Origin: Synechococcus sp. WH 8020
GTDB lineage: Bacteria > Cyanobacteriota > Cyanobacteriia > PCC-6307 > Cyanobiaceae
Direction: 5' to 3'
DNA length: 64,000 nt
Assembly: GCF_001040845.1 (NCBI RefSeq)
Contig: NZ_CP011941.1
Location: 391,744 to 455,743, forward strand
How positions within the stretch are numbered: the stretch's first letter is position 1; each line of letters begins with the position of its first letter. The notes under the pieces are model-generated. The model was not told where the DNA came from. It made no database searches and saw nothing but the letters and a program-made list of their open reading frames with translations. A program made the position numbers and the translations under genes. This document shows positions 1-64,000 of this stretch, one piece after another.

Positions 1-68
1 CGCTTGAGCCAGTCATCGAGGACGTCGAACCATCCCCGCTGCGGCATGCGACCTGCAGCGATCGTCAT
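1..68 (-). CDS. psbD: Photosystem II D2 protein, N-terminal fragment
   Basis: Only the first 22 codons lie in the window; the gene runs off the left edge. They read [20 protein letters not shown] and continue Leu-Lys, the D2 N-terminus, with the invariant [12 protein letters not shown] stretch. D2 is the reaction-centre partner of D1 and binds pheophytin, P680 chlorophyll and plastoquinone QA in the thylakoid. The ATG is at 66-68; I see no clear Shine-Dalgarno before it. The gene diverges from ycf4, so the 219 bp between the two starts should carry both promoters. Identification rests on the exact N-terminal signature; the rest of the protein cannot be checked. Confidence 0.93.
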
Positions 69-287
69 GAGTTGAACGGTGCGGTTAACCCGCAAGCATT
101 GGGTTCCGGCTGACCTTAACAATGTTGTTGGCTAGTTCGGGGCTGAGATGGCTCAGCTGAAACCCGTTGTATCGGAAAGCATCTTCTGGGTTTCTTTAGA
201 TTTGATTCTTCGTTTCGTGGCAATGCTTTGTATTGGGCGCATCCCATTGGCTTTGCAGTCCAAACTGTTCTCTGATTTCTGGCTTTG

Positions 288-824
288 ATGGCCGCTGACC
301 TGCTCGAGCAACCCGTCCTCGGTTCACGCCGGCTTTCAAACATTCTCGTTGCCCTAGGGGTGACGATTGGCGGTATTGGGTTTTTGTTTGCTTCCCTGTC
401 CAGCTATCTGGGTAGGGATCTCCTTCCCTTGGGCCATCCCGCTGGCTTGGTGTTTGTTCCCCAAGGCCTTGTGATGGGCTTGTACAGCCTGGCGGCAGCC
501 CTTCTTGCCACCTATCTCTGGGCCGTGATCACGATCAACGTGGGCTCGGGTAGTAATCGTTTTGACCGCTCCGCTGGTGTGGTGACGATCTCCAGGCGTG
601 GATTTCGTCAGCCGATCAGCGTGGAAATTCCCATCAAGGACATTCAGGCGGTGAAAGTTGAGGTGAGAGATGGTTTCAACACGCGACGCCGTGTTTCTCT
701 TCGCGTTCGCGGAAGACGAGACATGCCCCTCACCCGTGTTGGCGAACCCCTCCCTCTGGCCCAGTTGGAACAGGACGGAGCCGAGTTGGCGCGTTTCTTG
801 GGTGTGAATCTCGAAGGCCTTTGA
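288..824 (+). CDS. ycf4: Photosystem I assembly protein Ycf4
   Basis: A 178-residue protein with two membrane segments near the N-terminus (about residues 18-40 and 60-85) followed by a basic, beta-rich soluble domain ending in [11 protein letters not shown]. This is the Ycf4 architecture and length. Ycf4 is a thylakoid scaffold that helps assemble photosystem I. The ATG at 288 is preferred over the adjoining TTG at 285. It diverges from psbD, and its TGA stop overlaps the ATG of the downstream cyclophilin gene (TGATG), which suggests co-transcription. Confidence 0.93.
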
Positions 825-1534
825 TGTTCTCTTTTATGCAGCGCTCAATTCTGCGGACGCTTTTATCCCTTGCCGTCTGCTTGCCGCTTCTTGTTGGTTG
901 CTCTCAGTCCAATACTGCGTCAACGGCTTCCGTCCCTTCGGGCTGCAGCCAGGCCAGTAGTCCCTGTCTTCAAGGGAAGGCCGAGGTTGAGCTCACGACC
1001 ACCCGCGGAGTGGTCAAGCTTGAACTCGATGGTGACGCGGCCCCCGTTACGGCCGGGAATTTTGTGGATCTTGTTAAAAGAGGTGTGTATGACGGCACCG
1101 TGTTCCACAGAGTGATTCGTGAGCCGGTGCCCTTTGTGGTGCAAGGCGGTGACCCTGCATCTAGCGACCCCAGCACGTTGAAGTCTCAATACGGCCAGGG
1201 AAGCTTTATCGATCCAGATCGTGGGCAGGCGAGATTCATTCCCCTTGAGCTGTCGTATCAAGGCGAAGATCAGCCGCGTTATAGCCGCCAGAGCACCAAT
1301 CCCAGCGATCTGCAGCAGCTCAAGCTGAGTCATGAGCGTGGAGCCCTTGCGATGGCTCGCTCCCAATCACCTGATTCGGCCAGTGCCCAGTTTTATATCG
1401 CCCTGAAACCGCTCCCAGAGTTGGATGGCCGTTACGCCGTTTTCGGTCGTGTGACCGATGGCTTGGATGTCGTGGATGCGATTGAACAGGACGACACGTT
1501 GCTCAAGGCGAAGCTGCTCACCCCAGGCCTTTGA
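824..1534 (+). CDS. Cyclophilin-type peptidyl-prolyl isomerase, lipoprotein
   Basis: A 236-residue protein. Residues 1-26 form a lipoprotein signal with lipobox LVGC (Cys26). The cyclophilin domain follows, with the signatures VELTTTRGVVKLEL, APVTAGNFVDLVKRGVYDGT, FHRVI, VQGGDP, GALAMARS, SASAQFYIAL and YAVFGRV. It should catalyse cis-trans isomerisation of prolyl bonds at the periplasmic face of the membrane or in the thylakoid lumen. The start overlaps the ycf4 stop; an upstream in-frame TTG at 821 is the alternative. An insert of about 50 residues before the ALAMARS motif is usual for cyanobacterial members. Confidence 0.9.
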   Translation: MFSFMQRSILRTLLSLAVCLPLLVGCSQSNTASTASVPSGCSQASSPCLQGKAEVELTTTRGVVKLELDGDAAPVTAGNFVDLVKRGVYDGTVFHRVIREPVPFVVQGGDPASSDPSTLKSQYGQGSFIDPDRGQARFIPLELSYQGEDQPRYSRQSTNPSDLQQLKLSHERGALAMARSQSPDSASAQFYIALKPLPELDGRYAVFGRVTDGLDVVDAIEQDDTLLKAKLLTPGL

Positions 1535-1543
1535 AAGCTGCCA

Positions 1544-2074
1544 TCAAGCGGGCACACGCCCGCCGCTGATGGCGGCTTTCAGTAATTCGGTGTTGACACC
1601 TGAAGCGCGTTCCAGGGCCACTTTCCCGGTGCGGGCGATTTCTAGGATTCCGTAGGGAGCCATGAGGCGTTCTAGGGCTACCAATTTGCCCGGATCTCCC
1701 ACTACTTCAAGGGTTAGAGCGTCATCGGCAACGTCCACCACTTTGGCGCGGAAGACCTGCACCAATTCAAGAATGGCGCTGCGTTGTTCCGCCGGTGCTG
1801 AAACCTTCATCAGCATGAGCTCCCTCTCCACCGCAGGCAGTTGTGAGAGATCGAGCACCTGGAGCACATTCACCAGCTTGTCGAGCTGCTTGCTCATTTG
1901 CTGCAGGGTGTGTTCGTCGCCTTCCACCACCATGGTGAGCCGCGACTGGCCGTTGGTTTCAGCTGGACCTACCGCAAGGCTGTCGATGTTGAAGCCGCGT
2001 CGAGCGAAGAGGCCGGCGATGCGGCTCAGAGCGCCGGATTCGTCCTCCACCAGGACGGACAGGGTGTGCTTCAT
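1544..2074 (-). CDS. ilvH: Acetolactate synthase small (regulatory) subunit
   Basis: A 176-residue protein opening with an ACT domain ([20 protein letters not shown], then [10 protein letters not shown]) and ending with the ALS small-subunit C-terminal domain. Length and motifs match bacterial IlvH, the regulatory subunit that confers valine feedback inhibition on IlvB, the first enzyme common to valine, leucine and isoleucine synthesis. Its ATG overlaps the stop of the upstream alpha/beta hydrolase by 4 bp (ATGA), so the two are probably translationally coupled. ilvB is not in the window. Its 3' end converges with the cyclophilin gene, 9 bp away. Confidence 0.95.
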
Positions 2075-3051
2075 GCCCGGTGCTGTGATTCCAGCGCGCT
2101 TGTTCTTCCTAAATTAAGGTCCAGCCAGTACAAAAGCTCTCGATGGAAGTGTTCGGGGCTTTCATCGTGGGGGCAATGCCCACTGCCATCGAGCACGCGG
2201 AGCTTTAGCCAGGAATGTTGTTGATGGAGTTTTTCGCCGATCATCAAGGGCACAAATCGGTCCTGCTTGCCCCAGAGAAGCAGGAGGGGGATGGGCCGAT
2301 CTAACTCGGCTAACCGCTCCAGCAGCGCCGGTGCTGTGGCTTCCCGGGGGCGTAAGGCCATGCCAATGCTCATGGCACGGAGGCTGCGAGCGGCGGTACG
2401 GCGACGGGCTGGGCTTGCAATCAGCTGATGCAATTCCCGGTCTGAGCGGATGGAACGCGAATAGGCACCTTGAAGGCCCAAGCGCAGCAGGGGGGTGCGG
2501 CTGATCAAGGGAACGAGAAGTTCGAGGGGAAGCAGTCGGCAGAGCAACTGCACGGTGACTGTCCGTAATCGGCGACGGCGGCGGGATTGCCGTTTTGGCA
2601 ACGGCTGCATGAGGGCGGGATCGGGCAATGGTGCCGCAACCACTGCTGTGACCCATTCAGGACGAAAGGCCGCGGTGGTGAGCGCGGTCAGGCCGCCCAG
2701 GGAGTTGCCAACCAACACTGCTGGTTGTTGAACCACCTGCTCCAGAAATGCTGCTAACTGCCGAGCCCAAAGACGGTTGTCCAAGCGGATCTGGGAATGA
2801 AGGCCCGGTTGTTCGGAGCGGCCGAAGCCGATCAAATCAAGGCCATAAACCCGATATCCAGCCTTTGTGAGTGGAGCTGCGTTGTGACGCCAATGGCTGC
2901 TGCTGGCACCAAACCCATGCAGCAAAACCATCGGAGGAGCTTGGGGATCCCCGAGTACGCGCCAGTGACAGCGGTAGCCCTGCCAGGTCCATACCGCACT
3001 TTCGCCCCAATCGGCACCGTTCGAGGCAGGCTGGAGAGCGGTTGCGTGCAC
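2071..3051 (-). CDS. Alpha/beta hydrolase
   Basis: A 326-residue alpha/beta-fold hydrolase. The oxyanion-hole region is [14 protein letters not shown], the nucleophile elbow is VGNSLGG (catalytic Ser), a later acid is in [12 protein letters not shown], and the catalytic His lies in [11 protein letters not shown]. The substrate cannot be deduced. Proteins of this type in cyanobacteria are often annotated as haloalkane dehalogenase-like or 2-hydroxy-6-oxohepta-2,4-dienoate hydrolase-like without proof. The start is GTG at 3051, 13 bp from the divergent Trm1 gene. It sits upstream of ilvH and overlaps it by 4 bp. The family call is firm, the function is unknown. Confidence 0.88.
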
Positions 3052-3064
3052 ACGCCTGACGGAG

Positions 3065-4270
3065 TTGAACGGTCACTATCGCGAAGGGATGGCATCTGTG
3101 CGGCCCGGGGGTGGTTTCTTTCGCCCCGACTCCAGACCGGCGAGAGATCTCTCTGTGTTGTTGGCTGCCTCAACCTTGGAGGGCGCTTCCAGGGATCAAC
3201 CCCTGCGCTGGCTGGACCTCATGGCTGGTTGCGGGATCCGATCTCTTCGCTGGGGACTGGAGGGGAGGGGGGCGTCCCAGCACCCCGTGGAGCTCTGGGT
3301 GAATGACGCGGATCAAGAGCGTGGGCCCCTGCTAGCCGCCAATCTCGAACCGTTGCAATCCTGTGCTGGGGTGGTGCTCACCCAGAGCCATCAGGCGGCG
3401 GAGCGGCTCCTGCGTGAGGCCTATTTGGAGCATCGTTTTTTTGATCTGATCGATCTCGACCCTTTTGGATGCCCGAATGTGTTGCTCCAATCCACACTCC
3501 AGGCGATGCGGTTTGGAGGCGTGCTGTTGCTTGCGAGCACCGACGGTCGCTCCCCGACGGGGCATGACCGGTTTGCGGCTGTGCGTCGGTTTGGTGCAGC
3601 GGCTCGTGCGCACCCTTCGAGTTGGGAGCTGGCTCTGCGCCTTCAATTAGCTGCCTTAGCCCGTGAAGCTTGGCTGCTGGGACGAGGTCTAGAGCCCTTG
3701 TTTTGTTTTAGCGATGGCCGCACCTTCCGTGTTGCGGTGCGCATGCGTCAGCGGATCCGTTCGGGTGAAGAGCAGCAGCTGGGGTTTTTGGCCCGTTGTG
3801 ACCGCTGCGGTGACCAGGCGGTGCAAGCGATGTTGGACCTGCAGGGTTGGAGACCCTGCGCCTGTACCGATGGCTGCGGACGTTGGGCGGTGAGTGGTCC
3901 GCTCTGGATTGGTCCGCTGCAGGATGTTGGCCAGATCAAAGGCCTCTTGGAGATCAGTGACCAGTTGGATGCAGCTTCGAGCACGGGGTTAAGCGAGGGG
4001 CAAGACCGAACCCTTGCCCCTCGCAGCAGGAGGATGCTGGAGGGGTTGATGGCGGATCCTGGTCAACCGGCCTGTTGCTGGTCGACGGGTGAATTATCCC
4101 GACGACTTCAGCTCAAAGGCCCCCCTGCGATCGAGCCGTTGGTTGCAGTGCTTCTGGCCTCCGGTTACAGCGCGTCGGTGAGTGGAGTCATGGCTGGGCA
4201 GGTGCGAACCAATGCGCCTCTCGGCATTTTGTTGCGACGATGCGCCGAATTTGGCGGGAAAGATCGTTAA
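3065..4270 (+). CDS. trm1: tRNA (guanine-N2)-dimethyltransferase, Trm1 family
   Basis: A 401-residue protein with an N-terminal FFRPDSRPARDLSVLL segment, the SAM-binding motif LDLMAGCGIRSLRWG, the motif NDADQERGPLLAANL, and the catalytic region LIDLDPFGCPNVLLQS. A later cluster of cysteines (CDRCG, then CACTDGCG) is the zinc site of the C-terminal domain. Trm1 makes m2,2G at tRNA position 26. It is mainly archaeal and eukaryotic, with a few bacterial lineages including cyanobacteria and Aquifex. The TTG start at 3065 keeps the conserved YREG segment; ATG at 3089 is the alternative. petM follows 27 bp downstream. Confidence 0.9.
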   Translation: MNGHYREGMASVRPGGGFFRPDSRPARDLSVLLAASTLEGASRDQPLRWLDLMAGCGIRSLRWGLEGRGASQHPVELWVNDADQERGPLLAANLEPLQSCAGVVLTQSHQAAERLLREAYLEHRFFDLIDLDPFGCPNVLLQSTLQAMRFGGVLLLASTDGRSPTGHDRFAAVRRFGAAARAHPSSWELALRLQLAALAREAWLLGRGLEPLFCFSDGRTFRVAVRMRQRIRSGEEQQLGFLARCDRCGDQAVQAMLDLQGWRPCACTDGCGRWAVSGPLWIGPLQDVGQIKGLLEISDQLDAASSTGLSEGQDRTLAPRSRRMLEGLMADPGQPACCWSTGELSRRLQLKGPPAIEPLVAVLLASGYSASVSGVMAGQVRTNAPLGILLRRCAEFGGKDR

Positions 4271-4297
4271 ATAGATGTTGATTGTGAATCCCGTTTC

Positions 4298-4396
4298 ATG
4301 GCTTCGGAAATTTTCGGAATTGCTGTCGTGTTCTGGGTGTTGATTCCCGTGGGCCTCGCTGGTGGTGCCTTGCTTTTGAAACTCCAAGGCGACTGA
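4298..4396 (+). CDS. petM: Cytochrome b6f complex subunit 7, PetM
   Basis: A 32-residue protein beginning [20 protein letters not shown] and ending [11 protein letters not shown], with one transmembrane helix. It matches PetM in length and in the conserved MASEIF and LLLKLQGD ends. PetM is one of the small single-helix subunits of the thylakoid b6f complex, which passes electrons from plastoquinol to plastocyanin or cytochrome c6. It lies between Trm1 and ycf39, all on the plus strand. Confidence 0.95.
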
Positions 4397-4451
4397 TGGG
4401 CGCACCCGGGCTTTGGGCCCTTTAGGCTCCTCGCTTGGAATGACTGACCCG

Positions 4452-5414
4452 ATGCAGGTTCTGGTGGTTGGTGGGACAGGAACGCTTGGTCGTCAAATCG
4501 CAAAACAAGCGATTGATGCTGGCCACAAAGTGCGTTGCGTAGTGCGCTCACCTCGTAAAGCAGCCTTTTTACAGGAGTGGGGTTGTGAGCTCACTCGCGG
4601 TGACCTTCTTGAGCCGGCCAGCCTGGATTACGCACTCGACGGCATGGATGCGGTCATCGATGCCGCCACGAGTCGTCCAACCGACCCCAAGAGCATTTAC
4701 GTCACCGATTGGGACGGCAAGCTCAACTTGCTCAGGGCTTGTGAGCGTGCCGATGTGAAGCGCTTCGTGTTTCTCTCCCTCTTGGATGCCTCAAAGCACC
4801 GCGATGTTCCGCTGATGGACATCAAGCACTGCACTGAGCGGCTGCTGGAGGAGTCGGATCTGGATTACACGATCCTGCAAGGAGCGGCGTTCATGCAGGG
4901 CGTGATCAGTCAGTTCTCGATCCCCATTTTGGAAAGTCAGACGGTGTGGGTGAGTGGAAGTCCAACCCGCATCGCCTACATGAACACGCAAGACATGGCT
5001 CGTTTCGCGGTCGCGGCCGTGGATCGCCCAGAGACGATTCGTTGCTCGTATCCCGTGGTGGGACCGAAAGCCTGGAATACCGGAGAAGTGATTCAACTCT
5101 GTGAGCTGGCTAGCTCCAAGTCGGCAAGGGTGTTTCGCGTTCCAGGGAGCCTGCTGAATTTGATGCAGGGGATCTGCTCATTCTTCGAACCCGCTGTCAA
5201 CGTGGCTGAGCGCCTGGCGTTTGCTGAGGTCACGGGTGGAGGCGGATCTCTTGACGCTCCTATGGAGGCTAGTTATCGCGCCTTTGGCCTAGATCCCAGT
5301 GAAACGACGCAGTTGGAGACCTACATCCGCGAGTACTACGACACGATCTTGAAACGCCTCAGAGACATGGAGGCCGATCTAGACAAGGACGCCAAAAAAA
5401 AGCTGCCTTTTTAG
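4452..5414 (+). CDS. ycf39: Ycf39-type NAD(P)-binding photosystem II assembly factor
   Basis: A 320-residue short-chain-dehydrogenase-like protein opening MQVLVVGGTGTLGRQIAKQA, whose GGTGTLG is the Rossmann dinucleotide loop. It keeps the atypical SDR features of Ycf39 (RGDLLEPASL, DAATSRP, FVFLSLLDA) and ends in a charged lysine-rich tail. Ycf39 works with a high-light-inducible protein in delivering chlorophyll to, or assembling, the photosystem II reaction centre. I chose ATG 4452 because it gives the family's standard N-terminus; ATG 4440 and TTG 4413 are in frame upstream. It lies 55 bp after petM. Confidence 0.9.
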   Translation: MQVLVVGGTGTLGRQIAKQAIDAGHKVRCVVRSPRKAAFLQEWGCELTRGDLLEPASLDYALDGMDAVIDAATSRPTDPKSIYVTDWDGKLNLLRACERADVKRFVFLSLLDASKHRDVPLMDIKHCTERLLEESDLDYTILQGAAFMQGVISQFSIPILESQTVWVSGSPTRIAYMNTQDMARFAVAAVDRPETIRCSYPVVGPKAWNTGEVIQLCELASSKSARVFRVPGSLLNLMQGICSFFEPAVNVAERLAFAEVTGGGGSLDAPMEASYRAFGLDPSETTQLETYIREYYDTILKRLRDMEADLDKDAKKKLPF

Positions 5415-5486
5415 CCACCTTGACGGCGAGAGTGGTGTATTTGTACTATTTGCTCGCTAGTATTTGCACGTTTCTGGATCATTCTC

Positions 5487-5702
5487 ATGTCTGCCGCCCA
5501 AGTCAAAAACCTTCAGAGACGGCTCGACAATCTTGCTCGAGAAGCGGAAACGGAGCTCAACCGTGCTTGTGGGCATGAGCTGTGGCAAAGCGTTGGTTTC
5601 GATGCGTTTGATGGCATCAAGGACATCGATCGCCGTGCTAGTGCGAATTATTACTACGGTCAGTGGCAAACTGTTCGTGAGCTACAGGATGTTTTGGGCT
5701 AG
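5487..5702 (+). CDS. Small conserved-looking protein, unknown function
   Basis: A 71-residue acidic protein with a helical, charged N-terminal half (VKNLQRRLDNLAREAETELN) and an aromatic C-terminal half (ANYYYGQWQTVRELQDVLG). It has no signal peptide or membrane segment, and I recognise no domain. Its ATG start, composition and position between ycf39 and the ArsM-like gene on the same strand support a real gene, probably one shared by marine picocyanobacteria. Confidence 0.7.
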   Translation: MSAAQVKNLQRRLDNLAREAETELNRACGHELWQSVGFDAFDGIKDIDRRASANYYYGQWQTVRELQDVLG

Positions 5703-5764
5703 GGACTGGCTCTCTTAAGGGCTTGGGCTCTGTTCAAAATGGGGGTAATCAAACGCTGTTGCCG

Positions 5765-6550
5765 ATGTCGTCTTGTTGCGGTCCTAATCCCTCTTCGTTC
5801 GATCAAACGCAGGCGGTGGAGGACCGTTATGGAGCGGCTGCCTCGGAACAAGAAGCCTGTCTCTGCACTCCAGTGGCGTTTGATCCCTCGTTGTTGAAGC
5901 CCCTCCCCCAGGCTGTGGTGGAGAGGGATTACGGCTGTGGTGATCCCACTCGTTGGGTGCGCTCTGGAGATACTGTTTTGGACCTCGGTAGTGGAAGCGG
6001 AAAGAACGCCTTTATTTGTGCTCAGGTGGTTGGGGCGACAGGCCAAGTGATTGGTGTGGACCGCAATACGGAGATGTTGGCCCTTTCTCGCTCTGCTGCA
6101 CCCGTGGTGGCAGAGCAGATTGGCTACGCCAATGTTTGCTTTCTCGAGGGTGCGATCGAGGCGCTTGATGCCCCCGATGCCACGGGAGCTCCTCTGGTGG
6201 CTGATTCCAGCATTGATCTGGTGCTCAGCAATTGCGTGCTGAATCTGGTGAACCCTTCCGCCCGGGAGAGGTTGTTGCAGAACATTCGGCGCGTGCTTCG
6301 GCCTGCTGGTCGCGTTGCAATCAGCGACATCGTGTGTGATCGCCCGGTGCCGATGGCTCTTCAGCAGGACGCCGAGCTTTGGAGTGGCTGCATTAGCGGG
6401 GCCTGGTTGGAGGAGGCTTTTTTGGAGGATTTCCGAGCGCTGGGGCTTGAGCAGGTTCAGTACGCCGAGCGTTCTGCTACTCCCTGGCGGATTGTTGAAG
6501 GAATTGAATTTCGCGCGGTCACGCTGACGGGTGCACTGCCGAACGGTTAA
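5765..6550 (+). CDS. arsM: ArsM-like arsenite S-adenosylmethionine methyltransferase
   Basis: A 261-residue class I SAM methyltransferase. After an N-terminal SSCCGP motif it has YGCGDP, the SAM loop VLDLGSGSGKNAF, GVDRNTEML, SNCVLNL and WSGCISGAW. The cysteines in YGCG, SNCV and SGCI line up with the three that bind As(III) in characterised ArsM enzymes, so arsenite methylation (detoxification, or the first step toward arsenosugars) is likely. No arsenosugar partner or ars regulator lies nearby. ATG 5765 is preferred to TTG 5723. Its 3' end overlaps the convergent pseudouridine synthase gene by 32 bp. Confidence 0.82.
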   Translation: MSSCCGPNPSSFDQTQAVEDRYGAAASEQEACLCTPVAFDPSLLKPLPQAVVERDYGCGDPTRWVRSGDTVLDLGSGSGKNAFICAQVVGATGQVIGVDRNTEMLALSRSAAPVVAEQIGYANVCFLEGAIEALDAPDATGAPLVADSSIDLVLSNCVLNLVNPSARERLLQNIRRVLRPAGRVAISDIVCDRPVPMALQQDAELWSGCISGAWLEEAFLEDFRALGLEQVQYAERSATPWRIVEGIEFRAVTLTGALPNG

Positions 6551-7160
6551 GCAGCCGCTTGAGGCGTTGATCTTCCGAGCGGGTGACCTCGCGCCACATT
6601 CCTGGACTGAGGCCATTGAGGCTCAGGGTTGTCTCTCCATCCATTAAGTCGATGGAGTGACGAATCAGCCTCAGGGTGGGGAGGCCCACGGCTGCGGTCA
6701 TGCGACGCACTTGGCGGTTGCGTCCCTCACGAAGTTCAAGACATAGCCAGGAGGTTGGAATCGAACGACGTTCTCGAATCGGTGGATTGCGATCGCCAAT
6801 TGTTTGTCTTTCTTGATCGGCTAAGACCCTCGCTTTCGCAGGCCTGGTTCGGCGCCCTTGAATCATCACTCCCCGCTGAAGTTGATTCAATTGGCTGTCA
6901 TTTGCGCAGCCCTCCACCTGGACCCAATACTGTCGCCAGTGGCCAAATCGAGGATCGGTGAGGCGTTGCTGCAGCCGGCCGTTGTCGGTGAGCAACAGCA
7001 ACCCTTCACTGTCGGCGTCGAGGCGGCCAGCAGCGTAAACATTTGGGATTCGGACCCACTCAGCTAGGCATCCCCAGCGGCTCTGGGGTTCAGGTGTGAA
7101 CTGACTCAGAACCCCATAGGGCTTGTGCAGCAGAAGGATCAGTTGTGTGCTCCAAAGCAA
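6519..7160 (-). CDS. rluE: RluE/RsuA-family rRNA pseudouridine synthase
   Basis: A 213-residue protein that starts directly with the catalytic domain (LILLLHKPYGVLSQF) and lacks the S4 RNA-binding domain of RsuA. The catalytic motif is YAAGRLDADSEGLLLLTD, with the nucleophilic Asp in GRLD; the C-terminal signature is REGRNRQVRRM. Domain loss and length resemble RluE, which modifies U2457 of 23S rRNA, so that is the best guess at the target. The TTG start at 7160 lies inside the 3' end of the Nif11-like gene (22 bp overlap), which suggests coupling. Confidence 0.88.
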   Translation of the reverse strand: MLWSTQLILLLHKPYGVLSQFTPEPQSRWGCLAEWVRIPNVYAAGRLDADSEGLLLLTDNGRLQQRLTDPRFGHWRQYWVQVEGCANDSQLNQLQRGVMIQGRRTRPAKARVLADQERQTIGDRNPPIRERRSIPTSWLCLELREGRNRQVRRMTAAVGLPTLRLIRHSIDLMDGETTLSLNGLSPGMWREVTRSEDQRLKRLLNRSAVHPSA

Positions 7161-7387
7161 AGCAAAAGTGCTTCGCCCCAGCTGGACGCGTTGTTGAGAT
7201 GGTCATCATGAAGATGCTTCATCTTCTCTGCTTGCATCTTCATGAGTGTGGCTTGGTTGAAGACGTGCCCTTGTTCAGAAGCAAGATTCACAACGTGGGC
7301 TGGTGTGGGTGCCTGGCGTACCTGCTCCCGTAGCTGAGAATCGGATTGAACCAGGGATGTGAAAGCAATCAGAGCTGATTCAGACAC
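7139..7387 (-). CDS. Nif11-like (N11P) small protein
   Basis: An 82-residue protein opening MSESALIAFTSLVQSDSQL, followed by a helical LREQVRQAPTPAHVVNLASEQ segment and FNQATLMKMQAE. This is the Nif11 (nitrogenase-associated/N11P) domain pattern. In marine cyanobacteria the domain serves as leader peptide of ribosomally made modified peptides, but it also occurs as stand-alone proteins. Here there is no Gly-Gly cleavage site and no Cys-rich core, so it is more probably a stand-alone member. It is immediately upstream of, and overlaps, the pseudouridine synthase. Confidence 0.7.
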   Translation of the reverse strand: MSESALIAFTSLVQSDSQLREQVRQAPTPAHVVNLASEQGHVFNQATLMKMQAEKMKHLHDDHLNNASSWGEALLLCFGAHN

Positions 7388-7414
7388 AAAAACACTTCAG
7401 AACTTGCCAACAAG

Positions 7415-7504
7415 CTAATTCGCACTCTGACGGTTACGCCAGAGATTCACAGCGCCGATAGAAATTAGCAACAGGCCCAGGTCGAGGGTGAGCGGGGGGA
7501 GCAT
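7415..7504 (-). CDS. Possible 29-residue single-helix membrane protein
   Basis: A 30-codon reading frame starting ATG. It encodes a peptide with a short proline-containing N-terminus, one hydrophobic stretch (LTLDLGLLLISIGAVNLW) and a basic tail (RNRQSAN). The layout resembles the small membrane subunits common in cyanobacteria, but the sequence matches none I know, and there is no clear ribosome binding site. It lies in the 229-bp space between the Nif11-like gene and infA. It may be chance. Confidence 0.3.
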   Translation of the reverse strand: MLPPLTLDLGLLLISIGAVNLWRNRQSAN

Positions 7505-7616
7505 CAAATTGCTTGAAGTAGCGGAGATGACCTTAAACAGACTGACGGGGCAATGGTGGAAAAGCGTTGAAGGTGGCCTCCTAAACTGGCATCAATGACG
7601 ACGTTGACCTTGGCGC

Positions 7617-7886
7617 ATGATTGAGACCTCGGGTGTGATTGAAAAAGAGCAGGGCAACGGGTTTTACCTCGTGACCCTGGAGCAGCCCGCTGGTCACCAG
7701 TGCCTGTGCCGCGCCGCCGGAAAGCTCACAAAATTCCGAATCAAACTGCTGGCAGGTGACAAGGTTCTAGTGGAAATCAGTCCCTATGACCTGACCCGTG
7801 GTCGGATCACTTACCGCGAGCGCAATGCGGGTGCACCGGGTGGGCGTCCAGGTGGTAACCGTCCTGGTGGCCCACGCCGCCGTTAA
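7617..7886 (+). CDS. infA: Translation initiation factor IF-1
   Basis: An 89-residue S1/OB-fold protein: SGVIEKEQGNGFYLVTLEQP, then LCRAAGKLTKFRIKLLAGDK, VLVEISPYDLTRGRITYRER and a Gly/Arg/Pro-rich tail. This is IF-1 with the extended basic tail of some marine cyanobacterial versions. IF-1 binds the 30S A site during initiation. It is on its own here rather than in the ribosomal-protein operon. Its stop is 1 bp from the stop of the convergent NTRC gene. Confidence 0.93.
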   Translation: MIETSGVIEKEQGNGFYLVTLEQPAGHQCLCRAAGKLTKFRIKLLAGDKVLVEISPYDLTRGRITYRERNAGAPGGRPGGNRPGGPRRR

Positions 7887-7887
7887 G

Positions 7888-9252
7888 TCACTGGGCGTTG
7901 AGAAGGGCCTCGATCGCACCCTTGAATTCACTGCGCTGTTTCACTCCGCGCCACTGCTGTTGCAGCGACTTGTCATAAAACAGCTGGACCGTTGGGGTGC
8001 CGTTGACGCCAGCCTGTTCTGCAATCTCTTGATCGGCTTCGATGTCAATTTCGACGCCCTGAGCCTGACCATTCAGTTCTGAGAGCACCCGCTTCAGCTG
8101 TGGCTTCAGCACATGACAGGGGCCGCAGCTTGGGGAGCTGTAAATCACGAGCAGGGGTTTCTTGCTGTCGTGGTAGAGCTTGCGGAGGGCATAACTTCCT
8201 TTTTGCCATTCAGCATTGGCGTCGTAGCTGGCTTCCGTTGTTGCTTCTAAGGCTTGTGGCGCACTGGCTTTTTGCGGCTCAACCGCCTCACGACTCACAA
8301 GCGTGGCCAAGTCGTGATGGCTTAACCAGCGTTCTGCGGCAAGGGCCGCTTGGCAGCCACTGCCTGCAGCCGTAATCCCTTGTCGCCATTCCGCATCGGC
8401 GACGTCGCCGGCTGCAAACACACCTTCCAGGGAGGTTTCTGGTCTGCCGGGTTGGGTGACGAGATAACCGCTGCGATCACAATCCAGTTGGCCTTTCAAC
8501 AGTTCGGTGTTGGGCGTGTGGCCAATGGCATAAAACATTCCACGCACGGCCAATGTTTCCTCGTTGCCACTGTCTCGATTGCGAAGTCGTAGGCCGTTCA
8601 TCCAGTCCGTTCCTTCAACGTCCACCACCTCGGTGTTCCAGTGGACCGTGATTTGGGGATTGGCTTCAACCCGGTCAGCCATGGCTGCACTGGCTCGCAA
8701 GCGGTCCGAGCGAACCAACAGGTGCACATGACTGCCGTACTTGGTGAGATATACCGCTTCTTCGCAAGCGGAATCTCCGCCTCCAACCACCGCCAATTCC
8801 TCCTTGCGGAACTGGGGAGTTGCGCCATCGCAAATGGCGCAAGCACTAATTCCCTTGCTCCAGAAGCGTTCTTCGCTGGGTAAGCCCAAGCGGTTGGCGC
8901 TCGCGCCAGTGGCGATGATGATCGATTGGGTTTGGATCGTCTTGCCGTCGGCCTGAATGCGGTAAGGACGCTGGCTCAAGTCGATCAGGTCAGCATCGGC
9001 TTCGAGAAGATGAGTGCCCCAGCGCTCCGCCTGAGCTTTCATGAGATCCATCAGATCGGGGCCTAGGACCCCATCAGGAAAGCCGGGAAAATTTTCAACA
9101 TGCGTGGTGGTCATGAGTTGACCGCCCGGGATCCCGCCGCGCTGAAATCCCGTGATAAGGAGCGGATTGAGGTTGGCTCTTGCCGCGTAAATGGCTGCCG
9201 TGTACCCAGCTGGGCCGGATCCGACGATCACTAGGTTCTCGCTCGCGCCCAT
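7888..9252 (-). CDS. trxB: NADPH-thioredoxin reductase with fused thioredoxin domain (NTRC)
   Basis: A 454-residue fusion. Residues 1-310 are a TrxR: FAD loop [12 protein letters not shown], redox centre CAIC (Cys138/Cys141), NADPH loop [12 protein letters not shown], and the second FAD motif [15 protein letters not shown]. After a linker, a thioredoxin domain follows with SPSCGPC and the cis-Pro region NGTPTVQLF. This is the plant/cyanobacterial NTRC architecture. It links NADPH directly to 2-Cys peroxiredoxin and thioredoxin targets, which helps in the dark and under oxidative stress. ATG start at 9252. Convergent with infA. Confidence 0.95.
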
Positions 9253-9379
9253 GGCTTATGCGTATTGAGTATGAGTTGAATCTAAAGGGGCTCTCTGAGC
9301 GGTCGCTTTGTTTTTAATGAGAAACGCTGTGCAATTTCCGGGAGAATATGTGTCGCAAAACCAAGATTTAATAATTTAT

Positions 9380-9628
9380 TTAGATTTCAACCGAATCCTC
9401 AGCCCCTTCTTCGAGGTCGAAACCTTGTCGTTTTTCTGAAATTTGCCCCACGCTCATCACGGATTCAGCAAAGAGTTCCGGACTTTCCCCGATACATGTG
9501 ATCCATTCCCTGAATTCTTGAGTCAATGCGTAGCTGTCCTCATAGCGCTCAGCGCTGTCTAGGGCATTGATTCTGGTTGTTGCCCAGCAGGTGGCAACAC
9601 TGACTCGGCGTTCAAGTGCTGCGTCCAT
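9380..9628 (-). CDS. Unknown acidic protein
   Basis: An 82-residue acidic protein beginning MDAALERRVSVATCWATTR, with a helical middle and a very acidic end (FDLEEGAEDSVEI). No domain or membrane segment is recognised. I chose ATG 9628 because AGGGAG lies at proper spacing before it; a TTG at 9694 would add 22 residues. It follows the helicase gene on the same strand after a 96-bp gap and may be in its transcript. Confidence 0.6.
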   Translation of the reverse strand: MDAALERRVSVATCWATTRINALDSAERYEDSYALTQEFREWITCIGESPELFAESVMSVGQISEKRQGFDLEEGAEDSVEI

Positions 9629-9724
9629 GACTGACTCCCTGATAGAGACCACATTGCCTGTTGGAGGACCAACATCGTGTGTGATTTCGCACAACGTCGC
9701 ATTTTTTTTTCTGCGGAGAAGTTT

Positions 9725-11053
9725 TCATTGATGCAAAAAATTGGGTAATTCGGGGGTTCTGAGGCGAATCACGGCACCAGCTCCGTCATTAACGGCCTCC
9801 AAGGGAAGGCTGGGACCTCTCCATGCGCCCGACTGCAGCGGGTCATCGGAATCTGCTTCCTGTTGTTGGGCTTGAATCCGATAGGGCTCTGAGAGAGACC
9901 AGCTACGCGCGTAGCTCATCAGCAATGGGTCCGCAGGAGCAAACACATAAGAAGGGTCTCGAGGCACCGTTTCAGTGGCTGCCCTGGCGCTGCACATCCG
10001 AACAGCGCGGGTGATGCCCTGCACGAAGCGACTGCGGGTGACGACTGTTGTGAGATAGGCGACAACGCGCAACCTTGGGGCGTCGAAGCCTTCGGCGCAC
10101 ATGTCGATGCTGACGAGCCAGTCGGCACCACCCTCTTGAAAGCTGCTGAGTCGTTGGGCGGCCTCTGGATCTTGCGAATGCACCAGGTCCACCCGATCAC
10201 CCTGCTCCCTCAGCAGGGAGCTGATCGATCGGGCGTGAGCAATGTCTTTGGCAATCACGAGACCGCCAGCGCTCGGGTGCTGTTCACGCACCTGCTCCAG
10301 TTTGCGTCTGGCCCTGATCAAGAGTTGCTGAGCAATGCTGCTGCTATCGGAGAGACGGATCGCCCTGCGCAAATTGCGTGCTCTCCAGCTTTCACGCATC
10401 TCCTCAGAGAGAGGCGAAACGTCGCGATCAGGCTTCCCAGCACGATTGTGCTCCACCCAACCGTCTTGGAAGCGAAATTCCAGCGGTCGTACGTCACCAG
10501 CGGCAATCAGCTCTCGGGGCTCAACGCAGAGGTCAGGACTGATCTGCTCCACCAGTTGTTCCCCCTCCTGGATTCGGATCCGTCTCGCGGCACAAAAGGC
10601 GAGATTGTCGGCTCGAAAGGGGGTCCCTGTGAGCCCCAGCCTGAGTCGAGCCTGGCTGCTCAGCTCTAAAAAGGTGCGTCCCCAGACCGGACCATCCGGC
10701 TCATCCGGATCTACGCCCAGGTGATGCGCTTCATCCGCAATCGCTAAAAGCTGATCACCAGCCCATGGCTCGAGCGCCTGTTTGAGCCCGTCGAGCTGAC
10801 TCGCTGCCCCTTGGTAGGTGACGAGCCAACCATCGGCGTGCTGGAGGTTTTGGCTCTGGATGTTGGGTGTCGATTCATTCCAGTGCTCGAGGCGTAACCC
10901 CACCCGTTCGGCTGCTGTGCGCCATTGGTTGAGGATCGATGTGCGGTGACACATCACCAAAAAGCATTTCAACCTCCCCTCTTGCTGCATGGCTTGAAAT
11001 CCGAGCAGGGCCCCCAGGGTTTTGCCCGCACCTGGTCCTGCATGGATCAGCAC
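9725..11053 (-). CDS. DEAD/DEAH superfamily 2 helicase (5' end uncertain)
   Basis: From GTG 11053 the product is 442 residues: Walker A HAGPGAGKT at once, DEAH box ADEAHHLG, motif III LGLTGTPFRAD, and helicase-C motifs VDLVHSQD, DWLVSIDMCAEGFDAPRLR and QGITRAVRM. It resembles Ssl2/UvrB-like DNA-repair helicases of unknown role. The same frame stays open upstream to a TGA at 11186-11188 and encodes a plausible Q-motif region (QPRQWQQQLVQLLRRRL), but there is no ATG, GTG or TTG in it. The real N-terminus is therefore either started from a non-standard codon or split by a frameshift. Confidence 0.85.
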   Translation of the reverse strand: MLIHAGPGAGKTLGALLGFQAMQQEGRLKCFLVMCHRTSILNQWRTAAERVGLRLEHWNESTPNIQSQNLQHADGWLVTYQGAASQLDGLKQALEPWAGDQLLAIADEAHHLGVDPDEPDGPVWGRTFLELSSQARLRLGLTGTPFRADNLAFCAARRIRIQEGEQLVEQISPDLCVEPRELIAAGDVRPLEFRFQDGWVEHNRAGKPDRDVSPLSEEMRESWRARNLRRAIRLSDSSSIAQQLLIRARRKLEQVREQHPSAGGLVIAKDIAHARSISSLLREQGDRVDLVHSQDPEAAQRLSSFQEGGADWLVSIDMCAEGFDAPRLRVVAYLTTVVTRSRFVQGITRAVRMCSARAATETVPRDPSYVFAPADPLLMSYARSWSLSEPYRIQAQQQEADSDDPLQSGAWRGPSLPLEAVNDGAGAVIRLRTPELPNFLHQ

Positions 11054-11282
11054 GTCGCGCCCGTGGCTTGCGTCTGGATCCAGGCGTCTGCGCAGCAGCT
11101 GAACCAGTTGCTGTTGCCACTGACGCGGTTGGATCCTGGCTCGTGGGCCGTCTCCTGCGAGCTGAAACGAAGGACGTGCGATCGGTCAGCCGCAAAAGTT
11201 AGGTCTTTCTAACCATTCCATCCGTGGATGCCACCCTTAGCTTCCAGCCAACAGCTCTTGGGGTTTCCGGCCCCCTGCCGCC

Positions 11283-11459
11283 ATGGCCAAAAGCCGTCCT
11301 CGTTACCCATCCAATCCTGATCAGCGCCAACGGCTTGAGCAGTGTTGGCCCCTTGAATGCGATATCGATCCGTTGATTCTGCGGCTGCGTTGGTTGCAGC
11401 ACCAGAGGCAATGGCCCCTGGTGCAGGCGGTTGAGCAAGAGCTTTTGCCGCTCTTTTAG
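11283..11459 (+). CDS. Possible 58-residue protein, unknown
   Basis: An ATG-started 59-codon frame encoding a basic-then-aromatic peptide (starts MAKSRPRYPSNPDQRQRLEQ, then WPLECDIDPL, ending VEQELLPLF). The amino-acid pattern looks protein-like, and it fills the space between the divergent helicase gene and the convergent 196-residue unknown gene. There is no obvious Shine-Dalgarno and no known domain. Confidence 0.45.
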   Translation: MAKSRPRYPSNPDQRQRLEQCWPLECDIDPLILRLRWLQHQRQWPLVQAVEQELLPLF

Positions 11460-11478
11460 CCGGGATCGAGATCTATGG

Positions 11479-12069
11479 CTAAAGGGATTCGCTGTGGTTA
11501 TAGAGCAAGCGCTCTACTTCCATGAACCCCTCTTCTGCAGCGGTTTGCGCCCGTTGCGCATCGCCGTCAGCCGCACTGGTGAGTTGGCTGACAATGCGCT
11601 GCAACATGGCCGTTTTCTGGTCTTGAAGCATGGTCAGAATTTCGTCTTCGATCAGCTGACGCACGGCGTTGCTACGCAGATGATCGTCTGAGGCTTCTTC
11701 AAAGGTTCCCTGGACGAGTTCTTGAATGAACAAACGGTGAACTTCGCTGCTGCGCAGGAAGCTTTCGGTGGCGTTGATCATTCCATCAACCAGAGTCCGA
11801 TCCGGCTCGGCCTCTGTGTCGGACTGTTTGTCTTGCAATTTGAATTCCCAATCCAGGTGGCGTCGTTGCCAGCCCGCTGCGTGCAGGCTGGGCATCACCG
11901 ATTGAGAGAACGTGTCCACAGACATTTCGTAGACCCGTTCTGCGAGTCGCTCGCACCATTCCCGGCCGTGTTCGACAAGAAGTTCTTCCATGGTGCGGCG
12001 ATTCACGGCGTGCCCGCCGTGATGGCTGTGGCAAACGCCATCGGGACATTCGATTGCGGAGAGACCCAT
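11479..12069 (-). CDS. Conserved-looking protein with N-terminal Cys/His cluster
   Basis: A 196-residue soluble protein. Near its N-terminus is ECPDGVCHSHHGGHAVN, a dense Cys/His patch that could bind a metal; the rest is helical and acidic (VEHGREWCERLAERVYEM, ESFLRSSEVHRLFIQELVQ, EDEILTMLQDQKTAMLQR). No membrane segment. I know of similar unnamed cyanobacterial proteins but cannot give a function. It diverges from the pntA gene across a 120-bp space. Confidence 0.75.
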   Translation of the reverse strand: MGLSAIECPDGVCHSHHGGHAVNRRTMEELLVEHGREWCERLAERVYEMSVDTFSQSVMPSLHAAGWQRRHLDWEFKLQDKQSDTEAEPDRTLVDGMINATESFLRSSEVHRLFIQELVQGTFEEASDDHLRSNAVRQLIEDEILTMLQDQKTAMLQRIVSQLTSAADGDAQRAQTAAEEGFMEVERLLYNHSESL

Positions 12070-12189
12070 GCGCCTAAAGACAGAATCCCCTGACTAGCCA
12101 CAGCTGCCTCACTAAGTCAGCTTCTACAGAAAAGATGCGTTTCGGGAGCCACGACCTCGTAATCTCGACTGGGTGGCGGCACAACGAAC

Positions 12190-13329
12190 TTGCCCAGACT
12201 CCTTATCCCGATTGAAAGCGCAGCGGCTGAAACCCGTGTGGCTGCTTCACCCGAGACCCTTAAAAAATTCATTGCCCTCGGCTGCTCCGTAGCCGTTGAG
12301 CGTGGTGCCGGAGTGTCCTCCGGTTTTCTTGACGAGACCTACGCCAGTGCTGGAGCCGATTTGGTTGCTCCAGGAGAGCCGCAAGCCTGGGGTCAGGCCG
12401 ACGTTTTGCTGTGTGTTCAAAGCCCTGGTCCGGCATCGCTCGGTCGCTTGCGCCGGGGTGCCCTGGTGGTGGGGATGTTGTCCCCCTATGGCAATCACGA
12501 GCTAGCGGAAGCCTTGAAGGGATTTGGTCTTTCAGCCATGGCCCTTGAGCTCCTGCCCCGGATCAGTCGTGCCCAGTCCGCTGATGTGCTCTCGTCTCAG
12601 GCCAACATCGCTGGCTACAAGGCTGTCTTGCTTGGCGCTGCGGCCTTGGATCGCTATTTCCCGATGCTGATGACCGCAGCAGGCACCGTGCAGCCCGCCA
12701 GGGTTGTGGTGTTGGGTGCTGGTGTTGCAGGTCTTCAGGCCGTGGCCACTGCTCGCCGTTTGGGGGCAGTTGTGTATGTGAGCGACATTCGCCCTGCCGT
12801 GAAAGAGCAGGTGGAGTCGCTGGGAGCTCGTTTCATCGATCCCCCGGAGATGGATGACAAGCCAGCGGAATCGGGTGGTTACGCCAAGCAAGCCTCAGAC
12901 GCGTTTCTGGCCGCGCAGCGACAACAGCTATCTGACCAACTAGCCCAGGCTGATGTGGCAATTTGTACAGCCCAAGTTCCTGGCAGGCGAGCCCCACGCT
13001 TAATCAGTGAGGACATGCTTGATCGCATGCGCCCTGGATCGGTGGTGGTTGATCTGGCCGTTGCTCAAGGAGGTAACTGTGCCGACACCGTTCCGTCCCA
13101 AACGGTGAACCGCAAAGGCGTGAAGCTGATTGGTGCGAACGAACTTCCCTGCAGCGTCCCGAATCACGCCAGCGCGTTGTACGCCCGCAATCTTTTGGCC
13201 TTGCTGCAGCCCACCCTTCAAGACGGTCAGCTCACGCTCGACACCGAAGACGAGCTCATCGCTGGTTGTCTGATCGCTCATGACGGCAGCATCTGCCGCG
13301 GAGACGTTCTCACCCCAGGAGCCAACTAA
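12190..13329 (+). CDS. pntA1: NAD(P) transhydrogenase alpha-1 subunit (NAD-binding)
   Basis: A 379-residue soluble NAD(H)-binding domain I: MPRLLIPIESAAAETRVAAS at the start, VLSSQANIAGYKAVL, and the Rossmann loop VVVLGAGVAGLQAVATARRLGA. Its C-terminus has NLLALLQP. The transhydrogenase couples hydride transfer between NADH and NADP+ to proton flow across the cytoplasmic or thylakoid membrane. In cyanobacteria the alpha chain is split, as here. The start is TTG with GGTGG about 14 bp upstream. The stop TAA shares its last base with the next ATG, marking an operon. Confidence 0.93.
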   Translation: MPRLLIPIESAAAETRVAASPETLKKFIALGCSVAVERGAGVSSGFLDETYASAGADLVAPGEPQAWGQADVLLCVQSPGPASLGRLRRGALVVGMLSPYGNHELAEALKGFGLSAMALELLPRISRAQSADVLSSQANIAGYKAVLLGAAALDRYFPMLMTAAGTVQPARVVVLGAGVAGLQAVATARRLGAVVYVSDIRPAVKEQVESLGARFIDPPEMDDKPAESGGYAKQASDAFLAAQRQQLSDQLAQADVAICTAQVPGRRAPRLISEDMLDRMRPGSVVVDLAVAQGGNCADTVPSQTVNRKGVKLIGANELPCSVPNHASALYARNLLALLQPTLQDGQLTLDTEDELIAGCLIAHDGSICRGDVLTPGAN

Positions 13330-13673
13330 TGGATTCTCTTTTACTCATGGGTGCGGCCACTGCCTCCCAAACCCCACCTCTGGTGAATGCTCTCTGGGTC
13401 CTGCTGCTCGGAAGCCTGCTTGGCTTCGAACTGATCGGCAAGGTCCCCCCAACGCTTCACACGCCATTGATGAGTGGTGCCAATGCCATCTCCGGGATCA
13501 CGATGCTGGCCGCTCTTACCGCGATCATCAAAGCTGATGGAAGTACCCCTCTCCTGGTTCTCGGCTCGGTCTCTCTTGGTTTCGCTCTTTTCAACGTGAT
13601 TGGTGGCTTCTTGGTCACTGACCGCATGCTCGCCATGTTCAGCCGCAAGCCCGCCCGCAAGGAGAACAGCTGA
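13329..13673 (+). CDS. pntA2: NAD(P) transhydrogenase alpha-2 subunit (membrane)
   Basis: A 114-residue membrane protein with about three transmembrane segments: LVNALWVLLLGSLLGFELIG, GITMLAALTAIIKADG, and LLVLGSVSLGFALFNVIGGF followed by LVTDRMLAMF. It carries the invariant PLMSGANAISGI stretch. It forms part of the proton channel (domain II) together with PntB. It overlaps both neighbours by a single base (TAATG before, TGATG after), so translation of the three subunits is coupled. Confidence 0.93.
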   Translation: MDSLLLMGAATASQTPPLVNALWVLLLGSLLGFELIGKVPPTLHTPLMSGANAISGITMLAALTAIIKADGSTPLLVLGSVSLGFALFNVIGGFLVTDRMLAMFSRKPARKENS

Positions 13674-15094
13674 TGGAGTTCCTGAACTACGCCATCGATC
13701 TCGTCGCCGTTCTGCTGCTGGCACTCGGCATCAAAGGTCTTTCCAAGGTGCGTTCCGCACGGAGTGCCAATCAGCTCGCCGCTGTTGCCATGGCCCTCGC
13801 TGTCATTGGTCTTCTGATCAGTTATGTGGGCTTCCCAAGCTTCGATGGACAGGCCTGGGCCTGGATCATCGGCGGCACTGTTGTGGGTGGAGTCCTGGGT
13901 GCGATCACGGCCCAGAGGGTTCCCATGACCTCCATGCCCGAAACTGTGGCGCTGTTCAACGGCTGCGGCGGCATGTCATCGCTGTTGGTGGCCCTGGCTG
14001 CTGCACTGTTCCCCGGCACGCTCGATGACGGCACGCTCGTCGCGGTGGTGTCGATTGTGATCTCGGTCTTCGTTGGCTCGATCACCTTCACAGGCTCGAT
14101 CGTGGCGATGGCCAAGCTCCAGGGCTGGCTCTCAACGCCTCCCTGGATGCAGAGCAAGATCCGCCACCTTGTGAACATCGCTCTGGCCGTTGTTTGTCTT
14201 GTGGCTGCGATCAAGTTGATCGCTTCCGACGGCAGCAGTCAGGCCGCGCTGTGGTTGCTGGTGATCGCCTCCGGCCTTCTGGGCATCGGCGTCACCCTGC
14301 CGATCGGTGGAGCGGATATGCCAGTGGTGATCTCTCTTCTGAATAGCTATTCCGGTGTGGCTGCCGCTGCTGCCGGTTTCGTTGTGGGCAGTCAGCTGCT
14401 GATCGTGGCTGGCGCGATGGTGGGCGCTGCCGGTTTGATCCTCACCCAGGTGATGTGCAACGGCATGAATCGCTCGCTGGTGTCGGTGCTGTTTGGCGGA
14501 GCTCTTGGCGCTTCATCCACAGCCTCCGGTGGTGGTGGCGAATACACCAACATCACCAGTTGCAGTGTTGAGGAGTGCGCCCTCACCCTTGAAGCGGCAG
14601 AACGCGTGATCATTGTTCCCGGCTATGGCCTGGCTGTGGCCCAGGCCCAGCACACGTTGCGAGAGGTAACCCGCTCCTTGGAGGCGGCTGGGATTGAGGT
14701 GGCCTATGCGATTCACCCTGTGGCGGGCCGCATGCCCGGTCACATGAATGTCCTTCTGGCTGAGGCCGATGTGCCTTACGAGCAGCTCAAGGAGATGGAT
14801 GTGATCAATCCTGAGTTCCCTGCTACCGATGTGGTGCTTGTGTTGGGTGCCAATGATGTGGTGAATCCCCAGGCCAAGACCGACCCCAATTCGCCGCTTT
14901 ATGGGATGCCAGTGTTGGATGTTCAGCAGGCCCAGACTGTGTTTGTGGTGAAGCGCGGCATGAGTGCTGGTTATTCCGGCATCAAAAATGACCTGTTTGA
15001 ACTCGGCAACACCTCCATGGTGTTTGGCGATGCCAAGAAGGTGCTTGGAGATCTGCTGGGAGAACTCAAGGAGTTAGGCGTCGGTAAGAAATGA
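13673..15094 (+). CDS. pntB: NAD(P) transhydrogenase beta subunit
   Basis: A 473-residue protein. The N-terminal half carries about eight or nine helices of the membrane domain (with GGTVVGGVLGAITAQRVPMT and LLNSYSGVAAAAAGFV). The C-terminal NADP(H)-binding domain III has VIIVPGYGLAVAQAQH, HPVAGRMPGHMNVLLAEA, VLGANDVVNPQAK, and VVKRGMSAGYSGIKNDLF. Length and motifs are those of PntB. Third gene of the pnt operon; the YheT-like hydrolase follows 7 bp later and may be co-transcribed. Confidence 0.95.
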   Translation: MEFLNYAIDLVAVLLLALGIKGLSKVRSARSANQLAAVAMALAVIGLLISYVGFPSFDGQAWAWIIGGTVVGGVLGAITAQRVPMTSMPETVALFNGCGGMSSLLVALAAALFPGTLDDGTLVAVVSIVISVFVGSITFTGSIVAMAKLQGWLSTPPWMQSKIRHLVNIALAVVCLVAAIKLIASDGSSQAALWLLVIASGLLGIGVTLPIGGADMPVVISLLNSYSGVAAAAAGFVVGSQLLIVAGAMVGAAGLILTQVMCNGMNRSLVSVLFGGALGASSTASGGGGEYTNITSCSVEECALTLEAAERVIIVPGYGLAVAQAQHTLREVTRSLEAAGIEVAYAIHPVAGRMPGHMNVLLAEADVPYEQLKEMDVINPEFPATDVVLVLGANDVVNPQAKTDPNSPLYGMPVLDVQQAQTVFVVKRGMSAGYSGIKNDLFELGNTSMVFGDAKKVLGDLLGELKELGVGKK

Positions 15095-15101
15095 TGCGCC
15101 T

Positions 15102-16190
15102 GTGAGCTGGCCTGATCCAAACCCAGACCCCCAGCTGCTGAAGCAACTGGGGGTTGCTCCCTTTCGGCAGCGTTTTCCCTGGTGGGGGGGCGACCTTCAG
15201 ACCTTGAGGGATACGCTCCGACCCGTGGATTTGCCGATCGATCAGGGTCAACCCCTGGAGATCGAAGTACCTGCTTTGAGCAGCGGTGCCGCGGGCTCTG
15301 GAGCCCTGCTGGCTTTCTTGGAGTGTCCACCAGCTCCGAAGGCGCTGGTAGTTGTCTTGCACGGACTCGGGGGCTCGAGTCGACGGGAAGGCCTGCGCAG
15401 GCTTGGTATTGCCCTGTTTGAGGCTGGATATGCGGTGCTGCGCCTCAACATGCGTGGTGCCGATCCTGGCCGACATCTTGCGGGTGGCACCTATGCCGCC
15501 CAATGCAACACCGACCTTCTCCCTGTGTTGCAGCGGGCGCGACAGCTCTGCAGCACCCTGACCACAGAAGGGACGCCACTGCCGTTGTTTGGCGCTGGCC
15601 TTTCCCTCGGCGGAACCATGCTGCTGAATGCGTGCCTTTCAACGCCAGCTGAGCGCATTGCCGCCGGCCTCGACCCAGCACACCAGCCTCTGGATGGATT
15701 GTTCTGTGCCAGCAGTCCCTTGGATCTGGCTGCCTGCAGTGCATCGATTGAACGTCCTCGCAATCGTGTGTACCAACGCTGGTTGCTGCAGCGCCTCGTG
15801 CGTCAGACGCTCGCCGATCCCTTTGGCGTGAGTGACCTGGATCTTGGACAACTGAGTGGTGCTGAGCGACCACGCACCATTCGTGACTTCGATAGCACCG
15901 TCACCGCTCCGCGATGGGGATTTGCGGACGTGGATGCTTACTACCGGGAGGCTTCACCGCTCCAGCATTTGATCCAATCACCCCAGAAATTGCCGCCCAC
16001 TCTGTTGCTACAGGCTCTGGATGATCCATGGGTGCCTGCTCGGGCGGCCTTAGACCTGAGGGAGGCTGTCTCTACGGATCAGCCCATTCAATTGATCTTC
16101 ACCCGCGAAGGCGGTCACAACGGATTTCATGGACGGGCCGGCTGTTGGGCCGATGCGCTTGCTGCATCTTGGTTGCAAACGCTCAAGTGA
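15102..16190 (+). CDS. YheT/Emb8-like alpha/beta hydrolase
   Basis: A 362-residue alpha/beta hydrolase of the COG0429 (YheT, plant Emb8) type: VVVLHGLGGSSRREGLRRL for the oxyanion region, LRLNMRGADPGRHLAGG, nucleophile GAGLSLGGTMLLNAC, acid LQALDDPWVP, and the base in EGGHNGFHG. The natural substrate is unknown; family members are often proposed to act on lipids or esters. GTG start, 7 bp after pntB. Its end overlaps the convergent ferredoxin-like gene by 8 bp. Confidence 0.88.
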   Translation: MSWPDPNPDPQLLKQLGVAPFRQRFPWWGGDLQTLRDTLRPVDLPIDQGQPLEIEVPALSSGAAGSGALLAFLECPPAPKALVVVLHGLGGSSRREGLRRLGIALFEAGYAVLRLNMRGADPGRHLAGGTYAAQCNTDLLPVLQRARQLCSTLTTEGTPLPLFGAGLSLGGTMLLNACLSTPAERIAAGLDPAHQPLDGLFCASSPLDLAACSASIERPRNRVYQRWLLQRLVRQTLADPFGVSDLDLGQLSGAERPRTIRDFDSTVTAPRWGFADVDAYYREASPLQHLIQSPQKLPPTLLLQALDDPWVPARAALDLREAVSTDQPIQLIFTREGGHNGFHGRAGCWADALAASWLQTLK

Positions 16191-16518
16191 ATGGGCTGGT
16201 TTTCAGGACCCACTCTTCGATCGGTTGTCCTTGGATGATGTGTCGCTGAAGAATGCTGCTGATGCGTTCTGGCGTAACACCTCTGTACCAGGTGCCATCG
16301 GGCCAGACCAACAAGATTGGGCCTTGCTCACAGATGCGTAAGCAATCGACTTTGCTGCGCAGAACGATTCCTGCGGCCCTGCTGGGATTCTCAAGGTCCA
16401 ATTCACGCACCTGCCGCTTGAGAGCATCCCAGCTCGCGGCACCGATCTCTGGATCACAGCACTTGGCTTTCGTGGCTGTGGCGCAGAGCAAAAGGTGATG
16501 GCTAATCCGCTGGCTCAT
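16183..16518 (-). CDS. Thioredoxin-like [2Fe-2S] ferredoxin
   Basis: A 111-residue protein from ATG 16518: [13 protein letters not shown], later [30 protein letters not shown]. The C-x(n)-CC then C-x3-C spacing and the [11 protein letters not shown] stretch are typical of thioredoxin-fold [2Fe-2S] ferredoxins. It is probably a soluble electron carrier with an unknown partner. The chosen start overlaps the dxr stop by 4 bp (ATGA), so it is likely translated together with dxr; a longer frame starts at 16590 inside dxr. Confidence 0.82.
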
Positions 16519-17768
16519 GCAGCCATCGATGCCCTGCTCAAGCGCGTCGTGCCTCGTTTCACGTGCTCGCGCACAGCCTGGCGTGCCCACTGATCAACCG
16601 CCAACACATCATCAAGACTGGGGTTGGCGGCAAGATCAGGTTTGTGTTGTTCACAGGCTGCCTCAATCATCTTGGGAATGTCGAGAAAGTGAATCTTTTC
16701 CTCGAGGAATTGGGCCACGGCCTCTTCATTGGCCGCGTTGAGCACAGCAGGCATGGTGCCGCCGGCACGCCCTGCGGCGTAGGCCAGATCCATGCAGGGA
16801 TATTTGGCTGGATCCGGTGCGCGGAAACTCAATTGCCCCACTTCGGTGAGATCGAGCCTTCGCCACGGGGTCTCCAGCCTTGAAGGCCAACTCATGCAAT
16901 AGAGGATCGGCAGTTTCATGTCGGGCCAGCCGAGCTGGGCGAGGACCGAGGAATCAGCAAGTTCCACCATCGAATGGATGATGCTTTGAGGATGAATCAC
17001 GATCTCGATGTGGTCGTAATCCAGTCCAAATAGATAGTGAGCCTCGATCACCTCTAAGCCCTTATTCATCAATGAGGCTGAATCCACTGTGATTTTTTGT
17101 CCCATGCTCCAGTTGGGATGGGAGGTGGCATCGGCCACCGTTGCTTTTTCGAGATCAGCGGCTGACCAATCGCGAAAGGCACCACCAGAGGCGGTGAGTT
17201 GAATACGGCGCAGGCCAGGGGTTGGAACCCCGGTGGAGAGACGGGCGGTATCGCTCCAAGGTGTTCCTTGCAGGCACTGGAAGATGGCGGAGTGTTCCGA
17301 ATCGGCAGGAAGCAGTCGACTGCCGCTTTTCTTCAGCTCAGGTAGGACCACCGGCCCTGCGGCAATCAGTGTTTCCTTGTTGGCCAGGGCCAGGTCTTTC
17401 CCTGCGCGAATCGCCGCCAGGGTGGGCAATAAACCCGCGCAGCCCACGATTCCTGTGACAACGAGATCCGCTGAACCCCAGGACGCCACCACATCAAGGC
17501 CTTCCGGTCCACCCACCAAGTGCGGCAAGGGCTCAGGGCGTGTTTCGGCAGGCAGGGCGATCAGTCTGTCTTTGAGCTCAGTCAGTAGCGCTGGATCCGC
17601 TAAGGCCACAACATCAGGGCGGTGCCTCTGGATTTGGGACACGAGCAGGCTGAGATTGCGTCCAGCGCTGAGGGCCACTACGCGGAATTGATCGGGGAAA
17701 TCCTCAACGATCTCCAGCGTCTGGGTGCCAATTGAGCCAGTGGAGCCCAGAACGCTGATGGCTTTCAC
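16515..17768 (-). CDS. dxr: 1-deoxy-D-xylulose 5-phosphate reductoisomerase
   Basis: A 417-residue enzyme opening [20 protein letters not shown] (NADPH loop), with [56 protein letters not shown] and [11 protein letters not shown]. These are the DXR catalytic and metal-binding signatures, and the length is normal. It makes MEP in the non-mevalonate isoprenoid pathway, which feeds carotenoids and the chlorophyll phytyl tail. Divergent from the sodium symporter gene; the ferredoxin-like gene lies just downstream in the same transcript. Confidence 0.97.
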
Positions 17769-17852
17769 AGGGATCCAGGCAATTGGTCACAGTTTCCCAC
17801 CTCAATGCCTATGCCTGGCAAACTTCGCATGATTGCAGTTGGCTTCGGGTTT

Positions 17853-19190
17853 ATGGCACTGAAGGAGCGCTGGCGGTCCGGATTGGGGTTTGTGCTCGCA
17901 GCAGCCGGTAGCGCCGTGGGTTTGGGCAACCTCTGGGGCTTTGCTTATCGCGCGTCTCAGGGAGGTGGTGGTGCCTTTCTACTTCTCTATGTGCTGATTG
18001 TGTTGGTGGTCTGTCTGCCAGTTTTAGTGGCAGAGATGGTGCTTGGTCGCAGTACGGCCCAAAGCCCTTTGCTGGCTCCTGTTGCGGCGGCTGGAGAGGC
18101 TTGGCGGCCAATGGGATGGCTGTTTTTGATCGCGTCCTGCGGAATTTTGGCGTTCTATGCGGTGCTGATGGGGTGGACAGCTCACACCCTCGTTCATGCC
18201 CTATGGGTGGGGCTGCCAGATGACATGAAGACAGCTGAATCGCTGTTTGGATCGGTGAGTACGGGCAATAGCGCCCTCCTTGGCCAGGGGGCCAGCCTGG
18301 CCTTAACCGCCGCGGTGGTGGCCGCTGGTGTGCAGGGAGGAATCGAGCGTTTGTCGCGTTGGGCCTTACCTCTGTTGTTTGTGTTGCTGGTTGGTTTGGC
18401 TCTCTGGGCTGCCACGTTGTCTGGGGCTGTGGGGGGATATCAAACCTTTCTGTTGCGTTGGGATGCGGCTCAGCTGCTCAACCCCACCACCATTCGCAAT
18501 GCGTTTACCCAGGCCTTTTTCTCCATCGGCACCGGAATCGGTTGCATCCTTGCCTATTCGGCCTATTTGAAAAGTAGTGCGCGTCTGCCGAGGGAAGCGA
18601 TCGCGGTGGTGGGTTTGGACACGGCCGTGGGTCTGTTGGCTGGACTGATCACATTCCCCGTAGTGATCAGCTTTGGTCTGCAGGAAACGGTGACCGAGTC
18701 CACCGTTGGGGCTTTGTTTTTAGCGATTCCCACGGGACTTGCGTCCCTTGGCTCTGCCGGACGCTTGGTGGCAGTGCTCTTCTTTTCCTTGGCCTATCTC
18801 GCGGCCATTACGTCATCGGTGTCGTTGCTGGAGGTACCGGTGGCTTCTTTGATGGATCGCTTGGGCTGGTCCCGCAGGCGATCGGCATGGCTGATGGCAT
18901 TGCTGATTTTTGTTGCAGGCCTCCCGGCTGCGATGTCGATCCCGGTCTTGGAAGTGATGGATTCGATCTTTGGCGGTGTGCTGCTGATTTTGGGAGGACT
19001 CTTAATTGCACTGCTTGTGGGGTGGGTGGTTCCGAAACGGTTCCGGAATGATCTCCAGGGATCGAAAACCTCAGCAGGTTTAATCGGCTTGATGCTCTTT
19101 TTCCTGCGCTGGGTGTCTCCTGTTGTGATCACTGCTGGTTTATTGATCAGTGTTGTTGATTTATGGCGTCAATGGTTTCCAGCTGCTTGA
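17853..19190 (+). CDS. Sodium-dependent transporter, NSS (SNF/LeuT) family
   Basis: A 445-residue membrane protein with about 11 helices. The first helix holds the sodium/substrate signature FVLAAAGSAVGLGNLWGFAY, and helices 6-8 have FTQAFFSIGTGIGCILAYSAY and a DTAVGLLAGLITFPVV segment. It is a LeuT-like symporter, so amino acid or related amine uptake is the likely role; the exact substrate is not readable. ATG 17853 is preferred because it places the conserved GLGF helix correctly; ATG 17829 and ATG 17805 are in frame upstream. Confidence 0.9.
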   Translation: MALKERWRSGLGFVLAAAGSAVGLGNLWGFAYRASQGGGGAFLLLYVLIVLVVCLPVLVAEMVLGRSTAQSPLLAPVAAAGEAWRPMGWLFLIASCGILAFYAVLMGWTAHTLVHALWVGLPDDMKTAESLFGSVSTGNSALLGQGASLALTAAVVAAGVQGGIERLSRWALPLLFVLLVGLALWAATLSGAVGGYQTFLLRWDAAQLLNPTTIRNAFTQAFFSIGTGIGCILAYSAYLKSSARLPREAIAVVGLDTAVGLLAGLITFPVVISFGLQETVTESTVGALFLAIPTGLASLGSAGRLVAVLFFSLAYLAAITSSVSLLEVPVASLMDRLGWSRRRSAWLMALLIFVAGLPAAMSIPVLEVMDSIFGGVLLILGGLLIALLVGWVVPKRFRNDLQGSKTSAGLIGLMLFFLRWVSPVVITAGLLISVVDLWRQWFPAA

Positions 19191-19215
19191 TTGCTCGCAG
19201 AATGCTGTGGGGTTT

Positions 19216-19635
19216 TTAAAACTTTCTCTGCACAAATTCACTTGCCAATCGCACTTCCAGGAGGAACGAGATCGAGGCCATCATCAACATTCCCATCGTG
19301 GTGATGAAAAGAGGTGCCACGATTGACGTGAGGTTCATTTGAGTGATCACACTCATAAACATCGCTGAAACCACGATGGAAAGAAGGAGGGTGGCGCAGG
19401 TGAGAAGCCATATCGCACGAAGAATGTGTTGCATTCGTCGCTTGCAATGACTACGTTCAAAATCATTTCCTGTGGCATCCGATTCGCTGATCCGGCGATA
19501 GTGATCTGCAATTCGGCCGAGCCTGGCGGAAAGAACGTTGAGAAGGGCCCCGATCCCCGCGAGCAAAAACACCGGTGAGACCGAGAGCTGAATCGCCTTC
19601 GAAAGGCTTTCTGGATGCAAGGTTGTCAATTCCAA
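19216..19635 (-). CDS. DUF2721 family membrane protein
   Basis: A 139-residue protein with three hydrophobic segments (about residues 16-38, 75-97 and 102-124) and the DUF2721 pattern: SPVFLLAGIGALLNVLSARLGRI, DHYRRI, then RRMQHILRAIWLLTCATLLL. The family is widespread and uncharacterised. TTG start. It diverges from the 79-residue gene at 19702. Confidence 0.8.
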   Translation of the reverse strand: MELTTLHPESLSKAIQLSVSPVFLLAGIGALLNVLSARLGRIADHYRRISESDATGNDFERSHCKRRMQHILRAIWLLTCATLLLSIVVSAMFMSVITQMNLTSIVAPLFITTMGMLMMASISFLLEVRLASEFVQRKF

Positions 19636-19701
19636 GAGTGGGTGAGTGCGTCAAAAGGTGTCAGCAATCCGGTAGACAGGAGCCTCTGTGGACGCCTTTC
19701 A

Positions 19702-19941
19702 ATGTTGTGGCTTAAACGTTGGAACTTTATTGAGCGGGCTCGGTTGGAGCGGGAGCTTTGGGATGCATTCGAGGCCAAGGAGGATATTGAAGCGATGGTG
19801 AATGCGCTGCAGGCTCGTATCGAAGCGATGGAAACGACTGACCCTGAGTTGGGAGATCAAAGGTTCCGTCTTGATGTCTGGATGACCACCTTGGAAAGAA
19901 TTAGGAAGATTGAAGCGATGATGGCTGGAAAGGAGCGTTAA
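19702..19941 (+). CDS. Small helical protein, unknown
   Basis: A 79-residue, strongly helical and charged protein ([20 protein letters not shown], then [20 protein letters not shown], ending [14 protein letters not shown]), probably a coiled coil. No known domain. An in-frame upstream start at 19615 would add 29 residues that look non-coding and overlap the DUF2721 start. It converges with cysS, overlapping the cysS stop by 4 bp. Confidence 0.65.
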
Positions 19942-21434
19942 ACCACTCTCCAATCGGTAAGCCCACCAGGCTTGTCGATGAGTTCAATGCCTTGGTCGCT
20001 GAGGGACTTGCGAATGCGATCGGCTTCTTGATAGTTCTTCTCCTCTTTCGCGGCTTTGCGATTAGCAATGGCCTGCTCAATCGCTTGGGGATCAATAGCG
20101 CTGTTTTCAGAGGGTTGGGACTCATCGCTTTCGCTGCGTAGACCAAGAACGGCCGCCAGCTCGCGCAACAGCATCCAGCGTGAGTGCAGTTGGCTCAGCT
20201 CCTCGGCTGGCTGCTCAGGCTGGTCGCCGCGATCCAGACGGTTGGCTAAGCCTCTGAGTGGACGTGCGAGTTCAAACAGCACGGCTAAGGCTCCAGAGCT
20301 GTTGAGGTCATCGTCCATGGCGGCGATGAAACGTTGCTCTAGGGCTTCAAACTGACCATGGGGGGTTGGTCCAGCGCTAACCGCTTCATTGCTGAGGGCC
20401 GTGTGATCACTCCATTCCAAGGCGGCAGCATGGGTTTCCCCCAACTTGAGGGCGGCATTCAATCCCTTCCATCCAGTGGTGGATGCCTCCAGCGCTTCGG
20501 CAGTGAAGTCAAGGGGCTTGCGGTAATGAGCCTGGAGAACAAAGAGGCGCAGGGCCATGGCCGAGAGTCCGCTTTCAAGCAGTGCGCGGATCGTGGTGAA
20601 GTTACCCAGCGATTTCGACATCTTTGTTCCGCCCACATTGACCATCCCGTTGTGCATCCACAGCCGAGCGAGGGGAGCGCCGTTGGCGGTTTCGGATTGA
20701 GCGATTTCGTTTTCATGGTGAGGAAACACCAAATCACCTCCGCCTAGGTGAATATCGATGGTGAGGCCAAGTTCCTGGCGCACCATCGCTGAGCACTCGA
20801 TGTGCCAGCCAGGGCGTCCTGGGCCCCAAGGGGAGTCCCAGCTCGGCTCACCCGCTTTGCTTCCTTTCCATAGAGCGAAATCAAATGGGTGTTTCTTGCG
20901 ACTCTCCTCACCATCAGCCGTACGGCCGCTTGCCCCCTGCTGTTGCTCGTTGGGGTCACGACCACTGAGCTTGCCGTAGTCCTTGGCTTTGGAAATATCG
21001 AAATACACATCACCATCAGAGCTATAGGCAGCTCCTTTGGTCTCCAGTTCAGCAATGAGCGTTTGAATCCCTTCGATGCAACAGGTGGCGCGAGGCATGC
21101 GATCGGCCGGAAGGATGTTGAGCCGGCCCATATCGAGCTCAAAGGCTTCGATGTTGCGCTCGCTCACCGCTTGCATCGTGCTGCCCTCTTCGGCAGCACG
21201 ATTGAGGATCTTGTCGTCGATATCGGTGTAATTCTGGACATAGGTCACGTCGTAGCCTCGCCAAATCAAGTAGCGGCGTAGAACGTCCCAATTGATGTAA
21301 CTGCGGGCATGACCCAAGTGACACAGGTCGTACACCGTGACGCCACAGCAGTAAATCGTTGCCTTTCCTGGCTCTAAGGGCTCAAATGCTTCCGTGCGAC
21401 TGGTGAGGCTGTTGGTTAAGCGCAGGGAAGACAT
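19938..21434 (-). CDS. cysS: Cysteinyl-tRNA synthetase
   Basis: A 498-residue class I synthetase. The zinc-binding and HIGH region is [19 protein letters not shown], followed by [45 protein letters not shown], and the KMSKSLGNF loop; a DALR anticodon-side domain is C-terminal. It charges tRNA-Cys. The ATG lies at 21434, with a 430-bp space before the next gene. Confidence 0.97.
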
Positions 21435-21865
21435 CAGGCTTAGGAACGGGAGTCAAATCGCGGTTGATGCCTGCCTGCGCAGATCAAAAACCTTCGATCG
21501 ATGTTAGATCCGTGCTGGTGATGCCCCTTAGGCCCGCCGGTAGGTGAGATCCTTGCCCAGCGCAAGCTGAACTCAGATCCCTGAACCTCAAGAGCGGCGG
21601 ATTGAAGTGGTTGTATCACGGAAATAAGGCTTGCTTGCTGCTTGCCAGGACGCCAAGGGATCAATCATTCGCTCTTCTTGATGACTATCTTTCTGGAACA
21701 ACTATTCGTTGGTTTGTATTGAAAATCAATGTTTTGAAACTGCCTGACAGCTGAGGCGCGTGAACATTACCTGAGGTCAATTGATGTCAGTGATCAGCCT
21801 CGGTATTGGTGCTGATCATGTTCTTGCTAGTTTTTTGAAAGGAAATTAATTAGATGGGGGATTGA
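21435..21865. other. 431-bp intergenic region, AT-rich toward the MFS gene
   Basis: No convincing gene. A plus-strand frame at 21602-21754 (TTG start, 50 residues, containing TPRDQSFALLDDYLSG) looks slightly protein-like but has no ATG and no neighbour support. The right-hand 200 bp are AT-rich and end with GGGGG eight bases before the MFS start, so they probably hold its promoter and leader. No terminator hairpin with a T-run was found. Confidence 0.4.
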
Positions 21866-23110
21866 ATGTCGCTTGCGATTTTCGCATTGATGTTTACTTG
21901 TTTTGTTGATGTGATGGGTCAAGGCCTTGCCTTCCCTATTTTCGCGGCCTTGCTGATGCAACCCAATGGTGGGTTTCTTCCACCGGGTGTTTCGCAATCT
22001 CAAGGCGCTCTTCTCTATGGAGTAGCCATTGGCACATTCTTTTTGACTTGGTTTTTTGGATCGATTTATGTTTCAAGGCTTTCAGACAGTATTGGACGTA
22101 AGAGGGGGATCCTGATTTGTTTGATCGGTGCCATTGCCGGTTACGCCATTGCAGCAGTGGCGCTGATTTCACATAATTACAGTCTTTTGGTGATCTCTCG
22201 GGGGATTACTGGCTTTACTGCTGGAGCACAGCCAATCGCTGCTGCAGCCATGATTGATCTTGCTAAAAGTGATCGAGAAAGCGCGCGTAATTTAGGGCTG
22301 ACAACCGTTGGGATGAGTTTTGGTCTTGTGGTGGGACCGATTATTGGAGGACTCTTCTCAGATCAGGATCTTCTTGGCGGCCTGGCATCCTCACACTTGC
22401 CATTTGTGATTGGTGGTTTGTTGTGTTTTGTGGGGTTGATGCTTGTTTTCTTTGGATTTGAAGATGTCAAGACAGAGCTCAATCCGATGGACGCTAATCC
22501 ATTGGTGGTATTCAAGTTGTTAGCGGATGCCCTTAATCGAGATTCGGTTCGACGTGTTTCAACGGCATTTTTCCCCTATATGTTGTGTGTCTTAGGTCTT
22601 TATGTGTTTGTGTCAGCCAACCTGTCCACACGGTTTGGCTATGGGGCTACAGGCTCCAGTGTTGGAATGTTTTTGATGGGTGTTGGCTTGATTGCTTCGA
22701 GCAGTGTTCTTGTTGAGCCTTTGAATGCTCGGTTTTCTAAACGGGCCATTATGGCGAGCTGCACCGTGTTGTTTTGTTGTTGTGTGACGGCATTCTTGCT
22801 TGTTCCCTCTGGACCTTTGGCCTTGGCAATCATGCTGCCTTCTGGGGCCTTGCATGGTGTCGGTTATCCAACAATGTTGACAGGATTCTCTGAATCTGTT
22901 TCCAAAGAAGAGCAGGGCTGGGTCATGGGTTTTGCTACGTCACTCTTTACCCTTGCGGCCGCCATTGTTTCCTTCTTAGGCGGTCAGTTAATGACCTCTG
23001 TTGGCCCCGAGGCACCATTTCGATTTGCGATTGCCTGTGGTGGAGTGGCAATCATTGCCTTGGCTGCGAATTGGAAAAATGCTCCAAACTTAAACAAAGT
23101 GATCTCATAA
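21866..23110 (+). CDS. MFS transporter (drug/metabolite exporter type)
   Basis: A 414-residue protein with 12 predicted helices and the MFS motif A between helices 2 and 3 (SRLSDSIGRKRGILI), plus a helix-5 motif C-like GLVVGPIIGGLF. It resembles the TetA-type 12-helix antiporters, so proton-coupled export of a small molecule is likely; the cargo is unknown. A GGGGG Shine-Dalgarno precedes the ATG. Its base composition is more AT-rich than the neighbouring cysS and polA, and it has a long leader, hinting at separate acquisition. Confidence 0.88.
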   Translation: MSLAIFALMFTCFVDVMGQGLAFPIFAALLMQPNGGFLPPGVSQSQGALLYGVAIGTFFLTWFFGSIYVSRLSDSIGRKRGILICLIGAIAGYAIAAVALISHNYSLLVISRGITGFTAGAQPIAAAAMIDLAKSDRESARNLGLTTVGMSFGLVVGPIIGGLFSDQDLLGGLASSHLPFVIGGLLCFVGLMLVFFGFEDVKTELNPMDANPLVVFKLLADALNRDSVRRVSTAFFPYMLCVLGLYVFVSANLSTRFGYGATGSSVGMFLMGVGLIASSSVLVEPLNARFSKRAIMASCTVLFCCCVTAFLLVPSGPLALAIMLPSGALHGVGYPTMLTGFSESVSKEEQGWVMGFATSLFTLAAAIVSFLGGQLMTSVGPEAPFRFAIACGGVAIIALAANWKNAPNLNKVIS

Positions 23111-23176
23111 TGTTTGGAACGTATGGTTCACTCTTTCAATATGGATAGAAGCCTTGATGGAGTGTCTGTTTGCTTC

Positions 23177-26161
23177 TTATTTGCATTCCATCCAATTGTT
23201 TCCACTTCCTGTTTCAACCTCTAAGGGAACAGACAGCTCGATGGCATTTTTCATGGTTTGCACCACCAGTGTCTCAACAACGGCTAGCGCCTCGGGTTCC
23301 GTTTCGAGCACGAGTTCATCATGCACTTGTAGAAGAAGTCGGGCGGGCAAATTGTTGCTTTCAAGTTTTGCTTGTAGCTGCACCATGGCCAGCTTGATGA
23401 TGTCGGCACTGGAGCCCTGGATCGGAGCATTGGCCGCGGCGCGAAGTTGCTGTGCTTCCATCCCGCCGCGTCGCGCTACCTCCAAATTGATCTCCAATGG
23501 ATCCATGCCGTTGAGGCGGCCGAGCCCATTGCGGTCGAAGTGGAAAGGGCGCCTGCGTCCCAAAATCGTTTCCACATAACCCTGACTAAGCGCGAGACGT
23601 TCCTGAAGTTCCAGAAAAGCGAACACCTTGGGATAGCGCTGTTTGTATTTGCTCAAAAAGTCTTTGGCCTCGCTTTGGCTAACACCTGTTTCGCGAGCAA
23701 AGCGTTGGGCGCCCATGCCGTAAATCACGCCGAAATTGATGGTTTTTCCCAGTCGTCGTTCATCCGGCGACACCTTGTCTTTGTCAAGAAGCAAGCGTGC
23801 GGTGAGGGCATGCACGTCGTCTCCATCGCGGTAAGCCTGTTGCAAGACCTCTTCTCCAGAGAGGTGCGTGAGAATCCGTAGCTCGATTTGCGAATAGTCG
23901 GCACTGAGGAGGGTCCAGCCGTCTTGGGGCAGAAAGGCCTTGCGGATGCGCCTGGAATATTCCGTGCGAACAGGAATGTTTTGCAGATTGGGGTTGCTGC
24001 TGCTCAGCCGGCCTGTTGCGGTCACCGCTTGGTTGAAATCGGTGTGGACCCGCCCGGTTTCCGCTTCCACCAGTTGGGGCAACGCATCCACATAGGTGCT
24101 CTTCAATTTGCTCAGCACCCGATGTTCAAGCACGAGGGGCACGACTGGGTGATCATGTTCCAGCTTCTCGAGCACGGTGGCATCGGTGCTGTATCCGGTT
24201 TTGGTGCGCCTTGATTTTTTGCGGTCAAGCCCGAGGGTGTTGAACAGCAAGTCGCCGAGTTGTTTGGGTGATGCGAGGTTGAAATCAATCTCTGCAGCCT
24301 CTTTTGCGCTTGCTTCCAGCCGTTCCAGGTTGGTTCCGATTTCGGAGGAAAGCGCTTCGAGATAGGGCACATCAATGCGAATACCGGTGGCCTCCATCAC
24401 GGCCAGCACGGGCTCTAGGGGCAATTCCACCTTGCTCAGCAATTTTGGAAGCTGGGGCCCTAAGGCCTCCAGTTGTTGGTTGAGGTCGATGGCGAGCTTG
24501 CGGGTGAGATGAACATCCATGCCGCAGTACTGAGCTGCTGCTTCGAGGGGCACCTCGGAGAAATTGCTGGCCTTGCCCTCTTTGGCTTTTCCTACGAGAT
24601 CACTAAACAGGGTGGGGTTGATGCCGTAATCCCGCTGGGCCATGACATCCAGGCCATGTTTTGCTGCTGCATCCCTGAGGTAATCAGCCAGCAGGGTGTC
24701 CATGACGACACCGGCAAGGGGTAAGCCATGGCGCAACAGAATTAAGCGGTCGTATTTGGCGTTCTGAAGGGCTTTGGGGTGCTCGCCACTTGCCAACCAT
24801 GGAGCAAGGGCATGTAGCACCGTTTCCAGTGGTAACTGCTCTGGGATGGGATCGCCTTGATGACTCACCGGGATGTAGGCCAGATCGTCAGATCCAGGCC
24901 CCCAACACAGACCAATGCCGACCAGCTGAGCGCGGAATGGATTGAGATCGGTGGTTTCCGTGTCGAGGGCAACGGGGGCCAGGGAATCACGGCAGTTCAT
25001 TAACTGCTTCAGCAGTGCTTTGAGCTGATCAAGGGTTTGAATGATTCCGGGTCGCAAGAGCGGTTGGGTTTGGCTGGCCGACAACTCGGATGGCGCCTCG
25101 GGCCCTGATGGTTGAGCTGATGTTGTGGCTTCACCCTTGACGGTGCGTGTCTCCTCATCTGCTTTGGCGAGAAGGTGGGCGTTAGCCGCCAATCCACCAG
25201 TGGAAAAGGTGGCCACAAAGTTGGGAACCTGACGAACCAGGCTGTTCAGCTCGAGCTCCTGAAGACGCTCACTCAGGCCCTCTCCGTCAACGCTTCCCAG
25301 GTCGAGTTTGGGCTCCTTTGGCAGCGGAATGTCCACCAGGATTTCAGCCAGGTGTCGCGACAGGTAGGCATTGTCTTTGTCGGTCGCAAGTTTGGCTTTG
25401 AGCGCCCCTTTGATTGCTCCCCGACTCGCTTTGGGCCCCTCCTCTTCCACTTCGGCTAGGGCCCGATACACCCCGTCGAGATCCTCGTTGTCCTTCAGAA
25501 GGCTGATCGCTGTTTTCGGGCCCACCCCCTTCACTCCAGGAATGTTGTCGGAGCTGTCTCCGGTGAGAGCCTTGAGATCAACCACCTTGGTGGGAGCTAC
25601 GCCGAGCTTGGCTTGAACGCCGGCTTCATCGATCAAGGTGGGGCCACTGCTTTTGGCGTAAGGCCCACCGCCCATATAAAGGACAGCGATGTTGCGACTG
25701 TCGTCGACCAGTTGGAAGAGGTCGCGATCGCCGCTCAAAATGCGCACGCTCCATCCATCAGCCGCTGCGCGGTTAGCCAAGGTGCCGAGCACATCGTCAG
25801 CCTCGAAGCCAGGCGCCAGGCAGAGGGGCAGTTTTAGCTGCGTCTTCAGAATCGCTTGGAGCTGCTCAAGGTCTTGGAAAAAGTGAGCGGGTGCGACGTC
25901 GCGATGGGCTTTGTAGTTGGGGTCGGCCTTGTGGCGGAAGGTGGGTTCAGCCGTATCGAAGGCGATCGTCACACTGTTGGGTTTCAGCCCTTTGCAGTTA
26001 TCGAGCAGGGCCTTGAGGAATCCATAGGTGACGCTCGTAGGAATTCCCTCTTTTGTGGCCAGTCCTCCCTCCCCACCTTTGCTGAAGGCATAAAAACTAC
26101 GGAATGCCAGTGAGTGTCCATCCACCAGCAGGAGCAGGGGTTGATCGGAGGTGGAGCTCAT
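23177..26161 (-). CDS. polA: DNA polymerase I
   Basis: A 994-residue enzyme with all three domains. The 5' nuclease has LLLVDGHSLAFRSFYAF, GFEADDVLGTLA, SGDRDLFQLVDD and TGDSSDNIPGVKGVGPKTA. The 3'-5' exonuclease keeps its acidic residues (ALDTETTDLN, NAKYDRL, YCGMD), so proofreading should be active. The polymerase has motif A LLSADYSQIELRIL, motif B RRLGKTINFGVIYG and motif C LLQVHDELVLE. It acts in Okazaki-fragment processing and repair. Convergent with the MFS gene, 66 bp apart. Confidence 0.97.
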   Translation of the reverse strand: MSSTSDQPLLLLVDGHSLAFRSFYAFSKGGEGGLATKEGIPTSVTYGFLKALLDNCKGLKPNSVTIAFDTAEPTFRHKADPNYKAHRDVAPAHFFQDLEQLQAILKTQLKLPLCLAPGFEADDVLGTLANRAAADGWSVRILSGDRDLFQLVDDSRNIAVLYMGGGPYAKSSGPTLIDEAGVQAKLGVAPTKVVDLKALTGDSSDNIPGVKGVGPKTAISLLKDNEDLDGVYRALAEVEEEGPKASRGAIKGALKAKLATDKDNAYLSRHLAEILVDIPLPKEPKLDLGSVDGEGLSERLQELELNSLVRQVPNFVATFSTGGLAANAHLLAKADEETRTVKGEATTSAQPSGPEAPSELSASQTQPLLRPGIIQTLDQLKALLKQLMNCRDSLAPVALDTETTDLNPFRAQLVGIGLCWGPGSDDLAYIPVSHQGDPIPEQLPLETVLHALAPWLASGEHPKALQNAKYDRLILLRHGLPLAGVVMDTLLADYLRDAAAKHGLDVMAQRDYGINPTLFSDLVGKAKEGKASNFSEVPLEAAAQYCGMDVHLTRKLAIDLNQQLEALGPQLPKLLSKVELPLEPVLAVMEATGIRIDVPYLEALSSEIGTNLERLEASAKEAAEIDFNLASPKQLGDLLFNTLGLDRKKSRRTKTGYSTDATVLEKLEHDHPVVPLVLEHRVLSKLKSTYVDALPQLVEAETGRVHTDFNQAVTATGRLSSSNPNLQNIPVRTEYSRRIRKAFLPQDGWTLLSADYSQIELRILTHLSGEEVLQQAYRDGDDVHALTARLLLDKDKVSPDERRLGKTINFGVIYGMGAQRFARETGVSQSEAKDFLSKYKQRYPKVFAFLELQERLALSQGYVETILGRRRPFHFDRNGLGRLNGMDPLEINLEVARRGGMEAQQLRAAANAPIQGSSADIIKLAMVQLQAKLESNNLPARLLLQVHDELVLETEPEALAVVETLVVQTMKNAIELSVPLEVETGSGNNWMECK

Positions 26162-26185
26162 GGGTTTCGGCAGGGGTGGGCTGGA

Positions 26186-27361
26186 TTAGTCGCGCTGTTT
26201 GGCCCAGGGTGGCAAGTCGATGAACACCCGGGTTCCCGGTTTCACTCCCGAGAGAATCGCACTCTGGCTGCCGCCGCTGGAGCCCAGTTCGATGGCCTGG
26301 AAGGTGGGTTGATCGTTCTTGCCCACCAGTAAAACCCCTGGTTTCCCGTCTTCCGTCACGATTGCCACGGTGGGTACCAAGGTGCTCTCAGCCGTGCGTC
26401 CGGTTTGAAAGTTCACGTCTGCGGTCATGCCGATGCGCAGGATGGGAGGCGGATTCAGAAGGGTGAGTTCCACCTCAAAGGAAATCACGTTGTTGGTTTT
26501 CTCAGCGCGCGGGGCGATATCGCGTACTTCAGCGGAAAAGCTTCGATCAGGGAAGGCATCAACGCGGACGTTTGCGACTTGACCGATTTGGATACGACCA
26601 ATATCACTTTCTGGCACTTTTGCTGTGACTTCGAGGCCCTGGGAGAGCTCCACGATCGAAGAGCTGGTGGCGCCTGCTGAGGAGGATGCTGAGGTGGTGG
26701 GCGTCACGAAAGAGCCTGGTTCGGCGTAGCGCTCCGTGATCAAACCACTGAACGGCGCCCTGATTAAAAGTTCATCACCCTCAACATCCCGTTGTTGGAT
26801 TCTTTCCTGGGTCGCTTCAAAGGTGGCTTTGCTGCTGAGGTAACGGGCTCGGTAATCATCCCGATCTGCTGCGCTGATCACGCCGCTTTCAAATAACGAC
26901 TGACGTCGTTTGTAGTCAGAGGCTTTGGCGTCGTAGTCGGCTTTGGCTTGACGTGACAGAGCCATGAGTTCGTCCAGACGGTCCTGAAAATCACCCCGGT
27001 CCATGCGGGCGAGCACCTGACCCTCCTCAACGCGGACCCCTTCATCAACGAGCAAAGCTTCGAGTATCCCCCCCTTTTTTGGACTCACGTTGACGCGGCG
27101 AATCGCCTCTAACTCGCCGCTAGCGGTGATTACACCAGGAAGGGAGCCACGGGTGGCTTCAACGGTGTAGTCGGAGAGGTCGCGACCCCCGCTGCGACTG
27201 CTGCTCAGCATCCAAAACAGACTTCCGCCGCCTACAAGCGCTGCCGCCACAGCAGCAATAACCAAGCGTTTGCGTCGTCGTCGATCTCCGCTGAGGCGAG
27301 TGAGAGAAGTCAAGTCATGGTCCTTGGCGAGTGATGGGGTTTGCCGTTGTTGGCTGACCAT
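26186..27361 (-). CDS. RND/ABC efflux periplasmic adaptor (membrane-fusion protein)
   Basis: A 391-residue HlyD/AcrA-like adaptor. A single membrane anchor lies at about residues 32-53 (KRLVIAAVAAALVGGGSLFWML). The lipoyl half-motifs follow (GVITASGELEAIRRVNVSPK, LVDEGVRVEEGQVLARMD), then a coiled-coil hairpin, LLIRAPFSGLITERYAEPGS, and a beta-barrel domain. It would link an inner-membrane pump to an outer-membrane channel. The pump itself is not in the window. Just upstream of polA on the same strand (24-bp gap). Many cyanobacteria use such adaptors with MacB/DevC-type ABC exporters, so that is a likely partner. Confidence 0.87.
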   Translation of the reverse strand: MVSQQRQTPSLAKDHDLTSLTRLSGDRRRRKRLVIAAVAAALVGGGSLFWMLSSSRSGGRDLSDYTVEATRGSLPGVITASGELEAIRRVNVSPKKGGILEALLVDEGVRVEEGQVLARMDRGDFQDRLDELMALSRQAKADYDAKASDYKRRQSLFESGVISAADRDDYRARYLSSKATFEATQERIQQRDVEGDELLIRAPFSGLITERYAEPGSFVTPTTSASSSAGATSSSIVELSQGLEVTAKVPESDIGRIQIGQVANVRVDAFPDRSFSAEVRDIAPRAEKTNNVISFEVELTLLNPPPILRIGMTADVNFQTGRTAESTLVPTVAIVTEDGKPGVLLVGKNDQPTFQAIELGSSGGSQSAILSGVKPGTRVFIDLPPWAKQRD

Positions 27362-27529
27362 GACAGCGCCTGTATCAGAACTTCACACATAGTCTCGCCT
27401 GTGCGTGGGTGAATCGAGATGTCAGCTTGAAATTTGCACGCCACAGTAACGCTGCCGTTGTGCAAGCGTGTATTTAGCGGGGTTGTTGGGCGCAGACGCG
27501 GTTGAAGGTCGGTGGATAGATTTGCCCAC

Positions 27530-28621
27530 ATGCTTAAAGCTGGAATCGTCGGATTGCCCAACGTTGGTAAATCCACCTTGTTCAATGCCCTAGTGGCCAA
27601 TGCGCAGGCTCAGGCTGCGAACTTTCCGTTCTGCACGATTGAACCGAATGTGGGGACCGTGGCGGTTCCCGATGACCGTCTCCAGAAGCTGTCTGACCTC
27701 AGTCAGAGTAAGGAGCTGATCCCCACGCGGATGGAGTTCGTGGACATTGCCGGTCTGGTCAAAGGGGCCAGTCAAGGCGAAGGCTTGGGCAATAAGTTCC
27801 TATCCAATATTCGTGAGGTTGACGCGATTGTTCACGTGGTGCGTTGTTTTGAAGACGATGATGTCATTCACGTGTCTGGATCGGTGGGACCTGCTCGCGA
27901 TGCAGAGGTCATCAATCTGGAGCTTGGTTTGGCCGATCTCTCTCAGATCGAAAAGCGACGGGAGCGACTGAAGAAGCAAATGCGCACGAGTAAAGAAGCG
28001 CAAGTGGAAGATGAGGCTTTAGAGCGCATCCAACAAGTGCTCGAAGCAGGAGGCGCCGCCCGCAGCATTGAGTTGACTGATGAAGAGGCATTGATGATCA
28101 AACCGCTTGGATTGCTTACCGCCAAGCCGATTATTTATGCCACCAATGTGAGTGAAGACGATTTGGCTGCGGGCAATGCCTATTGCGAAGAGGTTGTGGC
28201 CCTTGCCGAGAAAGAAGGTGCTGAGTCCGTCCGCATTTCTGCGCAGGTAGAAGCCGAGTTGGTTGAGTTGGGTGATGAAGAATGTGCTGATTACTTGGAA
28301 GGTCTCGGCGTGAGTGAAGGAGGCCTGCGCAGTCTTATTCGTGCCACCTATCGATTATTAGGCTTGCGGACTTACTTCACAACAGGTGAAAAAGAAACAC
28401 GTGCTTGGACCTTCCGTGCCGGAATGACTGCGCCGCAAACGGCAGGAGTTATTCACACTGATTTTGAGCGTGGATTCATCCGTGCACAGACCATCGGTTG
28501 GGAGAAGTTGCTGGAGGCTGGCTCCTTGTCAGAGGCCCGAAATAAGGGATGGTTGCGTAGTGAAGGGAAGGACTATCTCGTGGCTGAAGGAGATGTGATG
28601 GAATTTTTGTTTAATGTGTAA
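27530..28621 (+). CDS. ychF: Ribosome-binding ATPase YchF/Obg-like
   Basis: A 363-residue protein, the standard YchF length: G1 loop GIVGLPNVGKSTLF, PFCTIEPNVGTV, G3 VDIAGLVKGASQGEGLGNKF, the altered G4 ATNVSEDD (NxxE instead of NKxD, which gives ATP preference), and a C-terminal TGS domain ending YLVAEGDVMEFLFNV. It binds ribosomes and modulates stress responses. The ATG at 27530 gives the family N-terminus; an in-frame GTG lies at 27512. Divergent from the adaptor gene across 168 bp. Confidence 0.95.
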   Translation: MLKAGIVGLPNVGKSTLFNALVANAQAQAANFPFCTIEPNVGTVAVPDDRLQKLSDLSQSKELIPTRMEFVDIAGLVKGASQGEGLGNKFLSNIREVDAIVHVVRCFEDDDVIHVSGSVGPARDAEVINLELGLADLSQIEKRRERLKKQMRTSKEAQVEDEALERIQQVLEAGGAARSIELTDEEALMIKPLGLLTAKPIIYATNVSEDDLAAGNAYCEEVVALAEKEGAESVRISAQVEAELVELGDEECADYLEGLGVSEGGLRSLIRATYRLLGLRTYFTTGEKETRAWTFRAGMTAPQTAGVIHTDFERGFIRAQTIGWEKLLEAGSLSEARNKGWLRSEGKDYLVAEGDVMEFLFNV

Positions 28622-28738
28622 ACTGTGGTTTAAAAAATATTTCCCTAAGTAATAAAAACATTGCATGATTTGGCGTTTAGCTTTTAAAACGGTCGATGAC
28701 CCTTTTGCTGAGCTTTGTGATTACTAGGAATCATGGCT

Positions 28739-28760
28739 AATGCTCAGGTGATTGAGCATT
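28739..28760 (+). terminator. 8-bp inverted repeat downstream of ychF
   Basis: AATGCTCA, a 6-base loop GGTGAT, then TGAGCATT: a perfect 8-bp stem about 118 bp after the ychF stop. The stem is AT-rich and there is no long T-run after it, so terminator function is only a guess. The surrounding 28622-28894 contains no gene I can support. Confidence 0.3.
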
Positions 28761-28894
28761 TCAGCTAGGTGCGTTTGTTTGATTAGCGATAGGCCTTGTG
28801 ATCAATCTCACAGTTCACGTTGATTGAAATCGGAACATCTGATTGCTAAGCAGGCGATGCTGTCGTCATCAAAGGAACTTCATCTTCTTGACCC

Positions 28895-29218
28895 ATGTCT
28901 AAGGAACATGAAAACTCTTCAAAAGGCAGTATTGCTTTTGCGCTTTGTTGGAATCCTTTGGATCATGGATGGTTTGGCGTTAAATCCTCTCAGATTTTGG
29001 GTTTGCTAAGAAGTGTGGGAGCTTCTTTGGCCATAGTTTCTTATGTGTTCCTAGCTCAAGGGCATACCGAGATTGGTGTGTGCATCAATCTTGGTTGTCA
29101 GTTGCTTCTCATCCCTTTCAATCTTCATTATCGACTTTGGGACATGGTAGGGGTTAGCGTTTTCTTTACAACGATCAACCTGCATGAGATCAGTCGTTTG
29201 GTTATGGCTTATCTGTAA
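28895..29218 (+). CDS. Small membrane protein, unknown
   Basis: A 107-residue protein with a hydrophilic N-terminus (MSKEHENSSKGSIAFALCW) and about three membrane segments (residues 33-53, 60-80 and 83-105). No family recognised. The lone ATG start and consistent hydrophobic pattern favour a real gene. Codon use is AT-richer than in core genes. Confidence 0.6.
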   Translation: MSKEHENSSKGSIAFALCWNPLDHGWFGVKSSQILGLLRSVGASLAIVSYVFLAQGHTEIGVCINLGCQLLLIPFNLHYRLWDMVGVSVFFTTINLHEISRLVMAYL

Positions 29219-29544
29219 GGCTCATTCGTGATCAACTGGTTTCAAGGTTCTGCGTGCTTTCTTCTTGCAATCCCCCTTCAAGGCCAAGCTTGGGCTTGAC
29301 CACATCCTTGAGGTTGATGCTCGTTGCATCGCCCAGGACGTCTGATCTTTTTGGGCGCGAGATCGATTTGATGTCTATGTTGTAGATCATTTTGCTACAG
29401 GCTTATTGTATTTCTTGGTTGAAGAATTGGTTTCTTCAGTGGTTTGGGTCTAGTTCAGCTTCCTTTGAGAAAGGCGATAGACTGACTCTCGTGAAAACAA
29501 TTATTGGATAAATTTTAGGCCAGAATATTTATTCTGTTTGGTTC
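29219..29544. other. 326-bp space holding a probable small gene
   Basis: This space between the convergent 107- and 119-residue genes contains the 52-codon minus-strand frame listed separately. The rest, 29391-29544, is AT-rich with no feature I can support. Confidence 0.5.
29232..29390 (-). CDS. 52-residue protein with internal Gly-Gly, unknown
   Basis: An ATG-started 53-codon frame. The product begins MIYNIDIKSISRPKRSDVLG, continues SINLKDVVKPKLGLEGG and ends QEESTQNLETS. Codon use (AAG, GTC, CTC, GGC, GAT) is markedly more gene-like and GC-rich than the AT-rich DNA around it, which is why I believe it. The LGLEGG stretch looks like a double-glycine leader cleavage site, but the downstream tail has no Cys, and no peptidase-exporter lies nearby. 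No clear ribosome binding site. Confidence 0.5.
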   Translation of the reverse strand: MIYNIDIKSISRPKRSDVLGDATSINLKDVVKPKLGLEGGLQEESTQNLETS

Positions 29545-29904
29545 TCAAAGGGCTTCAATTGCCTCCATGGCTGGAATGAATTGTGTGCTGTTTTGATTGA
29601 AATCTGTGCATTCTTGGTTCATGGCTTCGCTCACCAGCTTGATGGTTTGGGTGGCTTGTGAGGACTTCAGCCAGCCCTTTTGGGACTCCCAATTGTTTTT
29701 TTTGATAGCGGTTGCCACGATGAGATCAGCACGCTTTTGGCTGTAGTCAGCGTGAATCATCTTGCAGGCTGCGTACGCAGATTGACCCACGAGTCCTCGA
29801 CGCATGTCTTGCTCGGACATTTGGGCTTGTGCCCCAGTCCAAAGGATCGATTGATTCAGCATCAAACCAAGGCCGATCCAAAGGAAATTTGTGCGGGGCA
29901 TCAT
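29545..29904 (-). CDS. Secreted protein, unknown
   Basis: A 119-residue protein with an N-terminal signal peptide (hydrophobic core FLWIGLGLMLNQSILW, likely cut after AQA), then a helical mature part with two cysteines (AYAACKMIHADYSQKRADL and NQECTDFNQ) that could form a disulfide. No known domain. It begins 4 bp after the Coq4-like gene stop and is probably in the same transcript. Confidence 0.65.
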   Translation of the reverse strand: MMPRTNFLWIGLGLMLNQSILWTGAQAQMSEQDMRRGLVGQSAYAACKMIHADYSQKRADLIVATAIKKNNWESQKGWLKSSQATQTIKLVSEAMNQECTDFNQNSTQFIPAMEAIEAL

Positions 29905-29908
29905 GGGC

Positions 29909-30589
29909 TTACTCGTAGTTCGCGCTGAAAGTCTCGCCTGTGGCCATAGGGATGGCGAGTTCCTCTCTCCATTGGCTTAGAGGTTTCTCCCAGCCTTCCT
30001 CCCAGCGCTGTAAGACGAGGGGCTTGGCCTGCAGGCCGATGCGCTGTCCGTGCGCAATGGCTCGACTGATGGCTTCGTATTCAGTTGGTTGAAAGCGGAA
30101 GGCCTTAAAACTGGCCAGAAGGTTGAGGAGTACGTAGGCGGGGAAGCCAATCTGATTGGCGGTGATTGCCAACACTGCTGACTCTCCCTGTACTTGGGTG
30201 TTGAGCCCAGCGACCACGTGATGAATGTCATGGGTGGTGGCGATGCGTTGAGTGAGCCAGAGCGCGTCTGTGCTTGTGTCTCGGGGACGGAAAAAGTCAG
30301 CGTCGTAATTCAAGCGGCGAATCATTCCTGCATAAGCCCTGCCCAGTGTTCCTTCCGGAAGCAACTCCAGCGTCTCAATCTGTGGCTGAAAGGCTGGGAA
30401 GCGCTGCTCCATCATGTCTGCACCGCCAGGTAAGGCCTTAAACCGCGCGATTGAAACCGCCATCGCCTCACTGTCGAGGAAGTTGTCGATCAGGTCACCT
30501 ACCCCTTTGAGTCCCCCATCGCTGACTGCAATCTCGCGCAGGATGCGCAAATTTTTAACGGAGCGCAGCAGTTCTCGGGTTCCTGACAT
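29909..30589 (-). CDS. Coq4-like protein
   Basis: A 226-residue protein of the Coq4 family. It keeps the metal motif HDxxH-x11-E: His120, Asp121, His124 and Glu136 (THDIHHVVAGLNTQVQGE), preceded by YAGMIRRLNYDADFF, which is also family-like. In mitochondria and some proteobacteria Coq4 acts in ubiquinone synthesis, in C1 decarboxylation/hydroxylation. Cyanobacteria make plastoquinone instead, so the role here is open. Its start lies 35 bp inside the end of the upstream MFS gene, and a secreted-protein gene follows after 4 bp, suggesting one three-gene unit. Confidence 0.82.
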   Translation of the reverse strand: MSGTRELLRSVKNLRILREIAVSDGGLKGVGDLIDNFLDSEAMAVSIARFKALPGGADMMEQRFPAFQPQIETLELLPEGTLGRAYAGMIRRLNYDADFFRPRDTSTDALWLTQRIATTHDIHHVVAGLNTQVQGESAVLAITANQIGFPAYVLLNLLASFKAFRFQPTEYEAISRAIAHGQRIGLQAKPLVLQRWEEGWEKPLSQWREELAIPMATGETFSANYE

Positions 30590-31916
30590 CTAGAGGTTCC
30601 TCAATGGGGCTTCCACTCAAATTTGGCTTGTAGCGGGGTCTAACGGCCTTCAGCAGGGGCACCACTGCTAAGCAGGTGCCAGCCATCAACAACCAAAGCA
30701 CCAAGCCGTGACCCTGCTGGTCTAAAAGGGCACCTGCTAGAAGAGGTGCGGCAATGGCACTGAACGCAAAGCACTGCGAGAACAAGGCCATGGCTAAACC
30801 GCGATGTTGCAGTGGCGTTTCCTCCACCATCGCTTCTGCCGCCGTTGGTAAAAAAGCAGCCTCTCCAAAGGCGATCGGAACCATCGCAAGCGCAATCAGG
30901 CTGCTGCCTCCCGCCCAGAGCGCTGACCCAGCCAATAACAGGCAGCCCGCGATGAATCCAAGCAGACCCATGCCTAAGCCAAAACGCAAACTGCGCTTTG
31001 CCACCCAGTTGCCGATGGGCCACTGAAGCACCGTCAACAGAAGAAGCTGCCAAGCAATCAAGCCGCCGCTGGAGGCTTCGCTGAGGGGTTCGCGTGCGAG
31101 CCCTCCTCGCACCATGTCGAGCGGAAGGGCGCTTTGCATTAAAGACACAATCCCAGTGGCGATGACGCTCACAATCAGCACTGGAATGAGCGGTAGAAGC
31201 CAGTGCCAGTCTGCCGCTGAGTGGGCTTTGGCTTCAGTCTTGGAATCGCCGGTTGACGCCGTCTCAGCTGTGAGTTTGTGGTTTTGGGTTGTCGCGGCGC
31301 TGGCATGTAGGAATGCGGCCCGTCCGTCTGGCAGGGGCGTGATCCACAACACCACCAACATGCTCAAAACGGCCGCGGCCTCGACCGCATAGACCATTCG
31401 GATCATCTCCATGGCCGTCAACAGCGCACCAAGTAATGCGCCGGCGGCAACTCCTAAGGCGTCAGCGCTGCGAGCGAGAGCGTATCCACGGCTGGACGTG
31501 AAACCACTGCAGCTCAATGGAACCGCCAATTCAATTGCAGGGAAATACAGCCCGGCCGCCACACCGATCAGCAACTGTCCAACGAGGTATCCGTTGAAGC
31601 CTGTGGCCCGAAACAGCACCAAATCCGCCATGACGGCGAGCAGGGCAGCCGCTCGGACTGGCCATGAGCAGGTAAGCCCGCGGTCCAGCATGACGCCACT
31701 CAACAGCCTTGCCACCGTGCCGATCAAGGCAGAGGCCGCTAACCCTTGACTCACTTGCACTGCCGTGAAGCTGGCCTGGTGAAACACGATCGGTGTCAGA
31801 TAAATGACACCACCCGCTCCAAAAGAAGCGAGCAGGCGAATAAACGCCACTTCTTGCAAAGGTGCGGGAAACTGGTTCCACCAGTGGACTGGTCTTGGCC
31901 TTGCGACGACGCTCAA
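30555..31916 (-). CDS. MFS transporter
   Basis: A 453-residue protein with 12 predicted helices and a hydrophilic central loop (about residues 205-235, rich in Ala, Thr and Glu). Motif A is weak (SGVMLDRGL). It shows no clear subfamily signature; similar cyanobacterial proteins are annotated as permeases of unknown cargo. TTG start at 31916. It overlaps the Coq4-like gene by 35 bp, and its 5' end overlaps that of the divergent DUF1400 gene if both use their longest starts. Confidence 0.83.
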   Translation of the reverse strand: MSVVARPRPVHWWNQFPAPLQEVAFIRLLASFGAGGVIYLTPIVFHQASFTAVQVSQGLAASALIGTVARLLSGVMLDRGLTCSWPVRAAALLAVMADLVLFRATGFNGYLVGQLLIGVAAGLYFPAIELAVPLSCSGFTSSRGYALARSADALGVAAGALLGALLTAMEMIRMVYAVEAAAVLSMLVVLWITPLPDGRAAFLHASAATTQNHKLTAETASTGDSKTEAKAHSAADWHWLLPLIPVLIVSVIATGIVSLMQSALPLDMVRGGLAREPLSEASSGGLIAWQLLLLTVLQWPIGNWVAKRSLRFGLGMGLLGFIAGCLLLAGSALWAGGSSLIALAMVPIAFGEAAFLPTAAEAMVEETPLQHRGLAMALFSQCFAFSAIAAPLLAGALLDQQGHGLVLWLLMAGTCLAVVPLLKAVRPRYKPNLSGSPIEEPLDVRNPRTAALR

Positions 31917-33508
31917 CAGGACTGCGAATAGCTGCAGGTTGTGTGTGCAGTCTGCTGTTTTTAGGCGTCTTACCGCGTCCGTTATGGGCTGCTTCTCAGC
32001 TGGAAGTCCAGATCGATGGCACGGTTATTCCCTTTTCCATTGCTGATTTAGCGAAATGGGTGCGCTCGGATGGAGGTCATCGCTCCGAGCTCAGTACTTG
32101 GTTCTCCTTGTTAGCGCCGGAGAGTCGAGCTGGCATGTTGGAGCTGCTTAAGGCTCCTTTGATCTTGGATCGCAGCATGGCGCGCCAGCTCTTGAATAGC
32201 TGGGCTGGCCGGCAGTTGTTAGATCAAATTGCTGATTTGGTGCGGGTGGACGATGACACAGAAGGGGTCATTGTTCGACAAACGATCAATGAACTCCTAA
32301 CCCAACAGCAGCAGATTTCGAGCTTGGATTTGCTTGAGGCATTGCCTGCTGAAAGCGTTCGTCTCGATCTCGATCTTTTGGTTCAGCTGGCATCCGGTTG
32401 GCGGATGCAACTTGAGCGCCAACAAAACTTGGTGCGTCGCCTCGATCGCATCCCCCTCACGGCCTCAGCTTCGAAGCGTCCGGCTGTCTCCTCTCAAGAC
32501 TCCGACCCATGGTTAGAGCCGCGTTTGATGTCCCTGGAGGTCAGCCACCGCAAGGAGCCTTTGGAGTTTCAGCTTTGGCTGCCTGCGGAGGGGGCCCCAA
32601 AGCGAGAGCAATGGATGGTGCTGATGCCGGGTTTAGGGGGCAGCCCAGATCATTTCCGCTGGCTTGGTCGCGGTCTCAGTCGTCGAGGTTGGGCCGTCGT
32701 AGTTCCAGAGCACCCTGGCAGTGATGACGAGGCGGTCCAAGCGCTCTTGGAAGGGCGTCTTTCCCCTCCCGGTGCCGAAGTGCTTCCCGCTCGGCTCAAG
32801 GATCTAGATGCCTTGCTGAAGGCTCGCGCTCAGGGATTGTTTCAGGCTCCAGGTCAACGCTTGGTCTTAGCTGGCCACTCCCTGGGTGCGTTTAGCGCAC
32901 TGCTGTCCACAGGTGCAAGGCCAGCTCCAGGTCTTGCGCGACGTTGCTCTTCGGTTTTGGGCGATTTGCCGCTGAGCAACTTGTCGCGTCTGTTGCAGTG
33001 TCAGTTGGTGGATGTTTCTTTGCCCAAGCAAGCCGCACCTCATGCGTTGTCGGCTGTGATTGGCTTCAACAGTTTTGGCAGCTTGCTTTGGCCTGCCAAC
33101 TCTCTTTCGAAAATCGTCAAAGTGCCTGTGTTGTTGACGGGCGGCACCCTTGATCTGATCACGCCACCGATCAGCGAACAGTTGGGTTTGTTGTTGGCGA
33201 TGCCTGCCGATCCTTCCAGTCGAGTGGTGCTTGTGGAGGGAGCGAGTCATTTTTCCCCCGTGCGGGTGGAGGGGCAAAGACAAGGTGGACGGGGTGAGGA
33301 TCTCTTTCAGCTGGGAGAAGAACTCGTGGGTGTTCAGCCGCTCCAGGTCCAAGCGCTCTTGGAGCAGGAGGTGGTGCAGTTTTTAGTGGAACAAGAACAG
33401 AGCAATGCTGAGCCCCGATCTACGGCCAAGACGCTGCATTTGAAGCTGGGCGAGCTTCACCTTCATCGGCTCGATCGAGAAGCGGCGTCAGCCTTGGTGC
33501 ATCAGTAA
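31862..33508 (+). CDS. DUF1400 alpha/beta hydrolase, exported
   Basis: A 548-residue protein. A signal sequence (RIAAGCVCSLLFLGVLPRPL, cut near AAS) is followed by the DUF1400 domain (residues ~45-190, with the helical FSIADLAKWVRSD and LLKAPLILDRSMARQLLNSW). A hydrolase domain comes next: MVLMPGLGGSPDHFRWL, nucleophile LAGHSLGAFSALLST, acid LTGGTLDLITPP, base EGASHFSP. DUF1400 is a cyanobacterial signature domain. Extracytoplasmic hydrolase, substrate unknown. GTG 31862 is the longest start; TTG 31895 or 31901 would avoid overlap with the divergent MFS gene. Confidence 0.85.
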   Translation: MRETGSTSGLVLALRRRSTGLRIAAGCVCSLLFLGVLPRPLWAASQLEVQIDGTVIPFSIADLAKWVRSDGGHRSELSTWFSLLAPESRAGMLELLKAPLILDRSMARQLLNSWAGRQLLDQIADLVRVDDDTEGVIVRQTINELLTQQQQISSLDLLEALPAESVRLDLDLLVQLASGWRMQLERQQNLVRRLDRIPLTASASKRPAVSSQDSDPWLEPRLMSLEVSHRKEPLEFQLWLPAEGAPKREQWMVLMPGLGGSPDHFRWLGRGLSRRGWAVVVPEHPGSDDEAVQALLEGRLSPPGAEVLPARLKDLDALLKARAQGLFQAPGQRLVLAGHSLGAFSALLSTGARPAPGLARRCSSVLGDLPLSNLSRLLQCQLVDVSLPKQAAPHALSAVIGFNSFGSLLWPANSLSKIVKVPVLLTGGTLDLITPPISEQLGLLLAMPADPSSRVVLVEGASHFSPVRVEGQRQGGRGEDLFQLGEELVGVQPLQVQALLEQEVVQFLVEQEQSNAEPRSTAKTLHLKLGELHLHRLDREAASALVHQ

Positions 33509-34521
33509 CGGATGCGTGGATCGAGCACTGCCACCAAGAGATCAACGGCCACGCTCACCATCACAACGAGGGCGGCAATGGCCACAACGATGCCTTGAAC
33601 AACGGGATAGTCGCGTTGGTTGATGCTCTCTTGAAGGCGCATGGCAATGCCTGGCCAGGAGAAGGTCACTTCAATCAGCAGAGCTCCACCGATGAGCGAT
33701 GCAACCGTGATGCCTGCAATGGTGAGTACGGGCAGCAGAGCATTGGGTAAGGCATGGCGCAGCACGACCTGCGTTTCGCTCAGTCCTCGGCTCCTTGCCG
33801 ATTCCACATAATCCGATTTCAAGGTGCGGTTCAGATTCAGCCTTAGCGCGTTGGTGAACACTCCACTGAGCAGTAGGCCCAAGGTGCAGGCCGGAAGCAC
33901 GAGGTGACGAATGGTTCCTTGGAGGGCCGACCAATTGCCGCTGATCACGCTGTCAAAGATCAGAAACCCGCTGCCCTCTGGGGGAATCAAGCTGGGAGGG
34001 AATCTGCCGCCAACGGGCAACCAGCCGAGCATGACCGCAAACACGAGCTGGATGAGCATGGCCGCCCAAAAGGGGGGTAACGCATAGGTGCCAATTCCGT
34101 AGAAGCGGCCTGCGAGGTCAAATTTCCCCTCGGGTCGTGCAATCCCGCTAAATCCCACCGCCAAGCCCAGAACGGCCGAGATGATTAAGGCTGTGATGCC
34201 CAATTCCAGGCTGGCTGGCAGCGTTTTACTGATGATCGAACGCACCGACTCGTTATTAATCAGGGCAACGCCTAAATCTCCATGAACGAGCCTGCTTAGA
34301 AAATCTAAATATTGATTCCAGAGCGATTGATCGAGGCCCAAGCTGCTCCGCAGGGCAGCTTTGGCCGCTTCTGGGGCCCTACTCCCAAGCACTGCATCCA
34401 CCGGGTCCCCTGGGGCGACACGCAGAAGCAGAAACACCAGGCTGGCGATCAGCCAAAGCATCAGTGGAGCTAGTGCGAGTCGGGTTGCGCAGTAGCGAAA
34501 AAGCTCCCTTCCCCGTGCCAT
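33502..34521 (-). CDS. ABC transporter permease, DppB/OppB type
   Basis: A 339-residue permease with six helices: the N-terminal LLIASLVFLLLRVAPGDPVDAVLG signature of the dipeptide-type B permease, and the EAA-like loop (ARSRGLSETQVVLRHALPNALLP). Peptide or nickel-type substrate. No C-type permease or ATPase gene is next to it, so the rest of the transporter must be encoded elsewhere. It overlaps the binding-protein gene stop by one base (TAATG). Its end overlaps the DUF1400 gene by 7 bp. Confidence 0.92.
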   Translation of the reverse strand: MARGRELFRYCATRLALAPLMLWLIASLVFLLLRVAPGDPVDAVLGSRAPEAAKAALRSSLGLDQSLWNQYLDFLSRLVHGDLGVALINNESVRSIISKTLPASLELGITALIISAVLGLAVGFSGIARPEGKFDLAGRFYGIGTYALPPFWAAMLIQLVFAVMLGWLPVGGRFPPSLIPPEGSGFLIFDSVISGNWSALQGTIRHLVLPACTLGLLLSGVFTNALRLNLNRTLKSDYVESARSRGLSETQVVLRHALPNALLPVLTIAGITVASLIGGALLIEVTFSWPGIAMRLQESINQRDYPVVQGIVVAIAALVVMVSVAVDLLVAVLDPRIRY

Positions 34522-36131
34522 TAGCGTCGCTCTCCCAGTTGGGCCAGATCCACGAACCCGTTGCCATTAAAGATGGGAGGGTTCAAATGGATTTGAGCCC
34601 AGGCTTTTGGAGCCACAAACCAGACCGGAATGTAAGGCGCTCCTTGAGCGGCTATCGCATCCACGGTTGCCAGTTCTTGAAGTCGTGGAGCGCCCTTCAG
34701 CATGTCGCTACGGGTCAAGGCCTCTTGCAGCCCTGGTGTGGTCCAGAACGTGCCGCCATCGACGGCTTCACCCTTCTCGCAGATGTTTCCTTTGGCGCGC
34801 TTGCAACTGAGCAATGGGGAGAGATAGGCCTCGGGATCTGGATAGGAGCCACTCCAGTCAAGAATCACCGCCTCGAACGAGCCCTCGCTGAGCTGTTTGT
34901 AGACCGTGGTCGACTCCACTCCATTGAGGGTCATTTGGACGCAATTGGGCAGATCGCGTTTCAGCTGAGCTTGCCAGGTGAGTGCCATTAAGCGATCGGA
35001 GGGCACGTTGGTGCGGAATGTGAAGGGCACTTGCAGTCGACGTCCTTTGCAGTACCCGGCCTGTTCAAACAACTTGCGGGCTGTGGCGAGGTTGTAGGCC
35101 GGCCAGGGTTCAGTTTTGCCTCCTCGCAAACTTGGTGGAATCAGCGAGCGCAATGGCTCTCTTTGCGAGTAGCTAACCCGGGTGCTGATCAGCCGGCGAT
35201 CGAGGCTGTGGGCGAGTGCCCGACGCACGGTTTGACTTTGCAGCGGCGGGCTGTTGCTGCGCAGGGTCACGAAGGTGATGTTCATGGCAGGCCCTTTGCT
35301 CTCTTGAAGAAGCGTCTTGCCAGCCCGTTGGCTCAAGGCTCGTTTCTGATCTTCATCAATGGAGTTCGACAGCAGCACATCCACCTCTCCGCTGATGAGG
35401 GCTCCAAACAGTGCGGTGGAATTGCTGAGATTGATGAGGTCGAGTCCCACATTGTTCGGAGGGGCTCCCCAGTACTGACGGAATGGGAGGAGACGCTGTT
35501 GGGTGTTGCGAAAGCTGCTGAGGGTGTAAGGGCCCGTTCCAATAAACCGATCATTGAGAAATCGATCGGCATGGTTGGCGTAGGCCTTAGGAGATACGGG
35601 GGTGAGATAGGGCGATGTCAGCAGGCTTTCGATCGAGCTTGAGGGCTGCTTCAGGCGCAGACGGATCTCAAACGGGTTGGGCGTTTCAATGGCTGCGATG
35701 CGATTGCTCAACAAATAGCGCTGGGATCCGATGCGTAGGAAGCGATTCAGACTGAAGGCCATCGCCTTCGCGTCAAAACGGCTGCCGTCGTGAAACAGCA
35801 CATCCCGCCGCAGAGGGATGGTGATGCTGAGGCGGTCCAAACTGACCTCTGGCTTGGATGCAGCCAATTGGGGCTCAAAGTCTCCGTTGTTGCCTCGGAT
35901 GTAGAGCGTGTCGCCGAGGGCACTCAGGACTTGCAACGCTCCTGTTGTACTGGCCAGTGCTGGATCAAGTGAGGAGATGCGCCCGGCGCTTGCCACCGTC
36001 AGGCGTTCGCTCTGGCGTTTGGGTTGGCAAGCGCTTTGGCTGCAGGCAACGGCCAAGATGATCAACACGCTGGCCTGAAGGCTGAAGCGACGGCGATCAG
36101 TCACGCAGCGATTCTTGAGATCAACCGCCAT
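34521..36131 (-). CDS. ABC transporter substrate-binding protein, family 5 (peptide/nickel)
   Basis: A 536-residue SBP family 5 protein. Its N-terminal signal ends in a lipoprotein-like SACQ (Cys about residue 35). The mature part has the family-5 pattern RISSLDPALASTTGALQVL, ITIPLRRDVLFHDGSRFDAKAMAFS and RFIGTGPYTLSSF. It delivers peptides or similar compounds to the DppB-like permease encoded just downstream. ATG start. A 26-bp gap separates it from the upstream small gene. Confidence 0.92.
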   Translation of the reverse strand: MAVDLKNRCVTDRRRFSLQASVLIILAVACSQSACQPKRQSERLTVASAGRISSLDPALASTTGALQVLSALGDTLYIRGNNGDFEPQLAASKPEVSLDRLSITIPLRRDVLFHDGSRFDAKAMAFSLNRFLRIGSQRYLLSNRIAAIETPNPFEIRLRLKQPSSSIESLLTSPYLTPVSPKAYANHADRFLNDRFIGTGPYTLSSFRNTQQRLLPFRQYWGAPPNNVGLDLINLSNSTALFGALISGEVDVLLSNSIDEDQKRALSQRAGKTLLQESKGPAMNITFVTLRSNSPPLQSQTVRRALAHSLDRRLISTRVSYSQREPLRSLIPPSLRGGKTEPWPAYNLATARKLFEQAGYCKGRRLQVPFTFRTNVPSDRLMALTWQAQLKRDLPNCVQMTLNGVESTTVYKQLSEGSFEAVILDWSGSYPDPEAYLSPLLSCKRAKGNICEKGEAVDGGTFWTTPGLQEALTRSDMLKGAPRLQELATVDAIAAQGAPYIPVWFVAPKAWAQIHLNPPIFNGNGFVDLAQLGERR

Positions 36132-36157
36132 TCAACGTCCTAGAGGCTCTGACGTTG

Positions 36158-36340
36158 TTAGTCGACTTCTTCTGTAGGGCTTGAGATCTGTTCAAGAGCG
36201 ACTTCAAACACGGGGCAACCATGGGGATCGAGAGGCCACTGGCGGATCCAACAACGGTCATGGTCGTCATCAATCCCAATGACTTGAAACGGACCTTCGC
36301 CTGAGCGGAGTTTGATGCAGTCACCCTGATGAAGCGTCAT
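36158..36340 (-). CDS. Small protein, unknown
   Basis: A 60-residue protein from ATG 36340 (MTLHQGDCIKLRSGEGPFQV, then IGIDDDHDRCWIRQWPLDPH, ending acidic). The beta-rich opening resembles a small barrel, as in proteins that bind or gauge something, but no family is recognised. In-frame starts at 36403 and 36421 would add 21 or 27 residues; the longest falls inside a perfect palindrome that looks regulatory, so a shorter start is more likely. Confidence 0.6.
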   Translation of the reverse strand: MTLHQGDCIKLRSGEGPFQVIGIDDDHDRCWIRQWPLDPHGCPVFEVALEQISSPTEEVD

Positions 36341-36418
36341 GACAGACCGAGAACTCTGCTGATCGCAGTGTGATCCGTAGGTCAGTGTCAGTTCGTTCGA
36401 CATGAACGGTTGCCAGCA

Positions 36419-36440
36419 CAAATCTGCAAATGCAGATTTG
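36419..36440. promoter_or_regulatory. Perfect 22-bp palindrome
   Basis: CAAATCTGC, four bases AAAT, then GCAGATTTG: both 9-bp arms match perfectly. An extra CACAAA/TTTGTG match flanks it with a small interruption. It lies between the hom stop (36517) and the small minus-strand gene. No T-run follows on either strand, so an operator for the small gene is as likely as a terminator for hom. Confidence 0.55.
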
Positions 36441-36516
36441 CTTTGTGATAGTTCTTACAATTTTGCCTCATCTTCGGGCTTGAACGCCGGGTGGAGGGTT
36501 GAGGATGTGGGCCTCA

Positions 36517-37833
36517 TCAAAGGCAGCCGAGATGGGCATCCAGGCTCAGGACCCCGGGCAGTGCATGAATAGCTTTGAGCGCTGCACTCATTTGCCCATT
36601 CCCGACAACGTGAGTGATTACAACGATTTCAGCTCCCGCATCACTGGCTTCGAGCTGAACGATCGATTGGATTGAGACGTTGTGGTCGCCGAAGCAGCTG
36701 CCAATCCGGCCGATGACGCCTGGTGCATTTTCTGTTTTGAAACGCACATAATTTCGTTGACTCGTTTGCTCCGTGTTCGCTAGGTGGCAGGCGCGCCAGC
36801 TGGAGGCTGCCAGCAGGGGGTCCAAATTTCCCTCTGCTGGTTTGAGTTGGCGAACCCCAGCGATGTTGAGGATGTCGGCAACCACGGCCGAAGCGGTGGG
36901 GCCAGAGCCGGCGCCTGGTCCGTAAAACATCACCCTTCCGATCGGATCCCCCTCGACCAAAATGGCGTTGTTCACGCCATTCACTCCGGCGAGGGGATGG
37001 TCATTGGGGACCAGGGTGGGTTGAACGCTGACCGCCAGAGGTAGGGACGTGGGATGGCTGGGGTCGGGCTCCATGCTTTCGGCCACTGCGAGGAGCTTGA
37101 CGCCATAGCCCAACTGCGAGGCGTAATCCACGTCTCTGCTTTGCAGCGTGCTGATCCCTGCTGTATAGATGCCGTTGCGATCAATGGGACCGCCAAAGGC
37201 CAATCCAGACAAGATGGCGATTTTGTCGGCAGCATCAAGCCCTTCAACGTCTGCAGCTGGGTCGGCTTCGGCGTAGCCCAGATCCTGGGCGTCGCGAAGA
37301 ACAGCGTTGTAATCCGCGCCCTCGTCAGCCATCCGACTCAGGATGTAATTGGTGGTTCCGTTAATGATTCCGCTCACGCGTTGAATGCGGTTGCTTCCGA
37401 GCGATTGCTTGAGAGGCTCAATGATCGGAATCCCGCCGCCAACTGCGGCTTCAATCAGCACGTAGACACCTGCGGCCGCTGCTGCTGACGCAATTTCTTC
37501 GCCATGCCTGGCGATCACAGATTTGTTCGCAGTAACAACCGACTTCCCAGCCGAAATGGCGCGCATGATCAGAGTGCGAGCTGGCTCAATGCCTCCCATC
37601 ACTTCCACCACAACGTTCACCGCGGGGTCGTCGACGACGGCTTCAGGGGATGTGGTGAGGATGTTCTCGTCCAGAGCGATGGGCCGTGGGCGGTTTCGAT
37701 CTCTCACCGCCACCCGCACTAAATCCAGATCAGCGATCAGAGGGTGTCTCCCTTCAGGTGTCTGGAGAATGCTTGCCACTCCGGCACCCACAGTGCCGAG
37801 ACCGAGAAGGCCGATTCCGATCCGCGTGGACAT
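36517..37833 (-). CDS. hom: Homoserine dehydrogenase
   Basis: A 438-residue enzyme of the standard monofunctional kind: NAD(P) loop IGLLGLGTVGAGVASIL, VVEVMGGIEPARTLI, VTANKSVIARHG, GGIPIIEPLKQSLG, the homoserine DH signature GILNGTTNYIL-like INGTTNYILSRM, AYAEADP-like GYAEADPAADVEGLDA, and a C-terminal ACT domain (APGVIGRIGSCFGDHNVSI). It reduces aspartate semialdehyde to homoserine on the way to threonine and methionine; the ACT domain suggests threonine feedback. sufE is upstream on the same strand. Confidence 0.96.
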   Translation of the reverse strand: MSTRIGIGLLGLGTVGAGVASILQTPEGRHPLIADLDLVRVAVRDRNRPRPIALDENILTTSPEAVVDDPAVNVVVEVMGGIEPARTLIMRAISAGKSVVTANKSVIARHGEEIASAAAAAGVYVLIEAAVGGGIPIIEPLKQSLGSNRIQRVSGIINGTTNYILSRMADEGADYNAVLRDAQDLGYAEADPAADVEGLDAADKIAILSGLAFGGPIDRNGIYTAGISTLQSRDVDYASQLGYGVKLLAVAESMEPDPSHPTSLPLAVSVQPTLVPNDHPLAGVNGVNNAILVEGDPIGRVMFYGPGAGSGPTASAVVADILNIAGVRQLKPAEGNLDPLLAASSWRACHLANTEQTSQRNYVRFKTENAPGVIGRIGSCFGDHNVSIQSIVQLEASDAGAEIVVITHVVGNGQMSAALKAIHALPGVLSLDAHLGCL

Positions 37834-37869
37834 TGGACAGGTTCCGTTTGCGTCGCTAATCAGAAGACT

Positions 37870-38331
37870 CTATGAATCCATCGCATCATCGGTGTTTTTT
37901 AAGGCACGAGCCTGGGATTGCATCGCGCGCAAAATATTGAGAAAGCCGTTGGCCCTCGAGGGGGTAAGGCTTGCTTGCAGGCCGGTGGCAGCAATGAATG
38001 CAGGGTCGACAGCCAAGACCTGATCAGGGGTGAGATCACTCATCCCCTTAATCAGTAGGGCGAGTAGTCCTTTGGTGATCAAGGCATCGGACTCTCCCTG
38101 CCAACACACGTGGTTGTCCTGGAGAGCGGCGTGAACAAACACCTGAGACACACAACCTTGAACCTTGCGGTCTTCGGTTTGCAGTTCGGCTGGCATGGCC
38201 GGGAGCTTTTTGGCCAGCCATAACACGTATTCGTAACGCTTGCGTGGGTCTGGCGTGCCACTAAGTCGATCTACTAGGCGGTCGAGTGCTTCGCTTCCGT
38301 ATTGACTTGAAGAGCAGCTTGGTTCTGCCAT
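37870..38331 (-). CDS. sufE: Cysteine desulfuration protein SufE
   Basis: A 153-residue SufE: RLSGTPDPRKRYEYVLWLAKKLP, then the sulfur-accepting loop VQGCVSQVFVHA with the active Cys, and GLLALLIKGMSDLTP. It takes persulfide from SufS and activates it for Fe-S assembly, needed in large amounts for photosystem I and ferredoxins. The other suf genes are not in the window. ATG start; it lies 36 bp before hom on the same strand. Confidence 0.94.
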   Translation of the reverse strand: MAEPSCSSSQYGSEALDRLVDRLSGTPDPRKRYEYVLWLAKKLPAMPAELQTEDRKVQGCVSQVFVHAALQDNHVCWQGESDALITKGLLALLIKGMSDLTPDQVLAVDPAFIAATGLQASLTPSRANGFLNILRAMQSQARALKNTDDAMDS

Positions 38332-38339
38332 GGACAGAT

Positions 38340-38816
38340 TCAGCGATTCAGGCTGGAAGGTCGCACCTTAACCATCAGGCTCACAAGTCCGAGCAGGGCT
38401 GGTGCCCCCACCCAGGCCAAATGCGATCGCGCTGGGGCTTGGTTTCGCGTTTGCACCACCTCGTCCAGCAAGACGCTTCCCTGGCGGATCGGTAATTCCA
38501 AATAGTCGCGATGGCCAGGGCCGCCGTCTACTTGTAAGTCCAAGACGCCTTCAACAAGGTCTGGGAGTGTCAAGACCAGTTGTCCATTCACTCCGATCTC
38601 ACCGAGTTCATCTCCAGGGGTTCCATCGGCATTGAGCAGGCGCACCATGGCACCCTCAACAGGTTCACCTGTGGAAAAGCTGCTACTCAGCTCTAATTGG
38701 CCATCGAGATAGCGCAGTGAGCTTTCGATCCCATGCGCCTTGGCCTGCTGGCCAGCCATGACGCCAAGGCCTATGGCGGTGCAAGTGACCAGCAAGCGGC
38801 GTGAAAACACGGTCAT
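38340..38816 (-). CDS. Exported protein with C-terminal anchor, unknown
   Basis: A 158-residue protein. Its signal peptide (RRLLVTCTAIGLGVMAGQQA, cut at AKA) leaves a mature N-terminus beginning HGIESSLRY. A beta-rich domain follows (FSTGEPVEGAMVRLLNADG, GELGVNGQLVLTLP-like), with a membrane helix near residues 132-150. The early mature His and immunoglobulin-like domain recall periplasmic domains of nickel/cobalt uptake proteins, but this is only a resemblance. It lies 8 bp upstream of sufE on the same strand. Confidence 0.65.
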   Translation of the reverse strand: MTVFSRRLLVTCTAIGLGVMAGQQAKAHGIESSLRYLDGQLELSSSFSTGEPVEGAMVRLLNADGTPGDELGEIGVNGQLVLTLPDLVEGVLDLQVDGGPGHRDYLELPIRQGSVLLDEVVQTRNQAPARSHLAWVGAPALLGLVSLMVKVRPSSLNR

Positions 38817-38837
38817 GGCAACGGGCTGACGAGGATT

Positions 38838-39434
38838 TCATCTTGCAGAACATTCGCTCTGCTGGCTAGCCCTACGCAAGCTGCAGCCCTTCTCAGTGAT
38901 CCAACCATCCAAGGGCCGATCCCAGGGGTCTGTCGGTAGCAAGGTGGGATGAATGCACGCCTCTGGGAGGACTGCGAAGGTCGGCAGCATTGACCACCCT
39001 GGTTGGATGAGCAAGCGGTCATAACAGCCGCCTCCGTAGCCAAGGCGTACGCCCCGTTGATCGACCGCAAGGGCGGGAATGAGCAAGAGGGCTATTGCAT
39101 CCGGTTTCAAGGCTGGTGATGAAAGTGGGGCTGGAATGGAAAAGGCATCACCGCGAAGCTCTGTTGGCGATGGAGCATCTCGCCAAGGGTGATAGGTAAC
39201 GCTGTAGTCCTCTGCCGTTGCAGGCAGGGCAAGTGGGGCATGCTGAAGTTCGGCCAGCCGGCGTAGATCGGGTTCTCCAGGAAGGGGCCAGGTGATTCCA
39301 ATGGCTCCTCGGCGGTGAGGACGTGGTTGGGCGTTCAGATGGGCGAGCACGCTTTGAACCAGTGACGCATTCAGCTTTGGCATCAGCGCATCTCGCACAC
39401 GGCGGTATTCAGACCTCAGTTCCTTTTTCTTCAT
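38838..39434 (-). CDS. fthC: 5-formyltetrahydrofolate cyclo-ligase
   Basis: A 198-residue enzyme starting MKKKELRSEYRRVRDAL, with IGITWPLPGEPDLRRL, LLIPALAVDQRGVRLGYGGGCYDRLL (the nucleotide/folate signature) and a normal C-terminus. It converts 5-formyl-THF to methenyl-THF, recycling a dead-end folate. ATG start. The next gene downstream is the exported protein, 22 bp away. Confidence 0.94.
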   Translation of the reverse strand: MKKKELRSEYRRVRDALMPKLNASLVQSVLAHLNAQPRPHRRGAIGITWPLPGEPDLRRLAELQHAPLALPATAEDYSVTYHPWRDAPSPTELRGDAFSIPAPLSSPALKPDAIALLLIPALAVDQRGVRLGYGGGCYDRLLIQPGWSMLPTFAVLPEACIHPTLLPTDPWDRPLDGWITEKGCSLRRASQQSECSAR

Positions 39435-39593
39435 GAGCTTGCTTCGCAGACTGCGATGCAGGGATCCTCAGGTTGTATCAGGCGTCGACCCATGCCCGCA
39501 TGTTGGTTAGGGGTTGAGTTTTACGGCTGGGTTGGGAGTTGGGGGGTGGTTGGGTCATGATTGAGGTAACTTCGCGGTCAAAAAAAAGGCATC

Positions 39594-39680
39594 ATGAAGA
39601 AGATCAAAACCTGGCTGAAGCAGCTCAACGCTTATGCCGATAAGCATCTTCAGACCTGGGAGATTGAAAGAAAGCGTTGA
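39594..39680 (+). CDS. 28-residue basic amphipathic peptide
   Basis: An ATG-started 29-codon frame just after an AAAAAAAGG element at proper distance for ribosome binding. The product alternates basic and hydrophobic residues (MKKIKTWLKQLNAYADKHLQ, then TWEIERKR), making an amphipathic helix. The ribosome binding site and the short AT-rich leader argue for a real gene. No known family. Confidence 0.5.
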   Translation: MKKIKTWLKQLNAYADKHLQTWEIERKR

Positions 39681-39741
39681 AGAACGGCGGTCTTGCTGAC
39701 CACTTCTTGTTTGAAAACTAGATCACACGCTGAGTTGAAAG

Positions 39742-39963
39742 ATGAGAACCGTTTTCTTTTGTGTTTCTCTGCTGTTGGCCTTACCAGTGGATGCCGCTGA
39801 GAAGGGCAGCTCGACGGCCCAGGGTGTTAATGAACAGATGGCTACGGCTCAAGCGATGCGGAGTGTCCCTAAGGGGGCAACAGTTGTGGATACCACCTGT
39901 AAAGAAATTGGAGTTGGTGCCTTTACTTATCGGTTTCAATGCTCAGTGCATTGGGCTCAATAA
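39742..39963 (+). CDS. Small secreted protein, unknown
   Basis: A 73-residue protein with a clear signal peptide (MRTVFFCVSLLLALPVDAAE, cut after AAE or DAA) and a mature part of about 53 residues with two cysteines (VDTTCKEIGVGAFTYRFQCS), likely a disulfide. The C-terminus is SVHWAQ. Similar small secreted proteins are common in marine Synechococcus, with no known function. Confidence 0.65.
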   Translation: MRTVFFCVSLLLALPVDAAEKGSSTAQGVNEQMATAQAMRSVPKGATVVDTTCKEIGVGAFTYRFQCSVHWAQ

Positions 39964-40180
39964 TCAGCGCAGGTTGCACTTCCGTTCTAGATCCCGACTC
40001 GGGGCCTTTGGCCTTTTGATTGGAGGCAAACCAGGTCAACAAGTGAATGCGTTGTTCTCTGCTACGAAAGCCCTTGTCAGTGGGGTGGTTTGAGATGATG
40101 TCTTCCCAATCCGACCAAGCTGAACAGGCGATTGAAAGGAGCGAGTCAAGTGTTCTTCTCTCATTAATAGATGACTTCAC
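39923..40180 (-). CDS. Possible 85-residue protein, unknown
   Basis: A GTG-started frame with GGAGG very close to the start. The product (MKSSINERRTLDSLLSIACS, then AWSDWEDIISNHPTDKGF) looks protein-like, with several Trp, but it overlaps the secreted-protein gene by 41 bp, and other frames here also look plausible. Kept only as a candidate. Confidence 0.3.
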   Translation of the reverse strand: MKSSINERRTLDSLLSIACSAWSDWEDIISNHPTDKGFRSREQRIHLLTWFASNQKAKGPESGSRTEVQPALIIEPNALSIETDK

Positions 40181-40363
40181 TCCCTCCTGCTGTCCTTACT
40201 TGTTTCCGGTAAAGACTGACCAGCACATGGATGTGGAGAGGTGGGATCAAAGTTGACCCGTCTTCATTTGGTTCGTGAAAGGAAGCAAACAACAGGCCGT
40301 TCTGATCCAGGTCCTGCACCAGGAGGTGTGATAACAACGCTGAATCGTTTGCCCAATGCAAAC
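39964..40363. other. 400-bp region with only weak candidate genes
   Basis: Besides the 85-residue candidate, the minus strand has a 65-residue TTG frame at 40164-40361 starting 3 bp after the carbonic anhydrase stop, and the plus strand has a 53-residue frame beginning about 40095. None has a ribosome binding site good enough to choose between them. Confidence 0.35.
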
Positions 40364-41104
40364 TCAGATGATCGAGACTTTTCCGGAGGCAATGTCGAAA
40401 TACCCTGCCACGATCTGAAGACTGCCCCTTTGAACTGCGTTTGCTAAAACATCGCTGTATGTGATGAGCCGTTGAGCGGTCACACTGGCATTATTCTTAA
40501 TAGCATTCTCTAAGTTGCTGCCTGGGATCAAGTTGGTTCGTATCGGCATAACCAGCTGATCGAACAGTGGTGTGAGTGAATCACTTGATCGAGCTGCCTT
40601 GACAGCGCCACAATTGCTGTGGCCCAAGACCAATATCAAGGGTGTTTTTAAGACTGCAACCCCAAACTCAAGAGAAGCAATCCCTTCGTTAAAAGCCGTG
40701 TTCCCTGCACTGCGAACGACAAACAAATCACCAGCAGCAGCATCAAAAATCCATTCCGGAGCAACTCTTGAGTCAGCACAGCTAAGGATAGAAGCCCATG
40801 GGGATTGAGTGTCTTCCAGAACGCTTGCAGGAAGGAAGCAATTGTCTAACCAAAGGTTGGACATCACTTGCGCACGATCGCTCAAACTTGTTGCCTTGTT
40901 CTTCGCTTGCCAAGCTGTCGCAAACCGCCTATTTCCCTCGATGAGGGCAGTGAGTGAATCGTCTGGGCGGCAGGAACGGGCAGATTCCTTGGGCGCTAGA
41001 AATGCTGCGTCGGCCTTGGCTGGCTTGATCAACTGCATGGCAGCTGCCAGACCAAAAGCGTTTAAGCCACTACGAAACAGAAAAGAGCGTCGATTGAGTG
41101 TCAC
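40364..41104 (-). CDS. Tat-exported beta-class carbonic anhydrase
   Basis: A 246-residue protein. The N-terminus NRRSFLFRSG plus a hydrophobic stretch is a twin-arginine signal, so it is folded and then exported. The beta-CA zinc and catalytic residues are all there: Cys109, Asp111, Arg113 (SCADSRVAPE), His162 and Cys165 (LGHSNCGAV), with VRSAGNTAFNEGIASLEFGV between. It would hydrate CO2 or dehydrate bicarbonate outside the cytoplasm, distinct from the carboxysomal enzyme. GTG start. No transporter or carboxysome gene is adjacent. Confidence 0.92.
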   Translation of the reverse strand: MTLNRRSFLFRSGLNAFGLAAAMQLIKPAKADAAFLAPKESARSCRPDDSLTALIEGNRRFATAWQAKNKATSLSDRAQVMSNLWLDNCFLPASVLEDTQSPWASILSCADSRVAPEWIFDAAAGDLFVVRSAGNTAFNEGIASLEFGVAVLKTPLILVLGHSNCGAVKAARSSDSLTPLFDQLVMPIRTNLIPGSNLENAIKNNASVTAQRLITYSDVLANAVQRGSLQIVAGYFDIASGKVSII

Positions 41105-41453
41105 GAAACCTGCTTGTCGTGATGTTCAATTCCGTTGACAGACACGTCCTTCAGGGCAGGCAGCTCCTGGCGTTGTAAATCGAGCTGGCAGGAGTGAGCT
41201 AATACTGTTGTCACTCTAATCCCAAACTGTTGGAAGCATTGACTTCATGCAGGTTAGTGGCGCGGTGAGGTTTATCGTCGATTTCTGAGCGACTACGACG
41301 TTCACTAGAACGATCGGTGCCACCTATCAGTCTGTGCGATCCCTTCCTTAATCTCTTTATGGTAAGACCCGATTTGAGTCTTTGTTCCATCCGCTTACTG
41401 GCTGTTGTCTGATCGCTTCTGCGTGTTGGCTTGCTCGCAGAAGTAGGGGGCTT
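41105..41453. other. 349-bp region, probable promoter of the carbonic anhydrase
   Basis: No gene that I can support. Some short imperfect inverted repeats occur near 41160-41195 (an AGCTCCTG and a CAGGAG with AGCT after it), which could be regulatory for the gene to the left. Confidence 0.3.
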
Positions 41454-41678
41454 TCAAATCGATTCTGCCGCGAGATAGAGCGAACCAGCAAATCCATCGC
41501 GACGTTTTCGATCACCCCAAACACTTTGCAGATCTCCCTGTGTTTCCTTGTGGTAGAGATCTTCTGCGAGCTGTACAAGATTTCCGCCGGTCTGCAAATA
41601 GTCATCGGCGCTCTCGTATCCATTGTTTTGAAGCCACTGCACGGTGAGATTGATGGCAGTTTCTTCGACCCTGGTCAT
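41454..41678 (-). CDS. Small acidic protein, unknown
   Basis: A 74-residue protein with an ATG start (MTRVEETAINLTVQWLQNNG, then YESADDYLQTGGNLVQLAED). It is helical and has no membrane segment. An antisense frame of 105 residues covers the same bases but has poor composition. It lies left of the cyAbrB terminator, so it has its own promoter. Confidence 0.55.
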   Translation of the reverse strand: MTRVEETAINLTVQWLQNNGYESADDYLQTGGNLVQLAEDLYHKETQGDLQSVWGDRKRRDGFAGSLYLAAESI

Positions 41679-41734
41679 TGCATCATGACGTCATCTTGAC
41701 GTTCTACTCGGCTGATCACGTGAGCGCTTGGCAA

Positions 41735-41761
41735 TAAAAAACCCCGCTGGAGGCGGGGCTT
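41735..41761 (-). terminator. Rho-independent terminator of the cyAbrB gene
   Basis: On the minus strand: CCCCGC, loop CTCCA, GCGGGG, then TTTTTT. The 6-bp GC stem extends with a G-U pair and two A-U pairs, and the T-run makes it a textbook terminator. It is 24 bp past the cyAbrB stop. Confidence 0.9.
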
Positions 41762-41784
41762 AACTCAATCGTTGAAAGAAGGAC

Positions 41785-42153
41785 TCAATCGTCTCCTTCT
41801 TCCTCACCACCAACAGGAATCAGACGAATGGCTTTTTTGCCAAGCTTGATTGTGAATTCGTCACCAACTTGGAGATCAAGCATTGCTGTATAAGCCTTGC
41901 CGATCAGCAGATTGCCGTTGCCTTGAACTGTTGCAACGTAAGAAAGCTTGCGTCCACCTTTACCAACGCCAGCGTTTCCGCCGCCGAGGTCAATGCCCTT
42001 GGCATTAAGGAGAGCCTCATAAAAGGCTGTGAAATTGACCCGATCGCTTCCGTCTTTCTTTTTGGAGACGTAGCCGCAAGCAGTGGCGAGATCAGTCTTG
42101 GAAACATCGCCTAGGTCTTTGACCTTGGTGAGCAGTTCGGATCCGGTAAGCAT
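41785..42153 (-). CDS. CyAbrB-type transcriptional regulator
   Basis: A 122-residue protein: an N-terminal helical domain (MLTGSELLTKVKDLGDVSKT, DLATACGYVSKK) and a C-terminal AbrB-like swapped-hairpin DNA-binding domain (NLLIGKAYTAMLDLQVGDEF, then TIKLGKKAIRLIPV), ending in an acidic tail. This is the cyanobacterial cyAbrB family, which binds DNA broadly and tunes carbon/nitrogen balance; the order of domains is reversed from Bacillus AbrB. ATG 42153 is preferred to the in-frame 42183 start. A strong terminator follows. Confidence 0.92.
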   Translation of the reverse strand: MLTGSELLTKVKDLGDVSKTDLATACGYVSKKKDGSDRVNFTAFYEALLNAKGIDLGGGNAGVGKGGRKLSYVATVQGNGNLLIGKAYTAMLDLQVGDEFTIKLGKKAIRLIPVGGEEEGDD

Positions 42154-42183
42154 TTGAAACTTGCGTTTCACTATTACTAACAA

Positions 42184-43465
42184 ACTCCATGCCTACTAGT
42201 CAACTATTTGCCCATATCAGCTGTTTTCCCTCTTGCCTCTTTCTCTCACAGGAAACGATTCTGATTCGATAGTTCCGCACAATGCAGGAAGCTCTGACCA
42301 TTTTTTTCTAGCTACTGCAATGCTTTTGAGGTTTTATGGATGATGCTCTCTCGCTAGAGCAGAGTCAGATCGCCCACTTCATTTTAATTCTGGACTCATT
42401 TGCTTCCTGATCGAGTGGTGCGCCTTACATCCTCATGGGTTGGAGCTGATGTCTGCGTTCCTGGTGCCCAAGATCAATGGGATAAACGAGCTCGTCGAAT
42501 GGTTTCGGGTTGAGTTGACTACCAAGAAGGTTGTCAACATGGTGGCAGCCTTAGGTTGTGCTGAGTGGAGCTCCTGTTATCACAGATCGTCCGGCAACAG
42601 CTTTGTTTCGCGTGCTCAATCCAGCATTAGGGTGCCGCATACAAATTCCGTTTAATCCAAGGAAGTAGGCAGGCTTGGCAAAACCGTTGTTCAGCGCTTG
42701 CTGATCCAAACCTTGAAGACAGTGCAGTACTAAGTCAACTCGGCTCTCTCGGAGGTCAATACCGCTCAGCTGAGGTTTGTGCTGGCACTTGATGCATTCC
42801 CTAAAAAGCTAGATGAGATGGTGCTTCTCAGATCTGTCGCTGGTCTACAGCAGATGGATCAATCATCAGCTCACGATTTTTACTCAGTGAGTGGATTTCA
42901 AGCTTCCAGCCCTTTTAAGTGCTTGCTGTTTTTGTCGTCAGCAGATAACTCAGTCACCGCTGCTGCTTCATTATCTGGCGTGCCATAAAGCCTGCCCAGG
43001 GCTTTGATGCATTTTTGGACAATGATTGGCGATTTCTTGCCCTCGGTGTGTTAAGGCTCTCAAATCAAGCCAGTGCTGATGGGCGACCGCCCGTTGAAGC
43101 TGTTGTGGTGAACCAGTTATGTTTCGACAATCTTCTCTTGATGGCTCACGAGTGATCCAGCCTCTGGTTCCGTCCTTAGTTTGATAACAAGCCCTTTCTT
43201 TGCAGCGACTTTCAATGTCCAAGTCTTTGTCGCAACTGTGCATGGCTGGAAATCAGGGTGGAGCGAGCGTCTGGGAGAGAACGATGCGTACTTCTTTGGC
43301 GACCATGGATCAGACCGTGTTGTGGAGACACCCTCTCAATCCATAGGTGCAAGCTTTGGGCTGAGTGGGGCGCTGGAGTCTCTCTTTGGTTGCAATGATG
43401 GTCCTCGTCACTGGCTCTCGCCCTTTGTTTCTGGTCAGCGATGGTTTCTATCTCGAGGTGAGTGA
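42184..43465. other. 1.28-kb region without a convincing gene
   Basis: Several frames of 50-95 residues overlap on both strands and none has a good start signal. One plus-strand frame ending at 43155 gives GFDAFLDNDWRFLALGVLRL and then VEAVVVNQLCFDNLLLMAHE, which looks coding but has no start codon and would need a frameshift from the frame ending at 42988. A minus-strand frame 42971-43243 reads ACYQTKDGTRGWITREPSRE. Decayed genes are a good explanation. Confidence 0.45.
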
Positions 43466-43732
43466 ATGCCTGCACCAAAATCCACAACACAACCCAATGC
43501 CCGTTGCTGGGTTTGGTTCAAAGGCGATCCGTTGAAAACAGAGGGAAGTTGGAAGGGGGGATGGTACGGAGCTCCTTCCGTGATTGGTGGGGTAAGGATT
43601 GAGCATCACGACTATGTGCCGTGCAGGGTGCCTGAGTGGCGGGTGGTGTTCTCGGAGCCTGCTGATCTGTTAACACCTCCATCGGTTCCAGATCATGCGG
43701 AGTGGAAGCTCTATCCCACTGAGCCTCAGTGA
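43466..43732 (+). CDS. Small Trp-rich protein, unknown
   Basis: An 88-residue protein (MPAPKSTTQPNARCWVWFKG, then PSVIGGVRIEHHDYVPCRVP, EWRVVFSEP). It is Trp- and Pro-rich with beta-type composition. The opening repeats a compact fold pattern (CWVWFKGD...GGWYGAP). I think it is a picocyanobacterial conserved unknown. ATG start. Confidence 0.6.
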   Translation: MPAPKSTTQPNARCWVWFKGDPLKTEGSWKGGWYGAPSVIGGVRIEHHDYVPCRVPEWRVVFSEPADLLTPPSVPDHAEWKLYPTEPQ

Positions 43733-43955
43733 TCGTTTTCGAGTTTTTCCGGAACAACTCCATACGCCAATCCACTCGTCAGATCCTGACGTGTTAACCA
43801 ACGCTGGATTCTGATGGATTTCCCGGGGAGGTGAAATTGATAGTTGGGTTGTTCCTTGAGTGCTTTCTTACCGGTTTGATTTGGAAGGTATTTGGGTTAT
43901 CACATAATGGTTTTGCAGCTTTGGTTTGATGTGTTGAAGGTGCGAATGACCTCAT

Positions 43956-44264
43956 CTAATTTGCTTTGAGTGCTGCTTGCCCTAGTAATTGCAAGTTTTC
44001 CAAGCTTTTTAGTGTCTGCTGTGCCTGCGCCAGCATGGGACGCCCTTGGGGGGCACAATCTGCGATTAAGGAAGCCGCTAATGATGCTTCTGTTTTGACC
44101 AACTCGATACAGTGATGGACTCGGGATATTGGGTCTCTGGCCATAGATTCGCTTTTTTTGCTCAAGGATGGAGTGAGCTCGTTCAGTAGTTGATTGATCG
44201 CTTCTTGTATTGTTTTGATACTTGCTTCTGCTGACACTAACTGGTGATCAGATTGGCTTTTCAT
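43956..44264 (-). CDS. Helical protein, unknown
   Basis: A 102-residue helical protein (AEASIKTIQEAINQLLNELT, then HCIELVKTEASLAASLIADC, LAQAQQTLKSLENLQLLG), probably a helix bundle or coiled coil. No known family. ATG start. The DNA around it is AT-rich. Confidence 0.55.
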   Translation of the reverse strand: MKSQSDHQLVSAEASIKTIQEAINQLLNELTPSLSKKSESMARDPISRVHHCIELVKTEASLAASLIADCAPQGRPMLAQAQQTLKSLENLQLLGQAALKAN

Positions 44265-44365
44265 GGTGTATTGGTATGGTAAGTGAAGATTTTCGATTTG
44301 AATTTGGTATATTTTAGAGTATTAGTGCTGTTCGGGAGGTCTATTTTTTGTCATGATGTGCCCGC

Positions 44366-44446
44366 ATGCATGCTTGTTTGCTGACAATTTTAGCTGCCGT
44401 TTCAGTCGCGAGCTGGGTTTTCATTGAGTATCTAGCGTTTCGATGA
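44366..44446 (+). CDS. Possible 26-residue single-helix membrane peptide
   Basis: An ATG-started 27-codon frame encoding MHACLLTILAAVSVASWVFI followed by a short EYLAFR end, one membrane-spanning helix. The space to SelO is otherwise AT-rich and empty. No ribosome binding site; it may be chance. Confidence 0.3.
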   Translation: MHACLLTILAAVSVASWVFIEYLAFR

Positions 44447-44459
44447 TATTAGCTAAAAA

Positions 44460-46163
44460 CTATGATGAGCAGCTGTAATGAGAAATTCCTCCTGTATTGA
44501 AGTACTGAGCAGGTTTTAGGCGATAGTATTTTTCTTCGATTGCTTGTGATTGCTCCTCATAGGGATGGCTAAAGACCTCCTGCAATTCTTTGAAAAGCGC
44601 ATAATCACCTTGCTTCGCTTGTTGATAAGCAGGGGCAATGAGCCACTCGCGCCAGGTGTATTTTGGATTAACGCGCTTCATCTTTTCTGCGATCTCGGTT
44701 GGATTCCTACGTTCTTGTATCAGCTCGTTCCAGCTCTGAAGCCAGGTTTGCCATTGATGCTCTAGCTGTGTGGGGATCGATGCATAAAAGCTTATTTTTA
44801 AATCAGACAGATCAATTGGAATCTTGCAGAGCTCGCGGAAGAAAATTGTAAAATCAACTTTGGTTTGAACCATGAGCTGGAACAATTCATTGACGAGAGC
44901 TTCGTTGTAGTGGGTGAGGCCAAGTTTGTCTGCCCACATCTGTTGAATAGTGGTGTTGATTTTTTGTTTAAACCCATCATAGATCTTGTCTAATTTCTCC
45001 AGAGCTGACGCATCATCTGTGATAAGCAGCCTTATGGCCTTCCAAAACATATGAAAATTGGCTTCAGCCGCTACTGGCTGGTTAAAGAATGAGAAGTGTT
45101 CACCACCCCCAATCCAAGGCTGGTAAAGCGGATCAAAGACCTCACAAAATCCAAACGGTCCATAGTCCAGGGTGAAGCCACCAGCTGCACAGTTGTCACT
45201 ATTGAAATTACCTTGGCAATAACCAATGCGTAACCAATGCGCAACTAAGGTCGTAAGGCGTTCTCTGTAGAGCTCTGCTAGCTGTATGAGTTGAGAAGAA
45301 AAATCTAAAGTCTGATCAATTTCAGCTTTGTATTCTCGATCGATTAAATGCAATACGATCATGCGTAACTCCTTTAATATTTCTGGATGCTTGTTGTTTC
45401 GAGCGCGTCGTGCAAATAACTCCAATTGACCAACGCGTATAAAGGAGGGTGCTACACGTGTTGAAATTGCAACTGGATCCGCTACTAAAATATCGGGCTC
45501 AGACGAGTTCGAGCTTTCTGAATACCAAGGTCGCCTAACTGTCTCTGTCTGTGATACATAAAGTGTTAAAGAACGCGACGTAGGTACCCCTAGGGCATGC
45601 ATCAATTCCTGCGCAAGAAATTCTCTTACGCTTGAGCGCAGCACTGCACGTCCATCTGCACCTCGACAATAAGGAGTGGGTCCTCCCCCTTTCAATTGCA
45701 TCTCCCAACGTTGACCTTTAAGGATTCCTTCAAAGATAGAAATGGCACGACCATCCCCATAGCCATTGCCGTTTCCAAATGGACATTGTTGATTATATTC
45801 AGTTCCATAAATTGATAAGGCGTACCCTGTTGCCCAACCAAATGGTCTCATCGGGGCTCGAGTTTCAGAGAGATCACCCGAGAATAGTTTCTTAAATTCT
45901 TCATTCAAGGCTAGTGCTTGATCTAAGCCGAGTTCGGAGAAAAATGTTTCGCTATGGCTTATGTAGTTGGGCTGTTCCAGGGGCTTTGGAGTGACAGGAA
46001 CAAAATGACCAGAGCGGACCTGCCGAGGGCGATGATCATTCCCATCTTTTGTGGATTCTGGATCAGGATTAAGAGTGTCTAGTAGTGAATAATTTGCGTT
46101 TTTAATAAAATTCTCAAAAGAAGATAATGATTGTTCAGGATTTTGCTTGGCTGGATGTGACAT
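44460..46163 (-). CDS. selO: SelO family protein AMPylase (YdiU/UPF0061)
   Basis: A 567-residue SelO pseudokinase. It has [52 protein letters not shown] (nucleotide-binding), [20 protein letters not shown], and the metal-binding loop [20 protein letters not shown]. It ends in SCSS, where the Cys is the residue that is selenocysteine in animal SelO. SelO transfers AMP to protein Ser/Thr/Tyr and acts in redox stress. The gene is more AT-rich than its core neighbours and sits among unknown genes, so recent transfer is plausible. Confidence 0.93.
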
Positions 46164-46445
46164 TCTCGTTGACTACTCATGTGACCTTATGACCATCATA
46201 CCTAGTGGCATCTCCTGTGGTCATGTTGCCGCATTGAGAATGTCGTTCTCTGTGAATTCATGTGCTTGCATGAAAAATTCAGCCACAAGACTCTTCTTTG
46301 CGTCTTTTTGTTAAACGATTGCCTGATAGGTCTCCAATCGTTCTTCTTATTCAGGGTGTATTGATTTAGATCTGATCAGTGACTATAATTCAAAGGATAT
46401 AGGCTCCGCTGCTTCTTGTCTGCTTGAAAGCCCCTGCCGTTGACG

Positions 46446-46781
46446 ATGGACTTAATTCAATCCAATGCTATTACCACTCTCCATCGACTTGCATCTGTTG
46501 AAGATGTGGTTCAATTTGTACGTCTCTGTGTAGACAAGAATCTCGTTATAGATTTTATTTTGAAGGAGGAGTTGGATGCTTTTATTAAGCCAAGTAACAA
46601 CTCTGGTTCTTGGGTTCGTCAGCAAATCGATGGAGTCAGGGTGAAGGCTGTCGACCGAAATGGTTTTACAGTGTATGCGATTTGGATGAGGGAATCTTTG
46701 ATGAAGGATTACGTCACATATTTGGAATCGATTGCGAAGACACTTTCTGAAGCTACTGCCTTCTCGTTTCCAGTGATTTGA
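46446..46781 (+). CDS. Unknown protein
   Basis: A 111-residue protein from ATG 46446 (MDLIQSNAITTLHRLASVED, then VVQFVRLCVDKNLVIDFILK, later GFTVYAIWMRESLMKDY). It is mixed helical; no domain recognised. A TTG two codons upstream is the alternative start. AT-rich neighbourhood. Confidence 0.55.
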   Translation: MDLIQSNAITTLHRLASVEDVVQFVRLCVDKNLVIDFILKEELDAFIKPSNNSGSWVRQQIDGVRVKAVDRNGFTVYAIWMRESLMKDYVTYLESIAKTLSEATAFSFPVI

Positions 46782-46801
46782 ATATTCTTGTTATTTTCTA
46801 A

Positions 46802-47152
46802 TTAGCAAATTGAGAACTCGCCAATGTGCTCTTTTCTGACGCCAATATAATCTTCTAATACAGCATTTTCATTGAATGTGCCTGTTAGGCATTCAATTAC
46901 TTGGGTGTGAATAAAGGCTGGCTCTTCTGCTCTCCCTTCTTGGTATGCAAATCTGTCTGGGTAGAGGTTGCGATACTCATTTGGGATTGTAATAAACCAG
47001 CTGCTGTCATCGCCCGCATAATAAATCTCTCCATTGATTCTGTAAAATTCCCCGTACTTTTTTGCTTTGTCAGGAATTTTTTTGTAGATCTTTGCTTGCT
47101 CGTCTGCCGTGAGCCCTAGCCAATTTAGGCTTTGTTCCATCTTTTCGTTCAT
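46802..47152 (-). CDS. Unknown protein
   Basis: A 116-residue protein (MNEKMEQSLNWLGLTADEQA, KIYKKIPDKAKKYGEFYRIN, then GEIYYAGDDSSWFITIPNEY) with aromatic, beta-rich middle. No known domain, no signal peptide. ATG start. Convergent with the 111-residue gene. Confidence 0.6.
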   Translation of the reverse strand: MNEKMEQSLNWLGLTADEQAKIYKKIPDKAKKYGEFYRINGEIYYAGDDSSWFITIPNEYRNLYPDRFAYQEGRAEEPAFIHTQVIECLTGTFNENAVLEDYIGVRKEHIGEFSIC

Positions 47153-47294
47153 GGAAGTAGGGCGACGAATATTTCAATTGATAGCAGTTTTTCTCTGTTT
47201 GTGCGCAGTACAGCCACATTCCGCTTTGAGCGCCACAGGGCATGAGCGCGATCGATTGTGTTCTTCGTCGACCCTCTTGTTAACGCATGGATGA
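47151..47294 (+). CDS. Possible 47-residue secreted peptide
   Basis: An ATG-started frame with a signal-peptide-like start (MEVGRRIFQLIAVFLCLCAV, cut near ALS) and a short tail with one Cys. Its start overlaps the start of the divergent 116-residue gene by 2 bp. The signal pattern is the only support. Confidence 0.3.
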   Translation: MEVGRRIFQLIAVFLCLCAVQPHSALSATGHERDRLCSSSTLLLTHG

Positions 47295-47384
47295 TGTTGT
47301 TGGGCGATGCTCTTGCGGGGCATCAGTTTTTAAGGGCATATTCTCCTCGCTGCTGGGAAGTTGAGTTGGTTTGCTTCCCACAGA

Positions 47385-47534
47385 ATGCATGCTTTCTATC
47401 CGCAGGCGCCTATGCATTCGAAGGTTCCAGTGCTGGAGGCTGCCATCGCCATGAACAGAATCACAGTCGATGCTGCCACGAGAACCACTGGCCAAATTTC
47501 CGTATCGGGTCCCATTCCCTTATGCCAGCCGTGA
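47385..47534 (+). CDS. Possible 49-residue protein
   Basis: An ATG-started 50-codon frame (MHAFYPQAPMHSKVPVLEAA, then IAMNRITVDAATRTTGQISV). The composition is gene-like and unlike chance translation of AT-rich DNA, but there is no ribosome binding site or known family. Confidence 0.35.
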   Translation: MHAFYPQAPMHSKVPVLEAAIAMNRITVDAATRTTGQISVSGPIPLCQP

Positions 47535-47753
47535 TGTGCTTCTAACCATCCAAGCTCATGATAACGATCTCATCAATGCGCATTCCGGAAGGCTAGGGGG
47601 TTCGGATTCAAGGGCTGCATGGATGATGCACTGTCTTTCCTGGCTCCGCTGAGTGCAGAGCGCTGCCTTGTCTCAGCTCGGCTGCTTCTGATTTTTGGCT
47701 TCACTACAGATTTGGGCTCACAGTGCGGCTTTCGTCTTTGTCAAAATAATTAC

Positions 47754-47843
47754 ATGATTACTCTTTCGGTTGCTGGGCTGCTTTTACTGCTCAACGTTGC
47801 TCTGATTTCGTCCATCCTTTCCTTTGATAAGTTTATGGGTTAG
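47754..47843 (+). CDS. Possible 29-residue single-helix membrane peptide
   Basis: An ATG-started frame: MITLSVAGLLLLLNVALISS followed by ILSFDKFMG. One hydrophobic helix, no signal cleavage site. Could be a small membrane protein or the end of a decayed gene. Confidence 0.3.
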   Translation: MITLSVAGLLLLLNVALISSILSFDKFMG

Positions 47844-48262
47844 ATGCTTCTTAGCGTCCCTAAGTTCTTTATGTGGCTTGCAATCAATTTGCCCTCTTTT
47901 CTTGGTTTTCTCATGATGATCAGTGTTAATTGAATCCGCGTTTTGATGTTTTTTCAGAGCCTTTCGGCTGCAGACTGTTTTTTAAGTGTTCGTCTTAACG
48001 CTGTGCTTAAGGTGCATGTTGTATGTAAGTCGTGTCAATTTCTTCCGTAAGATTCAAGGGTTTGTCTGGTCGTTTTGATAACAAGCGATTGCTTTGACTT
48101 GTCGGATGACGGTGAGAGTTGTGGAGACTTCGATGGCTGTTTGTTCCTCTAGGTGAAGGGATTTGTTCGGCGATTGGTCTATGGATTTTTTCTCTCTTGA
48201 TGCATGCTTTTGACACTTTGTCTCTGTGTCACGAATTAATATGGATCCCTTTGATTGCTCAG

Positions 48263-48745
48263 TCAGCGTTGAAACCATCCTGTCAGTGCAACGGCTAGAG
48301 CGTCGGCAGCATCATCGGGCCGCGGGGGCGTGTCGAGATTGAGTTCACGCATTACGGCCTCTAGGACTTCGTCTTTGTCTGCATGGCCATGTCCTGTTAG
48401 CGCCTGCTTAATTTGCATCGGCGGGAATTCCAAAATCGGAAGCCCAAAGCGTGCGAGCGTCATGATCAACACCCCTCGAGCCTGTACAACGGCGATGGTG
48501 TTGCTGGAGCGGTAAAAGAAAAACTTCTCCACGCTGGCTAGTTCCGGTTGGTGGATGCGAATGATTTGGCGAAGGTCTCGGGCAATTTCCACCATTCGCT
48601 CCCCCTCGCTTCGGCCTGGATCGGTGCGAATGATTCCGCAGTCGATCATCTGTTGCGAACCTTCCTGTTTGCCCTTGCGTGGCTCTACGTCGATCACGCC
48701 GTATCCAACCCTTGCCAAGCCTGGATCAATGCCGAGGATCCGCAA
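48263..48745 (-). CDS. ruvC: Holliday junction resolvase RuvC
   Basis: A 160-residue nuclease: RILGIDPGLARVGYGVID (first catalytic Asp), VEKFFFYRSSNTIAVVQARG (catalytic Glu region), and HGHADKDEVLEAVMRELNLD, then PPRPDDAADALAVALTGW with the last two Asp residues. RuvC cuts four-way junctions in recombination and repair. ruvA and ruvB are not adjacent. Its start is 6 bp after the chlI stop, on the same strand, so it is the last gene of the chlI run. Confidence 0.95.
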   Translation of the reverse strand: MRILGIDPGLARVGYGVIDVEPRKGKQEGSQQMIDCGIIRTDPGRSEGERMVEIARDLRQIIRIHQPELASVEKFFFYRSSNTIAVVQARGVLIMTLARFGLPILEFPPMQIKQALTGHGHADKDEVLEAVMRELNLDTPPRPDDAADALAVALTGWFQR

Positions 48746-48751
48746 CGTGAA

Positions 48752-49840
48752 CTAGCTGGCCAAGGCCAGTTCGAACTCCGAGCGATCACTCGATTCATTG
48801 CGCTCAAACACCTTGCAGAACACCTTGACCACCCGATCGCCGGAGTCAATTTGTTCCAAAGGGTCTTTGCGCAGTCGATGGCGCAGGCAGCAAGACACCA
48901 CGCGGGCAACATCGTCCTCACTGACCTCTGTGCGCCCCTCAAAGGCGGCTAGGGCACGTGCTGCCCGATTGGTCACAATGTCGCCACGCAAGCCATCCAC
49001 GTCTAATTCCCCGCAGACCGATGAGATGCTGAGGCGCAAGTCATCGTCAATGGTGACCTGCTCAAGGCGTTGCTGCGCTTCCACCACCCTGGCCTGCAGG
49101 GCATCTTGGCCGGCCGTCACGCTCATGCTGAAGGCGTCGGGGTCACTGTCGAAGGCCGTTCGCTGGTCCACCACTTTCACTCTTAACTGTGGATCGCGAA
49201 CGGTGCGTACTTCCACACTCATTCCAAATCGATCGAGCAGTTGGGGGCGCAGCTCCCCTTCTTCCGGGTTGCCTGATCCAATCAACACGAAGCGGGCGGG
49301 GTGACGCACGGAGACACCCTCGCGTTCCACTGTGTTCCAGCCAGAGGCTGCGGAGTCGAGCAGAACGTCAACCAGGTGATCATCGAGCAGGTTGACTTCG
49401 TCGACGTAGAGCAGGCCCCGGTTGGCTTTGGCCAGCAAGCCTGGTTCAAAGGCGCGGACGCCCTCACTCAATGCTTTTTCAATGTCGATCGTCCCGCAGA
49501 GGCGATCTTCTGTGGCGCCAAGGGGAAGGTCCACCATGGGCACCTGGCGTTGTTCCGTGCCAAGGGCTTCGCCGTGTTCCAAGCGCTGCCTCACGTCACT
49601 GCTTTGTAGGTCAGGATCGGTCGGAGAGCTGTTGTAGGGATCGCCTGCAACCACCTCAATGCCGGGCAGCAGGTCTGCAAGCGCTCGGATCGTGGTGGAT
49701 TTGCCCGTCCCCCGGTCTCCCATGATCATCACGCCGCCGATGCGCGGGTCGATCACGTTGAGCAGCAGCGCCAACTTCATCTCTTCCTGGCCGATGACGG
49801 CGGTGAAGGGAAAGACTCTGCGCTTGCGCGGTGAACTCAC
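48752..49840 (-). CDS. chlI: Magnesium chelatase ATPase subunit I
   Basis: A 362-residue AAA+ protein: FPFTAVIGQEEMKLALLLNV, Walker A GDRGTGKSTTIRALADLLP, ATEDRLCGTIDIEKAL, Walker B RGLLYVDEVNLLDDHLVDVL, and GSGNPEEGELRPQLLDRFGM. With ChlD and ChlH it inserts Mg2+ into protoporphyrin IX, the committed step to chlorophyll. GTG start that overlaps the upstream DUF3370 stop by 4 bp (GTGA). Confidence 0.97.
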   Translation of the reverse strand: MSSPRKRRVFPFTAVIGQEEMKLALLLNVIDPRIGGVMIMGDRGTGKSTTIRALADLLPGIEVVAGDPYNSSPTDPDLQSSDVRQRLEHGEALGTEQRQVPMVDLPLGATEDRLCGTIDIEKALSEGVRAFEPGLLAKANRGLLYVDEVNLLDDHLVDVLLDSAASGWNTVEREGVSVRHPARFVLIGSGNPEEGELRPQLLDRFGMSVEVRTVRDPQLRVKVVDQRTAFDSDPDAFSMSVTAGQDALQARVVEAQQRLEQVTIDDDLRLSISSVCGELDVDGLRGDIVTNRAARALAAFEGRTEVSEDDVARVVSCCLRHRLRKDPLEQIDSGDRVVKVFCKVFERNESSDRSEFELALAS

Positions 49841-51225
49841 GGGTGAACGTCGGTTGATGAATTGGATTGTTTCACAGGCAGCACGGTGAGCACCTGCGGT
49901 GGTGTGGCATCTGCGGGATAAACCAGTCGTACACGCACCCTTCGGCTCTCTCCTGGAGCTAGAGACACCGTCCCAAGCTGTGGTCCTTCTTGACCACGTC
50001 GCAAAACGAGGTGAAAGCGCCTCCGGCCCATCGCCCTTCCGTTGGCTCCATCCAGACCCGTTACCTCAATGGGGCCGCGAAACATGACCGGTCCGCTGCC
50101 GCCAGGTTTGAACTGCAATTGGCTGTTGCTGCTACCCCGTTTGTCGGGGGACTCCAGGGCGATCGCCACCGTTCGAGAGCTGCGCTCAGGGTTGCGTAAC
50201 GGAAGGGTGAGGTCGTATTCCACGCCGTAATTTCCGTGGGCGGCCCAGGCCGTTCCCTTGTCAAATCTTTTCAGTTCAGCAGTTTGCACTTGAGCGGTGC
50301 CGAGGTCACCTCGCTCCAGGCTGCTGATCGGCCATGAGATCGGCGCTTCATTGATGTTCAGGGTTTTGGAGCCTGGATCTGCCAAGGTTCCGGTCCAGGT
50401 GCTGCCGATCTGGACGCCGCTCACCCTCGAGTAAATCATCCGACCCTTGCTGCCCCGTGGCGTGGGCTGATGCTCTTTCGGGCTTCGCGTCCCGGCGCTC
50501 AGCAGTGCTCTCCAGCGTTGATCGCTGGGTGGCGAGTCGTTGTTGCCGTAGGCCGCTACCGTTGCGAGATACACCGGTGCAGAACTCTTCAGCCGAAGCT
50601 GCAGATTGCGGCCGTTGAGCAGTGGGTCAAGCCCTGCTACGGGAATCGGAAGGACCAAAAGTGCACTGGCATGTCCAGGGGCAAGCTTGATTTGCTTGGG
50701 AAGCTCAGGAGCCTGATCGCCTCGGAGTAAGTCCCCAGCCACCCGGCTCCCTGGTCCAGAGGCGATTGGGGTGGTGGTTTCTGCCATGAATGCGGGCAGG
50801 GGTAGGAACGGGGCTGCTGTTTGCCCTGGTTTGGTCGCCTGAGATAAGGAGGTGCTGCCGCTAATTACGTCAATCGTGACGGGTTCGTCTCCTAGTGGTT
50901 GGGCAAGCACTGCCAGCCAGAGGGTGGAGGCGAGCTCCTCGGCTTTGCCGGCGTAAACGTGGTGGCTGAACAGATCAAAACGGCCGTCAAAGGCCACATC
51001 CAGCCCTTGGTTGGTTGGAAAGGTGGACAGCAGCACCCCTTCACCGGTGATCAGCTCGGGGTTGTTGTCATTGAGCAGTAGTCGTTCATCCAATTGGCCT
51101 GGAAGTGGACGCAGCTGCTGCTGACGAACCAATGAATCCGCCTCCTGGTTGTCCGCCTTGGATGGCGTGCCCGGGATGGTGATAAGGCAGAAGGCCGCGA
51201 CGGCCAGCAGCAAAGAATGACGCAT
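49837..51225 (-). CDS. DUF3370 domain protein, exported
   Basis: A 462-residue exported protein: signal peptide (LLLAVAAFCLITIPGTPSKA), then the cyanobacterial DUF3370 domain (LRPLPGQLDERLLLNDNNPE, FDLFSHHVYAGKAEELASTL, WLAVLAQPLGDEPVTIDVIS), long and beta-rich. The family has no assigned function; it is likely a periplasmic or cell-surface protein. It is followed by chlI with a 4-bp overlap. ATG start. Confidence 0.85.
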   Translation of the reverse strand: MRHSLLLAVAAFCLITIPGTPSKADNQEADSLVRQQQLRPLPGQLDERLLLNDNNPELITGEGVLLSTFPTNQGLDVAFDGRFDLFSHHVYAGKAEELASTLWLAVLAQPLGDEPVTIDVISGSTSLSQATKPGQTAAPFLPLPAFMAETTTPIASGPGSRVAGDLLRGDQAPELPKQIKLAPGHASALLVLPIPVAGLDPLLNGRNLQLRLKSSAPVYLATVAAYGNNDSPPSDQRWRALLSAGTRSPKEHQPTPRGSKGRMIYSRVSGVQIGSTWTGTLADPGSKTLNINEAPISWPISSLERGDLGTAQVQTAELKRFDKGTAWAAHGNYGVEYDLTLPLRNPERSSRTVAIALESPDKRGSSNSQLQFKPGGSGPVMFRGPIEVTGLDGANGRAMGRRRFHLVLRRGQEGPQLGTVSLAPGESRRVRVRLVYPADATPPQVLTVLPVKQSNSSTDVHP

Positions 51226-51238
51226 GGTGAAAACAGGA

Positions 51239-52360
51239 TCAGCGTTGACGTGGAGGCGCTGGCTTGGGTTTGAGCACCGGTGCCATGGCGGCAGCCATGT
51301 TTCGGATCAGCTCTGTGGAGCGGGGATCATTGAAGGGACCTTTCACAACGAAGGCAGCAACGGCACGGCGACCATCGGGAAGTTCGATCAGTCCAGCATC
51401 GGCGTAAGCGATCCCGATGTCGCCGGTTTTGTTCAACACGCGATAGCCCTTAATCATCAGGCTGTCATCGGGTTTCCCCTGGGAGCCCCCCAGGCCCTTC
51501 AGGAGTCCACCGGGGAGGAGCCGATTGGTGACGGATGTGCCCATCACTTCGCGAAAGAGATCGCGGCCGCGAATCGAGAGCGCTTCTCCGGTATCCACGA
51601 GGGCGATCGCTCTGGCTAGATCACGGGCGCTGGTGGTGTTGGTGCCTTTGAGGTCTGGCAGCCAGTTGTTCACCTTGGTGGCACTGAGTCCCAGGCTGTT
51701 GAAGCGCGCGTTCAGATCCGCTTGTCCTCCCACCCGTTCAATCAGCAGATTTGTGGCTGTGTTGTCGCTGACGCGAATCATCTCGGTGGCTACTTCATAG
51801 GTTGGGAAACGAGTCCCAAGTGGCTTGCTGGCCATCCAGCCGGCGCCGCCTCCCACCACCGTTTTGCTGAGGGTGAGCGGTTCATTCCAGCTCAGCCTGC
51901 CCGCATCAATTTCTTCAATAGCTACAAGCAAGATTGGCGTTTTGATGGCGCTAGCGGCCGGCAATGCCGTGTCTGGATTGAGTTGGGCGTAGCGGCCATC
52001 GTCGAGCGCCAGCATGAAGGCACTCACTTGAAGATCTGGGTCCTGGGCTGCTAGCGCCTCCCAGCGTTTGCTTAAGGCGGTGAGCTCTTGTTTGGTCTCG
52101 AAGCGTCCAAGCGTGTCTGTGCTGCTTGGGGGATTCAAAATGGCAGGCTTTGAATCGCTCTGGACTGGCTGGTCCGGTTTGACCCTTGGCGTGAGCCAGC
52201 TGGGAAGGGTGAGATCTCTGCGCTGGACAGCAGGACCCGCAAGCTTCAGGGCAGAGCCTGTGATGATGCCCAGGCCCACACCCATCAGTACCAGTCGCAG
52301 CAGCAACCTCAGGGGACGTCCCCAACCAGGGGGCTTTTGACTGGAACGACTGGAGGCCAA
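51239..52360 (-). CDS. Class A beta-lactamase-like serine hydrolase
   Basis: A 373-residue protein from TTG 52360. A membrane anchor at about 17-36 is followed by a linker, then the penicillin-recognising fold: SxxK motif Ser137-Lys140 (ASAIKTPILL), SDN at 197-199 (RVSDNTATNLL) and KTG at 310-312 (LNKTGDIG). The Glu166 motif is absent: the equivalent segment reads NNWLPDLKG. It may thus be a peptidoglycan-active or other serine hydrolase. A longer start at 52453 would overlap the trmJ gene by 68 bp. Confidence 0.85.
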   Translation of the reverse strand: MASSRSSQKPPGWGRPLRLLLRLVLMGVGLGIITGSALKLAGPAVQRRDLTLPSWLTPRVKPDQPVQSDSKPAILNPPSSTDTLGRFETKQELTALSKRWEALAAQDPDLQVSAFMLALDDGRYAQLNPDTALPAASAIKTPILLVAIEEIDAGRLSWNEPLTLSKTVVGGGAGWMASKPLGTRFPTYEVATEMIRVSDNTATNLLIERVGGQADLNARFNSLGLSATKVNNWLPDLKGTNTTSARDLARAIALVDTGEALSIRGRDLFREVMGTSVTNRLLPGGLLKGLGGSQGKPDDSLMIKGYRVLNKTGDIGIAYADAGLIELPDGRRAVAAFVVKGPFNDPRSTELIRNMAAAMAPVLKPKPAPPRQR

Positions 52361-52385
52361 GGGGGGGTTGCAGGAGAGCCTGAGG

Positions 52386-53114
52386 TTACGGGCGGTTGCG
52401 CCTCGCTGCCCAACGCAATTGACGCACCATCCCGCGCAAGAGGGCCACCTCATCGCTGCGAATCAGGGCCCGTTGCACGAGCCCTTTCACCTTGGCCATC
52501 CGAGCGCTTGCTGTGTGGTCCAGGAGGAAGCCCACCTCGAGCAGAAGGTCTTCTGCATCACGCAAGCAGCCATCCAGCTCAGGAGCGCTGGCAGGGATCT
52601 CACTGACTGGCGCATCAGGTTTAGCCGGCAAGCGCCGTTCCCGCTCCAGCTCATGCAGAACCACTGCCACGGCATGGGAGAGGTTGAGAGATGGGTAGAC
52701 ATCTCCGGTGTGCAACTTAAAAACCCGATGGCTGATCAGGAGTTCGTCATTGGAGAGCCCTCGATCCTCCCGTCCAAACACCAGGGCCGAGCGCAGGCCT
52801 TGCGTCCTGGCCGATTGAATCCAGGGCGCGATCTCCTCGGGTGATTGCAGGGGGATCTCGCCGTGATCGATCCGCCCGCAACTGGCCACCACCTGATGAC
52901 AATCCGCGACGGCCTCGATCAACGAGGGAAAAATCGCGGCGTCTTGAAGAACGGCATCACCGTGGACGGCCATGCGCACAGCCTCTGGATCACCTGGATC
53001 ACAACGGGGTGCTACCAGCCTGAGATCTTGAATGTTGTAGTTGGCACACAATCGGGCCACGCTGCCCACATTGAGAGGTCCCGCTGGCTCGACCAGCACC
53101 ACAGCCAATGTCAA
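52386..53114 (-). CDS. trmJ: tRNA/rRNA methyltransferase, TrmJ-like (SpoU/TrmH)
   Basis: A 242-residue SPOUT enzyme: VVLVEPAGPLNVGSVARLCA, LVFGREDRGLSNDELLISHR and PSLNLSHAVAVVLHELER, the three SpoU motifs that form the SAM-binding knot. TrmJ makes 2'-O-methyl at position 32 of tRNA. A C-terminal basic extension follows. Its start overlaps the cytM stop by 4 bp (ATGA), so the two are coupled. Confidence 0.9.
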   Translation of the reverse strand: MTLAVVLVEPAGPLNVGSVARLCANYNIQDLRLVAPRCDPGDPEAVRMAVHGDAVLQDAAIFPSLIEAVADCHQVVASCGRIDHGEIPLQSPEEIAPWIQSARTQGLRSALVFGREDRGLSNDELLISHRVFKLHTGDVYPSLNLSHAVAVVLHELERERRLPAKPDAPVSEIPASAPELDGCLRDAEDLLLEVGFLLDHTASARMAKVKGLVQRALIRSDEVALLRGMVRQLRWAARRNRP

Positions 53115-53524
53115 GAGAGTGTTTTGAGATAGGCGAGCAGGTCAGCCATGTTTTGAGGCTCGATTTCAAAGCGGGGCATGGGTGGTGTTTCACCACTCAC
53201 CACCTGGTGAATGATTTGCATGTCCTTACGCCGATCACTGACGCCTTTCAAGCTCGGTCCAACCAGTCCCTGGGCTGCGATGCCATGACATCCGGCGCAA
53301 TTGATGCGGAACATCTGACCGCCGTGCTGCTCCGATCCTTCCAGGGCAAGAGTTGCTTTGGTGTATGGATCTTGTCGCGTGTTGCCCAGCATCCAGACCA
53401 ACAACACGATGCAAGCCATCGCCGCGAGAACGGTAAGGGCCGCGATGAGCCCTCGACTCCGCTCTGGGATTGCTGCAGCAGTTGATGACGGTGCCGTCAC
53501 AGAAGAGACCAGATTATGAAACAA
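53111..53524 (-). CDS. cytM: Cytochrome cM
   Basis: A 137-residue membrane-anchored c-type cytochrome: one helix ([20 protein letters not shown]), then the haem motif Cys76-Ala-Gly-Cys79-His80 (RINCAGCHG) and the distal Met116 in TPPMPRF, which are typical of cytochrome cM. Cytochrome cM is a cyanobacterial haem protein that limits electron flow under stress or in darkness. ATG start only 32 bp from that of the divergent petG. Confidence 0.93.
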
Positions 53525-53556
53525 TTGTGCTTGATCTTTTCATTGCGCGCGACGGC

Positions 53557-53670
53557 ATGATCGAACCCCTTCTTTGCGGCATTGTGTTGGGTTTGATCCC
53601 GATCACCCTGATGGGGTTGTTTGTTGCCGCTTGGAATCAGTACCGCCGGGGTAGTGCTCTGGGGGGCTGA
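53557..53670 (+). CDS. petG: Cytochrome b6f complex subunit 5, PetG
   Basis: A 37-residue protein reading [20 protein letters not shown] then [17 protein letters not shown], the exact PetG pattern with one helix. It is needed for b6f assembly. ATG start at 53557. It is divergent from cytM (32 bp between ATGs), and its last 68 bp overlap the 3' end of the convergent rsmD gene. Confidence 0.96.
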
Positions 53671-54220
53671 GCAGCAACAGGGCGCTTGTTCCATACCGGC
53701 GTTGATCCATCACCCGCCAGGGCGCCGGTGGGGTCAATTGTTGATGGCGGGCGTGTTCACAAATCACCAATCCCTGGCTGCTCACCCAGTTGCCCTCAAG
53801 CAATGCAAGCAAGGTGGGTTCATAAAGGTCTGATCCATAGGGAGGATCGAAATAGACAACATCGAAGGCGGTTAGGGCGCTTGGACGGCCCGTTTTAAGC
53901 CAGCTCACCAGATCTCGACGGATCACTTCAATGGCAGGAGAGGGTGATCGCCCTCCCGCGATCATCACGAGATTGTCTCGGCAGATGGATGCTGTTTTGG
54001 GATCCTTCTCCACGGCCCAAACCCTGCTTACGCCGCGTTCGATCGCTTCGCACCCCATGACGCCGCTGCCGCTGCAAAGGTCGAGCCAGGAGGCATCCTG
54101 CAGCTCTGAGGCGAGCATGTTCATCACTGCTTCGCGGACACGGGCTGTGGTGGGTCTGGTGTTGGTTCCAACAGGACTGCGTAAGCGACGGCCTCCGCTG
54201 AGACGTAGCAGGCCGCTCAC
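53603..54220 (-). CDS. rsmD: 16S rRNA (guanine966-N2)-methyltransferase RsmD
   Basis: A 205-residue enzyme from GTG 54220: [33 protein letters not shown], the SAM motif [18 protein letters not shown], and the catalytic [15 protein letters not shown]. It methylates G966 of 16S rRNA. The GTG overlaps the hisH stop by 4 bp (GTGA), the usual coupling, and gives the family N-terminus; longer starts at 54250 and 54259 run into hisH. Confidence 0.92.
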
Positions 54221-54867
54221 GGCATCAACGGAGCGCCCAGGTGCAGCCATTCCAGCCATCTCGACAGCAAATGCTGCCCTGTAAGGGCTGATTTCTCAGG
54301 GTGAAATTGACAGGCCCCCAGCCGTTTGCGCCAAACCGCAGCCGTGGCATGACCTGATCCGAATTCCACACTTGCAGCTCGATCCTGAGTGTCCTCGGGC
54401 ACAGCGGCAAATGAATGAACGAAATACATCCATTCAGCGCTGGACGGATCTGGAAGAAGGGGTGAGGGGCGATCGATCTGCAGCCTTCCCCAGCCCATGT
54501 GAGGGATGCGCTCTCCCTGCTCCTTGGGAAGCTGTTTGACACGTCCAGGGAGCAAGCCAAGACCCTTGCGTTGGCCTTCCTCGCTGGACTCAAACAACAG
54601 CTGTAAACCTAAGCAAATTCCAAGGAGTGGACGATCTGCTTTGTTCCAAGCAATCAATTTAGGAATCAGCCCTGTGGCTTCTAAGCGATCCATCGCTGGA
54701 TCAAAGGCGCCCACCCCAGGAAGGATCAAGGCCTGACAGCCTTCTAAATCCCCAGGATGTTGCACAGCCTTGAGGGAACTCCCCAAGCGCTTAAAACAGG
54801 TTTGAACAGAAAAAAGATTCCCCATGCCGTAATCGATCAGTCCAATGGTCTGAACTGAACGAGACAT
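54217..54867 (-). CDS. hisH: Imidazole glycerol phosphate synthase subunit HisH
   Basis: A 216-residue glutamine amidotransferase: IGLIDYGMGNLFSVQTCFKR, LPGVGAFDPAMDRL, nucleophile LLGICLGLQLLFESSEEG (Cys), and the His-Glu pair in CQFHPEKS. With HisF it makes imidazole glycerol phosphate and AICAR in histidine synthesis. ATG 54867 gives the usual N-terminus (MSRSVQTIGLIDYG); ATG 54882 is just upstream. It is followed by rsmD. Confidence 0.96.
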   Translation of the reverse strand: MSRSVQTIGLIDYGMGNLFSVQTCFKRLGSSLKAVQHPGDLEGCQALILPGVGAFDPAMDRLEATGLIPKLIAWNKADRPLLGICLGLQLLFESSEEGQRKGLGLLPGRVKQLPKEQGERIPHMGWGRLQIDRPSPLLPDPSSAEWMYFVHSFAAVPEDTQDRAASVEFGSGHATAAVWRKRLGACQFHPEKSALTGQHLLSRWLEWLHLGAPLMP

Positions 54868-54908
54868 GGGGATCAGTTGCAATGCGAATGGAGAAGACCA
54901 GCTACGGG

Positions 54909-55232
54909 TCAGAGATGCTTCGAAATCGTGCCGGAGAGCGTGGCTTTGGGAACTGCGCCAACGACGGTGTCAACCTTCTGCCCGCCCTTGAACACCATCA
55001 ACGTAGGAATGCTACGAATCCCGTATTGGCTAGCGACGTTCGGGTTCTCGTCGGTATTGAGCTTGAAGACTTTGATTTTGCCTTCGAATTCCTTGGAGAT
55101 CTCGTCAACAATTGGAGCCACCATGCGGCAAGGGCCACACCAGGGAGCCCAGAAGTCAACTAAGACCGGAACGTCACTTTGAAGGACATCCTGTTCAAAG
55201 GATGCGTCGGTTACAGCGGTAGCGCTGGACAT
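54909..55232 (-). CDS. trxA: Thioredoxin
   Basis: A 107-residue thioredoxin: [20 protein letters not shown], active site WCGPC, then [17 protein letters not shown] with the cis-Pro. It is the m-type photosynthetic thioredoxin that reduces Calvin-cycle and other enzymes, fed by ferredoxin or NTRC. ATG 55232 gives the family length; a TTG at 55253 is upstream. The Yfr1 RNA lies directly upstream, on the same strand. Confidence 0.95.
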
Positions 55233-55353
55233 TCCATTTGTCGTCGTTACCAAGTGAATTTAGCAACCACTTCCCAAGTTTTCTCGGAATCTTTGGGGGC
55301 TCTACAGATCTGTGACGGTTTTGGGTCGAGCCGCGAGCCGTCAGGTGAAGACA

Positions 55354-55415
55354 GAAAGCCCGAACGCGTCGGGCCGGGGGGTGTGAGGAGTGTGTGGGCC
55401 GCAGCCCGCACATCC
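55354..55415 (-). ncRNA. yfr1: Yfr1 cyanobacterial small regulatory RNA
   Basis: Read on the minus strand, the element has a 5' hairpin (GTGCGGGC, loop TGCG, GCCCACAC, with one C-A mismatch), a single-stranded centre holding the Yfr1 signature ACTCCTCACAC (55381-55391), and a 3' terminator hairpin (GCCCGA, loop CGCGT, TCGGGC, then TTT). This layout and the guaB3-trxA location are those known for Yfr1 in marine picocyanobacteria. Yfr1 base-pairs with target mRNAs, including outer-membrane porins, through its centre. Its 5' end is about 13 bp downstream of the guaB3 stop; its promoter must lie in the guaB3 3' end. The exact ends are estimated. Confidence 0.93.
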
Positions 55416-55427
55416 TGAGATTAATGC

Positions 55428-56591
55428 TTATTTCCCCATTCCTAATTGTTGGGCTTTTTGATACACCTTGCCTTCTGTGAGCAGTGATGGCGCCACCACC
55501 ACTTCAACCTTCTGCATTTCCTTGATGGTGCGTGCTCCAAGAGTGCCCATCGATGTCTTCAGGCAACCGAGCAAGTTGTGGGTTCCATCATCAAGTTTGG
55601 CTGGACCTCGCAGGATGCGTTCGAGGCTGCCGGTGCTGCCAACGTTGATTCGAGTGCCCCGAGGTAGCACTGGGCTTGGAGTGGCCATCCCCCAGTGGAA
55701 TCCACGGCCTGGTGCCTCTTCTGAGCGGGCGATGGGCGATCCAATCATCACGGCATCAGCACCACAGGCGATGCACTTGCAGATGTCACCACCGGTGACG
55801 ATTCCTCCATCAGCCACGATCGGGACGTAGCGACCGCTTTCCTTTTCATAGTCAGAGCGTGCAGCGGCGCAATCGGCAACAGCGGTGGCTTGGGGAATGC
55901 CGACGCCGAGGACACCACGGGAGGTGCAAGCTGCACCAGGGCCAATCCCCACCATGACGCCTGCAGCACCAGCGCGCATGAGTTGCAGTGCGACTTCGTA
56001 GGTGACGCAATTGCCGATGACCACGGGCACACCCATGTCGCGGCAAAGCGTTTCCAAATTGAGGGTCTCTTGCCCTTCTGGACCGATGTGATCGGTGGAG
56101 ACCACGGTGGCTTGGACAAAAAACAGATCGGCCCCCGCCTCTGCAATTGCCTTGCCAAAGCGCAAGGCCGCCACTGGGGTGCCGCTCACAGCCGCAATTC
56201 CGCCCTGAGATTTGATCGCTTCAATTCGCTTGCGAATCAGGCCTTCCTGAACGGGTTGGCTGTAGATCTCTTGCATCAACGGCACAAATTCGTCCTTGCC
56301 GACGGATGTGATGCGATCCAAGGCCTCGGTGGGGTCCTCATAGCGGGTCTGAATTCCCTCCAGATTCAAGACACCAAGAGCTCCGAGTTGGGAGAGATGT
56401 ACCGCCATTCCCACGTCCACCACCCCGTCCATCGCGCTGGCGATGATCGGGATTTCTCGTTCAATTCCTCCCAGTGACCAGCTGGTGTTGGTGACCTCCG
56501 GATCAACCGTGCGACCCCCTGGCACCAAGGCGATCTCATCGATGCCATAGGCCCGGCGAACAACTTTGGAGCGTCCGAGCTGAATGTCCAC
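55428..56591 (-). CDS. guaB3: GuaB3 family IMP dehydrogenase-related protein
   Basis: A 387-residue IMPDH-like TIM-barrel enzyme with no CBS domains: IPIIASAMDGVVDVGMAVHL, VGIGPGAACTSRGVLGVGIP (catalytic Cys), IVADGGIVTGGDICKCIACG and ADAVMIGSPIARSEEAPG. This is the GuaB3 type, which actinobacteria and cyanobacteria carry next to true guaB and which may act in GMP/IMP turnover rather than as the main dehydrogenase. GTG start. Yfr1 follows directly. Confidence 0.93.
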   Translation of the reverse strand: MDIQLGRSKVVRRAYGIDEIALVPGGRTVDPEVTNTSWSLGGIEREIPIIASAMDGVVDVGMAVHLSQLGALGVLNLEGIQTRYEDPTEALDRITSVGKDEFVPLMQEIYSQPVQEGLIRKRIEAIKSQGGIAAVSGTPVAALRFGKAIAEAGADLFFVQATVVSTDHIGPEGQETLNLETLCRDMGVPVVIGNCVTYEVALQLMRAGAAGVMVGIGPGAACTSRGVLGVGIPQATAVADCAAARSDYEKESGRYVPIVADGGIVTGGDICKCIACGADAVMIGSPIARSEEAPGRGFHWGMATPSPVLPRGTRINVGSTGSLERILRGPAKLDDGTHNLLGCLKTSMGTLGARTIKEMQKVEVVVAPSLLTEGKVYQKAQQLGMGK

Positions 56592-56651
56592 CGCTAGTCG
56601 TACTAAAGATCAGCACAAACTACCAACTGGTCATGCATTGCGTGGCAGTGA

Positions 56652-57308
56652 TCAGGGTCGAACCGAGCCCCTGAAGGCGGACCAAATGCTGCTCAGATTT
56701 GCAAGCAGAGCTTTTCTTTCTTCGCTGCGAATCAGTCGTGTCACGGAGAACCAAATCATCCAACCCAGGCCAACCAGTTCAAACAATCTTGGAGCGAGAG
56801 GGATGGTGCCAATCGCCGCTAAGACTCCGCTGTAAATCCTGATGAGCAGGGTCAACGCAATCAAGCCAACGACCAAAAACAGGGGCCTGCGGGAGCGTTG
56901 CCAGAGGTCAACGAGGTTGTTGTCATCCCACCACTGCCGGACTTTGGAGCTGAGTAGGTCCCATTCCCCACCCTCGCTGGAGTTGTCGTCGGTACTGGAT
57001 GAGGTTGTGGCTGCAACCTGGATGCGCTCAGCGATCGCTTCGGATGCTGCTGGCTCGGCTTTTGCTGGCTCGGCTTCTGTGGGCTCGGCGGCTGCGGGTG
57101 TTGAATGCGATGCGACGACAGGCTCCTGAGTTGTTAAAGGGTCGGGTGCTTTGTTTTCGGATTGAAGCGGGGTTGTTGTGTTAGCGACTACGGGATCGGT
57201 TGGTACTGGAGAGGCTGCTGCTTCGCCTGATTCGATCGGCTCGGTACTTTTGATCTCCATCGATGGACTGGAGTCAGAGGATGCCGGATTGATCGGATCG
57301 GTTTCCAT
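56652..57308 (-). CDS. CAAD-domain thylakoid membrane protein
   Basis: A 218-residue protein from ATG 57308 with two parts. The first ~110 residues are disordered, rich in Pro, Glu, Ala, Thr and Ser, with near-repeats such as EPTEAEPAKAEPAASE. The C-terminal CAAD domain (WDLLSSKVRQWWDDNNLVDL, two helices LFLVVGLIALTLLIRIY and FELVGLGWMIWFSVTRL, and an amphipathic end) is the membrane domain of cyanobacterial aminoacyl-tRNA synthetases and of the curvature protein CURT1. It likely shapes or anchors thylakoids. A GTG at 57356 would add 16 residues. Divergent from gyrA. Confidence 0.85.
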   Translation of the reverse strand: METDPINPASSDSSPSMEIKSTEPIESGEAAASPVPTDPVVANTTTPLQSENKAPDPLTTQEPVVASHSTPAAAEPTEAEPAKAEPAASEAIAERIQVAATTSSSTDDNSSEGGEWDLLSSKVRQWWDDNNLVDLWQRSRRPLFLVVGLIALTLLIRIYSGVLAAIGTIPLAPRLFELVGLGWMIWFSVTRLIRSEERKALLANLSSIWSAFRGSVRP

Positions 57309-57439
57309 GGCTTCAGCAGCACTTAGCGAGTTGCGCAAGCTTAAGGGCGTTGTCACGTGCTGTTTTGAAGACGCAGCAAAAGCTGACGTTTTGCATCTTC
57401 CTTCTCGCGATAAGCTGACTTAAGGCAAATAGGTCTTGT

Positions 57440-60118
57440 ATGGCGGATCCAGTGGGACCCGGCAGCGGCGGTCCCGGCGAATCCGACGATCGGATCATCC
57501 AGACAGATTTGCGCAACGAGATGTCGCGCTCCTATCTGGAGTACGCGATGAGCGTGATCGTTGGGCGTGCGCTACCCGACGCTCGAGATGGTCTCAAACC
57601 TGTGCACCGGCGAATTTTGTACGCCATGTACGAGCTTGGGCTCACCAGCGATCGGCCCTACCGCAAGTGTGCCCGTGTGGTGGGTGAGGTGCTGGGTAAG
57701 TACCACCCTCACGGTGATACGGCCGTTTACGACGCGCTCGTGCGCATGGCCCAGGATTTCTCGATGTCCATGCCGCTTATCGATGGCCATGGAAATTTCG
57801 GCTCGGTCGACAACGATCCACCTGCTGCCATGAGGTACACGGAATCGCGGTTGCAGGCGCTCACCACCGACAGCCTTCTCGAAGATATCGAGGCTGAAAC
57901 GGTTGACTTCGCCGACAATTTCGATGGCTCGCAGCAAGAACCCACCGTTCTGCCATCGCGGATTCCCCAGCTTCTTCTCAATGGATCAGCAGGGATTGCG
58001 GTGGGCATGGCCACCAACATTCCCCCGCACAACCTTGGAGAGCTGATTACGGGTTTGTTGGCCTTGATCCGAAACCCTGAGATCACGGATCAGGAGCTGA
58101 TGGCTCTGATCCCTGGACCTGACTTCCCCACCGGCGGACAAATTCTGGGTCGCAGCGGAATTCGTGAGACCTACCTCACCGGGCGCGGCTCGGTGACGAT
58201 GCGAGGGGTTGCTGGTATCGAAACGATCGAGGCGCCCGGTCGCCCGGATCGTGATGCGGTGGTAATCACGGCCCTGCCTTACCAAACGAATAAGGCGGCG
58301 ATGATTGAACGCATCGCTGAGATGGTCAACGACAAGAAGCTGGAAGGTATTTCCGATATTCGCGATGAGAGTGATCGCGATGGCATGCGCGTTGTGGTGG
58401 AGCTGCGTCGCGATGCTTATCCGCAGGTGGTGCTGAACAATCTCTATAAACTCACCCCACTTCAGAGCAATTTCAGCGCCCACATGCTGGCGTTGGTCAA
58501 CAGTGAGCCGATTTTGCTCACATTGCGCAAGATGCTCGAGGTGTTCCTCGACTTCAGAGTTGAGACGATTGAACGTCGTACGCGCTACTTGCTGCGGAAG
58601 GCTGAAGAGCGCGATCACATCCTCTTGGGCTTGCTCCTGGCCCTGGACCAACTCGATCCGATCATTGCCCTGATTCGTGCAGCACCCGATACGGCAACAG
58701 CTCGCACGCAGTTGCAGGAGCTCCATGGCCTGTCTGCTGTGCAAGCAGATGCCATCTTGCAGATGCAACTCCGGCGTCTGACTGCTTTAGAGGCTGACAA
58801 AATCCGCCTTGAGCATGAGGATTTGGTCACCAAGATCGCCGACTACAAGGACATTCTTGGCCGCAGGGAGCGGGTCTTCGGAATCATTGAAGATGAACTG
58901 GGGCAGCTGCGAGATCGCCACGCCGTTCCTCGCCGCACCGAGATCCTTGATCTTGCTGGTGGCCTGGAAGACATCGATCTGATCGCTAATGAGCGTTCTG
59001 TGGTGCTTCTTACCGAAACCGGATATCTCAAACGGATGCCGGTGAGTGAATTTGAAGCCACCAGTCGTGGCACCCGAGGCAAGGCCGGTACCCGCAGTCA
59101 AGGAGAAGAAGCGGTCAAGTTGTTCATTGGCTGCAACGACCACGACACCTTGTTGCTGTTCAGCGATCGGGGTGTGTCGTATGCCGTTCCTGCTTATCGC
59201 GTTCCCCAGTGCAGCAGGACTGCAAAGGGCACTCCGATTGTGCAGCTGTTGCCGATCCCTCGGGAAGAAGCGATTACGTCCTTGTTGGCCGTGTCGGAGT
59301 TCAACGATGACACCGACTTGTTGATGCTCACCACCGGTGGATACATCAAGCGCACCAGGCTTTCGGCCTTCAGCAACATCCGCTCCAACGGTTTGATTGC
59401 CATTGGTTTGGAAGAGGGTGATGCCCTCACATGGGTGCGGCTTGCTGTGCCAGGAGACAGCGTCTTGATTGGCTCACGGGCGGGAATGACGATTCACTTC
59501 CGGCTCAGTGATAACGAGTTGCGGCCCCTAGGCCGAACAGCTCGTGGTGTGCGCTCGATGAATTTGCGAGAGGGCGACAGCTTGGTAAGTATGGATGTAC
59601 TGCCGGTGGAGTTGGCTGATCAAATCGCTGCCAGTGTCGATGAGGACGTCGAGGGAAGTGATGGCGGCGAAACCGCTGCAGCCGAGGGCCCTTGGGTCCT
59701 GGTGGCCTCGGCCTCCGGTTTAGGGAAACGGGTGCCGGTGACCCAGTTCCGTTTGCAGAAACGGGCTGGGATGGGGCTGCGCGCCATGAAGTTCCGCACC
59801 GATGCCGATGAGCTTGTGGGCTTGCGGGTGCTGGGAGCCGGAGAGGAGCTGCTGCTGGTGAGCGAAAAGGGAGTGATTGTGCGCACTGGCGCTGATGCCA
59901 TTCCCCAGCAATCTCGCGCAGCTACTGGCGTTCGCTTGCAGCGGCTGGATAAGGGCGACCGTTTAGCCGATGTGGTGCTGGTTCCACCTGAGGCCGAAAC
60001 GGATGACGACACCGAATCCGATTCCGCCGGTGACCCCAACAGCGATACCGCACCTGACGTTGTTGCTGAACAGGCACCCACTCCAGAAGAGTCGTCTGAC
60101 CCATCAGCTGAGGGTTGA
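57440..60118 (+). CDS. gyrA: DNA gyrase subunit A
   Basis: An 892-residue topoisomerase A subunit: [40 protein letters not shown], catalytic Tyr133 in [31 protein letters not shown], and a C-terminal beta-pinwheel. The gyrase-defining box (QRRGGKG in E. coli) is here TSRGTRG inside [13 protein letters not shown], so it is degenerate. Acidic disordered tail. With GyrB it introduces negative supercoils; the altered box leaves topoisomerase IV possible. ATG start; its stop overlaps the crtL start by 4 bp. Confidence 0.93.
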
Positions 60119-61353
60119 CCTTGGCCGATTGCGCGGATGTTTTGGTGATTGGGGGCGGTCCTGCCGCCCTTTGCATCAGCTCAGAGCTACATCGGCGCGG
60201 GGTTTTGGTCGAGGGAATTGCACCGAATTCGGTGGAGGCACCTTGGCCGAACACCTATGGGATCTGGGCAAAGGAACTGGAGCTGTTGGGTCTCGAACAT
60301 TTGCTCGAGCACCGCTGGAGCAACACAGTGAGTTTTTATGGCGCTGGTGGCTCGGACTCAGAAGATCAACCCACGCCCCATGGGATGGATTACGGGCTTT
60401 TTGATCGCCAAAAGCTTCAGGAGCATTGGCTGGGGTATTGCCAGGGCATGACCTGGCATCAAGACCGTGTTGAGCGCATCGAGTTGCAGGGTGCTGTCAC
60501 CAGCGTGCATTGCGCATCGGGGTTGCAGCTTATGGCTCGGGTGGTGATCGATGCCTCAGGGCATCGCAGTTCCCATATTCGTCGGCCAGATCAGGGGCCA
60601 GTGGCTGGCCAGGCTGCCTATGGCGTGGTGGGTCGCTTCAGCAAGCCTCCGGTCGACCCAGGTCGCTTTGTGTTGATGGATTTTCGCTGTGATCACCTCA
60701 CTGCGGAGCAACGCAACGAGCCCCCCACCTTCTTGTATGCGATGGATTTCGGTGACGGGGTGTTTTTTGTGGAGGAAACGTCGCTGGCCTTGGCACCGGC
60801 TGTCTCTGAGGCTGTGTTGAAGCAGCGATTAACACAACGTCTAGCCAACGCGGATGTGGAAATCACTGAGGTCATGGAGGTAGAGCATTGCTTGTTCCCA
60901 ATGAATTTGCCGCTGCCGGATTTCAATCAACCGTTGGTTGCCTTCGGCGGCGCGGCGAGCATGGTGCATCCAGCCTCGGGCTACATGCTGGGGGCTTTGC
61001 TTCGTCGTGGACCTGGATTGGCGGATGCCCTGGCCGCGGCACTGAAGCAACAACCCAGGCTTGGTTCAGCAGATTTGGCTCGTCTTGGTTGGCAGGCGCT
61101 GTGGCCTTGGGAATTGGTGCTTCGTCACCGCTTATTTCAGTTTGGGCTGGGCCGCTTGATGGGTTTCGATGAACAATTACTGCGCCGACACTTCACCAGT
61201 TTTTTTCAATTGCCCCAAGAGGAGTGGAGCGGTTTTCTCACCAACACGTTGCCCCTACCTCGCTTGATGGGTGTGATGCTGCGCCTCTTTGCGATTTCGC
61301 CTTGGGATGTTCGGAGAGGGTTGGTGCTTGGGGCGCCCGCGAAGTCGTCTTGA
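60115..61353 (+). CDS. crtL: Lycopene beta-cyclase (CrtL type)
   Basis: A 412-residue flavoprotein: [20 protein letters not shown] (FAD/NAD loop), [51 protein letters not shown], and [20 protein letters not shown]. This is the plant/cyanobacterial CrtL cyclase that closes both rings of lycopene to beta-carotene, required for photosystems and zeaxanthin. The TTG start overlaps the gyrA stop (TTGA). It is followed by a convergent branching-enzyme gene, 16 bp away. Confidence 0.94.
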
Positions 61354-61369
61354 TCTCTTGATGAGTTGT

Positions 61370-62944
61370 TTAGCTGTTGATTGCCACGCGTTTCCAATCA
61401 GCAGGCTGAATCAAGGGGAACAGAGAATCTTCCGCCTCCACGTCACTTAGCCAAGCGTCGTTCATCCTGTCTCGGCCATCGATGCAGGCCATCAAGGTCC
61501 AGAACCGTTCCAGGTGCCGCTTGATGCGTTCTTTGGCTAAGTCGGTTGTGGTTCCCGCCCGAAGGATGAAGCTCCAGTCCGACGACTGTGCGAGCAGCAG
61601 TTCGCGGCCCGCTTGATCGAGCATGCGCATGCCGATTTCACTTCCCACCCCACGACTGCAGCGCTCTTTCATCGCTCGTCCAGCACGGCTCCACTCCGGA
61701 ATGATCCAGGCGTTGCTTTCGTTGAGCCAATAATCGTGAAATCCCCCCTGTCCCCAGCTGGAAGGGGAGGGATCGCAGATTTGCAGGTTGGGTTGTTGGT
61801 CGAGCACGCCACGCAGGGTGGTGAACCTCACTTGCTGCTCCGGTCCTTGGCGGAAGAGCTCAGCCAGAAACGATGGACCCTCGAACCACCAATGTCCAAA
61901 CAATTCAGCATCGAAGGGTGCCACCAACAACGGGGCGTTATCCATGCGCTCTTCAAGGGCTTCGAGTTGGAGGCGCCGCCCCTCCAGGTAATGCTTGGCA
62001 TGGTCTGTTGTGCGGGCCTGAGCGAGCTCAGGTTCATAGGGCTGTTTGGCCTCAAGCGGAGCCCGTTGATCACTCACGCGATGCAGTTTGAGGCCGAGGG
62101 GGCGTTGGGTGGGTAAGCCAAAGGATTCGATCTGTTCTTGCGGCAGATCCCAGCCCAGATCGCGGTGGAATTCGCGGTAGGCGGGATCACCGGGGTAGCC
62201 ATCGCGAGCAGACCAGACCGGCAGCGTTGCGTCACTGTCCCGCCCGAAAAAGGCCACACCGTTGCGGCTGCAGATCGGCGCGTAAACCCCATACCTCGGC
62301 CTTGGTTTGGCGTGGAGAAGTCCGTGGCCATCGAGCACCGCGTAGCGCAGTCCGGCATCGCGCATCCAGCGATCCAGCCCCTCGTAATAGGCGCATTCCG
62401 GCAGCCAGATCCCTAGAGGCTGTTCGCCGATCAGGCGTTGGTGCTCGCGGACTGCCGTGCGCAACTGGGCCCGCACCGCTTCTGGATGTTCTCGCAGCAG
62501 TGGCAAGTAGCCGTGGGTTGCCCCGCAGGTGAGCAGGTCGAGCAATCCTTGTCGTTGCAGGGCTCGGAAACGGCTGATCAGATCACCATTGCTGTTCTGC
62601 CAGCTCAGGAGATAGCGCTCAAAGCAGCTCTGCAGGTGCACGGCAGCTGCTTTGCGATCGCTGGGGGCCTGTTGCAGCAGCAGCAAACGTGATTGAACCC
62701 AGCTTGGGAAGCGTTTGTGGAGTGTGTTGTCTGCAAGCAGCGACAACAGGGTCGGTGAGATCCCCATTGTGAGGCGTGCTTGCTGGGCAGGGTCGCTCGC
62801 CGCAGACTCCAACATCTCCAAAAGTGGGAGATAACACTCGACAAGCGCTTGAAAAAACCAGTCTTCTTCGAGCGAGTTCGCCTCGCTTGCCCGCACGTAA
62901 GGAAGGTGCGCATGGAGAACAAGGGCTAGTGCTCCTTGGGCCAA
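61370..62944 (-). CDS. Glycoside hydrolase family 57 (1,4-alpha-glucan branching enzyme type)
   Basis: A 524-residue GH57 enzyme. It has LVLHAHLPYVRA (motif 1), LTCGATHGYLPLL, the catalytic nucleophile Glu183 in WLPECAY, the acid Asp345 in VAPFDAELFGHWWFEG, and a helical C-terminal domain ending in a Trp-rich segment (DWSFILRAGTT, RFWTLMACIDG). This is the GH57 branching-enzyme pattern, which forms alpha-1,6 branches in glycogen; GH57 amylases are the alternative. TTG start. Divergent from leuA. Confidence 0.9.
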   Translation of the reverse strand: MAQGALALVLHAHLPYVRASEANSLEEDWFFQALVECYLPLLEMLESAASDPAQQARLTMGISPTLLSLLADNTLHKRFPSWVQSRLLLLQQAPSDRKAAAVHLQSCFERYLLSWQNSNGDLISRFRALQRQGLLDLLTCGATHGYLPLLREHPEAVRAQLRTAVREHQRLIGEQPLGIWLPECAYYEGLDRWMRDAGLRYAVLDGHGLLHAKPRPRYGVYAPICSRNGVAFFGRDSDATLPVWSARDGYPGDPAYREFHRDLGWDLPQEQIESFGLPTQRPLGLKLHRVSDQRAPLEAKQPYEPELAQARTTDHAKHYLEGRRLQLEALEERMDNAPLLVAPFDAELFGHWWFEGPSFLAELFRQGPEQQVRFTTLRGVLDQQPNLQICDPSPSSWGQGGFHDYWLNESNAWIIPEWSRAGRAMKERCSRGVGSEIGMRMLDQAGRELLLAQSSDWSFILRAGTTTDLAKERIKRHLERFWTLMACIDGRDRMNDAWLSDVEAEDSLFPLIQPADWKRVAINS

Positions 62945-63075
62945 TGCTCACTCTCTCTGTTAGTCATTTGAATGTACCGGCATTTCTCCCTAAAACAGCC
63001 GGCTCGTAACGCCCGTCTCGCTTAGAGTGGCGTAACTCATAGTCATTCCGACTAAAACCCTTCGAGGCTTTAGCC

Positions 63076-64000
63076 ATGGCCAAGGATCCAGGTCGCGTTT
63101 TGATCTTCGACACCACTCTTAGAGATGGTGAACAATCCCCAGGGGCCAGCCTCAATCTTGAGGAGAAGCTTGCGATTGCCCAGCAACTGGCCCGTCTTGG
63201 CGTGGATGTCATCGAGGCTGGATTCCCGTTTGCGAGTCATGGAGATTTCGCTGCTGTGCAGCGCATTGCCCAACAGGTTGGTGGTGAAAATGGCCCGATC
63301 ATCTGTGGTTTGGCCCGCGCCTCTCGCGGCGATATCAAGGCCTGCGCTGACGCTGTTGCACCGGCCCCTAAACGACGCATCCATACTTTTATCGCGACCA
63401 GTGATATCCACCTCGAACACAAGTTGCGCAAGAGCCGTAAAGATGTGCTCGGCATCGTTCCAGAGATGGTGGCCTACGCCCGCTCCTTTGTGGATGACGT
63501 TGAATTTTCTTGTGAAGACGCGGGTCGCAGCGACCCTGAGTTTTTGTACGAGGTGATCGAAGCGGCCATCGCTGCTGGTGCTAGCACCGTGAACATTCCA
63601 GACACGGTGGGTTACACCACCCCCTCTGAATTTGGGAGTTTGATTGCTGGTATCAATCAGCATGTGCCAAACATCGATGACGCGGTGATTTCCGTGCATG
63701 GCCACAACGATCTTGGGCTGGCAGTTGCCAATTTCCTAGAGGCCGTGAAATCGGGGGCGCGTCAGCTGGAGTGCACCGTGAATGGCATCGGCGAACGCGC
63801 CGGTAACGCTGCTTTGGAAGAGCTTGTGATGGCGATGCATGTGCGCCGGCGCTATTTCAATTCCTTCTTTGGACGTGAGGAGGATTCACCAACCCCGCTC
63901 ACTGCAGTGCGTACGGAGGAAATCACGAAGACCTCGCGCCTGGTCTCCAATCTCACCGGAATGGTGGTGCAACCTAATAAGGCGATTGTGGGTGCCAATG
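63076..64000 (+). CDS. leuA: 2-isopropylmalate synthase, N-terminal part
   Basis: The first 308 codons; the gene continues off the right edge. It starts [20 protein letters not shown] and continues with [60 protein letters not shown] and [17 protein letters not shown]: the catalytic and metal-binding motifs of LeuA (DxTLRDGEQ; Hx[11 protein letters not shown]). It makes 2-isopropylmalate, the first committed step of leucine synthesis. The C-terminal regulatory domain is not seen. ATG with a short leader. Confidence 0.96.

Follow-up and report, generated by a model that had tools for sequence, protein, structure and literature searches.

A Coq4-family protein with a complete metal motif in a plastoquinone-making Synechococcus, paired with an older MFS transporter gene

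The window, a stretch of 64,000 nucleotides from Synechococcus sp. WH 8020, encodes a Coq4-family protein that is intact and under purifying selection in a host that makes plastoquinone and not ubiquinone. More than half of the class genomes sampled lack Coq4, and Coq4 does not appear in those where the decarboxylase UbiD is missing; it is therefore neither a core step of plastoquinone synthesis nor a substitute for UbiD there. The window protein is probably an optional accessory enzyme, with some other fatty or ring-shaped compound as its substrate. Our preferred reading, which is held tentatively, is that it is an accessory metalloenzyme which modifies a lipophilic compound exported by the genus and which stands apart from the core plastoquinone pathway. 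The features concerned are the following.

29909..30589, minus strand: Coq4-family protein, 226 aa (PF05019 match, AlphaFold2 model, dN/dS)
30182..30232, minus strand: metal motif HDIHH-x11-E, codons 120 to 136 (H120, D121, H124, E136), read from the sequence
30555..31916, minus strand: MFS transporter, 453 aa counted from the first TTG (PF07690, 73.8 bits)
30555..30589, minus strand: 35 bp overlap of the 3' end of the MFS gene with the 5' end of coq4 (sequence; also at other loci of the genus)
29545..29904, minus strand: small protein of 119 aa whose start resembles a signal peptide, encoded 4 bp past coq4 (open reading frame)
31862..33508, plus strand: flanking divergent alpha/beta hydrolase (DUF1400; PF07176, 68.3 bits), an ancestral neighbour of the MFS gene
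27512..28621, plus strand: flanking ychF (TIGR00092)

The Coq4 open reading frame lies on the minus strand, and the plus-strand translation of 29909-30589 is interrupted by stops. The sequence-only reading had described the product as Coq4-like with a complete HDxxH-x11-E motif, and had named a PF05019 search and motif conservation in homologues as checks. Both descriptions are borne out. The PF05019 profile matches the protein with an E-value of 3e-19 and 69.6 bits, the cut-off being 22.9, so that the match is not a chance one, and the motif, THDIHHVVAGLNTQVQGE, provides His120, Asp121, His124 and Glu136 in the 226-residue protein; the NCBIfam search gave no match to the protein at E 0.1. The closest solved structures by sequence are both from Nostoc (3MSQ, E 5.8e-24, and 6E12, which is Alr8543, E 3.9e-13). 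An AlphaFold2 model calculated with 52 aligned sequences has a mean pLDDT of 93.7 and a pTM of 0.91, and aligns with 6E12 (Z of 26.0 over 210 residues) and with 3MSQ (Z of 25.3 over 206 residues). Beyond these two Coq4 proteins the best row in the fold lists has a Z of 3.1, a result that leaves room for other kin. The query used for the profile and structure searches, the alignments and the model was the 225-residue protein without its first Met, and its alignment positions (A1, A2) are one lower than those of the protein numbering. Family profile, metal motif and fold all identify the window protein as a member of the Coq4 family. For the pairs in which it could be computed, dN/dS within the genus is about 0.04-0.15, and the motif, the fold match and this low ratio together show that the protein is intact and selected.

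The motif is also well conserved in the homologues. HDxxH-x11-E is present in 128 of 134 Coq4 proteins that came from genomes of cyanobacteria and from plasmids, two of the proteins being proteobacterial. Two have HExxH in place of HDxxH (the paralogue L007:4912-5637, and L196:4854-5570), and four depart in other ways, with a spacing of 10 in two, a spacing of 12 in one and a Gly in place of the motif Glu in L173 (L173:4956-5690). Neither of the two His residues nor the Glu varies across 52 aligned deep-clade sequences, and conservation of the Asp is 90% or more.

UbiD is the accepted C1 decarboxylase of plastoquinone synthesis, and plastoquinone is made by all members of the class. The distribution of Coq4 was compared with that of UbiD in 291 genomes of the phylum, 138 of which are in the class (the window genome itself and genomes of the same genus, family and class). 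PF05019 has a match in 66 of the 291, 65 of them above the cut-off. Within the class Coq4 is matched in 60 genomes and not in 78, while UbiD (PF01977) is found in 121 of the 138, including all 60 with Coq4 and the window genome. All 17 genomes of the class that lack UbiD also lack Coq4, and a second domain model confirms that UbiD is missing from these (0/17 above cut-off). These 17 are 11 small genomes of genus g2 (G107, G161, G163, G169, G209, G217, G219, G241, G247, G257 and G259) and six others (G051, G056, G109, G119, G151 and G211). In the class, therefore, Coq4 neither is generally present nor replaces a missing UbiD. The suggestion in the sequence-only reading that the protein might act in plastoquinone synthesis does not survive this comparison as far as a core role is concerned: its proposed check, the phylogenetic spread against plastoquinone genes, was run against UbiD, and the spread counts against such a role. 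A core enzyme is rejected on the 78 genomes without Coq4, and a UbiD substitute on the constant company of UbiD in Coq4 genomes and the absence of Coq4 from all 17 UbiD-less ones. The result agrees with the published pathway of a UbiD-type enzyme and a hydroxylase. In the excerpted text of one study, Synechocystis has less plastoquinone when sll0936, the gene of a putative UbiD-type decarboxylase, is deleted (PMC7133116), and an excerpt of another states that the pathway uses an O2-dependent hydroxylase gained from the ubiquinone pathway of Pseudomonadota (PMC13386864).

UbiD does stand beside coq4 elsewhere. In the sister genomes G074 and G072, whose Coq4 is of another clade, it lies directly upstream in the same orientation, about 240 bp away (L121:3243-5636 and L127:5001-7390), and in G181 a coq4 gene and UbiD are 4.9 kb apart. 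They make up three of the 55 Coq4 places found on the same contig as UbiD, out of the 90 listed for the class; the 90 were copied by hand and are partial, with fragments and some others omitted, and the omitted places on UbiD contigs are at least 74 kb away as judged by eye. The window coq4 is about 537 kb from UbiD, and no UbiD link was seen for its clade. The UbiD-linked clade includes the high-scoring L119, in which PF05019 covers positions 9-219 (150.9 bits), compared with positions 74-218 only (69.6 bits) in the window protein. UbiD beside coq4 in this other clade therefore keeps a plastoquinone link open for it, and is a hint of such a link for the UbiD-linked clades to which the window copy does not belong. 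Outside the class, five of the six genomes with Coq4 have no UbiD match (G004, G010, G018, G032 and G035; loci L134, L124, L142, L137 and L140, respectively), and we presume these five to be non-photosynthetic. In four of these five loci the gene directly upstream of coq4 belongs to one shared family, which in L142 is of acetyltransferase type.

The window genome has four Coq4 genes: the window copy, L005, L006 and L007. The paralogues carry the motif variants HDIVH (L005), HDIFH (L006) and HEIHH (L007, Glu for Asp). L005 follows an arginine decarboxylase-type gene, and two near-alike genes for exported-looking proteins (L006:129-1199 and L006:8274-9425; start MLRHLSLGILAS) flank the third paralogue. 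In a maximum-likelihood tree of 134 rows, which has several long branches and some deep joins that are unsure, the window copy falls in a clade of 41 rows from Cyanobiaceae only (bootstrap 100, SH-aLRT 99). A single clade of the four copies, as would follow from recent duplication as the source of all of them, is rejected by the AU test (p 5.9e-95); L006 and L007 grouped in a quick tree, and the AU result leaves kinship of two copies possible. Window-type copies (49-100% identity over at least 206 residues) occur at 48 places in 47 of the 151 sampled genomes of the family, and any Coq4 match in 69 of the 151. Of these places 40 were fetched in addition to the window itself, and the other seven were left out. 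The nearest named relatives, among the best 80 of 183, are from marine Synechococcus AG-686-F08 (95%) and WH7803 (71%), followed by many records of Cyanobium, Vulcanococcus and Synechococcus. A metagenome bin titled Bifidobacterium breve (L275) also has a Cyanobiaceae-type Coq4 and is probably misnamed or contaminated. More distant copies are found on twelve plasmids, ten of them cyanobacterial, where TetR regulators, SDR oxidoreductases, a P450 and a methyltransferase are among the genes annotated nearby. A search of viral contigs with one query, which reaches close relatives only, gave no relative of the window Coq4. Coq4 in cyanobacteria is a plastic, patchy, partly plasmid-borne and often multicopy accessory family.

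Along the minus strand of the window the order is the MFS transporter gene, the Coq4 gene and the small secreted-type gene. The arrangement given by the sequence-only reading is confirmed in detail: the MFS gene overlaps coq4 by 35 bp (31916..30555 against 30589..29909), and the secreted-protein gene, with its signal-peptide-like start, begins 4 bp past the coq4 stop (29904..29545). The small protein has no family above cut-off in Pfam-type and NCBIfam profile searches and is present in five of the 151 sampled family genomes, all of the same genus. The overlap is found in five of the six sampled genomes of the genus, the window genome counted; in the sixth, G286, the two genes are about 750 bp apart. 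It recurs in seven of eight genus loci among the best 80 of the 183 named relatives, the eighth (L202) having no MFS match on its stretch; WH7803 (L201) is one of the strains with this pair, and UW140 is common to both sets. Outside the genus an MFS gene stands beside coq4 in none of the 34 sampled loci with a called coq4 reading frame (a 35th, L075, gave none) and in none of the 72 named loci among the best 80 of 183. A comparison of the window transporter with solved structures, as a guide to its type, yielded no hit at an E-value of 0.01.

The MFS gene predates its pairing with coq4. It has a homologue in 124 of the 151 family genomes at E 1e-30, and in 24 MFS loci from genomes outside the genus coq4 is on the stretch in none and the divergent hydrolase in 23. 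In the sister genus g9, ychF lies 370-630 bp past the MFS gene in three of six loci (L086, L087 and L088), all without coq4, and no ychF is present on the stretch examined for the remaining three. Because the MFS gene is widespread, the coq4-free loci have the hydrolase and, in three of them, ychF, and the small gene was found in this genus only, the arrangement is most simply explained by an insertion of coq4 and the small secreted-type gene between the MFS gene and ychF in an ancestor of the genus. Retention of the overlap since that insertion suggests that MFS and Coq4 are coupled, but the pairing is one event. The proposal that the three genes form a small unit making or exporting a compound is therefore possible for this genus only, in which the overlapping pair is real, since the MFS gene predates the pairing and the secreted-type gene was found in no other genus of the family sample.

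A second association of Coq4 with transporters is seen in a separate clade of 12 rows (support 100/99; L109, L112, L139, L143, L151-L154, L159, L164, L168 and L181); in 11 of these rows a TetR gene and coq4 are divergently oriented. Directly beside coq4 in L139, L143 and L154 there is an MFS gene, which is 721 bp off in L152 and more than 3 kb off in L164. No common ancestry was detected between the window MFS and those of the TetR units. There is no TetR gene beside the window coq4, and the copy is in another clade; it is thus not part of a TetR-regulated Coq4-MFS unit. Among 140 immediate neighbours of other cyanobacterial Coq4 genes the families counted include TetR_N (9), Urease_beta (4), cobW (4), MFS_1 (3), UbiD (2) and P450 (2), among the first 25 of 199 families. 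These neighbours come from the 144 listed for L118-L197, with four long reading frames from genus members omitted (L162, L170 and two of L184), and the window-clade loci L038-L077 are outside the count. With MFS_1 at three of the 140, a general enrichment of MFS genes beside Coq4 is not seen; a unit of regulator, enzyme and pump exists despite this lack of general exporter enrichment.

Genes for nickel enzymes form another kind of neighbourhood. Two separate clades, one of them that of the window, have Coq4 genes within urease operons, each clade at a position of its own. The order ureD-coq4-ureABC is found in L053 and L240 (one genome), L229, L235, L237, L267 and L276, and ureD-coq4 was seen in L057, L230 and L242; the order ureB-coq4-ureC is found in L123, L125, L132 and L136. 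In a third group (L144, L172, L180 and L183) the nickel chaperone genes hypA-hypB precede coq4 on the same strand.

The case for an accessory metalloenzyme is built on the family, motif, fold and purifying selection of the window protein, on the patchy presence of Coq4 (60/138) against the near-general presence of UbiD (121/138), and on the four non-monophyletic copies and the ten on cyanobacterial plasmids. The overlap kept in the genus and the separate TetR clade with a different MFS add the element of export. Since the fold and the ligands match those of COQ4 and the Nostoc protein, we infer a lipophilic ligand and oxidative chemistry at a metal. The helical fold would hold a lipophilic tail, either a fatty or a prenyl chain, and the His-Asp-His-Glu site would hold a metal that drives an oxidative change. 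The bound ligand would most likely be a lipophilic acid or a phenol that is oxidatively modified at the metal, and the most likely reaction, by analogy with the one reported for eukaryotic COQ4, would decarboxylate and hydroxylate a lipid acid, whether aromatic or of another kind. As coq4 appears to have settled behind the older MFS exporter in this genus, the product, or a toxic substrate, would probably be pumped out by the MFS partner. The same interpretation is weakened by the origin of the MFS pairing in one event in one genus and the three MFS_1 genes among 140 neighbours, by the wide variety of Coq4 neighbours, which indicates no one pathway, and by the UbiD neighbours of the other clade, which leave room for a plastoquinone link in the family. 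A broader extension, which we regard as a rather improbable one, is that picocyanobacteria have through Coq4 a second O2-dependent decarboxylation-hydroxylation chemistry, parallel to UbiD, that makes secreted prenylated or fatty aromatics, with several paralogues each acting on its own substrates and one of them tied to an MFS exporter.

The same site and fold could also serve a protein that is not an enzyme, namely a lipid-binding or scaffold protein which carries a prenyl or fatty chain and in which the metal site is structural. The 6E12 structure, whose title names oleic acid and which an excerpt of PMC9774615 describes with Mg2+ and oleic acid, is in keeping with this, as is the synthome-forming role of Coq4 described in the same excerpt; L173, where Gly replaces the motif Glu, and L007, where Glu replaces Asp, show that the site can vary. 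The invariance of both His residues and the Glu, with the Asp at least 90% conserved, in the 52 deep-clade sequences argues against a merely structural site, and we consider this explanation unlikely. A scaffold for plastoquinone enzymes, or an O2-dependent alternative to UbiD plus hydroxylase, would place the window protein in plastoquinone synthesis after all. Excerpted text of PMC11495197 gives as the reaction of eukaryotic COQ4 a single oxidative step that decarboxylates and hydroxylates the prenylated ring at C1, which is the chemistry that such a role would need, and both the three places with UbiD near coq4 and the five UbiD-less Coq4 genomes outside the class point the same way. The distribution within the class, the distance of some 537 kb between the window copy and UbiD and the published route through sll0936 and a hydroxylase make this quite unlikely for the window protein. 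A role in metal handling, for example in the maturation of nickel enzymes with the His-Asp-His-Glu site binding the metal, is suggested by the urease operons of two clades, including that of the window, and by hypA-hypB in a third; no nickel gene adjoins the window copy, however, and the urease and hypAB links may represent few events, so that we judge it very improbable. The accessory metalloenzyme accordingly stays our working interpretation.

The window gene adds a member to a known family. The solved Nostoc proteins mean that Coq4 in an organism without ubiquinone was already on record, and the two structures pre-date any surprise on that account; our search of the open-access literature found no substrate, activity or functional study of a cyanobacterial Coq4. 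The present analysis adds a test by distribution that counts against a core plastoquinone role, the finding that a single small genome holds four copies of separate descent, and the gene contexts with regulators and exporters. Coq4, known as a ubiquinone protein, has spread through cyanobacteria with its metal site mostly intact. Should these proteins prove to decarboxylate other lipids oxidatively, a so far uncharacterised part of the family would be open to assay and might reveal how eukaryotic COQ4 acquired its role.

The closest known proteins, Alr8543 of Nostoc sp. PCC 7120 (6E12) and the Nostoc punctiforme protein 3MSQ, resemble the window Coq4 in fold, motif and cyanobacterial host, and differ from it in sequence, with only 25-27% identity. 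Eukaryotic COQ4 has PF05019 and HDxxH-x11-E in common with the window protein, but its host makes ubiquinone, whereas the host of the window protein makes plastoquinone. The TetR-linked cyanobacterial clade is similar in combining a Coq4 gene with an adjoining MFS gene at three loci; in contrast to the window, it is a separate clade with a divergent TetR gene, and its MFS genes have no detectable relation to that of the window. A further parallel is the prochlorosin gene cluster of Synechococcus MITS9509, which contains a Coq4 gene according to excerpted text of PMC10783134. As described in that excerpt, this Coq4 is like that of the window in belonging to a marine Synechococcus and in lying outside a quinone pathway, and unlike it in that its cluster also contains polyketide synthase and ketoreductase domains.
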